A stretch of 64,000 nucleotides of DNA. Source: Actinomucor elegans. Taxonomy: Eukaryota > Mucoromycota > Mucoromycetes > Mucorales > Mucoraceae. Below are positions 1-64,000 of this stretch, in pieces. Location: contig JAMSLZ010000005.1 in the NCBI GenBank assembly GCA_026027325.1, positions 2,232,001 through 2,296,000 on the forward strand. The letters run 5' to 3'. Position 1 is the first letter of the stretch; every line of letters starts with the position of its first letter. The notes under the pieces were generated by a model. It saw nothing but the letters and a program-made list of their open reading frames with translations. It did not search any database and was not told the origin of the DNA. The position numbers and the translations under genes are program-made.

Positions 1-512
1 TTCCGCTGCCATTGGTTCATCTTCTGAAGGTTCACTTGTGTGATCTGATTTCTTGTATTCTTTGACTTCAGGCGAATCATCACGGTTGGGTCGAGCAGGG
101 CGGGGTCTAACAAGCTCGCCATACGCAGTTTCTAAAGGAGCATTGAGTTCTGCCAAGATGGCTTGAGAACGGGGATCATCTTCTTGAATAATACTGCCTA
201 AAAGTGCTTCCAATCGATGTAATCTTCCTTCAATTGCTTCGATATAGCCTTTAGGTGGACCTCTCTATGGACAGGTTAGCTGTGCTTAATGATTCAAAGA
301 AGTGCGTACCTTCTTGGTTGATTCTTTGTATGTACAAGGTAAACTGAGAGCAACACAGTTACTACAGACTGGTTTTGCTCCGTCACATTTTACTTTCTTT
401 CGTCGACATTGCTCACTGAGTTAGACATTTGGTTAATCAAAGTACATTACAGACATAGGCGCGTTTACCATGCTTTGCTGACACGCTGACGTTTATGGGA
501 CTCTTCAGGCAT
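1..512 (-). CDS. Zn2Cys6 transcription factor, N-terminal part (runs off the window)
   Basis: This is the start of a fungal binuclear zinc-cluster DNA-binding protein. Exons read 512-469, 415-310 and 264-1, all in frame; the gene continues beyond base 1. The protein begins MPEESHKRQRVSKAC. Cys residues are spaced C-x2-C-x6-C-x6-C-x2-C-x6-C, with the basic stretch CRRKKVKCDG between the second and third. After a short linker comes RGPPKGYIEAIEGRLHRLE, the linker and coiled-coil dimerisation start usual for this family, then an acidic, Ser/Pro-rich stretch. The first intron splits the codon of the first cluster Cys, so both exons are needed for the motif. The family binds CGG-type half sites in the nucleus. 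The regulated pathway cannot be told because the middle homology region lies outside the window. Confidence 0.9.
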
Positions 513-631
513 TTTTTGTAAAAAAGTAAAAGAAAGAAAAACGAACAATTGAGAGATTTTTTTTTTCACTATTTATCGGGTTTGGATTTGACTTGCCAGG
601 CCATATATAGGCGATTTGTGTCATTTTATTA

Positions 632-1441
632 TTATTTTTTTGAATAACCAGCACAGGTCCACATTATTAGCTTCCATACAATAGCTATGCCAGCCAATCC
701 AGCCACGACTATACCGCCGTAAAACATACCATCATGTAATACTTTACTACAAATAGTACCGCAAGCAGATTGGGCTTGTTCAATCATATCACCACATTGA
801 TTATTACATTTGTCGGAAACTATTTTGGCTGCAATCATTAGAGCAATACCAGCCGCCAGAAATGCGCAACTGATTAACAGACAAAAGAATGAACAGCATG
901 TGATAGCAGGATTATAGCAGCAGCAGCAGTTATTTCGTGGTTTTTCTTCATGTGGTCTATAGCGATAGGATTCAGGTTCGTTTTCAGGTGGTGGCATTGG
1001 TTTAGAAACAGCGTAGGTAGCAGTTGGAGCACCATAATACACGCCACTTGCTTCAGCTGCTTCGTGTTCCTTTTTGATCTTTTCAATTCTTTTTCGTTCT
1101 TTTCTACTTGGTTTTTGATCTGATGCCATCATGGGTATTTTCTCTTCTTCTTCTAGCTTGACTGATGAATTAGTTTGTAGAGGCACTGGTGATTGACTTT
1201 GTTTCAAGTATTCTTCTCGCTCTTGCCGTAAATATGAGTCTAATGGTTGATCATTTACACCTTGGATATGTCTTTCTTCGTCATTATAATAGGGCTCAGA
1301 TGGATAATAGGCATTGACTGGTGGATGAGCGATGGCTGGAGGAGGACTATACATATCATTATAATAAGGTTGTTCTGGTTCAAGTGGAGGAGGTGGAGGA
1401 TATTGTCCAGCAAAAGGATCACGACTGTTATTATTGTTCAT
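632..1441 (-). CDS. Pro/Tyr-rich membrane protein, two C-terminal TM segments
   Basis: I do not recognise a named family. The ATG at 1441 (MNNNNSRDPFAG) is preferred over a longer reading that would add a hydrophobic leader encoded by the T-rich upstream DNA, because a TATA-like box lies about 55 nt upstream. The 269-residue protein has a Pro/Tyr-rich N-terminal half with two PYYND repeats, a charged middle (KPSRKERKRIEKIKKEHEA), a run of four Cys followed by two more just before the first membrane segment, and a second hydrophobic segment near the end. The Cys run could be palmitoylated and the PPPPP/PxxY-like stretches could bind SH3 or WW domains; both are inferences. It lies 119 bp from the start of the zinc-cluster gene, same strand. 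No introns seen. Confidence 0.7.
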   Translation of the reverse strand: MNNNNSRDPFAGQYPPPPPLEPEQPYYNDMYSPPPAIAHPPVNAYYPSEPYYNDEERHIQGVNDQPLDSYLRQEREEYLKQSQSPVPLQTNSSVKLEEEEKIPMMASDQKPSRKERKRIEKIKKEHEAAEASGVYYGAPTATYAVSKPMPPPENEPESYRYRPHEEKPRNNCCCCYNPAITCCSFFCLLISCAFLAAGIALMIAAKIVSDKCNNQCGDMIEQAQSACGTICSKVLHDGMFYGGIVVAGLAGIAIVWKLIMWTCAGYSKK

Positions 1442-1486
1442 ATTGAAAAAGAGAAAAAAAAGTATAATGATACACAATAATGATCT

Positions 1487-1501
1487 TAAGGGTTTATATA
1501 T
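1487..1501 (-). promoter_or_regulatory. TATA-like box of the membrane protein gene
   Basis: On the minus strand TATATAAACCC lies about 55 nt upstream of the ATG at 1441. Position and sequence fit a TATA element; no start site was measured. Confidence 0.45.
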
Positions 1502-3443
1502 TAAAAAAAAGGATGCTATTTTTAGTTGATCTTGGCAGGAATCTTCTGCAACTAACTCTATTCGACCTATTGCAAAATATTCGCAGCCCCATTCTGTGTA
1601 GCCTTATGATAACATAGTGCTTAGTATCTAGTTATCTTGGCAGATCTGTCTCGAGAGCATTAATAGAACCCCGTAACCAAATAAAAAACACAGAATGCGT
1701 ACTGCAGACTATCTTCTTTCATTTTCTTGGTGGAGTATAATTTAATAATGGTTGGGAGAGTCGTTGGAGTTTGTATAAAAAAAAAAAGCAATTACTTATA
1801 CCTTGAACTTTTAAGAAGGAGTTGAATAAAGGCGAAATGCATTGGGCAGCGGTGATTTAACTATTCCGAATTTTTGAGGCTCGTTTCAGATGATGTGCTC
1901 CAATAATGCGACGTTGGTATAATTAAAATTTAGATAGACCCGATGTTTCTTAATAAAGAATATATAGAATTGAAATACGCATCAATTGGTGTAATATATG
2001 ATATATTTTGTATTTAAAAAGTTCGAGTTATTCTTGAATTAAAAAAAAAATAAACGTATATTTCTAAAAGCGAGTACGAAAACTTAAATCAGATTTATTT
2101 CAGCTGCGCCAAAAGATCAACTCGACATGGTTTAACTGTTTATTTATTATCATCAACTATTGGAAATATAAAAGTTAAGTAAAATATTTATAAAATCATA
2201 GTAATAGAAAGCTAATCAGAAAACTCCTGTTGATAAAGGAGATAAATGAACAAAATAAAATAATAGATATAATGTATTTAGAGAAAAAATAAGAGATCAA
2301 ACAATTGCTCAATATATACCTAAAATGTGTATAGGTAGTGCAAGTGTCAAGGTACACCAAATAATCATATTTGGTTCGACACAAATCAAATTACCTTAAT
2401 ACCCTAGATTGTCAAACTATTTGAATCTGATTTCTAGCTTATACTATACTTTGTAGGAATGACCGCTTCATAAAATATATCTTTAGTAATGCAGAGTGCA
2501 TACGCATCTTTTTCGTATTTTCCAGAAATAAAAAGTACTGTTTATTATAAGTATAGAATTATGCCACACGATATTGGACATAATTTGTATATAATCAATA
2601 ATTTAGTAATATTCTTTACGGTCATTTTAAGCCTTATGATTCACAATAAAGCCATGTTCAAGCTGTATTCAATTCTAAGGAATTGAATTGTACTTCTTTA
2701 AAAAAAAGCTACCTAAATACATATGATTGGTCGTCGGCCCTTTAACATTGTTGGTCTGAACTTTTCATTGGTAATCGAGAAGCCTCTTGTTCTTTATCCT
2801 GGTCATTCTTTGAATCTAATGTTTTTTTTAATTGGCACTTCAATTCCATTTTACTGTTACAAAAATGTTTGAATAAAGGTAAAGGTATATAAAAATTGCA
2901 TTAACTGTTTTATTATACGCATAATAATATAAATATCAGCATACAATTGTGATGAATTACTAAAGTTGGTTTACGATTATATACGATTTTTTGAGTGTTT
3001 GGTTTTACAATAACATATTAGATTTTTTATAGTAAAGTAATTATAAAAAAAATATGAACGTATGCTTTATAATTTACCTCATATATGTTAATTAAAAAGT
3101 GTAACTTAAAGATGAGTTTTTTTTTATCTCAAAAGGAACGGTTAAAAAATTTATGAACAACGATCTAAATTTAACTTCCGCTGACGTTTCGACTAGCAAA
3201 CAGAGTTTTAGCAGTAAGCTGATCATCATTTAAACTCCTTAAGTTTTACTAGACTTTTCATTGGTTGGCGCTGATAGCAAATATGGCATTACTGCTTTTG
3301 ATTGGCTAAATCGTGACCAACTTTAAAAAAAAGCCTAATCTGAAAAAATCTGGTTTACTCTCGACTTTACCTACCTCACATACTCATTTTTTTGATAAAA
3401 ATATGGTAAAAGGTTCCTTTCTCTTTATTTTTATTTTCTAACA
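1502..3443. other. Intergenic, no gene seen
   Basis: AT-rich DNA between two divergently transcribed genes, with only short chance ORFs. Paired ATTGG boxes occur at 2726/2767 and 3260/3301; the second pair lies about 145-185 nt upstream of the proposed start of the C2H2 gene and could serve its promoter. Confidence 0.6.
3260..3305 (+). promoter_or_regulatory. Paired CCAAT boxes (ATTGG orientation)
   Basis: ATTGG at 3260 and again at 3301, 41 bp apart, upstream of the C2H2 factor. The first has the extended form seen at several other intergenic sites (complement GCGCCAACCAAT). CCAAT boxes are bound by the Hap/NF-Y complex in fungi; the role here is inferred. Confidence 0.4.
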
Positions 3444-5047
3444 ATGCTAAAAAACGGTATTTATTCGGCTTGTTTTCATGTAATATAGTATCAATCAGTG
3501 TACGGCTACGGTCAGTCATCGCAGCAACCACAACGTCAGCAACCACAACGTCAGCAACCACAACAGCAACAGCAACCACAACGGCAACAGCAGCTGCAAG
3601 GACAGCTTTCACCACCACAACAATACGCTTATAGCCATCAAAGCTATTCCTCAAGTGATAATCATAATAATACAAGTTTACCTACTTATAACTCATACAT
3701 GTCTTCACAACAGAAGCATTCAAACAAGAATAGTCCAATTATTTCACATGAAAAGATCGATTCTTCTCATTTAAACCATAAATCTAGAGAGGAATTCCAA
3801 CAGAAGAAGCAACAACAGTATTCTTATAATAGTTCTATTCGTGATGTTCCTTCATCACAACAAATCAATTCCCCTAATCAATCTAATTGTAACAGTTTTC
3901 ATACTGCACCTGTTTACGGTCATATGCATTCTTCTCCTGCTACTTCTCCAATACAACCGCAACCGTATACACTTAATAACAATGGTCATGGCGGCTTGTG
4001 TTCTGTAAGAATTAGCTTTCTAAACAATTACTTAATCAAATTTATTGACGCGTCATTACTCTATTAGCAGGACATCGTTGCCGGTTTGACTCAAGTTACC
4101 AACAATAATGCTTCAAACCGAAATGTACATATAAATAACTCGAATAATAATAATCAAATACCTACGTTGCCTCCTCTGAGCGCATCCTCACCTCAGTTAA
4201 ACACCAATACGATGAACAGACCTCGAGAAAGGTGGATTTCTGATGAAGTAAAGATGACAAGGTATAGTACCTAGCAGCATTTCTTGTTATTTGGTTACTG
4301 ACAGTGCAATGTATAAGTAGACCTTTCGTAGATAATAATACCATGATACCTCCTCCTTCACCCCAACAACCAGACCCTTCAGTATTAATACAATACCATA
4401 ATGTCAGCCATCAGAATAATCGTGAAGACCGCAGGTTAATATCAACACCTTACTGTATTCCGCAACAGCAAAGGCAGCATCAGCAGCAAGTTCTAGATGT
4501 ATTTACAAGTCCATCCAATCATAGTACAGACATTGGCCCCTATGGCTGCGGTGTTACGGGTTGTTTTGCTAGCTTCTCAGCATCTAATGGTCTTTTTGCT
4601 CATATGAAAGAAGTTCATAAAAACACAGCCGAGATCTATAAGCCTTATCGATGCGCTATGCCAACCTGTCCCAAGCGATACAAGAACATCAATGGATTAC
4701 AGTATCATTTAAGAGAAGCGAAAGGATCGTCGGGACATGGCCATGTGGCTAGTAATGAAAAGAACACTCATCTGAGACCATACCAATGTCAAATATCTGG
4801 TTGTAAAAAGGCTTACCGTACTGCTAACGGATTACAGTACCATCATCTTCATGGACACGTCAAAGGCCCCCCTCTACAACATATAGTCAATACTTTGCAA
4901 GAACAGCAATATCAGTTAAGAATGCAACAGCATCAACAAGGCGCATCTTTGCAATCCATACAAGCTCATAATCGTTATGCTGAAGCACAAAATCAAACTC
5001 AAGCTCAACAGAGAACCGGATACCATACATGGGAGCAGACCGAATAG
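3444..5047 (+). CDS. C2H2 zinc-finger transcription factor, SFP1-like fingers
   Basis: Exons proposed: 3444-3456, 3499-4004, 4071-4261 and 4321-5047, giving 478 residues. The first exon is a 13-nt micro-exon (ATG CTA AAA AAC G) that joins in frame to the exon starting at 3499; no other upstream ATG near enough fits, so the start is the weakest part. The N-terminal 350 residues are Gln, Asn and Ser rich. Three C2H2-type units follow: YGCGVTGCFASFSASNGLFA with H-x4-H; YRCAMPTCPKRYKNINGLQY with His; YQCQISGCKKAYRTANGLQY with H-x3-H. The NGLQYH signature in fingers two and three resembles the Sfp1 family, nuclear regulators of growth and ribosome genes in yeast. The tail is again Gln-rich. The last intron has two in-frame acceptors 3 nt apart. 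Exact orthology is uncertain. Confidence 0.82.
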
Positions 5048-7942
5048 ATTTGTCACTCGGAGATCAATGGGGCGTTTATCAAGACACAACCAACTTTAGA
5101 TAATCGAGTCAAGTTGCTAACAAATAAAACGCGCTTTTGAAGTCTTTTTAATATCTGCTAGTGTTTTTGTATGACTATAAAAATTGGTTGATTGGAGAGG
5201 ATGGTTTCTTTTATACTTTGTCGGGGATTAATTTTATTTACCTTAGTTTGTTTGTTGATATATAGGCAATTTTATTTGTGGTTACATCATAAATTATCTA
5301 TATTTGCTTGTAGCGTCTGATATCTAACGGTCATTCTACATAGGGTAGCTCATTTTATATTTGAGCTGCCGATCAAATGCGATTTTTGGCCGAGATTGGT
5401 GAGGGATCTGTAGATTCATAGATCCAGCCTACATGAACGGCTAGTAGTTTACTACCAGTTATCAATATATTGCATATACATATTTTAATTTAGTTAAAAA
5501 TGATAATATCTTTAGATGTTATAAGTTCTGAGAAAATCATGATGAGAATCATTTTCTTCATAGAGATTTCAGGGATCTGGTGACCAGTACTCTTCTCAAA
5601 AGCTCAAGACTATGCGAGAAATCGTTGAGAATACTTCTGTAGAATCAGTATGATCAAGAAGGTGCAATAGATACGGTGTATTCATGTCCATTACTCTCTC
5701 CCTTATACTAGTAAATACATTAAACGTGTGTGTCACACCTGCAGAGCTCCATGCATAAAAATGGAAAAAAAAGTTCTTGTAAATAACATGGATCATTTGT
5801 GTTTAAACGGCTATTAATCTCACTCGGAAACAGAATTTAATAAGAAAATACGTATCCAAATAATCTTTAAGACCTGTACTTTACAAATATATATTTTTTC
5901 GTCATAAATCTTTACATTGTTGAATTAAATGAATTGTTTTAAGTTTACTAAAACAAGCCCTCTTTGACGAACTCCATTGACAGCAACAATAGGTGCCTTG
6001 AAATAAGACTTGATAAGATAACTAAGTACATGCTGTGTATTATAAAGCTAAAGAAATTGATTAAAAATAACGTTTATTGAACGAAATATATAATGGAACC
6101 ATTTGTTCTGCTTTTAGAGAATAGCATTTAACTAAAAATTCGCTTAATCACAACGGCATTATAGAAGGCTCTCAATCATTTATTTTCAAACTATTACTTA
6201 TTAACGCATATAATCTCAATCATTACCATCACCATCATCAGAATGATGTGTCTTTTGTTTTAGAAACGTTTCAAGAAGAAACCCATAATTTCAAGTTAGC
6301 AGTTTGTGTTTCCTTTGGAATTTAGTCCTTTGCAGTTAGACATTGAATCTATGAATCTATGAATCGCCTTGATGTGTTTTGATTATCAAAATGTTTTGAG
6401 TGCATATATAGTTTATTATCATTGGTTGTAGACAAAAAGATTGCGCTTTGGACGACGTAAAAATGATAATGTATCTTATATATCAAAACTCTCAAGTATT
6501 TAAGCTGTAGAGAAAGTTCAAATTTTCGGTTGAATAGTAATTAATAATATCTTCTATGGAATAAATTATAGAAACGAAATATTCTCAAATTTTCTTTATT
6601 ATGAATTGAGCAGGTTTGTACATTAAAAAGTATGGATTCAAGGCGACTGCTTTGTCTTTATACAATAGATATTAATTGTTTATGTACTCGAGTTATGGCT
6701 GCATTTTAATGATCCAAAAAGCACATTTTATCAATATTACTTCAGTTAATTAAAATGAGATTTGCTTTGTTATGTATGCCATAGGATTTTTCGAAAACTT
6801 TGTTAATACATGCTGCGCGTGTTTAGAAAAAATGAGTCCTAAGGTGGTGGAAGAGGCCAAATTATACTCTTCCTATTGGGTAAACTTCAGTTTCAGCATG
6901 TTAAATCACTACCGCCCAATCAAAAAGCGCAGAATTTCACAGTGGTGGAGTATCTTTGTACTGGTTTCTTTCAGCGGCATGAAGAACATATATTAGAGGA
7001 GTAATTTCTAATACTGCATTGTTTTGTGTTATTCCAACTATATACTAGTGCGTTTGAGGTCTTACAAAAGTTATCAATCCGAGTTAATAAAAAAAAAAAA
7101 TAAGCTTGCAGAAACCCAAATTTCGGTTTAGTAAAACTGTTGATCTTCAACAGGCGAACGACTAAATCAGGAATAGGATCATATTGTCAAAGATCCAAGT
7201 ATAACGATCTAACGCGTGTTTAAAACATCATTTACAAGTTCCAAGTGCACACCAGAGTTATAAGGGCACTTATCTATTGTATTAGAAGAGTTTCCTCAGG
7301 TATCTTGATATTCTTTAGTATATAGTCATGACTAGTCGGTTTATTCTGCAATATAGAAAAAAATTTCTATTGAGGCTTTACATCAAATTATTACCTGAAA
7401 AACAAGTAGTTCTTGGTTTTTGTTTTGAAAAATATGGGGTTTTATGACTTTCGACAGATAGGTTTACTATCCGAAACGTTGGTTATTATGGACATTAAGA
7501 ATTTGAAAGTTTGATGCGTATGCGGTTGCTATGACGATTTGATTTAACTAGTTCAGAATAGAGCGCCTAATCAACTTTTTTGCCCACTGATATTAATCCG
7601 AAAAAAATAAATAAGCCTCTTTGACTATGCTAATAAAAAAAAAAAAAAAAACCGAAAGATACTACGAAAAAAGCTCGGGGACATTCAAATAGCGTATGAT
7701 TTATAAGAATACACAAATATATACCATTTGTATTACTCGAGAAAGACAGTTTATATTGTGTAAGGGAGAAAGAGAATACAGTCATCTTTATCAGGCATAG
7801 TTATATCAGAATAGTGGCATCATACAATAGCACCTTTTTTTGAATTTTTTCAAGTGTCGGATGAACTTTTTGTGCGGCCAAACCACTCCAGTGAGATCTT
7901 TTTTATTAGTCGAAAAATACTACTCTTCTCTGATAACAGTAT
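5048..7942. other. Intergenic, no convincing gene
   Basis: About 2.9 kb of AT-rich sequence. A 74-codon open frame at 6772-6996 (+) has no recognisable motif or coding context. A poly-A run lies at about 7637-7652. Confidence 0.55.
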
Positions 7943-9558
7943 ATGAGTCAAAAGCCTCCCTCACCCTTCCTTGGTCAACAAAGGCCGAGATCTAATAGTG
8001 TCATCAGACTCAAATCAAGCCAAAATTCACCTGTACAGTCTCCAACACAACAGCAACTTCAACAACAGCAAAAACAAAACTTTAAGCGGTCAATGAGCGT
8101 CTCGGAAGGTCTTCACGTCAAATTACCTGTTCTTCATCACTCAGAATCAGCCGAAGCCTTTCCTTATTCTCCAATCTCGCAAACTACAACCAGCAATATA
8201 TGTCCATCTGAATCGAATTGGGCAAATAAATATGATGATTTCGATATTGGAAAGCCCATTGGTAAAGAAATCATTTCGAATTGGATCATTTTTCGAAAAA
8301 AAAAGTACTAATCAAGTTGGTATAGGTTATGGATCTTCAGCAGTTGTGTATGAAGCAGTATATAAACCATTGAAAAAGAGAGTAGCCATCAAAATGATTG
8401 ATCTGGATATGTTTGAACGTAATCAAATCGATGAGCTTAGGGTATTTATTATACAGCTTTACACTTTACAAATTGGCTAATCTCTATTTTAAAGCGTGAG
8501 ACTGCATTAATGGCCTTATCAAAGCATCCTAATGTTTTACGTGTGTATGGATCATTTGTGAATGGATCGAAATTGTATATTGTTACACCTTATTTAGCTG
8601 CCGGATCTTGCTTGGATATCATGAAAACTGCCTTTCCAGAAGGTCTTGATGAAATCTCAATTGCTACTATCCTTAGGCAGGCTTTAGAAGGTCTAATTTA
8701 TCTGCACAAAAACGGCCATATTCATCGTGACGTGAAAGCTGGTAATTTGCTAATGGATCAACAAGGCACTGTACTTTTAGCAGATTTTGGCGTATCTAGT
8801 TCTTTAACTGAAAACGGCGATGTTAGAAAAACATTTGTAGGTACACCTTGTTGGATGGCGCCTGAGGTTATGGAACAAGCTGGCTATGATTACAAAGCTG
8901 ATATTTGGAGTTTTGGCATTACGTCCTTGGAATTAGCTACAGGCCACGCTCCTTTTGCCAAGTTTCCTCCAATGAAAGTTCTTATGATGACTTTATCCAA
9001 TGCCCCACCTACGTTGGATAGAGAAGGTGGAAAACACAAGTATTCTAAAGCGTTTAAGGATATGATCGACAGTTGTTTACAAAAGGATCCAAGCAAAAGA
9101 CCTTCAGCAGAGAAACTCTTGACGTTTCCTTTTTTCAAACAAGCAAAAAAGAGAGACTATCTGATAAAGACCATCTTGTCCAATACTGTCCCCTTAGATC
9201 AAAGACCCCACAAAAAGGTACCTCAGAAGCATATCTCATTTGAAAGTACAGAACAATGGGATTTTGATACCCTCTCCGATGAAGAAGCAGATTCTCACCC
9301 CAAGAAGCCTGAAACGCCTAGCATCATCTCGCCAACTACTACACCGCTTGAACGTTCCAGATCAATGGTTCAGTTTGAGGATTGCCCTAAACCAGTACAT
9401 ATTGACAGAACAAAATCCACAAATGTATCACCCATTACATCAGATGTTGAGCCAATACCTGTGAAAAAGCATATTTCTTTTGGTGAAGCTGTGATAAGAG
9501 ATCCTCCACTTGGCCGAACGGTCATGTCACCTCTAGTGGAAAGCCCACCCCCTGTTAC

Positions 9559-9630
<72 letters not shown>

Positions 9631-11250
9631 AGCTCATGAGCCCATTCTTACTTCTACACCCATCGCTCAAACACCAGGTTCATCAGTCTCATTTGCAGCT
9701 ACACCTCCTGCATATGCTCCACCTGTATTGCATAGTGCACCTCTATCAAAAAAGTCAAGATTTGTAATAGAAGATGCCACACCTACTACACAACAGCTTC
9801 TTTCTGCAGAATCACCTTCTTCTGACTCACCCATTTCGAATGCATCTCCTGCTATTGATATTGAGAGTGTAGGTTTGGGTATATTGACCACGCCTTCTAT
9901 TCAGAACTCCAACACAATTCCTGGTGCAACAACTACCGCATCAGCAGGCGCACCTACCGTTGCTACCGTTGCTGCTAATGCTGCTGCTGTAGCTGCCAAT
10001 ATTAGTAACAACAGCAATACACTACAAGAAGGTGAGTTCAAAAAGGGTCGCTTCAGCGTAAATCAAACTCCCAATCGAGCTACCACGCCTGCTGTTGAAG
10101 AAGCCAGCTACATCAACTCTCCTTATGGTAACGAAAAGCCTACCCAACTCGAGTATAAACCCACACCAATGTCTCGTGCCGCCAGTCAAGACAGTTTCCA
10201 AGAACGCAAATCTCGCTTCGAAGTCAAGCATAGTAATACCAGCGGCACCAACATGCAAACACCAATTTCGGTCACCAGCACACCTATCGAACCAAACACA
10301 CCTATGCAAAGTCTACCTTTGACTCGCGAAAACTCCAACACATCGGCTTTATCACGCGATAGCTCTATGAATAACAGTAAGGTTAGCCGCTTTTCGATCG
10401 AGAAGCCAGAGGCAGCAGTTGTAGGGCCTTGCTGTGAGTTGCCAGCAGCTTTGGTATCAACTATGTCTCCCGAATGCCGTAAAAAGGGTAGGTTCGAGTT
10501 AACCGGAGGATCAAATACGCCTAGCGAATCAGGTGGAAGTAACAGACAGGATACATCCCACATGGATTCACCTCAGTCAACTGTAGCGCCTTCGCCTGCT
10601 ATTTCACCTTGTAGTTCATTATCAAGAGGGCAAGCACATCGCATTCTTGACTCTTCCATGTCACATATGGTGTATTCACACATGGAGTCTTTGATTAAAC
10701 AAACAGAAATTCAAAAGAATATGCTACATGATTTATTGGTGACAATGCCGTTAATATATGGAACCAACAGTAATAATAGTCCCCAAAGTATCCTAACCCG
10801 AAGTCGAACTATATCCGATAGTAAAAAACCTGCTTTTACTCATAATGAAGAAGTGTATCAAAAGTAAGTACTATGAGCTATGCGTATGGAAGAATTAAGG
10901 AAAATTAATCCTGCTCTGTAATTCCTAGGGCTCCTACTTCAAATCCGTCAACTAGTACCAACGTATCATCCTCTCTAACAAATGAGATTAATGTTACTAT
11001 TGAACATCTGCAACAGCTTCTTTTGAGCTCATCAAAAGAAAAAGAAAGATTAGCGAAAGAGAATGAAGAGCTGAGAAAGGAAGTGGATCGATTAAAAAAG
11101 AGTCAACAACAGCAGCAGCAGGGAAGTTTATTGAAGAAACCTTCAATAGAACCTTCTCAATACGACCAACAATCAGAAAAAACCTCTTCTATTGCGCCGG
11201 AAGCAACTAGTACAACAGCAAATACACATCAACAAGACAAGGCTTTGTAA
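7943..11250 (+). CDS. FRAY/OSR1-type Ste20 (GCK) kinase with RFxV-motif tail
   Basis: Exons 7943-8261, 8317-8441, 8495-10863 and 10929-11250 give 1044 residues. The first intron carries TACTAATCAAG, a textbook branch site and acceptor. The kinase domain (about residues 95-370) shows the glycine loop IGYGSSAVVYE, AIKMIDL with the catalytic Lys, HRDVKAGN, ADFGVSS and the activation segment TFVGTPCWMAPEVME, all close to animal SPAK/OSR1/Fray. A WDFDTLSDEE stretch after the kinase resembles the acidic PF1 region. The long tail is Ser/Thr/Pro rich with homopolymeric Thr and Ala runs, five RF-x-V/I/L motifs (RFVI, RFSV, RFEV, RFSI, RFEL) and a final coiled coil (SKEKERLAKENEELRKEVDR) before poly-Gln. 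I see no CCT/PF2 domain. Animal relatives control ion cotransporters and osmotic response downstream of WNK kinases; the fungal role is unknown. Confidence 0.93.
9556..9627 (+). repeat. Coding ACT and GCT triplet repeats (poly-Thr then poly-Ala)
   Basis: Inside the tail of the kinase an almost pure ACT repeat (9556-9597) runs directly into a GCT repeat (9598-9627), coding Thr and Ala tracts. Such arrays change length by slippage without shifting frame. Confidence 0.9.
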
Positions 11251-11510
11251 TTTAGTGATGCTCTGTTTTTTTTTAATCTTTTATCGCTCTGGTTAGATGT
11301 TTAAAAGGTCATTCATCATCAAAAAATATTCTAATAAATACTTTTTTTCTTGTATAAAACAACGAGAATGAGTGTACAATGAATCGGCCTTGGTACGAAC
11401 ATGATGACCATCTGTTACGACAGCCATCATTTGTTCAAAAATATTTTCGGATAACAAGTTCATTTACCAAAATCAACTACTTAATAAAGGGTTTCAATAG
11501 ATGCAGTGGT

Positions 11511-11583
11511 TCATTCCAAGCATGGATTACTTGTCAGATGCGGCATCATGCTGAAATAAATCGATAAATCTATAGGTCCATGA
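11511..11583 (+). repeat. Dispersed repeat copy, orientation A
   Basis: Matches the motif read as CATTCTGAACATGG then ATTACTTGTCAGATGCGACAT; this copy has TCATTCCAAGCATGG and TTACTTGTCAGATGCGGCAT. Confidence 0.55.
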
Positions 11584-12273
11584 TCTTCTTTATATAAAAT
11601 ACATAGAGTACCACTTTTTTTTTATACATTCAAAGTACAAATCTGATTGGAGAGCTACAGATCAATAATAGATAATTATATTCTCTTTCTTATGTAGAGA
11701 ATGCTTTCATAGATAAATATATGTATTTGCTCAGCTGTTGTAAATAGGTTAACTAGTTATAGATCACTGCCTTCACATCAATTCCTTATAAAGCGCTAAA
11801 CAAGCTCTTAATTTTATGATCAACTATTAGGCTTTGTATTTGACCCTCTCCCTTCCAAAAACTCTAATATTTAAACTTTTTCTTATTATTTATATAGGCT
11901 ATGTGTACATGGATAGATAAGCGTTTTATGTTTTGCTTTCTGTGTACTCTATCACAGGAAACCTGCACTCTTAATACCCAAAAAAAAACTGTCCAAGAAC
12001 TGTATATGCAATAGCAAGTTCTACGTGATCATAGTTACTACATACCAACTATTTTCCAAACGGTAGCTGAGTTATTTGTCATTTTGATGGAGGTCAACAG
12101 AAAGTAGATTCATTAAAAAAAAAAATGGCGCGCTAAAATAGGTGGCTTTATTGAAGCATCTTTCCAAAGAAACCTTTTTACGATACTTTGCGATATGCTT
12201 CAATTCTAGGCAGATAATGTTACATAATAACAAATAATATTTTATCCTTTCATTCTATCAAACTAGTTTGATT

Positions 12274-12333
12274 TAGACTTGATCAATAGGTCTTTCAGCT
12301 AATACCAATTCAGTGTCGCATCTGATAAATGTC
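12274..12333 (-). repeat. Dispersed repeat copy, orientation B (diverged)
   Basis: Contains GTCGCATCTGATAAATGT, the complement of the repeat core, preceded by a GATC-rich stretch as in other copies. Confidence 0.4.
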
Positions 12334-12506
12334 CCGTATAGATAATGATCTGTGGAATTTACTAGAGCCTTTATTTAATTGAAGTATATTTTACTCGAAA
12401 TAATTAACAGTGAATTATATATGATATCAATTGTGCATACATTACTAATGATTTTCAATAGAGTACATGTGTTTTCATATACAAATGAATCTAATAATGA
12501 TTCATC

Positions 12507-12570
12507 ATAGATTTCTTAAATGACAGCTCCCAATTAAATGTAGCATCTAACAAGTACTTTATGCTCTAAA
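12507..12570 (-). repeat. Dispersed repeat copy, orientation B
   Basis: Contains TGTAGCATCTAACAAGTACT and then GCTCTAAATGA, the inverted form of the copy at 11511. The two could bound a decayed element of about 1.06 kb. Confidence 0.45.
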
Positions 12571-13115
12571 TGATTTGCTGCATCTATTTGTATAATTGAC
12601 ATTATCTAACCAGTAGCTGTATATTAAGACACTAAATTTCCGCCTTTTATATAGTGTCATTCATATTTACGATCCAAAGTTGAATGTATATTTGAGAAGA
12701 TGAGATTCGTTAATCCATAGGCCTTGCAGAATTCAAGAGGAGCATTAGCGTTTGAATTTTTTACTCTTTCTATATGCGTCTTTGAAATTCAAGATAAAAG
12801 TACATATATGAAATTTCGTTGGCTTGCTTCATAATAAGGACAAGATGGTATTTTTTTAAGCGCATAGTTTTGCTCGTTTTACTGTGTAAAGTAAGGATTG
12901 CCTCTATTCACGTATATAGTACACTTGATCATGATCTGGCATAGTACTCTTTCTCTTCTCATTTGCCAATTCGGTTTAGGAACAGCATACTACTGAATTC
13001 TATTGAGTAAAGATAAAGAGAGTTTATTAGATGGATGATTATCTATGCGATAAGAAGAGGAAAAAAAAGGGAATGATCACAGATAAGAAAAAGGGTATTT
13101 TTTTTAAAAAAAAAA

Positions 13116-14629
13116 TCAAAGGCGACGGCGTGTATGAGGAACGTTTTCTTCTTTTTTTTCTTCCTGTTCAGATGTACTCCCACGACGACGCTTTTCTGAA
13201 GTTTTTTCCACTACGCCTAGACGATACGCAAAATCAACTTTACCAGATACAGATTCGTCATGCTCTACCTGAATCCATTTCACCTCTTTCATTCTAAACA
13301 ATTCAATGTATTCAGATGGTTTGAACCATAAAGGTAATATGTAATCTGTGCAATCTCCCTTCACTTGAACTTTCAACAATAAACATGTCAAAGTGGGTGA
13401 ATCTGAATAAGCTTTTATCATCACTTCCACTTCCGATCCAATATTCCCCACCGATATTGATTTGTTATTCAGAACCTTTTGAGATAGATATACGCTATCG
13501 CCGAAATAGATTGGCTGTTCTCCACCTGCATCTTTCCATTGTTGTGATTTCCTGTTCTTTTCTAGCTGGCTTTTAAAGATGGATTCGTACGCCTTTTGTA
13601 ATTGTTCAGTACATTGAGGTGATAACTTGATGATGGTAGCTGCTGGTAAAGGAAATAATTGCAATGGATGTGATGTACTATCCAAAGGATCCTCTTTTTC
13701 AACCAATTTCGAATTGTTCCACGTTAATCTCTGTTCCATCTTGCCATTCTTGATACCGTCTCGATGATGCGTGATCAAGGCTTTATTGTGTGTCTGGATG
13801 ATCTGTCGTATCACCAATTTTTCCCAATCCGGGTTATACTTGGGTCGAATACCGGGAACATACACAACATGGCCTTGATCTATTTGATGTTGGGAGGTAA
13901 GAACATCCAAATACTCTCTAAACCGTCTTACATGGGGCATACGGTCATCCCACATAGTAACATGATCGATGGAAGGTACATTGTGAATCAAGTTGAGTAT
14001 AAAGCAGGTTTTGAAGTGCATGGTGGATTTGAACACGGAGCTGGTCAAGTTGTATGCTAACTGATGCTTGCCTTGCATGACTTCCCAATGATGATCACTG
14101 ACAGACTCTGGATCAGGACGTAAACCTACCAAGTCGAACTGAAGTCCTTTGGCGTCGAGCATAGCTGGGATCAGGTGATGGAAAGGATGGAAACGGCGAC
14201 CTGTCAAAACGACTGTCATTGTTTCGGGATCTGCAATACATTGCCGTGCTTCATTTACGATATCTTCGTTCCAGAAGCCTTTCCAGGCGGATTTTTGCAA
14301 GTCCTCAAAAGGACCGAGATCAAGTGAACGAATGTCTCTCCACCAACCGGGACCATATACACTTTCGGTTGTAGCAACTCGGATAAGATTAGGGTGCCAT
14401 ATCGTAGGACTGAGTAGAGGCGAAAAAAATAAGGTGGAATCAAAATCAAAGATGGCTAATTTAGTTGGTTTTTTGGTTGAATGATTTGTATAAAAGTATG
14501 ATTTCTCGTATTGACGTTGAAGCACACCCTGAAGAATGACTTAATACAAATTTGCAGTGTTTGAGATTAGTTGCTTACCAATTCTTTCTCTGTGATTTCC
14601 TTGTAATTTGTTATCATTGAAAGTGGCAT
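13116..14629 (-). CDS. HAD-superfamily 'Swiss Army Knife' RNA repair-like protein
   Basis: Exons 14629-14579 and 14528-13116 give 487 residues. The start MPLSMITNYKEITEKEL comes from the short first exon; the intron ends in TTCTTCAG. Near residue 40 is KLAIFDFDSTLF, the D-x-D-S/T motif of the HAD fold, followed by IWHPNLIRVA and GPGWWRDIRSLDLG, then VVLTGRRFHPFHHLIP and, around residue 210, VTMWDDRMPHVRRF, which supplies the late acidic HAD motif. This arrangement matches the fungal HAD_SAK family, named from bacterial RNA-repair fusion proteins; a biochemical role is not established and I do not claim one. The C-terminal third is less conserved in appearance and ends in a Lys/Arg/Glu-rich tail. 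It lies downstream of the five-exon gene on the same strand. Confidence 0.82.
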
Positions 14630-14763
14630 TATTATAATGATAAAAAGAAAAAAAAAGGACACAAAAAAAAGGCTTTTTTTTTATAATTATTATTGTTTAA
14701 ACAAAGGAACCCAAAACCCAACCAAACGGAAGTTCAATAATATACATAAGGTGATTTTTTATT

Positions 14764-15497
14764 TTAAACATCATGATATTCGTGGATTGTAAAACGAGCA
14801 CGAACACCATTCTTGTTTATCAGTAGATAATCTCTCAGATCATTCTTTAAAACAACTTCTTTACTAGGATATTTGCGTCCTTGTTCTTCTTTCTCGGGCT
14901 GTGTCACCTTCAAATTGGTCTGATACAGATAAGGCGCCAAGAAAGGGATTGGCTGACTTGTTACCAAAATGAGCTGTCAATTGAACGATTTATTAGTAGA
15001 TGTCAGTTTAGCCGTTCGATTATTTAGTGCTTACATTAACATAGTTGAAGTGAGCTTTATGGGGATAAGGAATAGGTGGTGATACCATGATCTATTGACA
15101 GATTGATTAAAGGGAGCTTGAATTCTGAAAAATAATTACTCACTTGCTGTACTTTAGTTAAATCACAGTTGGTATCGAGTTCTACTCGGTTGATGGCTCT
15201 AGGCTTCTTATTATCGAAGTTGGTAATAATACCACAGTTACTTATCTAATTCAACCAAATCGTCAACACATGGACAAGTAGTATAAGCTTTTTTTTTACC
15301 TTGAGTGGCAAGACACTAGATCCAACATCGCGAATACGTTTCTATTCAGAAAAATTAATATATATTTACTTTTGAAAAAAAAAATCGCAATTTACCACTT
15401 CTTTGTCCGACTGTGTTTGGATCCATTCCTTGGCTACTACATCAATCTCTTCCATAACCTCTACAGGAAACTCTTCCAAGACGGGATTTGCTGACAT
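14764..15497 (-). CDS. Unrecognised five-exon protein, 170 aa
   Basis: Exons 15497-15396, 15341-15300, 15245-15144, 15091-15035 and 14973-14764. Every exon length is a multiple of three (102, 42, 102, 57, 210), so all four introns are phase 0, and each has a GTRAG/GTAAA-type donor and a pyrimidine-AG acceptor. The protein starts MSANPVLEEFPVEVMEEIDV, continues with KRIRDVGSSVLPLK and ISNCGIITNFDNKKPRAINR, and ends ARFTIHEYHDV. No signal peptide, membrane segment or catalytic signature is visible. The consistent frame over five exons makes it a real gene. I do not recognise the family and offer no function. Its start is about 1.1 kb from COX17, transcribed divergently. Confidence 0.8.
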
Positions 15498-16155
15498 GTT
15501 TGCTTAATTGTCCCGAATAAACGATGAATTGCAATAGATCTGACAGCTTGGAAGCAAAAAAAAAAGTAATACTCTCAAGAAGCAGTCACAATACAGCTTT
15601 GTTGTTATTGGATGTTAGTGATGCAACAAAAGAACCATCGAACTGGAAGCACAAAATTCTTCCTATACGTCTTTAATGCAACCTTTCTTTAGTTATACAG
15701 TAAGATCCGATGCAAAGTAATTTAAGAAAAATTTACACAAAATTATATTGCCATTGAACAATGTAAGTTTCATGTTGCCGTTTCTTTAAAATGGAAGATT
15801 ATCTATGCTTTAGTAGTATTCTTCTATTATAGTAATAACTTTTGTTTTTGGTAAATATTAGAATACTCTTTAAAGTATATAAAATCTACCTTTATTATAA
15901 ACCGTGCCACAGAAGTGTCCTTTGTAACTTTGAAAAAAATACATAAATATTGACCCTTATGTCGCTATTTCTAAGAGACTTTATTGAATGTCCGCAATTG
16001 AATAATGAATGCATAATTGAATCATCATTTTTTTCGACAGATCTCTAAACAGTAAGAATGAAGATATAACATCTACTTTTTAGCAAAATTTTGCATAATT
16101 ATCTTTGCATATCGAACGATGTAAAAGTTCAGATGCATGTATGAATAACCTGCCT

Positions 16156-16189
<34 letters not shown>

Positions 16190-16621
16190 TTTCCTAGGTT
16201 GGATGCTCAAAGAGGTATATGTTCCACGCATATTAAAAATATGAACATATAGCTTCAAGTGCGATACATGCCTAAGCTTATAAGCTTATGCTTTTACAAA
16301 GTATATGACTGCTGATTTATTCATTCCAAACAAAACCATACAGTCATAATGTGTTTACATATACCATTTGCGAGCTATATAGCCAATATTTTACTGGTAA
16401 ATAACATCGGTAACTAGCAGAATAGGCTATTCAAACAGCCGTATAAATGACGTGAAACTGGTTGATTATTAATGCTTACAAGAAGAAATGTCTCGTAGCA
16501 TACCTTTTCGTGACTGCTATTCGCTCAATGTAGGTTTTTGAGGCACTTAAACCGTAAAAGCACCAGCAGCCCCTACTGTTTCTCTTTTTTTTTTATTCTT
16601 TGAACAATTCCAATAATCATT
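15498..16621. other. Intergenic between divergent genes
   Basis: Contains a 29-nt poly-T tract at 16159-16187 and, about 170 nt upstream of COX17, TATAAA at 16442 next to TGACGT at 16448. No further gene seen. Confidence 0.55.
16442..16453 (+). promoter_or_regulatory. TATA-like box abutting a CRE-like TGACGT upstream of COX17
   Basis: TATAAATGACGT lies about 170 nt upstream of the COX17 ATG. The distance is long for a TATA box, so this is tentative. Confidence 0.25.
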
Positions 16622-16825
16622 ATGGCAGAACCTGTAAAGACAACCTCTACTCATTCCGGTGAACTTCCCATTGGTAAAGACGGAAAGCCTCTCAAACCAT
16701 GTTGTGCATGTCCCGAAACCAAAAAAGTACGAGATCAATGTATTTTCCAGAATGGAGAAGAGAACTGTCAAGAGCTCATTCAAGCTCACCTTACTTGTAT
16801 GCGTAACTTGGGCTTTAAAATCTAG
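16622..16825 (+). CDS. COX17: Cytochrome c oxidase copper chaperone COX17
   Basis: A single-exon 67-residue protein, the usual length. It carries [11 protein letters not shown], where the adjacent Cys pair binds Cu(I), within the twin C-x9-C fold ([11 protein letters not shown] and [11 protein letters not shown]), and ends MRNLGFKI like animal and yeast Cox17. The protein works in the mitochondrial intermembrane space, receives copper and passes it to Sco1 and Cox11 for assembly of cytochrome c oxidase; the C-x9-C cysteines are oxidised by Mia40 on import. There is no N-terminal presequence, as expected for this import route. It converges with the amino-acid transporter gene; the ends are about 195 bp apart. 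Confidence 0.97.
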
Positions 16826-17019
16826 ACTTTTTTTCATCCTTGCCACTGCTATTGTATTTATATTCACAACAAAAATAAGCTAGAACATTAGTTGTATACT
16901 ATTTGTATTTTTAATAAAAAAAAAAGAGAAAAAGGTTCATATTAGCATTAATAAGGTGTTTGAATTAAGTGATTAATAGTATATATTAAAGAGATATTTG
17001 GAAAAAAAAAATAAAGGAT

Positions 17020-18999
17020 TTAAGCGCGACGAGCTGCAGGGTCAGCTTGATGAGCATCAGGAATGTATTCGTATTCTTGAACTTGATAACCAGGGCCATC
17101 TTCATCAGCCTTGGCATGAAGACCTTCTTGATGATCGGCGAAACGAGCAATAGGGTCTTTGTGGAATTTAGAGTGACGAATACTATAACCAAAGTAGATG
17201 ACCCAGCCAATAGCCATCCAGACGAACAAACGCCAAATGGTAGTGACTTCAGCAACTGCAATCAATGCAACCGAGATAGCCATACCGATGATAGGGAACA
17301 ATAAAGACAAGTATTTTCCACCAGGGATCTTGAAACGACGAGGCACTTCTGGGCGAGTAAATCTCAATACAATGACACCAGCATGTACAACAAAGAAGGC
17401 CAACAAAGTACCGACCGAGGTCATATTACCGAGCAAATCGACGGGCAAAATAGCAGAGAGGATAGCGGTAACGGTACCTACGGTTAATGTAGCCAACCAA
17501 GGTGTCTTGAATTTAGGATGAACCTTACCAAACATGGGAGGTAAAAGACCGTCTTGAGCCATGGCATAAAAGACACGGGATTGACCAAGTAAGTTGATGA
17601 GCAGGACAGAGGTCAAACCGCAGACAGCACCTAAAGCAACCAAGATATTAAGCCATTCAAAGTTTTTGCCAGTACGAAGCATGACTTGTTCTACAGCAAC
17701 AGAAGCAGGTGTAGGTGAGTTCAAGAATTTGTCGTATTTAGCGGCACCTGTCATGATGGTACAGAAAGCCAAGTAGAGGACAGTAGAGATGGTCAGACTT
17801 CCCAAGATACCAATGGGAAGGTCACGTTGAGGGTTCTTGGCTTCAAGAGCAGCAGTGGTAACAGCATCGAAACCAATGTAACTATTAAGATGTTAATCAT
17901 TTGGTTCATTTTTTTTTTCTCTCACTCTCTTTCTCTCTTTATTTTTTCTTTTTTTTACCTGAAGAAAACAGTGGTAGCAGCAGCAAAGATACCCGGAACA
18001 CCAAAGAAATGCCAATCACCTGTGGTGTTTGGAGGAATATAAGGATCATAGTTGGGAGCGTACATGTAACCACAAAGAGCAAAGATGAAGATGAGGATAA
18101 CAATCAATTTGATAGTAACGACAATGATGTTGAATGTAGAAGATTGACGAATACTATTATAGAGAGAATTAGTAATGATAAATCGATTGATTTGGTTCAA
18201 TGTCTTACCCAACAATCAGAATAAGGGTAATAAGCATAATAATGACAAAGCCAGGGACGTTAAAGTAATGGCCTGGTACATATGAGATAGAGGCAGGTAC
18301 TTCAGTCCAAGTAAGTGTAGGTTGAGTCCAACTTTCAGAGAATTGAATTCTTCCACCTGAAGCTACGACAAAGAATTTCACAAAGTAACCAGACCAACCA
18401 ACACCGACAGTGGCAGCGCCCACCATGTATTCAAGGATCAAATCCCAACCAATAGTCCAAGCGACGAATTCGCCCATGGTAGCATAGGCGTAGGTATAAG
18501 CAGAACCAGCTACGGGAATCATAGAAGCCATTTCAGAGTAACTTAGGGCAGCGAAGGCTATTAGGTAATTAATATTTGATCATCCTATTTCATTAAACTT
18601 TTTTTTTTTTTTTTTTTTACCAGCAGCAATAGCGGCAATAATAAAAGATATAGTAACAGCAGGACCGGCATTTTTGGCAGCAGCCAAACCAGAAAGAACA
18701 AAGATACCAGTACCAATGATAGCACCGATACCTACAAAGATAAGTTGAAACGCATTCAATGCGCGAGATAATTCAGAGTGTTCAGAATCGGACCATAGTA
18801 ATTCTACGGGTTTGATGTGACCAAGACGACGAAGCCAATATTTAGTAGAAGTTTCACCTTCTTTTCGTAGATATGAACTTGGATCAATTTTAGTATAACG
18901 AGCCGTGACCGATTCGAAAAAGGTTCCCTTTTCTTGTCTTGTAGAAGTCACTATTTCTCGTTCTTCTGTTATAATGTGCTCCGTTTTAGATTCTTTCAT
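17020..18999 (-). CDS. Cationic amino-acid transporter (APC superfamily, CAT/SLC7-like)
   Basis: Exons 18999-18621, 18557-18209, 18153-17959 and 17881-17020 give 594 residues. A cytosolic N-terminus of about 70 residues is followed by the first membrane helix region, GIGAIIGTGIFVLSGLAA, the unwound glycine-rich substrate site of APC carriers. Other family marks are AALSYSEMASMIPVAGSAYT, the WTIGWDLILEYMVGAATV helix and FIGFDAV-like SYIGFDAVTTAALEAKNPQR, which spans the last splice junction. About 12 or more hydrophobic segments are present, ending in a hydrophilic tail. The CAT group carries Arg, Lys and His across plasma or vacuolar membranes; which one applies here cannot be told. The first intron has a 20-nt A run just after its donor. 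Confidence 0.93.
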
Positions 19000-19049
19000 T
19001 ATAGATAGAGAGAGAGAGAGATAGAATAGTAATGGAAAAAAAAAGAGCC

Positions 19050-19064
19050 AGTATTTATATCAAA
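19050..19064 (-). promoter_or_regulatory. TATA-like box of the amino-acid transporter gene
   Basis: On the minus strand GATATAAATACTGG lies about 55 nt upstream of the ATG at 18999, a normal position for a fungal TATA element. Confidence 0.45.
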
Positions 19065-21532
19065 TCGTGAGTGAAACTGCCTTTGCTGTGTGTGACTTTC
19101 GAAGCTCTGGGTTTTCTAAAAGATAAGACACTACAATGCGCCTGTTGCCTTTTAAGGACTTATAAAAGTGATTTTTTGTCATGTGCACTACTAAACAAGA
19201 ACAGAGATTTGTCCAACCATATAGTGATACAGTTGTTCGATGCAGTTTTCGTGGGAAGCTTATCTGGCTTGGGATATAAATGATCTGAAATAACCAAGTA
19301 CAACGTTACTAGGAGTGGGACGCGTATATCTTTTCAATTGGCTTATCACTACTGTTTTGTAATTAAACCAAAATTTCATGGCATGATATGTCTGGCGTTT
19401 TATTTTTTGCCAAATTCATATAGAAAATATGGGATCATAAACCCTTATAAATAATCCCATGCAGCTCTCTCAACAAAAATAGTCCCTTTTTGTGATTTGA
19501 ATCAAAGTGGGTGTGTTTCATGATCCGATTTCACCTATTCGTACCTATTGGGAAACTATTTATTACTTCATGTACGCGTATGGGTTACACATCTCTATTG
19601 GTTACTATGGTAAAGTGGCTGCAAATACAGTCATGTGCAGTGCAGTAGACGATGATATTGCGAGTATGTATGAAATCGGAGGAAGTCTTGATAATAATAA
19701 TACAAAAGAGTGCATCCGCTCGGCAGAGTTACATATTGTGCATTGACCTTTGTTAAAGTTTAGTTCCAGCTATCTTTTTAAGCTTTTTTCTTTTTTTATT
19801 CAGCCAAATACAACAAAAAATGGCGGTATTCTGTATAAAAGCGAAAAAAGAAAGAAAAAAGGGAAACATTTTTTTAGAAGATTATAAGAATACATGTCAT
19901 GTACTACTCTTTCATCTTATTCCTATCTCTATCATGAAAGGTCCCTCTTTTTTTTATATTTGCATAATACAATGCTATATCCAGGACGGATATAGCAGTT
20001 ATGGTTGTTTTAGGTTAAGTGTAAGCACGAATAATCCCAAGGTCTTTTCGGTTACCTTAAAATGAGTTTTCGGTAAGGCCTGCGCGAAAAAAAAAAAAGA
20101 AAAAAGAAAAATAGCCATTTCCTTGTAGTGACACCACAAATGCCATCTTTACAGTAACCCAATGATTATCATATTATAACTACTGTGCTTTCTCAAGACA
20201 CCATAAAGCTTCTTCTTTTTTTATGCCCTATCTATAATATTTTATATAATTAATTCTTGATCCAATGTGCACAATAATAATAAAAAAAAAAATAGTAGTT
20301 GGATCCGAAACATGGTACATGTGACAAGCCAACTTTCATAATTACTTTTTATAGTATTTGTGTGTGAAAAATGGAATGCATTCTCGGCGCCTAAACTCTA
20401 ACGAAGATCTTTGTTCTTGAAGCTCTGTTGCACATCAGTGCTCGGAAACCCAATTCTATCATTACAATCTGTCATGGTTGTGCTGGGCTGAGTTGAATTA
20501 TGATGAACAGACCTTTTTGAAGCAAAGATATCTATGTCTATAGTTATTAAACAAGCAAGACATGAAAGGCCCTTAGTTTATCTCAAATCGAGATACGCAT
20601 GTCACGCGCTCTTCATTAACACTAACTGCCATTCTAGTCTTGAAACCGCATCCTTCATAATCAGATCAGATTGGTTCACGTTGTTGTACCGTCACGAAAG
20701 TCAGTTCATTTGAAAGGACATGTTTTTTTTTGTATTTTGCCCGGAAACCATAGATTATGCTCGATTCATTGGCGATAGAGACAAGATTTTGTGATGCGTA
20801 ACCATGGTCTCCCGGTTCAATCTCAGCTTTTTTTCTCGAGTTTCAGAACGTTTCAAGCCCTTGTTGACATACCATGATCAAAATGAATGCATACAAAAGA
20901 GCACATTTGGCTCTATGTACTTCCCGTAAATAATTCTTAGATCGTGTTTCATGATGGATCAAGGTACAACTATGTGATTTTGACAGCGTATTTAGAGTCA
21001 GCCATTGAATTTTCATTTCATTCTCCGGTAAGCAGGCCTTTATTGCCCTACTAGCACTCGTCTTGATAAATGTAGTACTATACATATTGTGAAGATGGGA
21101 GAGCGCCTTGTAGGCTATGGTTTACCTAAAGGGCTATGAATGGGCCAGAGCTCTTTTGTGGTCCAGATAGAGTTTCGTGATCGAAAGGTACAATCCCCGA
21201 CAGCCAATGAATTAACATAGTTGTACGCCATTATTGCTCAAAATACAATAATCTGGCCCGTTCCAGTTGACATATACCCTCTGTATTGTAGTAATTTTAG
21301 TTCTAATATATGCATACTACTTGTACTACCTTTGTACTTCTTAGTATATCCAATCATTGTGGCTCTATGTCCATACTAGGATTTGTTCCTCGAAATGTAG
21401 AGTCGCCGGATATAGAGATTTCAAGAATCAGCATTTTGATAAGACACCTTATAAAGATACGGACACCTATCAAAAAAAAAGCCAGCATATCATCATCATG
21501 AAGAACAAATAGAGATCTCGATGGTTACAAGC

Positions 21533-21567
<35 letters not shown>

Positions 21568-22874
21568 TTCTCACAACTTACAGCTGTGAGTCATGACATA
21601 TCTCCAATGAAATCGGATTGGTTAAATGCACCTGTGACCTATTTCTCTCAATGGTTTCAAAGTGGCAGTAGAGGCACATCCTTCGCACGATCATATAAGC
21701 TAAGATTGGCCGGTAATGATGGGGGAGGGGTTTTTTTGTTTAGCTTACTCTATGAATTATATCTTTGTAGATCCTATTACACACGACTAACTGATACGAA
21801 AAGTTACGAGATTAAACTCTATTGAAATTAGCCCAAATTAAACAGTAAGACATCGAAGCACTTTGTATCTGTGGCAGAATCGTACTTTACATTGCCTTTT
21901 TTGAACGAATAAGGTTGGATACATTCAGATACTAGATGTTTATTCGAGATCATTTTGTAGATACAAAGTGTCAATTATACGATAAGGGATACAAGATAAA
22001 GGATAAGTTAGAAGATAACAAATCTCAGGGACGTTATACAAAAATCAGAATTTACTATACAACCTTAAACAGTTAATAGCGCGCGTTGCAACAAATTCAA
22101 TTAATATACAAAGGACCGGCGCTGTATAAATCAAGTAATTCACAGTGCAACTTTGACAGTGAAACACACACACAGAAATAATTTGCTTTTATATTCTCTC
22201 CAGATTATCAGTACATTTATAGAAATGGTTTCTCATATTCAAGTGTTGCACTCATTTTATCAGTCAATTGCGACTACCATGAATCCTTAGCGTGCAGGTC
22301 ACGTATCACTAAGTTGCCTGATTTTCCCTAGCACTGCGGTAACACAGATTCGATTACTGAGAATATACCATTTAACATTACCAAGGATATGTATAATGAA
22401 TCACTTTCTCGGTACACGTTTGCTTAAAGTTGGTCAATATGCTGGAAATATCGTACGAGTATCTCGACATAAATACGGCGATTGGGATGACTTTCGATGA
22501 ATAAGGCAGTATCATCACTGAACATTTTTCTTTCTGCAATTTTAGCACAACCCTCTTTGTATTTTCTGTATATAAAGAGCTCTTCCAAGCGGATACATCC
22601 CTGACACCCTAAGGAAAGAAATCTTATTTTCTTGTCATCATTTATTGACTTTGATGGACATATAAGTTGGAGAGATGCAAATCTCTGGTTCAACCGTATG
22701 CTTAGGCCATCATCATAACAACTGAGCCGCGCTGCTGATTCCCATGATCAAGAGCGTAGTGATGCAAATAGAAAAGCTCTCATTTGACGAATGCAAGGTT
22801 GGTCCGAAAAATGAATAAAATGTGTATAATAAATTGAACAAATTTAAATTGAGAGGCTTTACGTATTGAAACGA

Positions 22875-22938
22875 CTCATTCTGAACATGGATTACTTGTG
22901 AGATGTGATAGTAGATCGGGATCTATCGAGAGATCACT
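22875..22938 (+). repeat. Dispersed repeat copy, orientation A (well preserved)
   Basis: Reads CTCATTCTGAACATGG, then ATTACTTGTGAGATGTGATA, then GATCGGGATCTATCGAGAGATC; the best example of both halves of the motif. Confidence 0.6.
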
Positions 22939-25395
22939 TTGATTCAGATAGCGTTATGTAGTCATTTTAGAGCCATGTCATTTTAGTCAAATAAAGACTC
23001 TAGTAGATTCAGTAACTTATTTGAACATACTCATTTCATTCATCAGATGTGATATTTGGCTGAAATTCAGTGAGAAATGCAGAAATGGAAAAATTGACAG
23101 GATTTCAGAAATAAATAATAAGTCCTGAAGACCAATTTTTTTTCTAGATCACGCAGACAGCATTTTCAAAGCATGGTCAACAAATGACTTCTGTTTACCA
23201 TATTGAGAGTATACAACATTATTTCATCTCCATGTTATTGTATCACGAATGCTTGGGTAATAAATGCCCTATGCTCGCTACATTCACTCAGCCACCGTTA
23301 CCCTTTTCTAGGAACTTCCGAGGAAGGGGGCAGTGCATTCCCTCCATATATTCCAATTTTCGATGATCCCAGGTTTCGGTATGTAGATTAGTAGATAGTT
23401 TTTTTAACATAAAATAAAGAATCTAAGGTATCTTTTGCCAAAGTATGTGTCATTTCATAGCGCACAAACTTTATTAAATTACTTTTTTTGCATATTGTCA
23501 CGTTTTTGATTTAAAAACAGGACCAGAACTATTTTGTCTGATTTGTTCAAACTATCGTCCGTTAATAGAAATGGAGGATTTCGTAGTGAGAATGCATTTG
23601 CTTGTTTTCAGCACTATTTAGACATAAGGCTCATAGTCTTAATTTATTTATCACAATTCAAAAGATACAACAGTATTGTGGGTATCGTATAGAAGCTATT
23701 AGAGAGTAGCTTAACAAATTTAAGCAGAGGATTCAGTAGCCTGATGAATTCTAGATCAAGGCTCTTTCGATTCTATGACGATGCTAATCATTGATGATAA
23801 TCCTTTGATCAGTTTTTTTATTTTTATTTAAAATACTTCTGGCAATGTATGTCAATGCTTAATGCAAGAATAGAGTGCACGCTAGCATAAATTAGCATCG
23901 ATGATAACGAAAATGATACATTTATATCGGGCATACTGCTTTTCTATAGCAAAAAAAAAAAAAAATATTATAAAAAAAAAAGATATCCGATTGGTTTCAA
24001 GAACTTCAATAGTAAAAGCACTTGAGCAGGATTGAAAGAGAAATATGCATACGAAAGCGCTAGCACCTATAGTGCATGTCGAATACTTGATTCATCTGCT
24101 CAGATAGCCAAAATTTGTATACTGATTATTTTTTAGCTACAGCAAAACAAGAGGAGTATATAGGAAAAAATAGATAGCGTATGCTTAGAGTATTGTTGAT
24201 CTCACTTGCTGCGGTTGAGAATAAAATAGTTTATTATAATAAGATGATTAACAAGCCCGCGCAATAATGCTACAAAGGATAAATAGATAGATCAACAGAG
24301 AAATTCAAAAAGAATGTCAAAAAGGATACGAAATAATTATATATAATGATATGCCTAAAAAGTGGATCAACCGACAACTGCAAGTATATCAACGCAATTA
24401 ATTAAGCTTCGATTTTGAAAGTGTTTGCTTCTACTTCCTTTGCCAATGACAGTGGTCAATCTACATAGAGCCACTTCCGTATATTCCTTGAAGATATTAA
24501 TACAATAAACGTGAATATGTTTATTTACGGTCTGCTTAAGCATAAAAATCAACTCAGGGATAACATGTACACCTTGATTAACCACCTTTGTCATTACTAA
24601 AACCATACGAATTCTTAATACCACTCAACGAATGTAACCGGATAAGCATATCAACATTAAGTGCAACAGCTTCAACGAAATCCGTTGTCTCTAAAAGCGA
24701 GTATACGCTAAAATTTGTGAAATACCACCAGACCATAAATTGATGACTATGGCATGCATACTCAAGTGTTCAGTCAAAGGTTTGAGACTAGAAACTCAGC
24801 CCACTCATATAATCCGATAATCAGATCTTACTCATACTGCCCCAATGAAGTACTCGACTTGTCTATACCCAAAGACATGTAAGAGAATGAATACTTATCA
24901 GTAAAATACAAAAAAAAGGCAATAGGCATAATCTTTAGGGACCAACGTATAATATTTAGAACAAATCTCATAGACAACTTTTTTGTATTCTCAGAACGGT
25001 GTTGACATTAGTGAGGTTACCTTTACTAAGAATATCCCAAGTTAACCCCTCCCTCCTTTCTTTTTGCTTTACTTCATTCAGTAGAGACTGACTAGGCGAT
25101 ATGTTTATTTAAGAACCTTGGAAGCTTGAGATGACGGAGATCAAATTCAACAGGTAGGTTATGTTTCTAATCTCTGAAGTTAGGATAATCTTTCGTTCAA
25201 GAGAGACTGCGTCAAACTAACATGCAATGTTAGTTTTTTTTTTTTTTGAAAGGTCGTAGGACTTTGTCAAATTGTAGGATAAAAAATCAATTGATGCCCA
25301 GATAGAAAGGTTGGACCTGGTGTAGTTAACAAATCACTAACTCAAAGGTTGCGCATTTATTTGAGATAGTATCTCATGTTTTCCTTTAATCCCTT

Positions 25396-25397
<2 letters not shown>

Positions 25398-25438
<41 letters not shown>
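25398..25438. repeat. Poly-T tract, about 41 nt
   Basis: Uninterrupted T run, the longest in the window, followed by AC. Length should be checked because such runs are error-prone in sequencing. Confidence 0.85.
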
Positions 25439-25441
<3 letters not shown>

Positions 25442-26330
25442 GTCTTTTCACTAACATAAGTGAAGCATTGGTATACCATAGATTTTTATATGCATTTGAA
25501 GTCCTCTAGCATATGATTACCCGAGCATATAGCTACATCAATGGAGCTGATTAAAGAGAGTACATTATGTTCTATATTGTTATAGACGCTTGCTTTGTAA
25601 CTAAAGTCTTACGCCAAAGATACTAACTCATTTATCACTTTAAACCATATATTACATATGTTTTATTTCTAGCATCAGCGAGTAGCAGTTTATTTCTAGA
25701 GCAGCTAGTTCAATGAAAAGGGTACTTTTTTTCCCCTTCTTTTTTATCTTTTTCCTGAGGAATACAAGAGTAGCTTTTATTGACGTTTCAAAAGTATTTC
25801 GTTCACCGACTGATATTTTATTTAGTCTTCATATGTATTTGTATCGTTATCAAAATTAGTTTATTGAAAAGACTATTGACTGCTGAATCAAGAGCAACTT
25901 TATAATAATTAGCAACAATAACAATCATCATATTCAAATACAGTCAGCCAATAAAACTTCTGATCTGCATTACATCCATCAGAGATTTTGCCCTATGTTA
26001 GCCTAGATAGAAGCAGCCTTTTTTGTTATCAATATAACAATACAGTAAATACACTTACAAAACATTGTACTGTTAAACTTTTGCAGAGATTTTTTTATCA
26101 GTGTAAAAAATAGCTGTATTGCTAGTACATATATGTATTCGCGTATTTATCTTTGTAGAAAAAAAAAAAAAAAAAAAAAAAAGATCGTCGTCTGTGCGCT
26201 GTAGGTCTCCCAATAAAAAACTTTTTTTTATATACACCCGACAAAAAGCCAAGACATTTTGAATAGGAGACATTTGTTTAATATTCAAAAATGGTATAGT
26301 ATTAATAAAGTGTACATGCAAAAAAAAGGA

Positions 26331-27005
26331 CTATAATGATTTCTTTTTCTTATTTGCCCCTCGACGAGCAGTTAAATCACGCCAAACAAAACAAAAGTTA
26401 CCGGCCAGCTGCACTTTTGGCTTACGGCCTCTCTTCTTTTTAGGTATACTTGCACTATTATTTGATGCCCAATGTAATACAGTGAAATCGACCTCGTCGT
26501 CTTTTTGCTGCTGCGCGTCTGTAAAGTGGATGTTTTGCTGTTTAATATCGCATATTGTGGGCGTCACAAATGTCCAATTGTCGCGCTGTTTTGTTTTAGA
26601 AGTGCTATTTGGAGGTCTGCCTCTTTTTCTCTTTACTTCTGGATTGAAAATAGGTGGATCAGATAATATTGAATTTATGCTATTATTTGATGCATTGGAA
26701 AAGGATCGACATCTTGTAAGACTGAGAAAAGTAGATGCAGGAGAAGTTTGAGGTGAAGGCAATGAATCAATTAATGATAGACCATTCGTATAGGGTGATA
26801 ATGATGGCGATGTTGTGCTTGAATAGGGCTCTAATGGTGAACTTGAAGATAATGAAGGTGAAGGTATTCCTAGGCATAATTTGGGCAATTTGGTTTCTGT
26901 TTCTGTCGATAATAGCAAGCTACTGACAGGAGGTAATAAATGGCATTTGGTTGTTTCTAGTGTTGGCGAAGGCGGGTTCAGGTAAAATGCAATGTTTTGT
27001 GACAT
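26331..27005 (-). CDS. AT-hook protein, 224 aa
   Basis: A single-exon protein starting MSQNIAFYLNPPSPTLE. The first half is Ser/Pro/Thr rich. Two AT-hook cores with basic flanks are visible: KRKRGRPPNS near residue 125 and KKKRGRKPKV near residue 190. AT-hooks bind the minor groove of AT-rich DNA, so a nuclear, chromatin-associated role is expected. The region between the hooks (NWTFVTPTICDIKQQN) and the tail (NFCFVWRDLTARRGANKKKK) do not match a domain I know. No intron is evident. It sits between two gene-poor stretches. Named orthologues cannot be given. Confidence 0.7.
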   Translation of the reverse strand: MSQNIAFYLNPPSPTLETTKCHLLPPVSSLLLSTETETKLPKLCLGIPSPSLSSSSPLEPYSSTTSPSLSPYTNGLSLIDSLPSPQTSPASTFLSLTRCRSFSNASNNSINSILSDPPIFNPEVKRKRGRPPNSTSKTKQRDNWTFVTPTICDIKQQNIHFTDAQQQKDDEVDFTVLHWASNNSASIPKKKRGRKPKVQLAGNFCFVWRDLTARRGANKKKKSL

Positions 27006-29097
27006 AGTCTAGTTGTGAAAAAGAAAAGAAAAAGGATGAAAGGAAGGCTTAAAAGAAGTAGCCATTTTTTTTTTCGGTCGCTTTTCACCATCTTTGGTAA
27101 ATACATTATAGTAACAGAATCCTTGGAAACTTCTCTTTAAAAAGTTACACAGCAGCAGTTTGGTTAATTACGCTCTTAATGACTTTGCTCCTATCTGGAA
27201 AAAGGGCAATGTTCTATAAAGCGTTTTATATAAACCAGATATCATTATCTACGAGAGGTGTTATCTCAAGTAAAATGCCTTGATATCTTCAATGATCTGG
27301 CAGGTTATTTGAAGAATGCCGATCCCTACCATAGTGTTTATGCCTCAAAGAAACAACGGTAACCCAGTTACAAAGAATGTATTCGCGAGTTCTTAAACAT
27401 CTTAGTACGGATATCTGTATTTTATTCTAAAAGAGTCCGCAACACTTTGACTATAGCACATAATAAGATACACAGATACACCATCCATCTCACAAGTATA
27501 CGTACTAAAAAAGTAAGAGCTCAAGATCTGAGCATATCAAAGTGCGATACTTGCTTACCTTTCAAATAAAAGGGCCCATTTTTTGTTGCAACATTTGCCT
27601 AGTCCTAGCTCCAGAAGTTTGCTTGCTTTACTTCTTTTTATTTGTATCATCTTACCGCAATCTCATACCTTTAGATACGATAAACTCTCGATTTAATAAT
27701 ACTACTTTCGTAATATCCTCGAGGAAAGGACAATCATGTAACGATTAGGAGATTATAATCTAACTAATGTGCGCAAATCATTTATTGCAACTAAAAGGTT
27801 AGACTAGATTTAAAACTTTACAAGATGCAGCAACTCATTCTAAACATGCACTACTATTCAGATGCGACATGTAACAGAGATTAGTTGCGATTTCTTTTGT
27901 TGAGAACTGCATCACGCAAATTCTCAACAAATTACAAGCACCATAAATTCACTCCCCAAAAAAGAAATTTGAATACTCAATGTTATATACAAATAGGCTA
28001 TTAGTATATTTAATAATATTTGTGGAAAATGACATTCTCATTTGAATGGTATGTTTTTCGCAATATTTGAAAGGAAGGACGCTTCATAAGAGGTCACAAA
28101 CAATGCTAAAGTAGATTTTTATAGCGCTCGCTTGGATCACTTTATTGCTCCAATGCCTAAACAGCCAAAAAAAAAGGAGCTTTTCAATCTATTTAATTTC
28201 TGGAATTCAATTATCTACCTTGAGTTGTTGTTCATATAGATGCAATGCTTTTTGTTGAAGGCATGGCTGTGGACATTTATACTCTGCACATCAATAAAAG
28301 CCGTTTGGCATTCAACTAGAGTTTTAAAGAACCAGAAGCCAAAATGTAATCATTATGATAGTACAGAAAGGCAAACACAGTATCAGCCTGTCGTATCAAT
28401 GAAAGACTTAGAAATTGTATTTGGGCTTTGGCGATGTAGTTTTTATACAAAAGTACATGGTGGAGTATCTCTTTAGATCAAGAATATCTATTTTGGTTTA
28501 GCCTTCTAGCAAGTCAGCCATACCAATCTATCGTTTTTGATTTAAAAATAAGCTATTATGTTATGTAAATTTCAAAATTCATTACATTGCCTTGTTTCGT
28601 TTCTGAGCTATATTTTGCTAACCATTTCACTGCCATGATGGCGATGAACCTGTTGTTGAATTACAGCCACCAATGCCAAAGTAAAGTTGCTGAGTACCAG
28701 TACCATGCATATCGAATGAATATTCAATAAAACTCCCTATAAGGACATGATAGGAACACTATAGAGACGAATTGTATGTAATGCAGCGATCCAATAGTGA
28801 TGATAGCGGCCAAGTGCGTAACATTGCTCAATCAACGTATAATCAAACGAACCGAGATTTTTTGCATTGAAGAACAACAGGCACACGACGACGGGATTGA
28901 CGGATCCATTGTTGGATGTCCGCCAAGTTTTTCTCAAACACGTAGAAAAAAAAAAGAATACGCAATCTCTTCTCATTTTGCAAAAAAACTTTTTGTACAT
29001 GTACCCTGTTTGACAAAAAACAAAGACCTAAAAGGTACATTCCGAACACGATCAGTACAAGTGTCGGGTTTGCTGATAATTTTGGTTCATTTTGTAG
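27006..29097. other. Intergenic, one repeat copy
   Basis: AT-rich gap between divergent genes. A copy of the dispersed repeat lies at 27834. The 78-codon frame at 28240-28476 (+) has no motif and is not supported. Confidence 0.5.
27834..27890 (+). repeat. Dispersed repeat copy, orientation A
   Basis: Reads CTCATTCTAAACATGC then CAGATGCGACATGTAACAG. Confidence 0.5.
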
Positions 29098-29943
29098 ATG
29101 GCTAAAGATAAAAGAATTATTGACGAGGAACCACCTATTGCCACTATTGAAGGCTGGGAGGACGGACAGCCTTTTAGAAGAGGACTGCATAAGCTGGATC
29201 GTTGGGCACTTCAATCGGCGGATAAGCTAACAGTACATATTGGACGACACGATATTGTACTGGTTCAGGACCCGCACAGTAATTATTTAGGTGGGTATAT
29301 CTGGCTTACATCGATCGTGTTTTGCTCGTATCTCGAGCGACTTTTTTCAAAGCGAGATAGACATGGCTTAATCAATCTAGATCATAGCAAGCGATGGGTT
29401 GAACTGGGATCAGGCGTCGGTTTAATTGGTATCATGTTGCACAAATTGGGTATTGAAGATGTAGTGATTACAGATATTCAAGAGCTGGTCGAACCTATGG
29501 AAAAAAATGTATTAGCCAATGATATACGCGTCAAATCCATCAGTGGCAGAAGAAAGAATGATTACCAGGATAACGTGATTGTAGTAGATCCTCTATTATG
29601 GAACAACCAACAAGATATGGATAGTATCAAAGCAGCTGGTGATATTGACTATCTGGTTGCTTGTGACTGTATCTATTCAGAAGCCAGTGCCATGGATCTA
29701 GTCAACACAATGGACTATTTAGCTACTAATAGCACGACTATTTTATGTATAAGTGAAGTTCGAAACCAACAAGCCCAAGATAAATTTATTCTGGAAGCAA
29801 AATCAAGATTTCAAGTCGAATTATTACCTGCTATTCAATGGCAAAAGAAGGTCAGTCACCAAGTAGACTTTGATGAGACCTTAAATCTTTATCTGTTGCG
29901 CAAATGCACAGCAAAACTCCGAAGAACTCGGCATTCAGCGTAA
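29098..29943 (+). CDS. METTL21/EFM-like protein lysine methyltransferase
   Basis: A single-exon 281-residue protein starting MAKDKRIIDEEPP. It has the class I SAM-binding fold marks: WVELGSGVGLIGIMLHKLG (motif I, about residues 100-118), VVITDIQELVEPMEKN (acidic loop after strand 2) and, near residue 190, ACDCIYSE, which corresponds to the D-x-x-Y signature typical of the Methyltransf_16 group (METTL21, yeast Efm and related enzymes). An upstream GGYIWLTSIVFCSYLE segment matches the usual V/IW...A..L/YL helix before motif I. Members methylate lysines on elongation factors, chaperones or AAA proteins; the substrate here is unknown. It ends about 225 bp before the DOCK gene on the same strand, with AATAAA-like signals at about 30031-30050. 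Confidence 0.85.
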   Translation: MAKDKRIIDEEPPIATIEGWEDGQPFRRGLHKLDRWALQSADKLTVHIGRHDIVLVQDPHSNYLGGYIWLTSIVFCSYLERLFSKRDRHGLINLDHSKRWVELGSGVGLIGIMLHKLGIEDVVITDIQELVEPMEKNVLANDIRVKSISGRRKNDYQDNVIVVDPLLWNNQQDMDSIKAAGDIDYLVACDCIYSEASAMDLVNTMDYLATNSTTILCISEVRNQQAQDKFILEAKSRFQVELLPAIQWQKKVSHQVDFDETLNLYLLRKCTAKLRRTRHSA

Positions 29944-30169
29944 CATTTTGTTTAATGAACCCTTTTCCTTTCTCTCTTTCTTTTTTTTTTCTTTGTTCCT
30001 ATATACTATTTTCTTTGTCTCTTCACTCCTTAATAATAATAAAATAAAAACCTTTTAGGTATATGCTTTATATGTGTATTTTATATTAAAATTAAAGAGG
30101 TAACAGACCGAGAAACTGGACTCGACGCTTGAAATTAACCTTCTCACAGCATAGTATAATACATCAATA

Positions 30170-33100
30170 ATGAAGTGGTTACCTTTACCCAAAATCGCTC
30201 ATGGTATAGCCATATATCCTTTCTCTCCTTCAAATCTACTGCAACAGCAGCAAAAAACTCAACAAAGACCCAGTTCTACTATCTCTTCTTCGGGTGTTTT
30301 ACAAAGCGACGACGCTTCTATTTATACAAACACCTCATCATCTTCATTACTCGACCAAAATTCATCAATCTCGATCAATTCAGACGATTACAGCCACCTT
30401 ATCTCACTAGAAGTAGGCGACGAACTATTTATTATTGAGCAACAAGGTCAATGGTACCGAGGTTATGTTCTTTCTACATTAGAAGAAGGTCGGAAACCAA
30501 ACAAGGCTCCCATTGGTTGCTTTCCTCGATCTCATGTGCAGATCAAGGAGTATATTGACATTACATTGGACGAATCCGACACTACACTCATTTATCCTCG
30601 ACGTCGAGAGATCTCGTCCGAAAGTCGGCCGATTTCTGATATTCCAAGCGGGTTACCTCGATCTTTCTCAGAGTCGTATATTCAACAACAGTACACAGTC
30701 AATGAAACGGGTCGTCCCGGTAGCTTTGGTGACTTGAATTTCGATTTTGACAGTAGCAGTAACAAAAAGGTTGCATCGTCTGTGCTGCGTATACCCCCTC
30801 CTCCTTTGCCTTTGGCTCGATTTGACCAATCAACTATCACTGGTAACTCTGAACCTCTTGTAGATGAAATCGCTGCTTGCGTCAGTGAATGGAACAGCCT
30901 ACTATACACGTATATCAATCAACGCCAATACACCACGTTTAATACTGTACGAGACAATATCAACTACCTGTTTCAGGCCCGTAGACAACTTCTAGATCAA
31001 GCTTTATCTAGAGAGGAACTGGTTAAGCTAAGAAAAGAGATTATACATAAGATGGTGACCAGTAACTTGGATCAAAACCAGCAAATGATAGTGCGTCACC
31101 CTGAGAAAGGTTATCTGTTAGACGCGACAAATGCCTCTCTTAGTACAATCTATCGCATGCACTGGAAATATGCCACTCATACTATACACGCGGATGGAAC
31201 TAGCTCAACCTCATCGTCTTCTTCTCTTCCTAATAATAATGGAAGTACTACGCCTACTTTAATGATGGACTTTGAAGGCACTTCTACAAATAGTAGTACG
31301 ACTACCACTACTTCGAATGCAACTGCAACCAATTTAACCAATATTTCAACCACTTCAGTCCCTACCATTGCTCCAATACAACAGCAACAACAACAGCAGC
31401 CCAAAGGAGCCAAGTTCCATCATTTATTCTTTGAATTAAAAGCTTGCGTCGCTCATATCTGTCAGCCTGGTGAATTGACTGAGCTATACTTTAGTTTATA
31501 CTCTGCTATTGATCGCAAATTCCTTACTGAACAGTTTGTCGTGATTCTCAACTACAACGGTATGCCAAAAGATGAAACACAGATAGGCAAACTGCAAACG
31601 CTCTTTGTCGATCTTTCCTCGCACGACATGTCCGATGACCTCTACATAGTATGCCAGGTTATTCGATTAGGGGGCATGAAGTTTAGTGATAGTAACAAGG
31701 ATCACTTTGGCAGTATAGGATCGCATACCTCCCAGTTTTTTCATTCCAACAAGCACATCACCCCATCTTACCTAAACAAACCTTCCACTACGCACATGTG
31801 CCGTAGACCCTTTGGATGTGCAGTACTAAAACTGAACGCATCTGTGCTTCAGCAACACAGCGCAGATATTGAAGCAGTAGAACACGATATGCCTATTTAT
31901 ACTGCTGTATCTGAATCCAATTTTACGGAATTGCATGAAAATATCATTTTCAATCATACAAAGGATTTCACCAAGCACCCGCGAGCAGAGATGTTGCGTG
32001 TATCTATGCGCACTTATTTTGGTTACTTGGAATCCGTACTCAAAACTAACGCTGCTCTGTTACAAGATGTCCCTCATACCTTACGCATGGGATTTGCTGA
32101 TGTTGCGTTCCCCGATGACAGTCGAAACGATTTGTATGTCAAACTCGAAATGGGTGATTTAACACAGTTTAGCCGATCACGCAATATTCAAGTGACCATG
32201 TGTGTACGTGATAACAAGACAGGTGAGGTGATTAAGAATGCTATCTCGATCGGTGCTGGTACAAGGCCAATCAGTTACTGGGAGAGTATGATCATGTATC
32301 ATGAGCAAAGACCCAAGTGGGGTGAAACTATCAAGGTACATATGGAAGATGTGCATCAATGGGAGCGATCGCACATCTATCTTACTATCAAACATCGCAG
32401 TAGCAGCTTTAATGGCACAGGCAATGCGTCACCTATGCTCAAATTCAATAACAGTGGTCCAGGTGCAGCCAGTAGTGATTACTCGCCAGGCAGTTCAACC
32501 TCTGTCGTATCTGCTACTTCAGGTGGCGCTGAAAAGATTATTGCCATGGGCTTTCTGCCTCTATTTCTACCACCGTTACATCGTGATTTCGTAGCAGATG
32601 GGTCTCATACATTGCACTTGTACAAATTTGATCGTCAATCTTCTTTACCTCGTTACTACCTGGATAATACACCTTGGTGCGCCCGATCCACTGCACCTTC
32701 CAATACGGCTCAACAAGGTGTTGATTTCTTTTCAAAACGCAATTATCGAAACAATAACAACAGTGGTAGTCGTGTAAGTGGACATAATTATTCACCTTCA
32801 ACCCATAGTTTCAAAAGTTTCGGTTCAGCTGCCACTACAACCGCTTCCAGTAGTGCGAATGATATTGCTACTTTGGCTTCTTCCTCTTTACAACAGCAGC
32901 AACAATCAAGCCCTAGTAAACTTGTCTTGTTACGCGATACCATCACTTTATCTACGTTCCTGTGTTCCAACAAATTTACCCAAAACAAAACGCTTGTGAA
33001 GTTATTAAATTGGCACACGTTGATGGAAGGCAACGAAGACGGTACAGCTGAATTGCTCGCTGTACTGGATCAATTCACCTTTGTTGGTGAAGTGGAAGTT

Positions 33101-36100
33101 GTAAAGTTCTTGGGTGATATCTTTGATGCGTTATTAGATATACTGGCTTATCCACATGATGAAGATCATGATGATCATAGTGAGCTTCTTTGTAGAGAAA
33201 TCAATGATCAAGTCTTGGCTGCTATCATTTGGTTATTAGGCATTGTTCAAGACCGTCGATTCAGTAATTTTCGTCCTGTGCTTGATGTATATATCGAAAA
33301 CCGTTTCTCTATTCAGGACTATGAGCGTAATCTATACAAGAAAGGCGAAATACTCAACTATAGCTACCGTGTTGCGCCCGACTTGACATTTGAACATTTG
33401 ATAAAGAGTTTAACGCGTCTATGTCAAAACCCTGGAGATGCGTCAAAAGCCAAAATATTGCGAAGCAGTATGAAAGTATGGGATTATCTCTTTCGCTTCA
33501 TTGTTCGATCGCGTTTGACACAACAGCTTAAAGAAGACGATGAAGAGCGTTTGGAGAATGATCGTGCTTTCAAAGGCGATATAGAACAGTTGCTGCAAGC
33601 GATTACATCCATCATGAGCCCTTCTCAACCAAGCTCCATGATTGGTACTCAAACATTGGCACTTCAACACTTTGCTGACATCCTGGTCGAGCTGCATAAA
33701 ATCTTTTTACCCCAGCAAGTGGTGGAAATAGCAGTGATGTTTGTAGATGCTTGTTCTCATGTCACAGGCCGATTGGTTGGGTTCAAATTGGCCATGATCC
33801 TTCATATTGTAAAAGGCCCTACCTTTGATGATCCTTCCTGCAGACTCGAATTGGCCAAGAACGTGTTTCGTTGGATTCGTGTCTGGGTCAATTCTTACAT
33901 GGTCACTGCAAAAGATGTGATTTTTGCGCGTCAATCAGAACAACTTGAATCCACCACGCAGCAGCAAATACGAGTGCCTCGATCTCAATGGATTGAAAAT
34001 CTGAGACTGTCATTAACTATCATTAGTGAGGTGTTGGATAGAGTGAGGAAATCTTGCGGTATGACTTCATCCGGTCTAACATCGTCTTGTATCTCCTCAC
34101 CATCCTTCAGTAACTATTCTCGGCCTACATCTTTTGCAGCTGCAACTAATGTTGAAGATGACAACCAATTCAATCATGATTATTCGCAGACAGATATAGG
34201 CATGATCACTGAAGTAGCGCTTCAGCTAGTACCTCAGTTATTGAATGCCTATAAAGATATTCAGCGACTGACAATGCAAGCTATGCACGTACCCACCTCG
34301 CCTTCTGCTGCAGTGGATGGTTATATCACTAGTCCTGGCAGTATTTTAACCCATAATTCAAGACCGCATTCAAGACAATCATTTAGTATTTTGAGAGAAA
34401 GAGCAAGTTCTCTTGGTGGCGGCTCTAAAAACCCGCTAATGTCTCCTGAGATTTTGCAAGAGATCCAAAGCCTCAAAAATACTTCTGTAGTCAATGTCAA
34501 TGCTAGTAATGGTGTCGCTAATACTAGCAGTGGTGCAAGCATCAGTGGCGTTGGATCTGGTAGCAGCGGTATCAATATCAGTTCGAATGCTTCTTTGTTC
34601 AATGCTTCAGGTATCAATAGTCCTGGTGCTTCGTCAATGCATGCCAACAGTAGTGGTATCAGCACTAGCAATGCTAACAGTAGTGCATCGGCTTTTACTG
34701 TAGTGCTTCAGGCTCTATCTACTTCGCCTACAACGCCTTTTCCAAGTACGTATCCTTTCCAACCATCGACTCGAACTATCAACACCACGCCAGGTTTGAC
34801 TAGCGACTATGCAGCCATGATCAGTACAGGTCTATTGGACCTCACTGTGGTCTTTTTGGAGCTTTTCTATTTGACGCCCAGACAGCAATGGATCCAGTTT
34901 ATCAAAAAGATGAAGGAACAAGATGGCGTGACTCAGACAGCCGACTTTTTACGTAAGATGGTGTATACTTGCATGGCTATTCTTTTCGGTGATAGCGTCC
35001 ATACATTGGAGGAATCAAGCCTGACTGTAGACGGCATGGCAAAGTGTGAAGAGGATGAATCTCGGGAAAGACGCAAGTTGCCTTCCATTTGGCTCAACCT
35101 GGACACCATTTCACACCGAATTGTCATGTGTCATATCCTGGAACCCATCAAAACCATTTTTGAAATGAACGCTTTTATACCTACTGAAAAGGCTTACATG
35201 TCCCCCAACAATAACAGCATGGTGGTGGATGATTATGCAGACTCAATCAAAGGAAGACAAAGATCTACATCTTTACCTACCATGGACGAAGAAAGCTCTT
35301 CTACCACGTCGTTCAAAGAACCACCCACTTCCAATCTAGCTATAGATGAGAACAAGATCATTGAAGAGCAGAAATCAACCTTGCTATTATGGCGCATTTA
35401 CTTTGTGGGCTTCTTGCGCGTCGTAGGCAGTCCCAAACTAGAGATATCTGAATTCATGCCTCAAGTACAACGCGCAGTATGGAAGATCATTGGCAATATG
35501 CGTGGTGAAGTTGGTGCCAAGGTGTTCTTATCTTTATGGAACTTGGCTGGCAAGCATGTCCCTACTCATAGCCGCGTCGGTGAATACGAAGACCTCAATA
35601 AATCAATCCAGACCTTGACAGATTATTTTGGCAGTAGTAGTAACAGCGACTTCGGTACTAGTCATGCTCTGAACAGCAATACGCATTCTCCCATATCTGT
35701 TCCTGATCATCACAATAGCTATTTCCTCGCTCCAGATGACTCAGTTCGCAAAAGTATGGCTTCTATTGAAGAAGTGGATGATGACGATCATGAATTCGAT
35801 ACCAATACTATACCAACAAGCGCTATGAGCGCATATTCTGTTCGTAGCAGTGTGCGCATCGGCCCTACTGACGAGCTTCCCTTGACTTCTATTCATGAAG
35901 AGCACTTTTCCGATGAAATGCATTCTGAAGTTTCTTTCTTGCAAGCAGACTTGGCTTATTTTATTCTGAGCTCTGTTTGTGCAGCTAGTTTGACTTTACA
36001 TGATCGTGTGCGCATCAATGCTCTCTCTGTCATTGCTGATATCATTGCGATTGAATTGTATTCGTTTGGTGAGCTTTGCCATGTTCAACATGCACTTATT

Positions 36101-38282
36101 AGCACCTTGGACCGTTTGGTCATGTCTGAAAACAAGGGAGATGAAGCCATCTGTGCTCGTATTACAGTTGAACTTGATGCTGCTTTGGAACAACGCCTGC
36201 AAATAGATCATAGGACAGACTTGCTCATTACCGGTAAAAGGGCTGTTGATTCCTTATGTCGATTCTTGAGCCTTTTGCTTCAAATACGTAGTTTGCCGGT
36301 GGACGATGATGAATTCATGGATGAACGTATTACTTCTACGCTCAAGCTAATGAAATTTATTCAAGTCATTGAAAGAGAAGAAATATACATCAAGTATGTA
36401 CATCAATTGGTACAGCTCCATCTTGACAGTCGCAACTTTATTGAAGCCGCTTTGACTTTGCGATTTCATGCTGATTTATTGCAATGGGATCCAAGTGATA
36501 AACTTGTCGATATTCCAGAGCTATCCTTGCCAATACAGAGCTCGTTCAGCCGAAAGGAAGGCCTTTACATGAAGATGATCACTTATTTGGATCAAGGCAG
36601 CGCTTGGGAGCTCTGTGTAGACATTTGTAAAGAACTGGCTTATCAATATGAAACTACGCTATATGATTATACCAAGCTAGGCGAGATCTTGCAACGACAA
36701 GCTACTTTTGCAGAGAATATAGTCAAGAAAGAGCGTTGCTTTACAGAATACTTTCGTGTGGGCTTCTATGGCCGTGGTTTCCCTGCTAGCAATCGTAATC
36801 GACAGTACATTTATCGTGGTTTGGAATGGGAAAAGATGGCTTCCTTTGTAGAGAGAATGCAAAATAGACATCCTAATGCTCAGCTACTTCCCAGCAAAAT
36901 AGCCAACTCAATATCGATTACAGATGATCAACTCAAAGAACTCAATAGCACTTTGGATGGACAGTATCTTCAAATCACTTCAGTCACACCAATTCCCGAC
37001 ACAGATGAGATACCTTGTCTTTCAAATCCTAATGCACCTGATAGCGTCAAGAAGTACTATTCTTTCAATAACGTATCAAAGTTCTCATTCAGCCGACCTG
37101 TTACCAAAGAAGGCGCTTCGGATAAAGCGGATGAATCTAGTAAACCAGAATCTGACTTTTTAAACTTGTGGACCGAGAAAGTCGACTTTGAATGTGAAGA
37201 CAAGTTCCCAACCATTGTTCGCAGATCCAAGATCATAAGCTCACATGCAAGTGTTATTTCTCCTATTGAAAACGCTGTAACTGCTATGGAAAACAAGAAC
37301 AAGGAACTGATTTCATTGGAAAAGAAGTACTCTGCCCTTATCCCCAAGAGTACCCGTCATTACACGAGTATGACTCAGCCTCTTAATATCAATCCATTCT
37401 CCATGTCTTTGAATGGCGCAGTAGACGCCCCCGTAAACGGTGGTGTTCCCTTGTACAAAAAGGCATTCTTGAGTAAAGAATATTGGGAAAAGAACCCTGA
37501 TATGCGGCACTGGATCCAAAGGTTACAGACTGCAATATATGATCAGGTAAACATACCAAAGCCAAATTAATATAATCTGGGTATTCACATCTTACTATTA
37601 CACACATAGGTTTTGATTATCAAAAAATGTCTTGAAACGCACAACAAGCTTGTCAGTAATGAAATGAGACCTTTCCACACAACACTGACCGAATGTAAGC
37701 TGAGAGATCCAAACTATGTTTAGGCTTTAGCTGACCCTTTATATATATATATATATATATCTAGTTTTCCATAAAAACTTTGCAGAAGAAATCAAGCTAC
37801 TCAAAGAAAAGCCCAACAAAGAAGAAATGAAGGAAAAGTTGGCTCTCTCAATCACTACCAACTCGGTTAATCGTCGTCGTTCCACCATGTCCAGTGCAAC
37901 CGATAACAGTAGCATGTACAATCAACAGCACTTGGAAGAGAGAACAACTTCACCTAGCCATTCACGTCAAAACACCATCAGTTCTCATCATAGTCAAACG
38001 CCTGGCATAGGCGGTGTACCGGTATTGCCTGCCCTGCCTGTGATGTCCCCCATCAGTCGTGCATTCTCGATTCGAACACCTGTGACCGAGAATTCGCCAG
38101 GTTTACCTCCCATCGCGGCTTTTCATAGTAATGCTGCGTTTGAGAGTGCTACCATGTCTAGAGCAGAGAGTTTGTCGCGCTCTCTAAAGATGACGCTTCG
38201 TAAAAAGTCGCGCAAAAAGTCTCAGAGTGCTGGTAGTGTCAATACAATTAATCCTAACACTACCACTGGTAGCAAACCATAA
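30170..38282 (+). CDS. DOCK-family guanine nucleotide exchange factor (very large)
   Basis: Exons 30170-37546, 37610-37694 and 37765-38282 give 2659 residues, long for the family. The N-terminus contains an SH3-like domain interrupted by about 55 Ser/Gln-rich residues: HGIAIYPFSPSN before, ISLEVGDELFIIEQQGQWYRG and GCFPRSHVQI after. A C2-like DHR-1 region (about residues 640-830) includes MGFADVAFPDDSRNDLYVKL, IGAGTRPISYWESMIMY and RPKWGETIKV. Low-complexity Ser/Asn/Thr/Gln inserts lie near 345-410, 880-930 and 1440-1560. DHR-2, the catalytic part, lies at about 2040-2440 with KEGLYMKMITYLDQG, GFYGRGFPASNRNRQYIYRG and SFVERMQNRHPNAQLL. The tail is basic and Ser-rich. DOCK1-like proteins with ELMO activate Rac; in yeast Dck1-Lmo1 acts on Rho5. 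An ELMO partner is expected elsewhere. Confidence 0.95.
37739..37762. repeat. (AT)n tract in the last DOCK intron
   Basis: Ten AT units directly upstream of the CTAG acceptor at 37764. Confidence 0.85.
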
Positions 38283-40110
38283 TGAATCCTCTCTTCTTTA
38301 ATGTAATTATATGATACCATCCAAACTCTGCAATATTCTACTTGTACTACCCTTTAAAATAAATATATAATAAAAACACGTATATCATTTATATAATATT
38401 ATAAGCATACATTATTTGATCCTCGTTCAGTACATGACAGCCTGAAAATATAGAGTTGCTATATGTTGATTTATGTTCATTGTGGTTCACTAAGCGTTAA
38501 TACGTATGGTGAAAAGAATCGTATTCGTAATAAACAGTGTGACAGATCATCGACAATGATTAGAGGAAGCGTAGGAGAGTCGTAAAGGACGCATGCATGA
38601 CCATTATAAAAAGTCACCAAAATGAAAGTGAAACATCAGCTACTCTTTGCTAACGAAAGCAGTACTTCATTTTGAACATTATAAGTTACTGCTCAGGTGC
38701 GATATTAAATCCAAATTAATTGACATGGATATAGACCCATAGATTATTGGGTCTTGAACACATGAAATATCAATGATAACTTATCGTTAATCATTTATCG
38801 AAAGCAAACTGTGTTACTTTGCAGTTATGCAACTGGCGTAGTAATGAATACTGTAATTAGCTCATCTTTCAACCTAAATAACTTGCCAGATGCGGGACTA
38901 GTAAAGAAATCATACTAATTCACTATGAATATGTACTTTTTTTTTTCTAGATGAAATTAAATTATATGCATTTCAAAGTGATTGGATCGACAGATCTGTA
39001 GATTTCATTATTGATTCAAATTCATTCTCGCATCTGGCAAGTCATTCAAGTTCGGAAATGGGCTAGGTGTAATACTTATTACTACGCTAATTATGTAGCT
39101 GCGAGGCAATGTATATTTTTCATTCGCTAAGTGGTTAGCAATAAATTATCATTGCTATTTCATACGCACAAGATCCAATGATCTATAGATCCTTTGATCG
39201 ATCTGGGCTCAATGTCAAATATAATTCGTAATCCATGCTCAGAATGGGCAGCTGCATCTAGTAGTACTTTTATTAAATCATAATCATTTCGATAGCTTTA
39301 GTGCAAATCGATGAAACGTAGTTTTTAATATACATACTACCTGAACAAACTACCAATGTATGCACGAAAACCGCCCATTAATGCATGCTTGTGCTTTATG
39401 TACGCGTCACAGAAAGGTGCTATTTGCCAAAAACAATGTTTATCACGTCTTTCACCCTGATTTTCTGTATACATTGAGTCATGGATGCAGTTTTAAAGAA
39501 CAATGGTTTGTGTCGTGCAGTGAAGTAAATGATGGGCACTTTCCTTGGATATATGTTCACAGTTTCGTTTGTACCAAAAAAAACACGTGAAGCAAGCATG
39601 ATACTATGTATAGACCTGACAAAGCCACCTTTTTTTTTTTTTTTAGTATCAAAAGAATGCACGACTTTTCGTGTAATAGAGTATTATAACGTTCCTTCAG
39701 ATAATGATCTAACGAATAAACTTGATTAGTTCAAGAAACTGAATCGTGTTTTTTTTTTTTCTTTTTTGCTACTATCTCAACTGTCATCAATTTCATGAAA
39801 AGCGCTTGCATCATATTTCAATACGAGCTTTCTACGGCTTCTATGACGGGTCCTCTTCCCTTTTTGATTCTGAAAAGCGAGAGCTCCTACTTTCTTTATT
39901 ATGGTAAATCAAACGCATGATCTTTTTTTTTTTTTTATTATTATTATTATTCATTGTATATAGCATAATAGAGTGTATTATTCAAAGCAAGTATGATTGA
40001 AATGAAAGATCAGTTTTATTATCAGTATTAATATGAATAATTAGAATTAAGATATTGACTTTACCCCCGTTCTTTCCTTTATGTAGGTGGGATATAATCT
40101 AAATAGATAT
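38283..40110. other. Intergenic with nested inverted repeats
   Basis: Convergent gap between DOCK and the Q-rich gene. AATAAA-like signals occur at 38358-38373. It contains the nested inverted-repeat structure at 38666-39247 and T runs near 39629 and 39747. No gene seen. Confidence 0.55.
38666..39247. mobile_element. Nested inverted-repeat element (MITE-like)
   Basis: An outer pair of repeat copies (A at 38666-38720, B at about 39180-39247) encloses an inner pair (A at 38866-38905, B at 38990-39064). The inner arms share the exact inverted 14-mer ACTTGCCAGATGCG at 38881-38894 and its complement at 39029-39042. Outer edges resemble CATTCTGAAC in both orientations. There is no coding capacity, so a non-autonomous DNA element is the simplest reading. 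Target duplications were not resolved. Confidence 0.5.
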
Positions 40111-41432
40111 TTATTGCTGCGAGAATGAGATGGGTGTAGTACGTTTGGGATTCACTGTGCTTGCTGGTCTGCTCGTAGGTTGCTGCTGCTGGTGGTTAGG
40201 GTTGGCCATCATATAAAGACTCGAGTTGCTCATATAGTTGGGCATTTGATAAAAGGATGGTTGGCCATACATGTTATTCATGGGTGGCACGGAAGATCTA
40301 CCATTATTGTAATAGTCCATCATGGCAGGTGGAGTTGGCATATAACCGTATGAAGCTGGTGGTTGAGCATAACCATACGCTTGCTGCTGTTGTTGTTGTT
40401 GCTGCTGTTGCCTATTATGTTTCTTGGGAGCAGATGTTGTGTTCATGTACTGTTGTTGTATTTGTTGAAAGTTGATATTATGAGTACCAGGTTCTGGTAG
40501 TTTACCCAATAAACCTTCAATCTTGACTTTGCTTGTATTCAACTTGGGCTTTTGGCGCTTTGCCTCGGCCTTTTCTTGCTCCCTCTGAATCAGCAGATCC
40601 ATACCAGACATGGCAGCCATGCGTACATGCTGTTGCTGCTGTTTCTGATTTCTATTATTGTTGGTCTGCATGTTGCCGTTCTGTTGCTGCTGAAGATAAT
40701 GAAACTGCGCTAGCTGCTGCTGTAGATGTTGATGTTTTTGGTATTGGTGATACTGGTGCATAGGCTGAGGGGGTGCATCTATATGTCTCAAGTGTTGGCC
40801 AATCACTTGATCATCCTCGTCTTTGACCAATCTTGATAGATTATCGGTTGAAACAGATCGATTATTACCTTCGATAATTCTAGTAGAACTATTAGCACTT
40901 GCATCGGAATGCTGTTGCTGCATGTATGCTTGTTGTTGTTCAAACTGGTGAGGTAGACTAGGTGCAGATCGATTATTTCTAAATGGTAAAGCGCCATGGA
41001 TAGGTCTTTTCATGGCGTTATTGTGACCGATAGGCAAAAGTACATCATCGTCTTCATCATCTTCTTCTTCTACTTCATCATCTATGTGAAATGTTAGTTA
41101 CCCAAGAAGCTCCGACAAATGAGGAGCATGTGGATAGGTACCTGTATTATCTTCTTCGTCACTTGGTAAAGGTATATTTGATTTCACTTTAGTTGAAGTG
41201 ATCTTGGCTAATGGTTTTTGGTCAGTGCGATCATCATCATCATCTTCATCATCATCATCTTCTTCTTCTTCATCACTAGGCATGCATTGAAGGTTACGAC
41301 TATTTCTTTCTATAATATGTATTAATAACAGAAAGGTCGTGGTGCTTTTGATTTACCTGCCAGCCAAGCTTGATGTGGGGAAACAAGATTAATACGGTTC
41401 AGACTATCGGCAAGGTTATCTACAGCAGACAT
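40111..41432 (-). CDS. Acidic, Gln/Asn/Tyr-rich (prion-like) protein, 404 aa
   Basis: Exons 41432-41357, 41309-41142 and 41081-40111. It starts MSAVDNLADSLNRINLVSPH, enters two acidic Asp/Glu runs separated by TDQKPLAKITSTKVKSN, then a long Gln/His/Asn-rich region with poly-Gln runs and a Tyr/Pro/Met-rich segment (GYAQPPASYGYMPTPPAMM). A short conserved-looking island, KAEAKRQKPKLNTSKVKIEG with LLGKLPEPGTHNI, lies between the Gln-rich parts. The composition is that of a disordered, condensate-forming protein, perhaps RNA or transcription related; this is inference. No domain I can name. It shares a 211-bp divergent promoter with the SRPK gene. Confidence 0.75.
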
Positions 41433-41479
41433 TTTATAGAGAAGAAGAAGAAGAAGAGAAATAAAGCTGCTGCTGTACT

Positions 41480-41491
41480 TCTTTATATACA
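41480..41491 (-). promoter_or_regulatory. TATA-like box of the Q-rich protein gene
   Basis: Minus-strand TATATAAAG lies about 50 nt upstream of the ATG at 41432, inside the divergent promoter shared with the SRPK gene. Confidence 0.45.
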
Positions 41492-41643
41492 GCTTTGATG
41501 GATCCTCCTTTAATGTTATTAATAGATTTTATATTCTGGGTAACGCGCCACTTGTTTATTCTAATACAAAAAGGAGTTTACAATACACAGTCAGTCACTG
41601 CGAATTATTATGTGGCTTACCTTTTTTTCCTTCTTTCTTAACC

Positions 41644-43549
<1,906 letters not shown>

Positions 43550-46500
43550 TCTATACTTTACGCATGTTCTGCTTCTTAATCATATTATACATATTATATA
43601 CATTTTTTTGTCTACATAATAATAATACCGTCTCTTTCGCAACTGTATAACAATACATTTCATTGTTATGCTATACTACATCTTTCATTATTCGTTCATT
43701 TTCACAATAAATTACTATCATTTCACCGTTTAAATTCGATTTTAAGATCTAATTAGCTATGCATGCACTTGCTTATTTGGGCTCTGAGTTAACTTGTACT
43801 GCCAATAGATCACTGAATCCATATACATCACTTGATAATAAGAAAGCTTAAAGACAGGTGCCCTTATCGCGTCGCTGTAAATCGGGGTTGTTGTTGCTGT
43901 ACAAAATCTTATCCAGCCTTCATTGACTATCAGGAATTTTTGTAAATCATAGATTTTGCTACTGATCTCGGTTAAAAAACATATTTGACTATTCCATGTT
44001 CAGAATGAGCTATTATTGCTTCTACTGAGATCTTTTTTTTTTTTTGATTATGTACTATGTACATCTATTGATTTTCAGAACGCCTATTTTGATAATAACA
44101 GTCGATAACGCTACGAATACAATTATTTTTAAATGTACAAGCATTTTGCTTCTTTTCCATTAAAGCTACTGTTCTTGGAGGAAAATTATATGTGCTTCTT
44201 GCCCTTGTTCATCGTATCATACTGCTTGACTCATACTCTGAATGAGCTCAGCAAGTGCCTAATGATTCCTGGCCAATATAAGATAATGAAGCTTTGTGTT
44301 GATTTTTTTTTTTTTGAAGTCCAGTCTTTATCAAATTTTTCTCCAAAAAGATTTGTTCAATTTCACTACGCTTGAAGTACATAACTTCTAAATTGGGTTA
44401 TGTAGAATAGAGGATTGGAAGTGAAAGATCGAAACAATAAAAGGTTTGTATGCCGCTTTCAATATGATCTAGAATATGTTTCTCAAATTACAAAATGTCT
44501 TAGTAAAATTAGGGTAGGATATACCGTCTAACTCGAGAACTTTGGCTTCGCTGAATAATGGTTGGTTGATGGATCAAGAGGGTTATGTATAAGCTTCTTT
44601 TATTATTAAAAAAATAATAGTAATACGCGGCTTTTGTATGTGAGGAGGATCTTACTGTTCCATCTTTTATTCCTTTACAACATTGTAAATGATATCCTTG
44701 ACATATATGTTTGAACAAATTGAACTTGAGCCTTAAATTATTGCTCATCGCTTTGAGTGAATCAGAGAGAGTCAAGTAGTAGTTATTATTTAAAATGGAC
44801 TTTGACTCTAACTTTGAATACTATGTAGAGGCCATCCTTGTCATTAAACACTAACATTTAGGTCTTAAGTCAAATTCATTGTATTTGGCAAAATGCTCAC
44901 TGACTGTTTCCTCTCTGTTAATAACTGCTGGCTCAGGTGTATATACAGTCTCAGGAGAAACACACAAAATAACATAGAGTGGCACAACAGTATTATCATC
45001 AATATCAACCGTAACAGTATACCATTATCTGGTGTGCCCTTAGCTCTACTGTATGCATGTATAAAAACTAACCCAATATTCTAGGCAGGTATAGGAGCTA
45101 AAACATTATTTTGAGTACTTTTATTTACTGAAGATACTGCATGAACAGCATCACCAATATATGAAAGTACATACATTAAATTTACATGTTAGTATTTGAA
45201 TTTGAGATAATATACATATTGCTTACAATGAATATGTAAGTTTGCAGTTGATAGGCACTTAGTTCATTGTCTTTATTATGCCCAAAGCATGCCATTCAGT
45301 TCTGCTCTCTCAAATAATTTCCACAAAGATTTGGACCTAAATGAATTCAAGACAACTCTTATTTAACATAGTGGGCCAACTCTTTGCTGGCCATACGTTT
45401 TGATAAATGATGTTGGTTTTTATCTACTGTATTCAAGAAAAAACTCACCCCCATATACCCCTCAGCTAAAGCCGCCATATTATCGCTTTTCATTGAGGAA
45501 TCAACTACGAGCAGAAAGTATGCTTCAACGAGAGAGGCCAGTGTGTCCTTCTGCCAAAAAGGCCTCTGATTTTAGAAAGAAGGTAAAGGAAAGGCAAGAG
45601 CCTTCCTCAAGGACAGTATCGTATGTAGGTTCTTACTATGACCGAAACACGCGCGGGTGTCTTTCGCTCGAAGCTCTACCAACAAGTATACCAGTCTTCC
45701 GGTTTCATTAATGCAACAAAATACGTAGTTAGTTTTTACAAGTAGTTTATTCACCGAAGTAAGAATATTGATGATCAAATTTTCTGTTCTCATAAAGAGA
45801 AAAACATTAATGTATCCAAACTAGCAAACGAATCTTTTAACATATAAAACTATGATGAATCTGTGGTTCTACGTTGCATAAAAAAGAAAGAAAGATCTAG
45901 TAACTATCTATCGCACAATATAGGAGGTTTTAAATGTATACTCTTACTGAATACCACAGAGGTTTGGCTGTCAAGTTATACTGTATTTTGTATCTCTCAA
46001 TATGAAAACTACATCGTAAATCCAGTTTAATGTTTAGCCCATTCGAACATCTTTGCCTGTAAAAATATTATATCAGCTAAATAGAGGTTCTAGGGAATGC
46101 AGTGATTTATTCTATGCGCATTCTGCCAAACAACTTCAACATCTTGCCGAGATCGTTTGAGAAATTATGGATTACATGCGTATTTTCCTGCCGGTTATCA
46201 ATATTTTGCACATTCATTGTACATTAGACAAAAATGGTTCTAGTACGTATAATGTCATATTATGAACATACACTAGCCATTGGATACGAAATTGCATAGA
46301 GATCGACTGAGAGATCTAGAGATGAAGGTATAACGCTAGGTCCAAAATTTTCTGAAACCGCCTTTTTTTGTGGAGCGTTCAGAAGACAATTTAGATGCGT
46401 AGTTTATTAATAGCGTAAATTAAGTATGTATAAGAGTATGTAGTTGTATTCTGTAATGTTTTTACTGCGAAGACAACGCGAGTTACAACAGAATTTTCCA

Positions 46501-47694
46501 AAAAAAAAAAAAGAAAAAATCGACTTTTATAAATAAATAAAAAACACCCTATTTAATGAAGACTATATAGTGAAATGCTTGTATGATCTGACGAAGCGTT
46601 GAAATGTTGAACGATGAATCATTTTTTTCACCCTGTTTGTACTTCAAGTGCTGCTGCAAGTTATATTGAATCACCGACTCCCAATAGGAATCGTAGTATG
46701 ATTATTGCAGATGATAACAGCGCTTTGTCAAATTAGTATCATACAGAGACTATTGTTTAACTGAAGAGAACTTGTGAGCAAGCATTCCAAGTACAATAAA
46801 AGAATTGCATTTAAAACAAATGTAAAAATAGTCTGGGTCCTGTATATTAATTTGTAACCTCAAGATTGAGTTTGGCGCTTTTGTCATACCTGGTTTGAGG
46901 GTCCCTTAGCTTATTACATAAATTCTGTATTATGACTCAAGTATTTTCTTTAAAGACAATTACTCCAGAAGTAATTTGTATTATCAAAAAGAACTTGGGT
47001 GCTATAAACATATGCTGGTTCTTAAATTGGCTTCTACCGTTACTGACGGTATGCGCGGCCCGATTCAAACTCAATCCATTTAGCAGTGGGCATATCTCTG
47101 CATCACTTGGAAACTATAAACTGAAGAACTGACAGGACCGAGGTACAAGATAGATGTATTGGGTCTTTTTAAAAATAAAAATCGTAGTATTTGACTGATC
47201 AACCTATCATCTGTCAAACGATAGACCATGCAGCTTTAGTACATCCTTGAAATTAGACTAAATGTGATAATGGTCATCCGCAGTTAAGACACATGAAAAG
47301 GTGTGGAACAGAAGGAATCGCTCATTAATTTACCGAGTAAAGAGCGATTGATGGATCTGATAAACAGGAACCAGGGATAAAGTTCTTTTATGATTTCAAA
47401 ACGGATTTGCACTGTAAAAAAACGCGTGATTGTTCTGGGTGATTGGTTCAATCATTAGTCTGGTTTCTGGACTATTCAAATGAATACCAATCCTAAACAT
47501 TTGTCTCAATTAACTTCTCCGCTTCATGTTGTTCTTTATAAAGGAAGTTCCAAAAAAATAAACCATCCTCTTCTTCGTTACCCAATTATCGCTCTCCCGT
47601 TAAGAGTAGAAAAAAAAATTTTTTTTTTTGACATTTCTGATATCTCTTTTCCTTTTTCCCTTTATTGATTCAAGGCAAATCGGTCATTATCATT
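43550..47694. other. Intergenic, no convincing gene
   Basis: About 4.1 kb of AT-rich DNA between two same-strand genes. Short open frames at 44509-44775 (-), 45400-45711 (+) and 46932-47132 (+) show no domain, splice context or codon pattern I can defend. A fragment at about 43991-44010 (CCATGTTCAGAATGAG) matches the end of the dispersed repeat. Confidence 0.5.
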
Positions 47695-49217
47695 ATGAGT
47701 GAAGACCAACGCTTAAATAAACCTACAAAGAGCTATTTAGGCTGGTCAAAGGCAGATAAGAAAGAAGCCTCCCCTTCTGGTAAACCATTAGCAATACAGC
47801 CTATAGTTTCTTTTTCTGATTTGTAATATAGTATCCGAAGTGACATTGGCAGAAAGCGAATACGATCCTTTAGAGTTTGGCATTGATCGTTCAAAGCAAG
47901 CCTCGAGCTTCACAGCCTTTTTTAGTGTTGTGTGTGTCGTTGCTGGTACGGGTGCACTTGGTTTGCCCTATGCTTTGGCTCAAGGCGGTTGGATCGGTCT
48001 TTTCATCCTTGGTCTTAGCTGGATTTTATCGATCTGTAAGTTAATACATTGATATTTTTGATAAATGAAATATTGATTGATATATAGATACGGGTGTCTT
48101 ATTAATCCGCTCCATGTACTATGATGGCAAAACGCGTCTTTCGTCATACCAAGAAGTAGCAACGGCAGCTTTCGGAAATATCGGTGGTTGGATTGCTTTC
48201 TTCTTTACTGCTGTTACTTTAGTGGGTGTGCCTGTTCTGTATTTGCTGTTATCTGGTTTGAATATCCACAATGTCGCCAAAGGCACCTCTGCAGAATTGA
48301 CTTTCCCTATCTGGGTTATCATTTGTACTTGCATCGTTGCTGTTCCGTTCTTGTTTTTTAAATCACTCAAAGAAATCGGTGTCTTGAGTTGCTTCGGTAT
48401 GCTCTCGACTGTGGTTGTTATTTTGATTGTACTTGCAGTTGCAGTTAAAGAAGCACCTAACCAAACACACACTCACCATGATCCAGTTATCTGGAATATG
48501 TTTCCTATTGCTCTCAGTTCAATTTCATTTAGTTTCGGTAAGTCAATACCGTGGTAATTTTGTGTACCAGTGGCAAGTGCGCAGTATCAACTAACGAGTT
48601 TCATCCTAGGTGGAAATCCTGTCTACGCACACGTTGAGGCTGGTATGCGTAACCGTAGAGATTGGAACAAGGTAGTAGCATCTGGTCTCACCTTCTGTGT
48701 CATTCTTTACTTTCTCGTTGCCGTTCCTGGATACTACGTCTATGGCACAGATGCCTTGTCACCTATTTACGATAATTTACCTAACGGTGGACCTAAAGCA
48801 GCATCTATCATTATCATCACCATTCATCTTATCTTGGCTACACCTATTCTTCTGACTTCATTTGCCTTAGACGTGGAGAAGTTGCTCAAAATCAACTCAG
48901 AGAATCATTCCTTTGTTGTGGAATGGGCTCTTCGCTTCCTTTTCCGTGGTGCTTTGATCGTGGCTATTGCTGTTATTGCCATCTTTGTACCTTTCTTTGG
49001 TGATTTCATGGCTTTGTTGGGTGCTTTCAGTAACTGTGCCTTGGTTTTCATCTTCCCTGTTATCTTCTATTACAAACTTACTGGTATTCGCGGTAAGCCT
49101 TGGTATGATTATATTTTGGCTTTCTTAACACTCTTGCTTGGTGTGGTTGGTTTGATCTTTGGTACAATTTCTGCTATTCAAGCTCTTAACAACGATTTCA
49201 AAAACCAAAACAAATAG
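47695..49217 (+). CDS. AAAP-family amino-acid transporter (AVT-like)
   Basis: Exons 47695-47779, 47832-48035, 48088-48537 and 48610-49217 give 448 residues. After a short hydrophilic N-terminus (MSEDQRLNKPTKSYLGWSK) come about ten to eleven hydrophobic helices. The first, SVVCVVAGTGALGLPYALAQ, is the conserved G-x-G-x-L-x-L-P start of the AAAP carriers; SSYQEVATAAFG, FSFGGNPVYAHVEAGMRNRR and VAVPGYYVYG are further family marks. FGGNPVYAHVE is formed across the last splice junction, which supports the model. AVT proteins move neutral amino acids across the vacuolar membrane using the proton gradient. The V-ATPase proteolipid gene that builds such gradients follows tail to tail, about 310 bp away, but the pairing may be chance. 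Confidence 0.92.
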
Positions 49218-49527
49218 AACTCTCATTTAACTTACTTGTACTATTATTACTATCACTATTATTATAAAAGTATTCCCATTTATGCTCGTAGCTCAGAAGT
49301 TACGTTAATAAAATAAAATAAAAAGGCTCCTCTGTCAAAACAAGAGATGTGTCTTGAGCATACAAATCAAAATCTTTTTGGAATTGGTTTTTTAATCGAT
49401 ATATATGATGAGGGAACGATAGAAGCGAGGAATAAACTATATAAGATTAGTTAAGAGAAAAGGGCAGGAAAAAGTGGGGAATATCCAATCTCTCTTTTTG
49501 ATTCTCTTTATTGTCTATAGAAGCTGT

Positions 49528-50410
49528 TTAGTTACAGACATTCTCTTGACCAGAGGCCTTGGTGTTGAGAATCAAAGCAACAATAAGACCATAAAGACCC
49601 AAGACTTCAGCGAAAATCAAAATCAAAATCTATTCAAAATAATTAGTACATACAAACTAATGAATTGTACCAGCTCTTACCATGCCGACGAACATTCTAG
49701 GTTGTTGAGCAGTAGCACGGACACCAGCATCACCAGTAATACCAATAGCAATACCAGCTATAATAAAAAACATCTTAATATCGAATCCAATCAAAATACA
49801 AAAGAAAAAAAAACCTACCAGCAAGACAAGAGAGACCAACAGAAAGACCAGCAGCCATTTGAATGAAACCACTGAAGAGTGTTTGCTTCATGGCAACTAC
49901 AAAATATAGTACATTTAACAAAAAGACGCGCTAAAATCATTCTTGAAACATATCAGGATAACTTACGACCGCCAGATAAAAGTACGGAAACTACTACACC
50001 ATAAATACCCAAGATACCAGCCATGACGACGGGAACAATACACTTCAAAACTAAATCAGGACGCAAGACACCCATAGCGGAAAGTCCAACACCAGACTTG
50101 GCAGTACCATAAGCAGCACCGAGACCTAGGACGCGTAAAAAAAAAACGGAGCAAAACTGTTAGAAATCATCGTGTAACAAAATAGAAATCTAAAACGAAA
50201 TAGGAACCGAGACCAAAATGAAGGCGATATATGTATAAAGAAGACGCGACATTTTTGCTGGACTCTTATTCAATACTTACAACTGAAGACGATAGCAGCG
50301 GCACAACCCATAGTACCGAAGAAAGGTGCGTAGACAGGACTATTTGGTCAATGTTAGATGAGAGAAATTATTTACAATCTCGACAATAAGACTTACCAGT
50401 ATTCACTCAT
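49528..50410 (-). CDS. VMA3: V-type ATPase proteolipid subunit c
   Basis: Six exons: 50410-50397, 50339-50281, 50125-49967, 49896-49819, 49757-49681 and 49629-49528, giving 162 residues, the normal length. It begins [20 protein letters not shown] and continues with [44 protein letters not shown] and [16 protein letters not shown]. Four membrane helices are present. The Glu in IFAEVLG falls at residue 137, the same number as the proton-carrying Glu of yeast Vma3. The subunit forms the rotor ring of the Vo sector that acidifies the vacuole. The first exon is 14 nt, and the second intron, 155 nt, is about three times the usual length here. VMA11-type paralogues are similar; length and N-terminus favour subunit c. 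Confidence 0.95.
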
Positions 50411-50500
50411 TGTATATTATCTAAACGCAAGCTAAGGTTAAAAGCTGTACAATGCACGTTTTCTACTTGAAACTTACTATATGTACTTCAAAAAAAGGGG

Positions 50501-50514
50501 GCGGCTAAAAAGAG
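50501..50514 (-). promoter_or_regulatory. GC box / STRE-like site upstream of VMA3
   Basis: On the coding strand GCCGCCCCCT lies about 95 nt before the ATG in otherwise AT-rich DNA and includes CCCCT, the core of fungal stress-response elements. Function is inferred. Confidence 0.3.
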
Positions 50515-50575
50515 GTTTCTTTTATTTGTAGTGAAGAGAAGGGAAAAAAAAAACGAAGAAACAGTCGAGGAACTG

Positions 50576-51060
50576 TTATTCAAACTTGGCGGGCCTGGGT
50601 CGAGCGACGTCAACAATTACAGCTCCGTTCAAAGTCACGGTATACGCTCCATCACATTGGATCTGCCTATGTAAAACCATTGTTGCTGCATAGGAACTCT
50701 TGAAAGGCTGCTGTTTTTGGCTGTATGCCGGCTGTGTTGATATACATCCCTATTGGGAATGTCACAATCAGAAACGTGCTGCAGGTATAGCGTATTCTTT
50801 GTCAACCTGTCAACCTTGATACGAAGCTCTTCTTTCCAGAATTTGTTTACACAAATATTATAATGTGGATCTCGATAATGTTTTTTTGGGAGTCAATGCA
50901 GCTATCTACCCAAGAGCAAGGAACTACTTGGAACCATCCGAATTCCTTCATATTACTGGAGGATTTTGAAGATCCATAGGCTAAAGTGATTCCAATTCTC
51001 TTTTATAAAGTTCTTTTGTAGTGTTTTATCCATGTTGCTCGGAATTTATGCGAAAGATGC
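50576..51060 (-). pseudogene. Tc1/mariner-like transposase fossil
   Basis: Between the V-ATPase and RCK-like genes the minus strand holds open blocks in different frames. The main block (50880-50635, 82 codons, no ATG) reads RDPHYNICVNKFWKEELRIK, then VYQHSRHTAKN, then WFYIGRSNVMERIP. The last two resemble the catalytic QxDNAxxHTAK and WFxxNxIxVxxWP parts of Tc1/mariner DDE transposases, with the Asp lost. Upstream, in a second frame, GWFQVVPCSWVDSCIDSQK resembles the stretch before the K-Y-I helix. In a third frame the end reads AYTVTLNGAV where SPDLNPIE is expected. Frame changes, stops and lost key residues mark it as dead. Family assignment is by eye. Confidence 0.5.
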
Positions 51061-51887
51061 ATTATAACTATCTGTTCCCAAAATATTTAAATTTTCGGCA
51101 AGCACTGGGATTGAAGACAATAAATGCTGTAATTACAAAATTGAAAAAATGAAGCTTATACCATTATATTGCTCGTATAATACAATATTATTAGTTTTGC
51201 AGTCGTTTTTTTTTTTTTTTTTTTTTTTTAGATTCATTAGTGGCATTCAGAGAAAACAGCAATCGTCATAATAAAACAGACATCGGTAAACTTCATTGGT
51301 TGACGATGCTTCAAAAAACTGTTATGAGCTTTTATTGGTTGTCGGAGATTTTAAAAAATGAGGACGACTGAGGTTCACAGAGTGTCAAAATTCATTTTTG
51401 TTGATCTTTTATTTTATGCAAAATTTAACAGTATATCTAATGATATAGGGGTAATTTCTTATTCCTTATTATTCATAGAATAACACAATATAAATGACTG
51501 ATTCTCTGGGTCATTACAATTTCAGCTATGACCTGAGCGTTTAATATGCAATAAAATCTACCAAAAATACATTCGCGTGCTCTTCTGTAATATTGAGTTT
51601 ACAATATTAATAGATCAAACTTTTTGTTTTTTTTTGTACCTCTCACAAAAAGATGTGCTGGCTAAAAAAAAAATTAGGCCCAGTCCCATTTAGGTTTTTC
51701 TTAAAATAAGGTCATTTCTGCATTTCTTTTACTATTATTAATATTGCGTCTATTAAATACTACATACTCACAATAAAGCTTTTTCACATAACACTGGTAT
51801 ATTTAATTGAAATAAGAAGAATATGTTGCACTTTGGGTTTGAACTTTAGCTGATCTACAATTTATGAAGACTGGATTTAATGTTCAA

Positions 51888-51945
51888 TAGATCTCTCTAC
51901 TAATCCTGATCTAATGCCATATCTAACAAATATTCTTTACTAAAA
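51888..51945 (-). repeat. Dispersed repeat copy, orientation B
   Basis: Reads AGATCTCTCTACTAATCCTG then AATGCCATATCTAACAAATA. Confidence 0.5.
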
Positions 51946-52042
51946 AAGAGGAGGTGCTTCCATTGTCCAGACCTATTGCTTCACTTGGGATGCATCGAAT
52001 GTACTTTATTTTTCAATGAATATAAATTATATTCATTAATCT

Positions 52043-52095
52043 AGATCTCTCGACCGATCCCAGTCGAATGTCATATCCGATAAATAACTAACAAT
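52043..52095 (-). repeat. Dispersed repeat copy, orientation B
   Basis: Reads TAGATCTCTCGACCGATCCC then CGAATGTCATATCCGATAAA; close to the complement of the copy at 22875. Confidence 0.55.
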
Positions 52096-53146
52096 ACTCG
52101 AAATAATATGCTACATTTATTATACTTTGGCTAACTAGTAAATATTATTAATTAAACTTGCTTTGCAGGATACCATTGTACTGGTTTGTGCTTTCTTCTC
52201 AATGCTTCTAAAATACTCGGATATATATCAAACATATATAGCTTTTATACTGTAGTTTATGTTAGCGCTTTATTGACCCTTCTCTGCTTTAGTCAACTAA
52301 TAACTGTGTTATATCTAATTCAACAATAATACGAAGCCTGGGTTTATTGTAAAAAAGAGAGTAAATCCAATTTAGAGCATTAGGCATTCTGTTTGCGCTA
52401 AAAACGCGTAAAGCCCACACATTTAATTATGAAACATGATTGCTTAACAAAAGAGCACAAAACTTTCTTGTTTTAAGTTCCTCAGACGTGTTAATGTAAC
52501 ATCCTACTGATACATAGCGACCTAATCCAAAACATGGATTCGTAACATTCATCTTTGATATAACAAGTTGAACCATTTGTTTGTATTATTATGATAGAAA
52601 TTGATTGATCTTATCAAAGAATGTTCCATCTAATCTTGGCTTATTATCAAGTTGCAGCTAAAGAACCTCGAACATTTATCAAAGACGGAGTTGTAGATTT
52701 TGTTTTGCGCAACCAGACTTTTTTGGTTAGTGTAACTGCGCATACATGAAATCAAATAAAAGAGATCAAACAATAAGTGTTCGTTTATATTATCAAGCTG
52801 TTATGTACTATGTACACTATGTCTGATCAATGTTTCAATATATATAAAAATGCATCTACAGTTAATACAGCTATTTGTTTCAATGCATGAATAATCAATT
52901 GCCGTACAAGTTGTTGGGTTAGCTTTTTTTTTATCTATCAAACATGGGCGCCTAGTATGATTACAAACAGTGAGGTATTATTCCCAAGTTGCATAACAAA
53001 TAAAAAAAAAAGACATACAATAGATGAACGATATTGAAGATAAGGTATATTATAAGAAAAGGTAAAAATAAAATAAAAAAAGAAGAAGAATAAATGTAGT
53101 ATTAAGATAACATAATTACAAAGGTATAACAAAAAGAAAAATATAG

Positions 53147-54559
53147 TTATTGATGTTGCTGTAACAATGGCGCGTTCTTTCGTCTTCCAAGCAGAGTGGC
53201 ATTGCTCATATTTAAATCAAAACTCGGCTTAACCTTTTGATTTACAATGGGTGGGCCATCTGTCTTTAAGTTACCAGCAAGTTTCTTGATTAAACTGTTT
53301 CTTTTGGCTTGTTCGTTATCCAGCGCAAGCTGTGAATCTAATGTTTTACTTAATGATTCGATCTGACGTTCGTGATGCTTATCTTCATCACTTGAAGAAG
53401 ATGAAGACGATGTGTTAGAATCATTATCTGGCGCCATCATGATATCTTCATCGTCATTATCATCGTCCAAAGAAGGTAAAGGGGCATTGAATGCTTGTAA
53501 TCGCTGATAGCTGGGCTGTTGTTGAAGTAATTTTTTAGTCTCCTTTCGTTTGGCGCGTTCTTCGCCCATTCTATGCACTGCATACGAAACATCAAACACT
53601 TCTTTCATGGAAGAAATGCCAGACAAAAAGATATCTTTGCGTTTGCTTTTAGGTATAGGTTTAGGTGAAGTAGGTGCTATAGAAATGTTCTCAGCGGCAA
53701 CAGAGGTTGTAGTGGATGGAGGCACTAGTAAATCAGGTGAATTCTTACGTGACACTTCCTTTTCATCTGAGGTGTCAACGGTCGGTGTAATAGGCGTATC
53801 CTAAACAAGAAAGTAAATAATAACGTACATTATCATTGTTTTTATTAGAGTTACCTGCTTCTTCATCCAAGGATGCGCTAGAAATTGATCGATAGTGTAT
53901 CGTTTCTTGGGATTCACGTCCAACAAATGGCCTACAAGATGCTTAGCATCTACCGAGATATGATCCCACCAAGGGCTCAAGAAAGTGTAATGACCTTTGG
54001 CTACCTTTTGGGTTAGAGTAGCTATACTCTCGTCATAAAACGGAGGAAATCCACACAGCATGGTATATAGTACGCAACCGAGAGCCCACATGTCCACTGA
54101 TTTGGAATACCGTTCATCTTTTACAATTTCAGGCGCAGTGTATCCCACTGTACCACATGGAGTCATGGTATGCTTATCCCACACAACTTTGGATAGACCA
54201 AAGTCAGCAATTTTCACCTTTCCAATGCAACCTCCGCCGAGACCGGGTACGAATTCGCCTTCGTCTTCTTTGGGTTCATCTTCGTCTTCAGGTTGTGTAG
54301 GCAATGGACTTGTCTTTCGTTCCATGAATGGAATGAATTCAAAAAGGATGTTTTCAGGTTTAATATCTCGGTGAACCACACCACGTTCCTCGTGCAAGTA
54401 ACGAATGCCTTCTGCCACCTGTTTGATACAATGACGAGCGAGGTCTTCACTAAAATAGGTCAACTGAACGATCTGATGAAATATTTCGCCGCCATCCATG
54501 AGTTCCAAGACCAAAAAGAAGTACTAGGAGTAAGTTAGACCATTGTAAAATGATACGTG

Positions 54560-54595
<36 letters not shown>

Positions 54596-55091
54596 TCTTT
54601 TGTTTCAATAAAGTCAAGTAATTTGATTATAGAAGAATGGCTTAGTGTTCTCATAATTTGAACTTCTTTCAATACACTTGCTTTCTATAACAATAAAAAT
54701 AAAAAAATGACTAAATAATCTAAAATGAAACTGGTGATTTAGACCTTACCTGAATTTGACTCAATTCAAACTTTCTAACTATCTTTATAGCTACATGCTG
54801 ACTCGTTTTGGTATTTAGGGCTTCAAATACATTAGAAAAGGCGCCCCTATATATACATACTATTAGCAAGGATTAGGTTATCTGGTTGTATATGATACGT
54901 TACTCTCCTAATCTCTTTAATAATGTATATTGTTCTAAGCCTTGATAAATAGGTAGCGTTGACTTGGCTATGCTTTCTTCTTTGACTATGCGTTCTACGG
55001 CTTCTTTTCTATGGACTTTATGCTCTTCAGGATTACTTGAAAGCTTGGTACTACTACGAAATATATTTTTGAGTTGATGAAACATGGACAT
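53147..55091 (-). CDS. CaMK-group kinase, RCK2/Srk1-like (MAPKAP kinase type)
   Basis: Exons 55091-54904, 54846-54750, 54684-54595, 54523-53855 and 53800-53147 give 565 residues. The kinase domain shows LGEGAFSNVFEA (built across the first splice), HVAIKIVRKFELSQIQ, VVHRDIKPENILF, KIADFGLSKV and TPCGTVGYTAPEIV. Between the catalytic loop and the DFG motif there is an insertion of about 35 residues ending GEFVPGLGGGCIGKVK, which is the hallmark of the Rck/Srk1 kinases. The C-terminal part includes TPITPTV, a possible MAPK site, and SSMKEVFDVSYAVHRMGEER, another family element. In yeasts these kinases act below the Hog1/Sty1 stress MAPK. The third intron has a 29-nt A run close to its donor. 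The 5' leader is TTC-rich. Confidence 0.93.
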
Positions 55092-55424
55092 TTTTTAATA
55101 AGAAGAAGAAGAAGAAAGAAAAGAGATTGGAATCTATTGTTGATGAATAAATAGTGCCTAATTATAAAGAAAGGTTTTAGCTTTTTTTAGCCTTTGTGCC
55201 TTGACGAAAATCAAGGGACTCTAAATTACATTAATCGGCATATTCTGTCTATGATATCATTCAATAGCGTAGATACTCAACAATGTTCCCGGACCATTAA
55301 TAAAGGATTACAGCCATGAAAAAAAATAAAAATAAAAAATAGTTTCTATATCAATCTGAATTTGTCTCCTTTGGATCTACTCGTCAAGTGTACCACAGTG
55401 ACCTTTCTAATCAACAAATGGATG

Positions 55425-55459
<35 letters not shown>

Positions 55460-56367
55460 AAGCTTGTGATTCGGAACAGTATTCTGCTAATAAGGTTTCA
55501 TAAGAGAGTACAAGATGGAGAACTCTATTTGATCCCCATTCCGGCCTTGTGGTTATATTAATCATCATTTTTAAAACTATCTAATGTCTGTCTACGCCAT
55601 GGCCATGTTATAAAAATTAGTTTTTCAGGAAGCACAGTTTTTTTTCTATATTTTTTTACTAAAAACTATTTATTTATCACGTCCTGTTGTTGAGGCAAAT
55701 GCGTTTTTGTAAATACATGCTGGATCTGGTTCCTTATTATTCAATTACAGCAATCCAATTAATTCCCTCGAATTACACAATTAATAGGCGCTTTAATATT
55801 TTGGTATCCGCCCAAGTATTTATTTAATTTCCGAAGTCCAATCAGGTGCTCCTTTGGATAATCTCCCTATTAAAAAAAAAATCAGGTACCCCTTTTCTCC
55901 GAATTTTCAACACTTTGATCGTAAGTTTTGACAGTATACATTTCATATTTACAATGCTGTCTACAAATGAGATAAGTTTACTACGTATAATACTATATGT
56001 AAAAAATTTTAATAGTTTTTTTCGTATAAAAAAACTTGACGTTTTACCATAAAATCAAACATCAAAGAATCGAATAGAAATCAAATATAAGTATATATCT
56101 TTGATAATCATCATAATATAATATATTCTATCATTCGATACGTCATATAAACTTGACCAAAATTTGTTAGCAGCTTTTGAATCCATCTAACCTTTTTATT
56201 ATCTCATGTTCGCATTAAAGAATCGAAAGATAAATATTAAAAGTTTCAGGTCCATTTTTTCTCTATTTATTTGTAATCACGACGTCCAATCAAAGGTATT
56301 GTATACTCTACGACAGCCAATAATAATATTAGTAAAGAAAAGCAACTAAAAAGCACGCTGATTATTT
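55092..56367. other. Intergenic, no convincing gene
   Basis: Contains a 32-nt T run at 55425-55456, CCAAT boxes at 55838, 56286 and 56317, and a 36-codon minus-strand frame at about 55573-55466 that ends at a GTAAAA-type sequence but does not splice in frame to the nearest acceptor. Confidence 0.5.
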
Positions 56368-57088
56368 CTAAACGGGACTCATTCCTTCTCCAAGTCGATC
56401 GAGTACCCTTTTAGCATCTGAATACCAAGGGTATCCAGGCTTGTACTTATAGCTTCTAATCTTGTTTTTAAATGGTAAGCCAATGACATGCATGTGCAAA
56501 TGATTTACAGAATTAAATGGAGGAACATGAAATCCAAGCCTAAATAAAACAAAACAAAAGGTCAATAACTGCCTTTGATATCTATACGTCCCGTTTTTCC
56601 ATTACCTGACTTGAGAACTATCATCTGGATTGAAGCCTTGTTCTTTCAAAAGGGTTCTGCCTAACTCGATCATCTTTTGTACTAAATTGTATATACTTCT
56701 TTAGTCTATTAACAAATATACTTATTTTTTTTTCGGATACATACATAAGGGTATATCTCCTCCATCAAGATCTTTGACAGTTCGAATATGATGTTTAGGT
56801 ATAACAAGTAAATGGACTTGTGCCGATGGTGAACGATCCTTGAATGCAACTAAATCTTCGGTCTATTTACAAGAATCAGCTTATATTCTCAGTCAAAAAC
56901 GCAAAAACATCCAACCTCAGTTACTACTCTCGAGCCAATAGCTTCTTTTATATTACAAAAAGTACAGGTCTCATCTGCAACACAACAAAACACCATGATT
57001 TATAAAGTAGAGAAAATGTTTTTGCTGTGAACAGGATCTTTTTACCTGAGTCGTACGATGTAACATCGGAAAAACAGTTGCAGCTCAT
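56368..57088 (-). CDS. HIT-family nucleotide hydrolase, HINT3-like
   Basis: Proposed exons 57088-57046, 56974-56916, 56862-56745, 56681-56606 and 56539-56368 give 155 residues. The first exon starts MSCNCFSDVTSYDSDETCTF and joins in frame. An alternative ATG at 56996 reads through what looks like the end of this intron (TTGTGTTGCAG) and would give 148 residues with a different N-terminus. The domain carries C-x2-C (CTFC), VHLLVIPKHHI and, formed partly across the last junction, LGFHVPPFNSVNHLHMHVIG with the His triad H-x-H-x-H. This order, including GFH.PPF before the triad, is typical of HINT3. Such enzymes hydrolyse aminoacyl-adenylates or AMP amides. The donor after VVTE is a less usual GTTGG. 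Confidence 0.88.
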
Positions 57089-57270
57089 TAATTTTGAGCC
57101 TTGATCCTCAGGACATTAACCCCCGGAGATCTTCAATGAACGCTGCATCAGCCGCAGAAAATTTTTTATCATGAAGTTAAAGAAGACCTTTTTCTTGCTT
57201 TATTACTCGGGCTTTGTGTTATATACAAGAGTGAATATTAACCCTTTAATTTGACTAAAAAGCATTCTGA

Positions 57271-57677
57271 CTATTTAGAAGGAAAGTCACTCTCGGGAGG
57301 GATAGCATCCTTGGGATGCTTGGCCTAGAAAAACGAGCATTAATATAACAATTTTTAGAATCTCTCCGTATCGTCAACTTACTTCCATGTGCTGCTTCAA
57401 AAGATTATAATTTGCAAGAGCAATAAAGCACTTGGGACATTTGATCTATGTGATGATATATTAGAAAAAAAACTTTCCTATATATCAATTCCAATATTTA
57501 CCTGAAGACCAGCTGCACGAGCACCCAATTGAGAACCATTGCCACTACGTTTGGCAGCTTCTTTTTGTGCCTTTTGTCTAATGTAATCATTTAATCAACA
57601 GTCCTCATATACATGCTATTGAACTTGATTTACGTTTATCTCTACCTAGCTTGTTCCTTTTGGTGACCGCGGGCCAT
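57271..57677 (-). CDS. ZNF706-like small zinc-finger protein
   Basis: Exons 57677-57646, 57577-57502, 57445-57383 and 57324-57271 give 74 residues, close to the 76 of animal ZNF706. It begins MARGHQKEQARQKAQKEAAK, the basic 4F5-like N-terminus of this family, then GARAAGLQIKCPKCF and, across the third junction, LLKQHMEAKHPKD, which completes one C-x2-C...H-x4-H type finger. The family is small, soluble and conserved across eukaryotes; animal ZNF706 has been linked to transcriptional repression. Fungal function is not established. It stands between the HIT gene and TIM54 on the same strand with short spacers (182 and 131 bp). Confidence 0.92.
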
Positions 57678-57735
57678 TTTATTTGAAAGAGTAGTAAAAA
57701 GAGAGAAAAAAAAAGGAGGAATTATGGATTTTTTG

Positions 57736-57737
<2 letters not shown>

Positions 57738-57771
<34 letters not shown>
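57738..57771. repeat. Poly-T tract, about 34 nt
   Basis: Lies in the 131-bp spacer between the ZNF706-like start and the TIM54 stop. On the minus strand it is a poly-A run just after the TIM54 end. Confidence 0.85.
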
Positions 57772-57773
<2 letters not shown>

Positions 57774-57808
57774 TACAGGCTCATTTGGAAAACTCCGTCT
57801 ATGTATTA

Positions 57809-59021
57809 CTAAGGTAGATCTTCACTGGTATAAGTAGTAAGCTTATCAATTATTCTTTCATCAATCTCGATAGGTGTATCGTTCTTTAATAACTCTTCAA
57901 CTTCTTCGTCTCCAAGCCAATACTTCTTTTCAGCTTGACCCAAATCAGCATCCTTCTTCTCCATAGGTCTTTTTTCATTCAAAACAGCGGCTACTACATA
58001 TTTACCAACTTCCTCAATTCGCTTGTGATCAGCATACCACATATAAAGTCTATAAGGAATATTGGACCATCCAATAATATTGACATGTGGAATGTACATG
58101 ATAGGTGAGAATTGATCTGGAAGCGAGAAATAGCTTTCAACCGTTTGTTCCGTCATTTCATCAACGGGCATAACATATTCTTCTTCTTTTATCACTTCAG
58201 TTGACGTTGGTTGCTCTTTTTCGTCAACAGCAGCATCAGCAACGGTAGCAGAACCAATAGCATCAGATGTTCCTTCTACAGCAGGTGTAGCAGGCGCTTC
58301 CTCAACAACGGCAAGACTGGCATCACAACCCTTGGATAAACCACTCAATACTTCACGATACGCATTTCTACCAATAGCTAGAATACCATCGGAAACTACT
58401 TCCTTAGCACCCTTCTTATTCATCATATCCTCCATACTAGGTGATGCAAATGGGTTACTGCTATGATCGCTGCTTGTTTCAGTGGATCCATCAGTGAGTG
58501 TAGATTCATTGGATTGAGCTGTCAATTTCAAGGCCTCTTCTGTTTCTCGACGACGTTTCACAACTTCTTCCATAACTGAAGTTTCAATTTGTCCAGCAGT
58601 TTTGGCTTCTTTGATTTCATAGTCTACAGCTCCTGCAACAAGAATAGGCTAAGTTGAAAAGCATTTAGTCTATCTCCAGTTTTTGACAAGGGCAAATTTT
58701 TACTTTGACATATTCTCTGAACCAGTTTCTGCTCTTTTCTAAACCATCGCCTGGTGGTGCGCTGATATAAACAATTACTTTGCGAGGCATTTCCTATAAT
58801 GAACCAATCAGTATGTATGCACCTCAACATCAAAAAGCTCTCGTTTTTACATGCACACCGCAAGGTCTATCAGCAAGGAAAGAGACTCGTTGAGCTAATC
58901 TCTTTCTAGATTCTTCGGCATTTTTGTTACTTGTGTAAATAATACCACTAATAGCACCAGCAACACCACTAAAGATAAGTGTACCCTTTGAGGGTGCTTT
59001 TAAACCAAATGGTAAAGGCAT
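57809..59021 (-). CDS. TIM54: Mitochondrial inner-membrane import subunit TIM54
   Basis: Exons 59021-58851, 58793-58704 and 58648-57809 give 366 residues, shorter than the 478 of yeast Tim54. The N-terminus MPLPFGLKAPSKGTLIFSGV runs into one hydrophobic helix (IFSGVAGAISGIIYTSN). Spanning the second exon is MPRKVIVYISAPPGDGLEKS followed by RNWFREYVKPILVAGAVDYE, the strongest family signature. An Ala/Glu-rich linker of low complexity comes next. The segment FSPIMYIPHVNIIGWSNIPY and RLYMWYADHKRIEEVGK also match the family. Tim54 belongs to the TIM22 complex that inserts carrier proteins into the inner membrane. Closest to it on the other side is about 2.3 kb of intergenic DNA. Confidence 0.9.
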
Positions 59022-61351
59022 CGATCAAAATTTTGGTTTAGGAAAGATCTGTCTCATTTTCTCTCGATATTATCTGTATTTAAGAATTACCCTCGCCCTG
59101 GGTGGGGGTGTGGTTGGAGGCTAGTCACAGGTAACGGGGATTCAATGGTTCGGCATATGGTTTCTTGAATTCAGTCAATGAAAAACAATGATCATGACCA
59201 AATACCAGTATTCTAAATTAAATAGACTATTAACATTATCACTTTGGTTTTGGGTATTAAAAAAAAAGAACTGCGGGTATTAGTTAACTGAACTGAAAAA
59301 AAAAAGATAAACCTATTCTACGCATGAAGAATTTACATAAACAATAACATCATTTTATAATAGTGCAAAAGTATTTGAACCATCCAATCACAGTTCTAAA
59401 TATTATAAAAATCGTAACCTGAGCATGTGCTGTTAACTCAATACGACATTGAACCAATATTGATAGGCGTCTTTCAAATTGAAAAGTACACCTGATCATC
59501 AGCAAATAATTCTTGGTACTCCATTGGCTATCGGCGTATTAATAGTTAATTCCTCCTCCTCCTCCTCTTCCCACTGTAGGAAAGATTCGAGCGAATTTCA
59601 AGTCGTAAATTTCAGGTTAACCTACAATTCAACTGTAATTCACTCTAATTGGAGCGCGGAAATTCATAGGCATGAAATTTGACATGTGCTGGCTTGTATT
59701 TCACATTATTTCACTTGCTCTTTTTTTTCCATAATGTCTTCCAGAAACTCGTTTAGGACAACCGACATTGGTTTTTATTCCATTATTAATCGTACAAACT
59801 GCCATTACCTAAAAACAGGATTAAAAGCGGGGAGAGGATTTTTTTTTCAGAAAAAAAAAAGAATTCGATTACTCATTGAATAGTGCAAAAACCATGTTAA
59901 ATTCCTTTGATCCATATAGTTACATATTTGATGATAAAGCAGTTTTTTTTGGGGTTTTCCAATTACGCGTCAGAAACTAATGTTTACATCTGCTCTTTAG
60001 CTGGTGCCAATGTCACTTTATGGTCTTGAAACCCTTCACTGACAGCCAATGAATTCGGCACGTCAGTTACCTCAGCGAGCCACATTGACTACTTTTCATG
60101 ACTGGACTGTTTGGTTTTACATCTTGATATGTATCTATCCTGAAATATTTTCTGCTAAAACTATCGTCATGCTGCTTCGTGTAGAAGAAGTATTTCGATA
60201 TGAAACACTCGCTTGCATGATTTCTATATAATAAAGAACTTTTTATTAAGGAATAGAACATAGATATATACAAACACAAAGGCAAACAGTACTTAGGTGC
60301 GGCATTTAGTAGTTTTTCGTACATATTTCGCCCTTATTATAGTTTTTACATCTGTTATCATATCATTATATCCAATTTAAATGAAAGATTTAGCTTTAAA
60401 ATCGAATTAATTCGGCTCCAGTCATCCTACTAAAATCTATATTATTAAATATTGAACGTTTGGTATCAACAACCTCACATCATATGCGACATGTTCTTAC
60501 AGGTTCCTTTCATTACAAATTAGATGTACCTTTTGATCAGTTAGATCTAGAAAGGTCCTGATCCAACCTGTTTATTTTCAAATAATAATGCAAAGCTATT
60601 CTTATGATCTTTGTCATATGCTGGCAACTTTTTTTCTCATTGACACTATTATCCAAAGCCTGCATTCGACACCATCTTTTTTATTTTTCACCTTGACACT
60701 AGAGTCCAAATACATTTGACAGATCCGACTAGGAAAACCAAATGAACAAGAAATCATTTCTACACAAAGATCTGTCAAATGTTAGCTTCTTTAGCCTTAG
60801 TAGGCGCTTTGTTGGTCAAAAGGTCAGATTCAAAAGACAGAAATAGTTAGGTTATATCAGACATATATGCAGCTGTCATTATACTCTTTTTGAGTCCAAT
60901 GTAAAGACAAGGTCATATAGGCGTATTTATAAAGATCATCTTATTTGGAATGGCATTATATGGCTGTGTCTTCTCGGCAATAACCTTTATACATCGATCC
61001 TCATGAACAGGTTGAGTGACAGCTATATACGCAAATAGCTATTATTCCGAGCAAGTGAATGTTTGCCGTGTTTCCAGGGATCCTTGAAATAGAAACCAGG
61101 GATTAATGAAAGGAATGCCTCTCTATTAGATTATTATTATGGGATATGCATTACAACGAAAGCTTAAATGGCTCTTGTAGGACCAATGACGTACGCTGGT
61201 ATAAATCAAACGTTTCAGAACCGGTACTTCATTTCCAAGACAGCCCATTTAAGGTCTAGCATGAATCAACAAAAAAAAGGTATATAAATTAAAAGATGGG
61301 AAAAAAATTCCCATTAACGACTAAAACGGTTCTTTTCTCTTTAATAAAAAC
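59022..61351. other. Intergenic between divergent genes
   Basis: A GC-rich patch at 59091-59130 sits about 75-110 nt upstream of TIM54 and could be its promoter. CCAAT boxes occur at 59394, 59454, 60007 and 60046, ATTGG at 59522, and a short CTC repeat at 59559-59575. No gene supported. Confidence 0.5.
61279..61289 (+). promoter_or_regulatory. TATA box of the AVT3/4-like gene
   Basis: GGTATATAAATT lies about 70 nt upstream of the ATG at 61352. Confidence 0.5.
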
Positions 61352-63525
61352 ATGAATGGTAGTAATTCGATACCAGACAAGACGTTAGCTACTCTTGTTC
61401 AACAGCATCTGGTACATGATACAGCAAGTGTTTCCTCTTCAAACTCTTCTCAGAACAATTCTCCTTCAGTCTTGCCCGAGACAGCTTCACCTCCTACAGA
61501 CGCAGAAATACCCGTACCTTATCATTTACCAGGAGCCGCTATTACTCATGATGTATACACACATGCCAACAGTCTTGTTATGGCAGCTCAGTCTCTTTCC
61601 CGATCGCGATCTCTAAGTAATCTCAAACAAAAACCCAGTAAACTGATACACGACGACGAAGCAATCGGTAGTGCTTCTAATAGCAGTAATGGTAGTGACA
61701 ACGACTCTGTGGACGAGTTTGAAAACCTCGATAAACCTGGAGGCTTTCGACGGTTCCATATACAACAGCAGCACCGTTTAGCTGCTGAGAATACTGCAAT
61801 TGATAGCAACTCAGCCTTTCAGGAACTTTTTCGTCCAGATTCCAGGTGTTCTGTAGATACTCAAGCGGCTTCTTATTATACAACAGGGCTCAATAAGATT
61901 GATACTGCAGGTGGTACATCTAATACTAATTACCAGCATCAGCAACCCGTGACACGTCACTTTTTGGAATATTTGGCAATTACCTCGGTGATCAATCAAT
62001 TTGCTGGTGAAGATCTATCCGATTCAGAAGGCGATTCACTTGAAGAAGATGAAGAAAACATGTCAGAACAAACTGCTTTGCTTATCAACAAGCGACACAA
62101 GCCTAAAAGACGGCATTCAGAACGTCGACAAAAAGCGGAGCATAAGGCAGATATCAAGAAAACTGTGTTTTTGCTGTTCAAGGCATTCATCGGCAGTGGC
62201 ATTTTATTTTTACCAAAGGCCTTTTCGAATGGCGGCCTTGTGTTTTCTATCTTTACTATGTGGTTTATGGGCGGTATCTCGTTGTATTGCTTCTTATTAC
62301 TACTGGATTGTAAGCAGCATTTAACTGGTAGTTATGGTGATATGGGCGGTCAATTGTATGGCCCCTGGATGAGATCAATGGTATTATTTTCAGTGGCTAT
62401 ATCACAGGTATATATAAAAAAAAGAAAAAGAAAAAAAAAAGTAACTATAAAAGTTAATATATAGTAGTATTGATGACTGTTATATATCTAGATGGGCTTC
62501 ATGTGTGGTGGTACCATTTTTATTGTTCAAAACGTCATTGAAGCAGTACGTGCTCTTAGTGATAACAAGATACTCTTAAATAGCACATTTGTGTTTGTCA
62601 TGCTGGCCATCCTGTTAATGCCTTTAGTTTTGATTCGAAACATAGCCAAGCTGTCTCCTACTGCTCTGTTATCTGACGTATTGATCATTGGAGGTTTAAT
62701 TGCATTACTGGCATATGACTGTATTGAAATTTTTGCCGAAGGCATCAACTCACCTACTTCAGGTCCTGGCATTCATTGGCTATTCAATTCTGCCAACTTT
62801 TCTGTGTTTGTAGGTACTGCTGTGTACTCTTTTGAAGGCATTGGTAAGGGTACAAAATTAAAATTAAATTTAAAATACTCATTTTTATTCACAGGCCTTA
62901 TCATTCCCATCCGTGATTCGATGGAAAAGCCCGAAAAGTTCCCAGCAGTATTGACCTTTGTTATGGTACTCGTGGCTGCTACGCTATGTTCTGTTGGTAC
63001 ATTGGGATATCTTGCATTTGGTGAAAATGTACAAACCGTAGCCTTATTGAATCTACCTGCTGGTCCTTTGCCCAACTCGATTCAATTAGGCTATGCTGTT
63101 GCAGTGCTCCTGTCCAATGCTTTAACTTTGTTTCCTACTATTCGTATTATTGAACAAGCCTTGTTTGGTGAACGCACTGGTAAGCATAGTTTATATATCA
63201 AATGGCAAAAGAACACGTTGCGTGCATCCATTGTGATCACGGGCACCTTGATTGCTTGGGCGGGTGCTAATGATCTTGACAAGTTCATTAGCTTGATCGG
63301 CTCGGTCTGCTGTTGTAAGTTGTGCATTTTGGGTTGTTATTACAATGGCTAACATAAACGAATACAGGTCCTTTGAGTTTGATATTTCCTCCATTATTTC
63401 ATATGGCGCTTCCAACTACCAAGGGAAAAAAGCGCGTAATAGATATGATGTTGATAGGGTTTGGTTGTGTAGTCATGTTATTTACCTTTTATAATACCAC
63501 CAAGCAATGGGCAACTACTGGTTGA
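61352..63525 (+). CDS. Vacuolar amino-acid transporter, AVT3/AVT4-like (AAAP)
   Basis: Exons 61352-62407, 62492-62843, 62895-63314 and 63368-63525 give 661 residues. The first 270 residues are hydrophilic, Ser/Asn/Asp/Glu rich with a dense acidic patch (SEGDSLEEDEENMSEQ), as in Avt3/Avt4 proteins, which have long N-terminal tails. The carrier domain starts KKTVFLLFKAFIGSGILFLP with the G-x-G-x-L-x-L-P-type motif, then AFSNGGLVFSIFTMWFMGGI, and later VFVGTAVYSFEGIG joined to LIIPIRDSMEKPEKFP and GTLGYLAFGENVQT. About eleven helices follow. These proteins export amino acids from vacuole to cytosol; the acidic tail may be regulatory. The first intron is A-rich (several A runs) and its donor is GTATAT. 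Confidence 0.93.
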
Positions 63526-63654
63526 AAAAAAAAAGTCTTTTGTAGAACTTATAGACAATATATTTATTATAATTAAAAAGATCAAGTAGTAAACTAGAAT
63601 GCTAATGCATACATATATATAGAGAGAGAGAGGGAGGCAATGTTGTATATAGAA

Positions 63655-64000
63655 TTAATATGTTACTACCACTTTCTTGTTAATCCAAGTAGTAGACTCA
63701 ATGCATTGATTGAGCAAGAAATGACCTACATCTAGTCTTGACACTGTGTATCCAGATATACCGACATCGGCTCTGTAATGACCAACTAGTTTACCATCAG
63801 TAAGTAAACTGGGGCGAACAATAATCCAATCACGCATAGGTGAGGCCTGATCTTCAACAAGTTTTTCCAGCTCCTTTTTATCTTCATGAGGTGCATGCAA
63901 TAGGAAATGATACAAGGGTCGGAACAGGTACGGAACTTCTTTCATACCATCTAATCCAGTAGTAGAGATAACAACCAGTCGCTTGGGTCTCTCATCTTCA
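63655..64000 (-). CDS. NAD(P)-binding (NmrA/atypical SDR-like) protein, C-terminal part
   Basis: The frame is open from the stop at 63655 to the window edge, so the start lies beyond 64000. It reads EDERPKRLVVISTTGLDGMK, then DWIIVRPSLLTDGK and YTVSRLDVGHFLLNQCIES. VVISTTGL fits the central strand, and WIIVRPSLLTDG with the following RLDVG / DVG-F segment is typical of NAD(P)-binding NmrA-like or atypical short-chain dehydrogenase proteins (R-P-x-x-L-T-D-G). The cofactor-binding N-terminus is not in the window, so the assignment rests on the C-terminal pattern. It converges with the AVT3/4-like gene; the ends are about 130 bp apart with a GA repeat at 63620-63631. Confidence 0.72.
   Translation of the reverse strand, partial: EDERPKRLVVISTTGLDGMKEVPYLFRPLYHFLLHAPHEDKKELEKLVEDQASPMRDWIIVRPSLLTDGKLVGHYRADVGISGYTVSRLDVGHFLLNQCIESTTWINKKVVVTY

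Follow-up and report, generated by a model that had tools for sequence, protein, structure and literature searches.

The FRAY-type kinase encoded in the window (the whole stretch analysed, 64,000 nucleotides of the Actinomucor elegans contig JAMSLZ010000005.1) carries a conserved array of five RFx[VIL] motifs in its tail and no detectable CCT domain, and the WNK kinases carry a CCT-type domain, CCTL1, and almost no such motifs. This distribution gives good support to a docking polarity opposite to that of animals, with the socket (CCT) on WNK and an array of hooks on FRAY, the binding itself being predicted from sequence. In animals the WNK kinases are the known upstream partners of the FRAY kinases (SPAK/OSR1); the CCT socket is on SPAK/OSR1, and WNK, which is controlled by osmolarity and chloride, has the RFxV hooks. 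Of the docking rules in the WNK-SPAK/OSR1 pathway, this CCT-RFxV contact is the best known. For the fungus, we consider it probable that the array consists of R-phi (RFxV-type) peptides that bind the CCTL1 of its own WNKs, which would recruit and phosphorylate FRAY.

The FRAY-type kinase gene

The gene occupies 7943-11250 on the forward strand, with four predicted exons, GT..AG introns and a product of 1041 aa (Table 1). Several full-length homologues can be aligned with 93-99% of the length of the spliced protein, a model predicted from sequence. In sequence comparison with solved structures, the exon-3 protein (P0001) is best matched by SPAK (5d9h, E 7.8e-81) and OSR1 (2vwi, E 1.7e-76), ahead of STK24/MST3 (E 6.9e-62). 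By this comparison the kinase domain is closest to SPAK/OSR1 among the Ste20 kinases and thus of FRAY/OSR1 type, as the initial annotation had proposed. The activation loop TFVGTPCWMAPEV is highly conserved, none of the 52 aligned FRAY homologues departing from T F V G T P C W M A P E V; it holds the presumed WNK-target Thr, which we take to be the equivalent of OSR1 T185 and which would be phosphorylated here.

The WDF motif is possibly an MO25-binding motif of WEF type, and so a candidate MO25 contact. It lies at roughly the position of an acidic Trp-rich segment in animal OSR1, and an MO25 gene was found in the Actinomucor elegans genome.

All five RFx[VIL] motifs are in frame within this one predicted gene, in a tail that is predicted to be disordered, and the positions first given for them were correct to about 10 bases. 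For P0015, a full-length orthologue, the AF2 model consists of the kinase domain, an unstructured, low-confidence tail and one helix at residues 715-743. Sequence and model together show the shape of an R-phi motif: RFx[V/I], a small residue before R, a disordered context and conservation. A leucine-zipper-type Pfam match (HALZ) was obtained in 24 of the 52 FRAY homologues at E up to 1, and the P0015 model has no confident helix at the place equivalent to the leucine-rich stretch of exon 4.

Table 1. Features of the FRAY-type kinase gene (positions in the window; slots are the RFx[VIL] motifs, numbered in order)
Feature	Position	Strand	Remarks
Exon 1, predicted	7943..8261	+	ATG at 7943; frame and GT..AG intron
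Exon 2, predicted	8326..8441	+	
Exon 3, predicted; most of kinase domain and whole motif array	8495..10863	+	Frame; Pfam Pkinase = exon-3 residues 1-214
Exon 4, predicted	10929..11250	+	Stop at 11250; homologues covering up to 99% of protein
Ste20 FRAY/OSR1-type kinase domain	8230..9136	+	Interrupted by two introns; start approximate, by eye
First KHISF, weakly conserved, just before WDF	9227..9241	+	
WDF motif	9257..9265	+	W and F invariant in 52/52 aligned homologues
Second KHISF, conserved [RKH]x[VI][ST]F, PP1-docking-like RVxF	9467..9481	+	
Slot 1, KKS-RFVI, aa 567	9758..9769	+	In frame; homologue comparison
Slot 2, KKG-RFSV, aa 664	10049..10060	+	In frame; homologue comparison
Slot 3, RKS-RFEV, aa 719	10214..10225	+	In frame; homologue comparison
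Slot 4, KVS-RFSI, aa 777	10388..10399	+	In frame; homologue comparison
Slot 5, KKG-RFEL, aa 811	10490..10501	+	In frame; homologue comparison
Predicted helix after array	10655..10750	+	Equated by eye with P0015 residues 715-743; approximate
Leucine-rich, coiled-coil-like stretch, exon 4	10984..11105	+	By eye, approximate

In four Mortierella-group FRAY proteins of 1303-1425 residues (P0092, P0095, P0096 and P0106) the prediction also includes an endonuclease/exonuclease/phosphatase domain (PF03372), the result either of a real fusion or of misjoined gene models. Elsewhere in the window, a single open frame at 30155-37570 encodes a DOCK-family exchange factor of 2471 aa with DOCK_N, C2 and TPR matches and three DHR-2 lobe matches, and 13116-14540 on the minus strand encodes a HAD domain (PF10307) of the Swiss Army Knife RNA repair type.

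Conservation of the array

Candidate homologues were gathered with words from the first 500 residues, i.e. ahead of the array. The first set consisted of 120 FRAY homologues; in 109 the tail could be separated from the kinase domain, and 11 with no boundary located were dropped. These 109 tails contain 509 RFx[VIL] where 11.7 are expected from shuffling each tail, a figure to be read with the caveat that the array adds to the whole-protein score by which the 120-row lists are ranked. The larger set comprised 236 FRAY homologues, of which 191 have a tail of at least 200 aa and 45 do not, 11 of them for lack of a boundary. In the 191 tails there are 770 RFx[VIL] and two of the reversed pattern [VIL]xFR; at least two motifs are present in 182 tails, one in eight and none in one (P0324). 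The last position is V or I in 624 of the 770 motifs and L in 146, and 53 RF pairs have another residue there.

The order of the slots is kept across Mucorales, Umbelopsis and the Mortierella relatives, with the signatures, from first to last, K[KR]SRFV[IV], KGRFSV, RKSRFE[VI], SRFS[VI] and KKGRFEL or KRSRFQV. Some homologues lack one to three slots (two motifs in P0091 and P0097, three in P0052 and P0071). When the tail is ranked by conservation in 8-residue windows over the 52-protein alignment, the top seven comprise the five slots, the WDF motif and the segment immediately preceding it. Judged by these sequence counts, the RFx[VIL] array is not a product of chance: in orthologues the motifs are kept, in order, above the shuffled background, and the random placement that the initial annotation had allowed for was not observed.

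The repeats of a basic residue, RF and a hydrophobic residue could also be read as basic/aromatic patches that bind membranes or nucleic acids rather than as peptide docking sites, and K or R is indeed found at -3 in 735 of the 770 motifs and often at -2 as well. However, K hardly ever takes the place of R before F (eight KFx[VIL], with six RYx[VIL] and 24 RLx[VIL] among the other substituted patterns), 758 of the 770 have S or G at -1, V, I or L follows two after F and the slot order is kept. Since a patch based on charge would need none of these constraints, this reading is weakened to the point of being most improbable.

The two KHISF sequences ahead of the array had been thought possibly related to it, which is probably not the case. 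A [RKH]x[VI][ST]F motif upstream of the first RF motif is present in 149 of the 191 tails, compared with 2.5 on average after shuffling of the stretches and 0 for the reversed motif, and takes the form KKHISF in Actinomucor elegans and RTVTF in the Mortierella relatives. The second KHISF thus looks, by consensus, like an RV[ST]F-type PP1-docking site. It resembles the RVxF docking motif of PP1 in shape and lies at one conserved place in the fungal FRAY tails; it differs in that the likeness is one of consensus shape and that the site is separate from the RF array. By that likeness it could recruit a phosphatase that resets the activation loop of FRAY. The conserved site also gives some ground for a reading in which the partner that recognises the array would be a phosphatase or a non-CCT adaptor, KHISF being part of the same system. 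But RFx[VIL] departs from the RVxF consensus, the two kinds of motif are conserved separately, and PP1 docking accounts for KHISF and not for the RF slots, so that this reading is very unlikely.

A wider FRAY listing, made with a shortened query, contained 116 further proteins among the matches listed. They contain 225 RFx[VIL] where 6.25 are expected, many entries (including Basidiobolus, Conidiobolus and Gonapodya) being short or partial, without motifs and with most or all of the tail missing, and a few zero counts stemming from a tail boundary that was not located. Of the 71 with a tail of at least 200 residues, 62 have at least two motifs, eight have one and one has none. With the genera in the phyla to which we take them to belong, the motif counts are 3 in Paraglomus, 4 in Funneliformis, 3 and 2 in Acaulospora and 1 in Gigaspora (Glomeromycotina); 5 in Rhizophlyctis, 4 in Synchytrium, 3 in Physocladia and 4 in Chytriomyces (chytrids); 2 in Sorochytrium (Blastocladiomycota); 4 in Entomophthora and 2 in Dimargaris (Zoopagomycota); and 2 in the aphelid Amoeboaphelidium (P0338).

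CCT-type domains and the WNK kinases

The first reading of the DNA had seen no CCT domain on the kinase, and none was found here. OSR1_C did not come up in a Pfam scan of the exon-3 product at E up to 1. OSR1_C is also absent from the precomputed domains of the FRAY homologues listed and from the 25 commonest families shown for each of the two homologue sets (52 and 41). A fungal CCTL1 profile gave nothing better than E 6.4 in the 236 FRAY homologues (in 45 the tail is short or was not cut), and the P0015 model has no hidden CCT domain, its tail being predicted to be disordered save for the one helix.

A separate CCT-like protein that binds the kinase had been suggested, and by profile and predicted fold a suitable partner domain is present in the same genome, on kinases of WNK type. 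Six of the seven CCT-type matches in the Actinomucor elegans genome are within four WNK kinase genes, each with CCTL1 pieces; the seventh match is weak. The kinase of one of these genes (L001) is best matched by WNK3/WNK1 in sequence and is of WNK type, with the catalytic Lys on the glycine-loop strand and the usual strand-3 Lys replaced (LGKGAYK...EVAWN), columns that are nearly invariant in a 44-row WNK alignment. Directly behind the kinase domain it has an OSR1_C-like domain, its CCTL1 (L001:1444-1713, minus strand), that scores 26.0 bits, the cut-off being 22.4. OSR1_C was matched in all 44 scanned WNK homologues at E up to 1, many of these matches possibly lying under the cut-off. The CCTL1 profile built from the 44 matches 120 of 120 WNK homologues, and a stricter pattern 118 of them. 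The predicted fold of the fungal CCTL1 resembles the CCT-like domains of human WNKs, one of which has been solved with an RFxV peptide, and the acidic pair (D/E) presumed to bind the Arg is invariant in all 120.

The hook of animal type, RFx[VI], was found in none of the 120 fungal WNK homologues, and RFx[VIL] in two, both with L. As FRAY in turn has no CCT domain that could be detected, socket and hooks are distributed between the two proteins the other way round from animals.

The genome has at least four FRAY genes, with 5, 4, 2 and 5 motifs read frame by frame, three of these paralogues being read without gene models (the one with two motifs is in L034). The FRAY and WNK homologue lists have 39 species names in common, as matched by eye. 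According to a passage of PMC3218828, FRAY in eukaryotes at large "usually co-occurs with Wnk", and WNKs in fungi outside Dikarya are noted in a passage of PMC10301571.

The four WNK genes and the FRAY genes allow many pairings, and passages of PMC12266109 describe the animal CCT/R-phi contacts as combinatorial and partly redundant. Both points favour a reading in which CCTL1 is mainly autoinhibitory or serves other R-phi proteins, FRAY and WNK interacting through another surface and the array scaffolding another partner. Against it, the CCT-type matches of the genome are concentrated in the WNK genes as given above, and no other RFxV-taking domain was found in searches that covered OSR1_C, CCTL2_WNK, TSC22 and one CCTL1 query. 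We regard this reading as unlikely.

The C-terminal end of the fungal WNKs is a conserved segment (in L001 exon 3, 765-1066, minus strand), NQDIMTVGDLRDLHDEDWAGIGLTVFALRALKNML, for which Pfam has no family and which by eye looks like a SAM-type fold.

Proposed docking model and known systems

Binding, activation and avidity of the WNK-FRAY contact we infer as follows. CCTL1, behind the kinase domain of WNK, would grip the RF array in the FRAY tail, and through these contacts WNK would recruit FRAY and phosphorylate the conserved activation loop. The trigger of WNK by osmolarity or chloride and the activation step would be as in animals. Several hooks per FRAY chain could give avidity, and one FRAY might gather several WNKs; coiled coils, seen by eye in both FRAY and WNK, may add to avidity, and C-terminal ones in FRAY may double the number of hooks. 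Reversed polarity, which had been put forward in the initial annotation, is supported by the OSR1_C-like domain on the WNK kinases of the same genome. It had been set there against use of the array as a multivalent scaffold; the array may serve both, and the framing as alternatives does not hold because a multivalent array can itself be the WNK-binding surface.

With the animal pathway the fungi share the FRAY/OSR1 and WNK classes of kinase, the CCT fold, RFx[V/I] peptides and an MO25 gene. They differ in having CCTL1 on WNK and the hooks on FRAY, with no CCT detected on FRAY and no conserved hooks on WNK. The contact of CCTL1 with R-phi peptides is itself already known from human WNKs, whose CCTL1 takes such peptides with TSC22D as partner (passages of PMC12266122 and PMC12266109); in TSC22D a dimerising helix comes after disordered R-phi motifs (passage of PMC12266122). 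The tail of fungal FRAY has a layout similar to that in this NRBP1/TSC22D complex, an array and then a predicted helix (P0015 model), but in fungi it is the downstream kinase itself that bears the R-phi motifs. TSC22 had no match in the Actinomucor elegans genome, in a weak test in which control genomes were also below the cut-off.

As far as the searches of open PMC papers show, in whose listings fungal WNKs were not found linked to FRAY arrays, a FRAY that has no detectable CCT and a conserved array of hooks, facing a WNK with a socket and no hooks, is new. The physiological role of WNK CCTL1 is called unclear in a passage of one 2025 paper (PMC12266122) and elusive in a passage of another (PMC12266109). 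The fungal pair would be a simple setting for testing this function, and, for fungi outside Dikarya, an osmotic-signalling module open to experiment. A lineage with socket and hook exchanged within one kinase pair would show that the pair can outlast a reversal of its docking polarity.

The fungal wiring may, tentatively and at somewhat less than even odds, be an old and perhaps ancestral form of the WNK-FRAY pair, the animal wiring being later and CCTL1 a relic there that was taken by the TSC22D adaptors. Among the homologues sampled, all from outside Dikarya, animals and plants, the array half is seen from the aphelid and chytrids to Mucoromycota and the WNK half only in Mucoromycotina and Basidiobolus.
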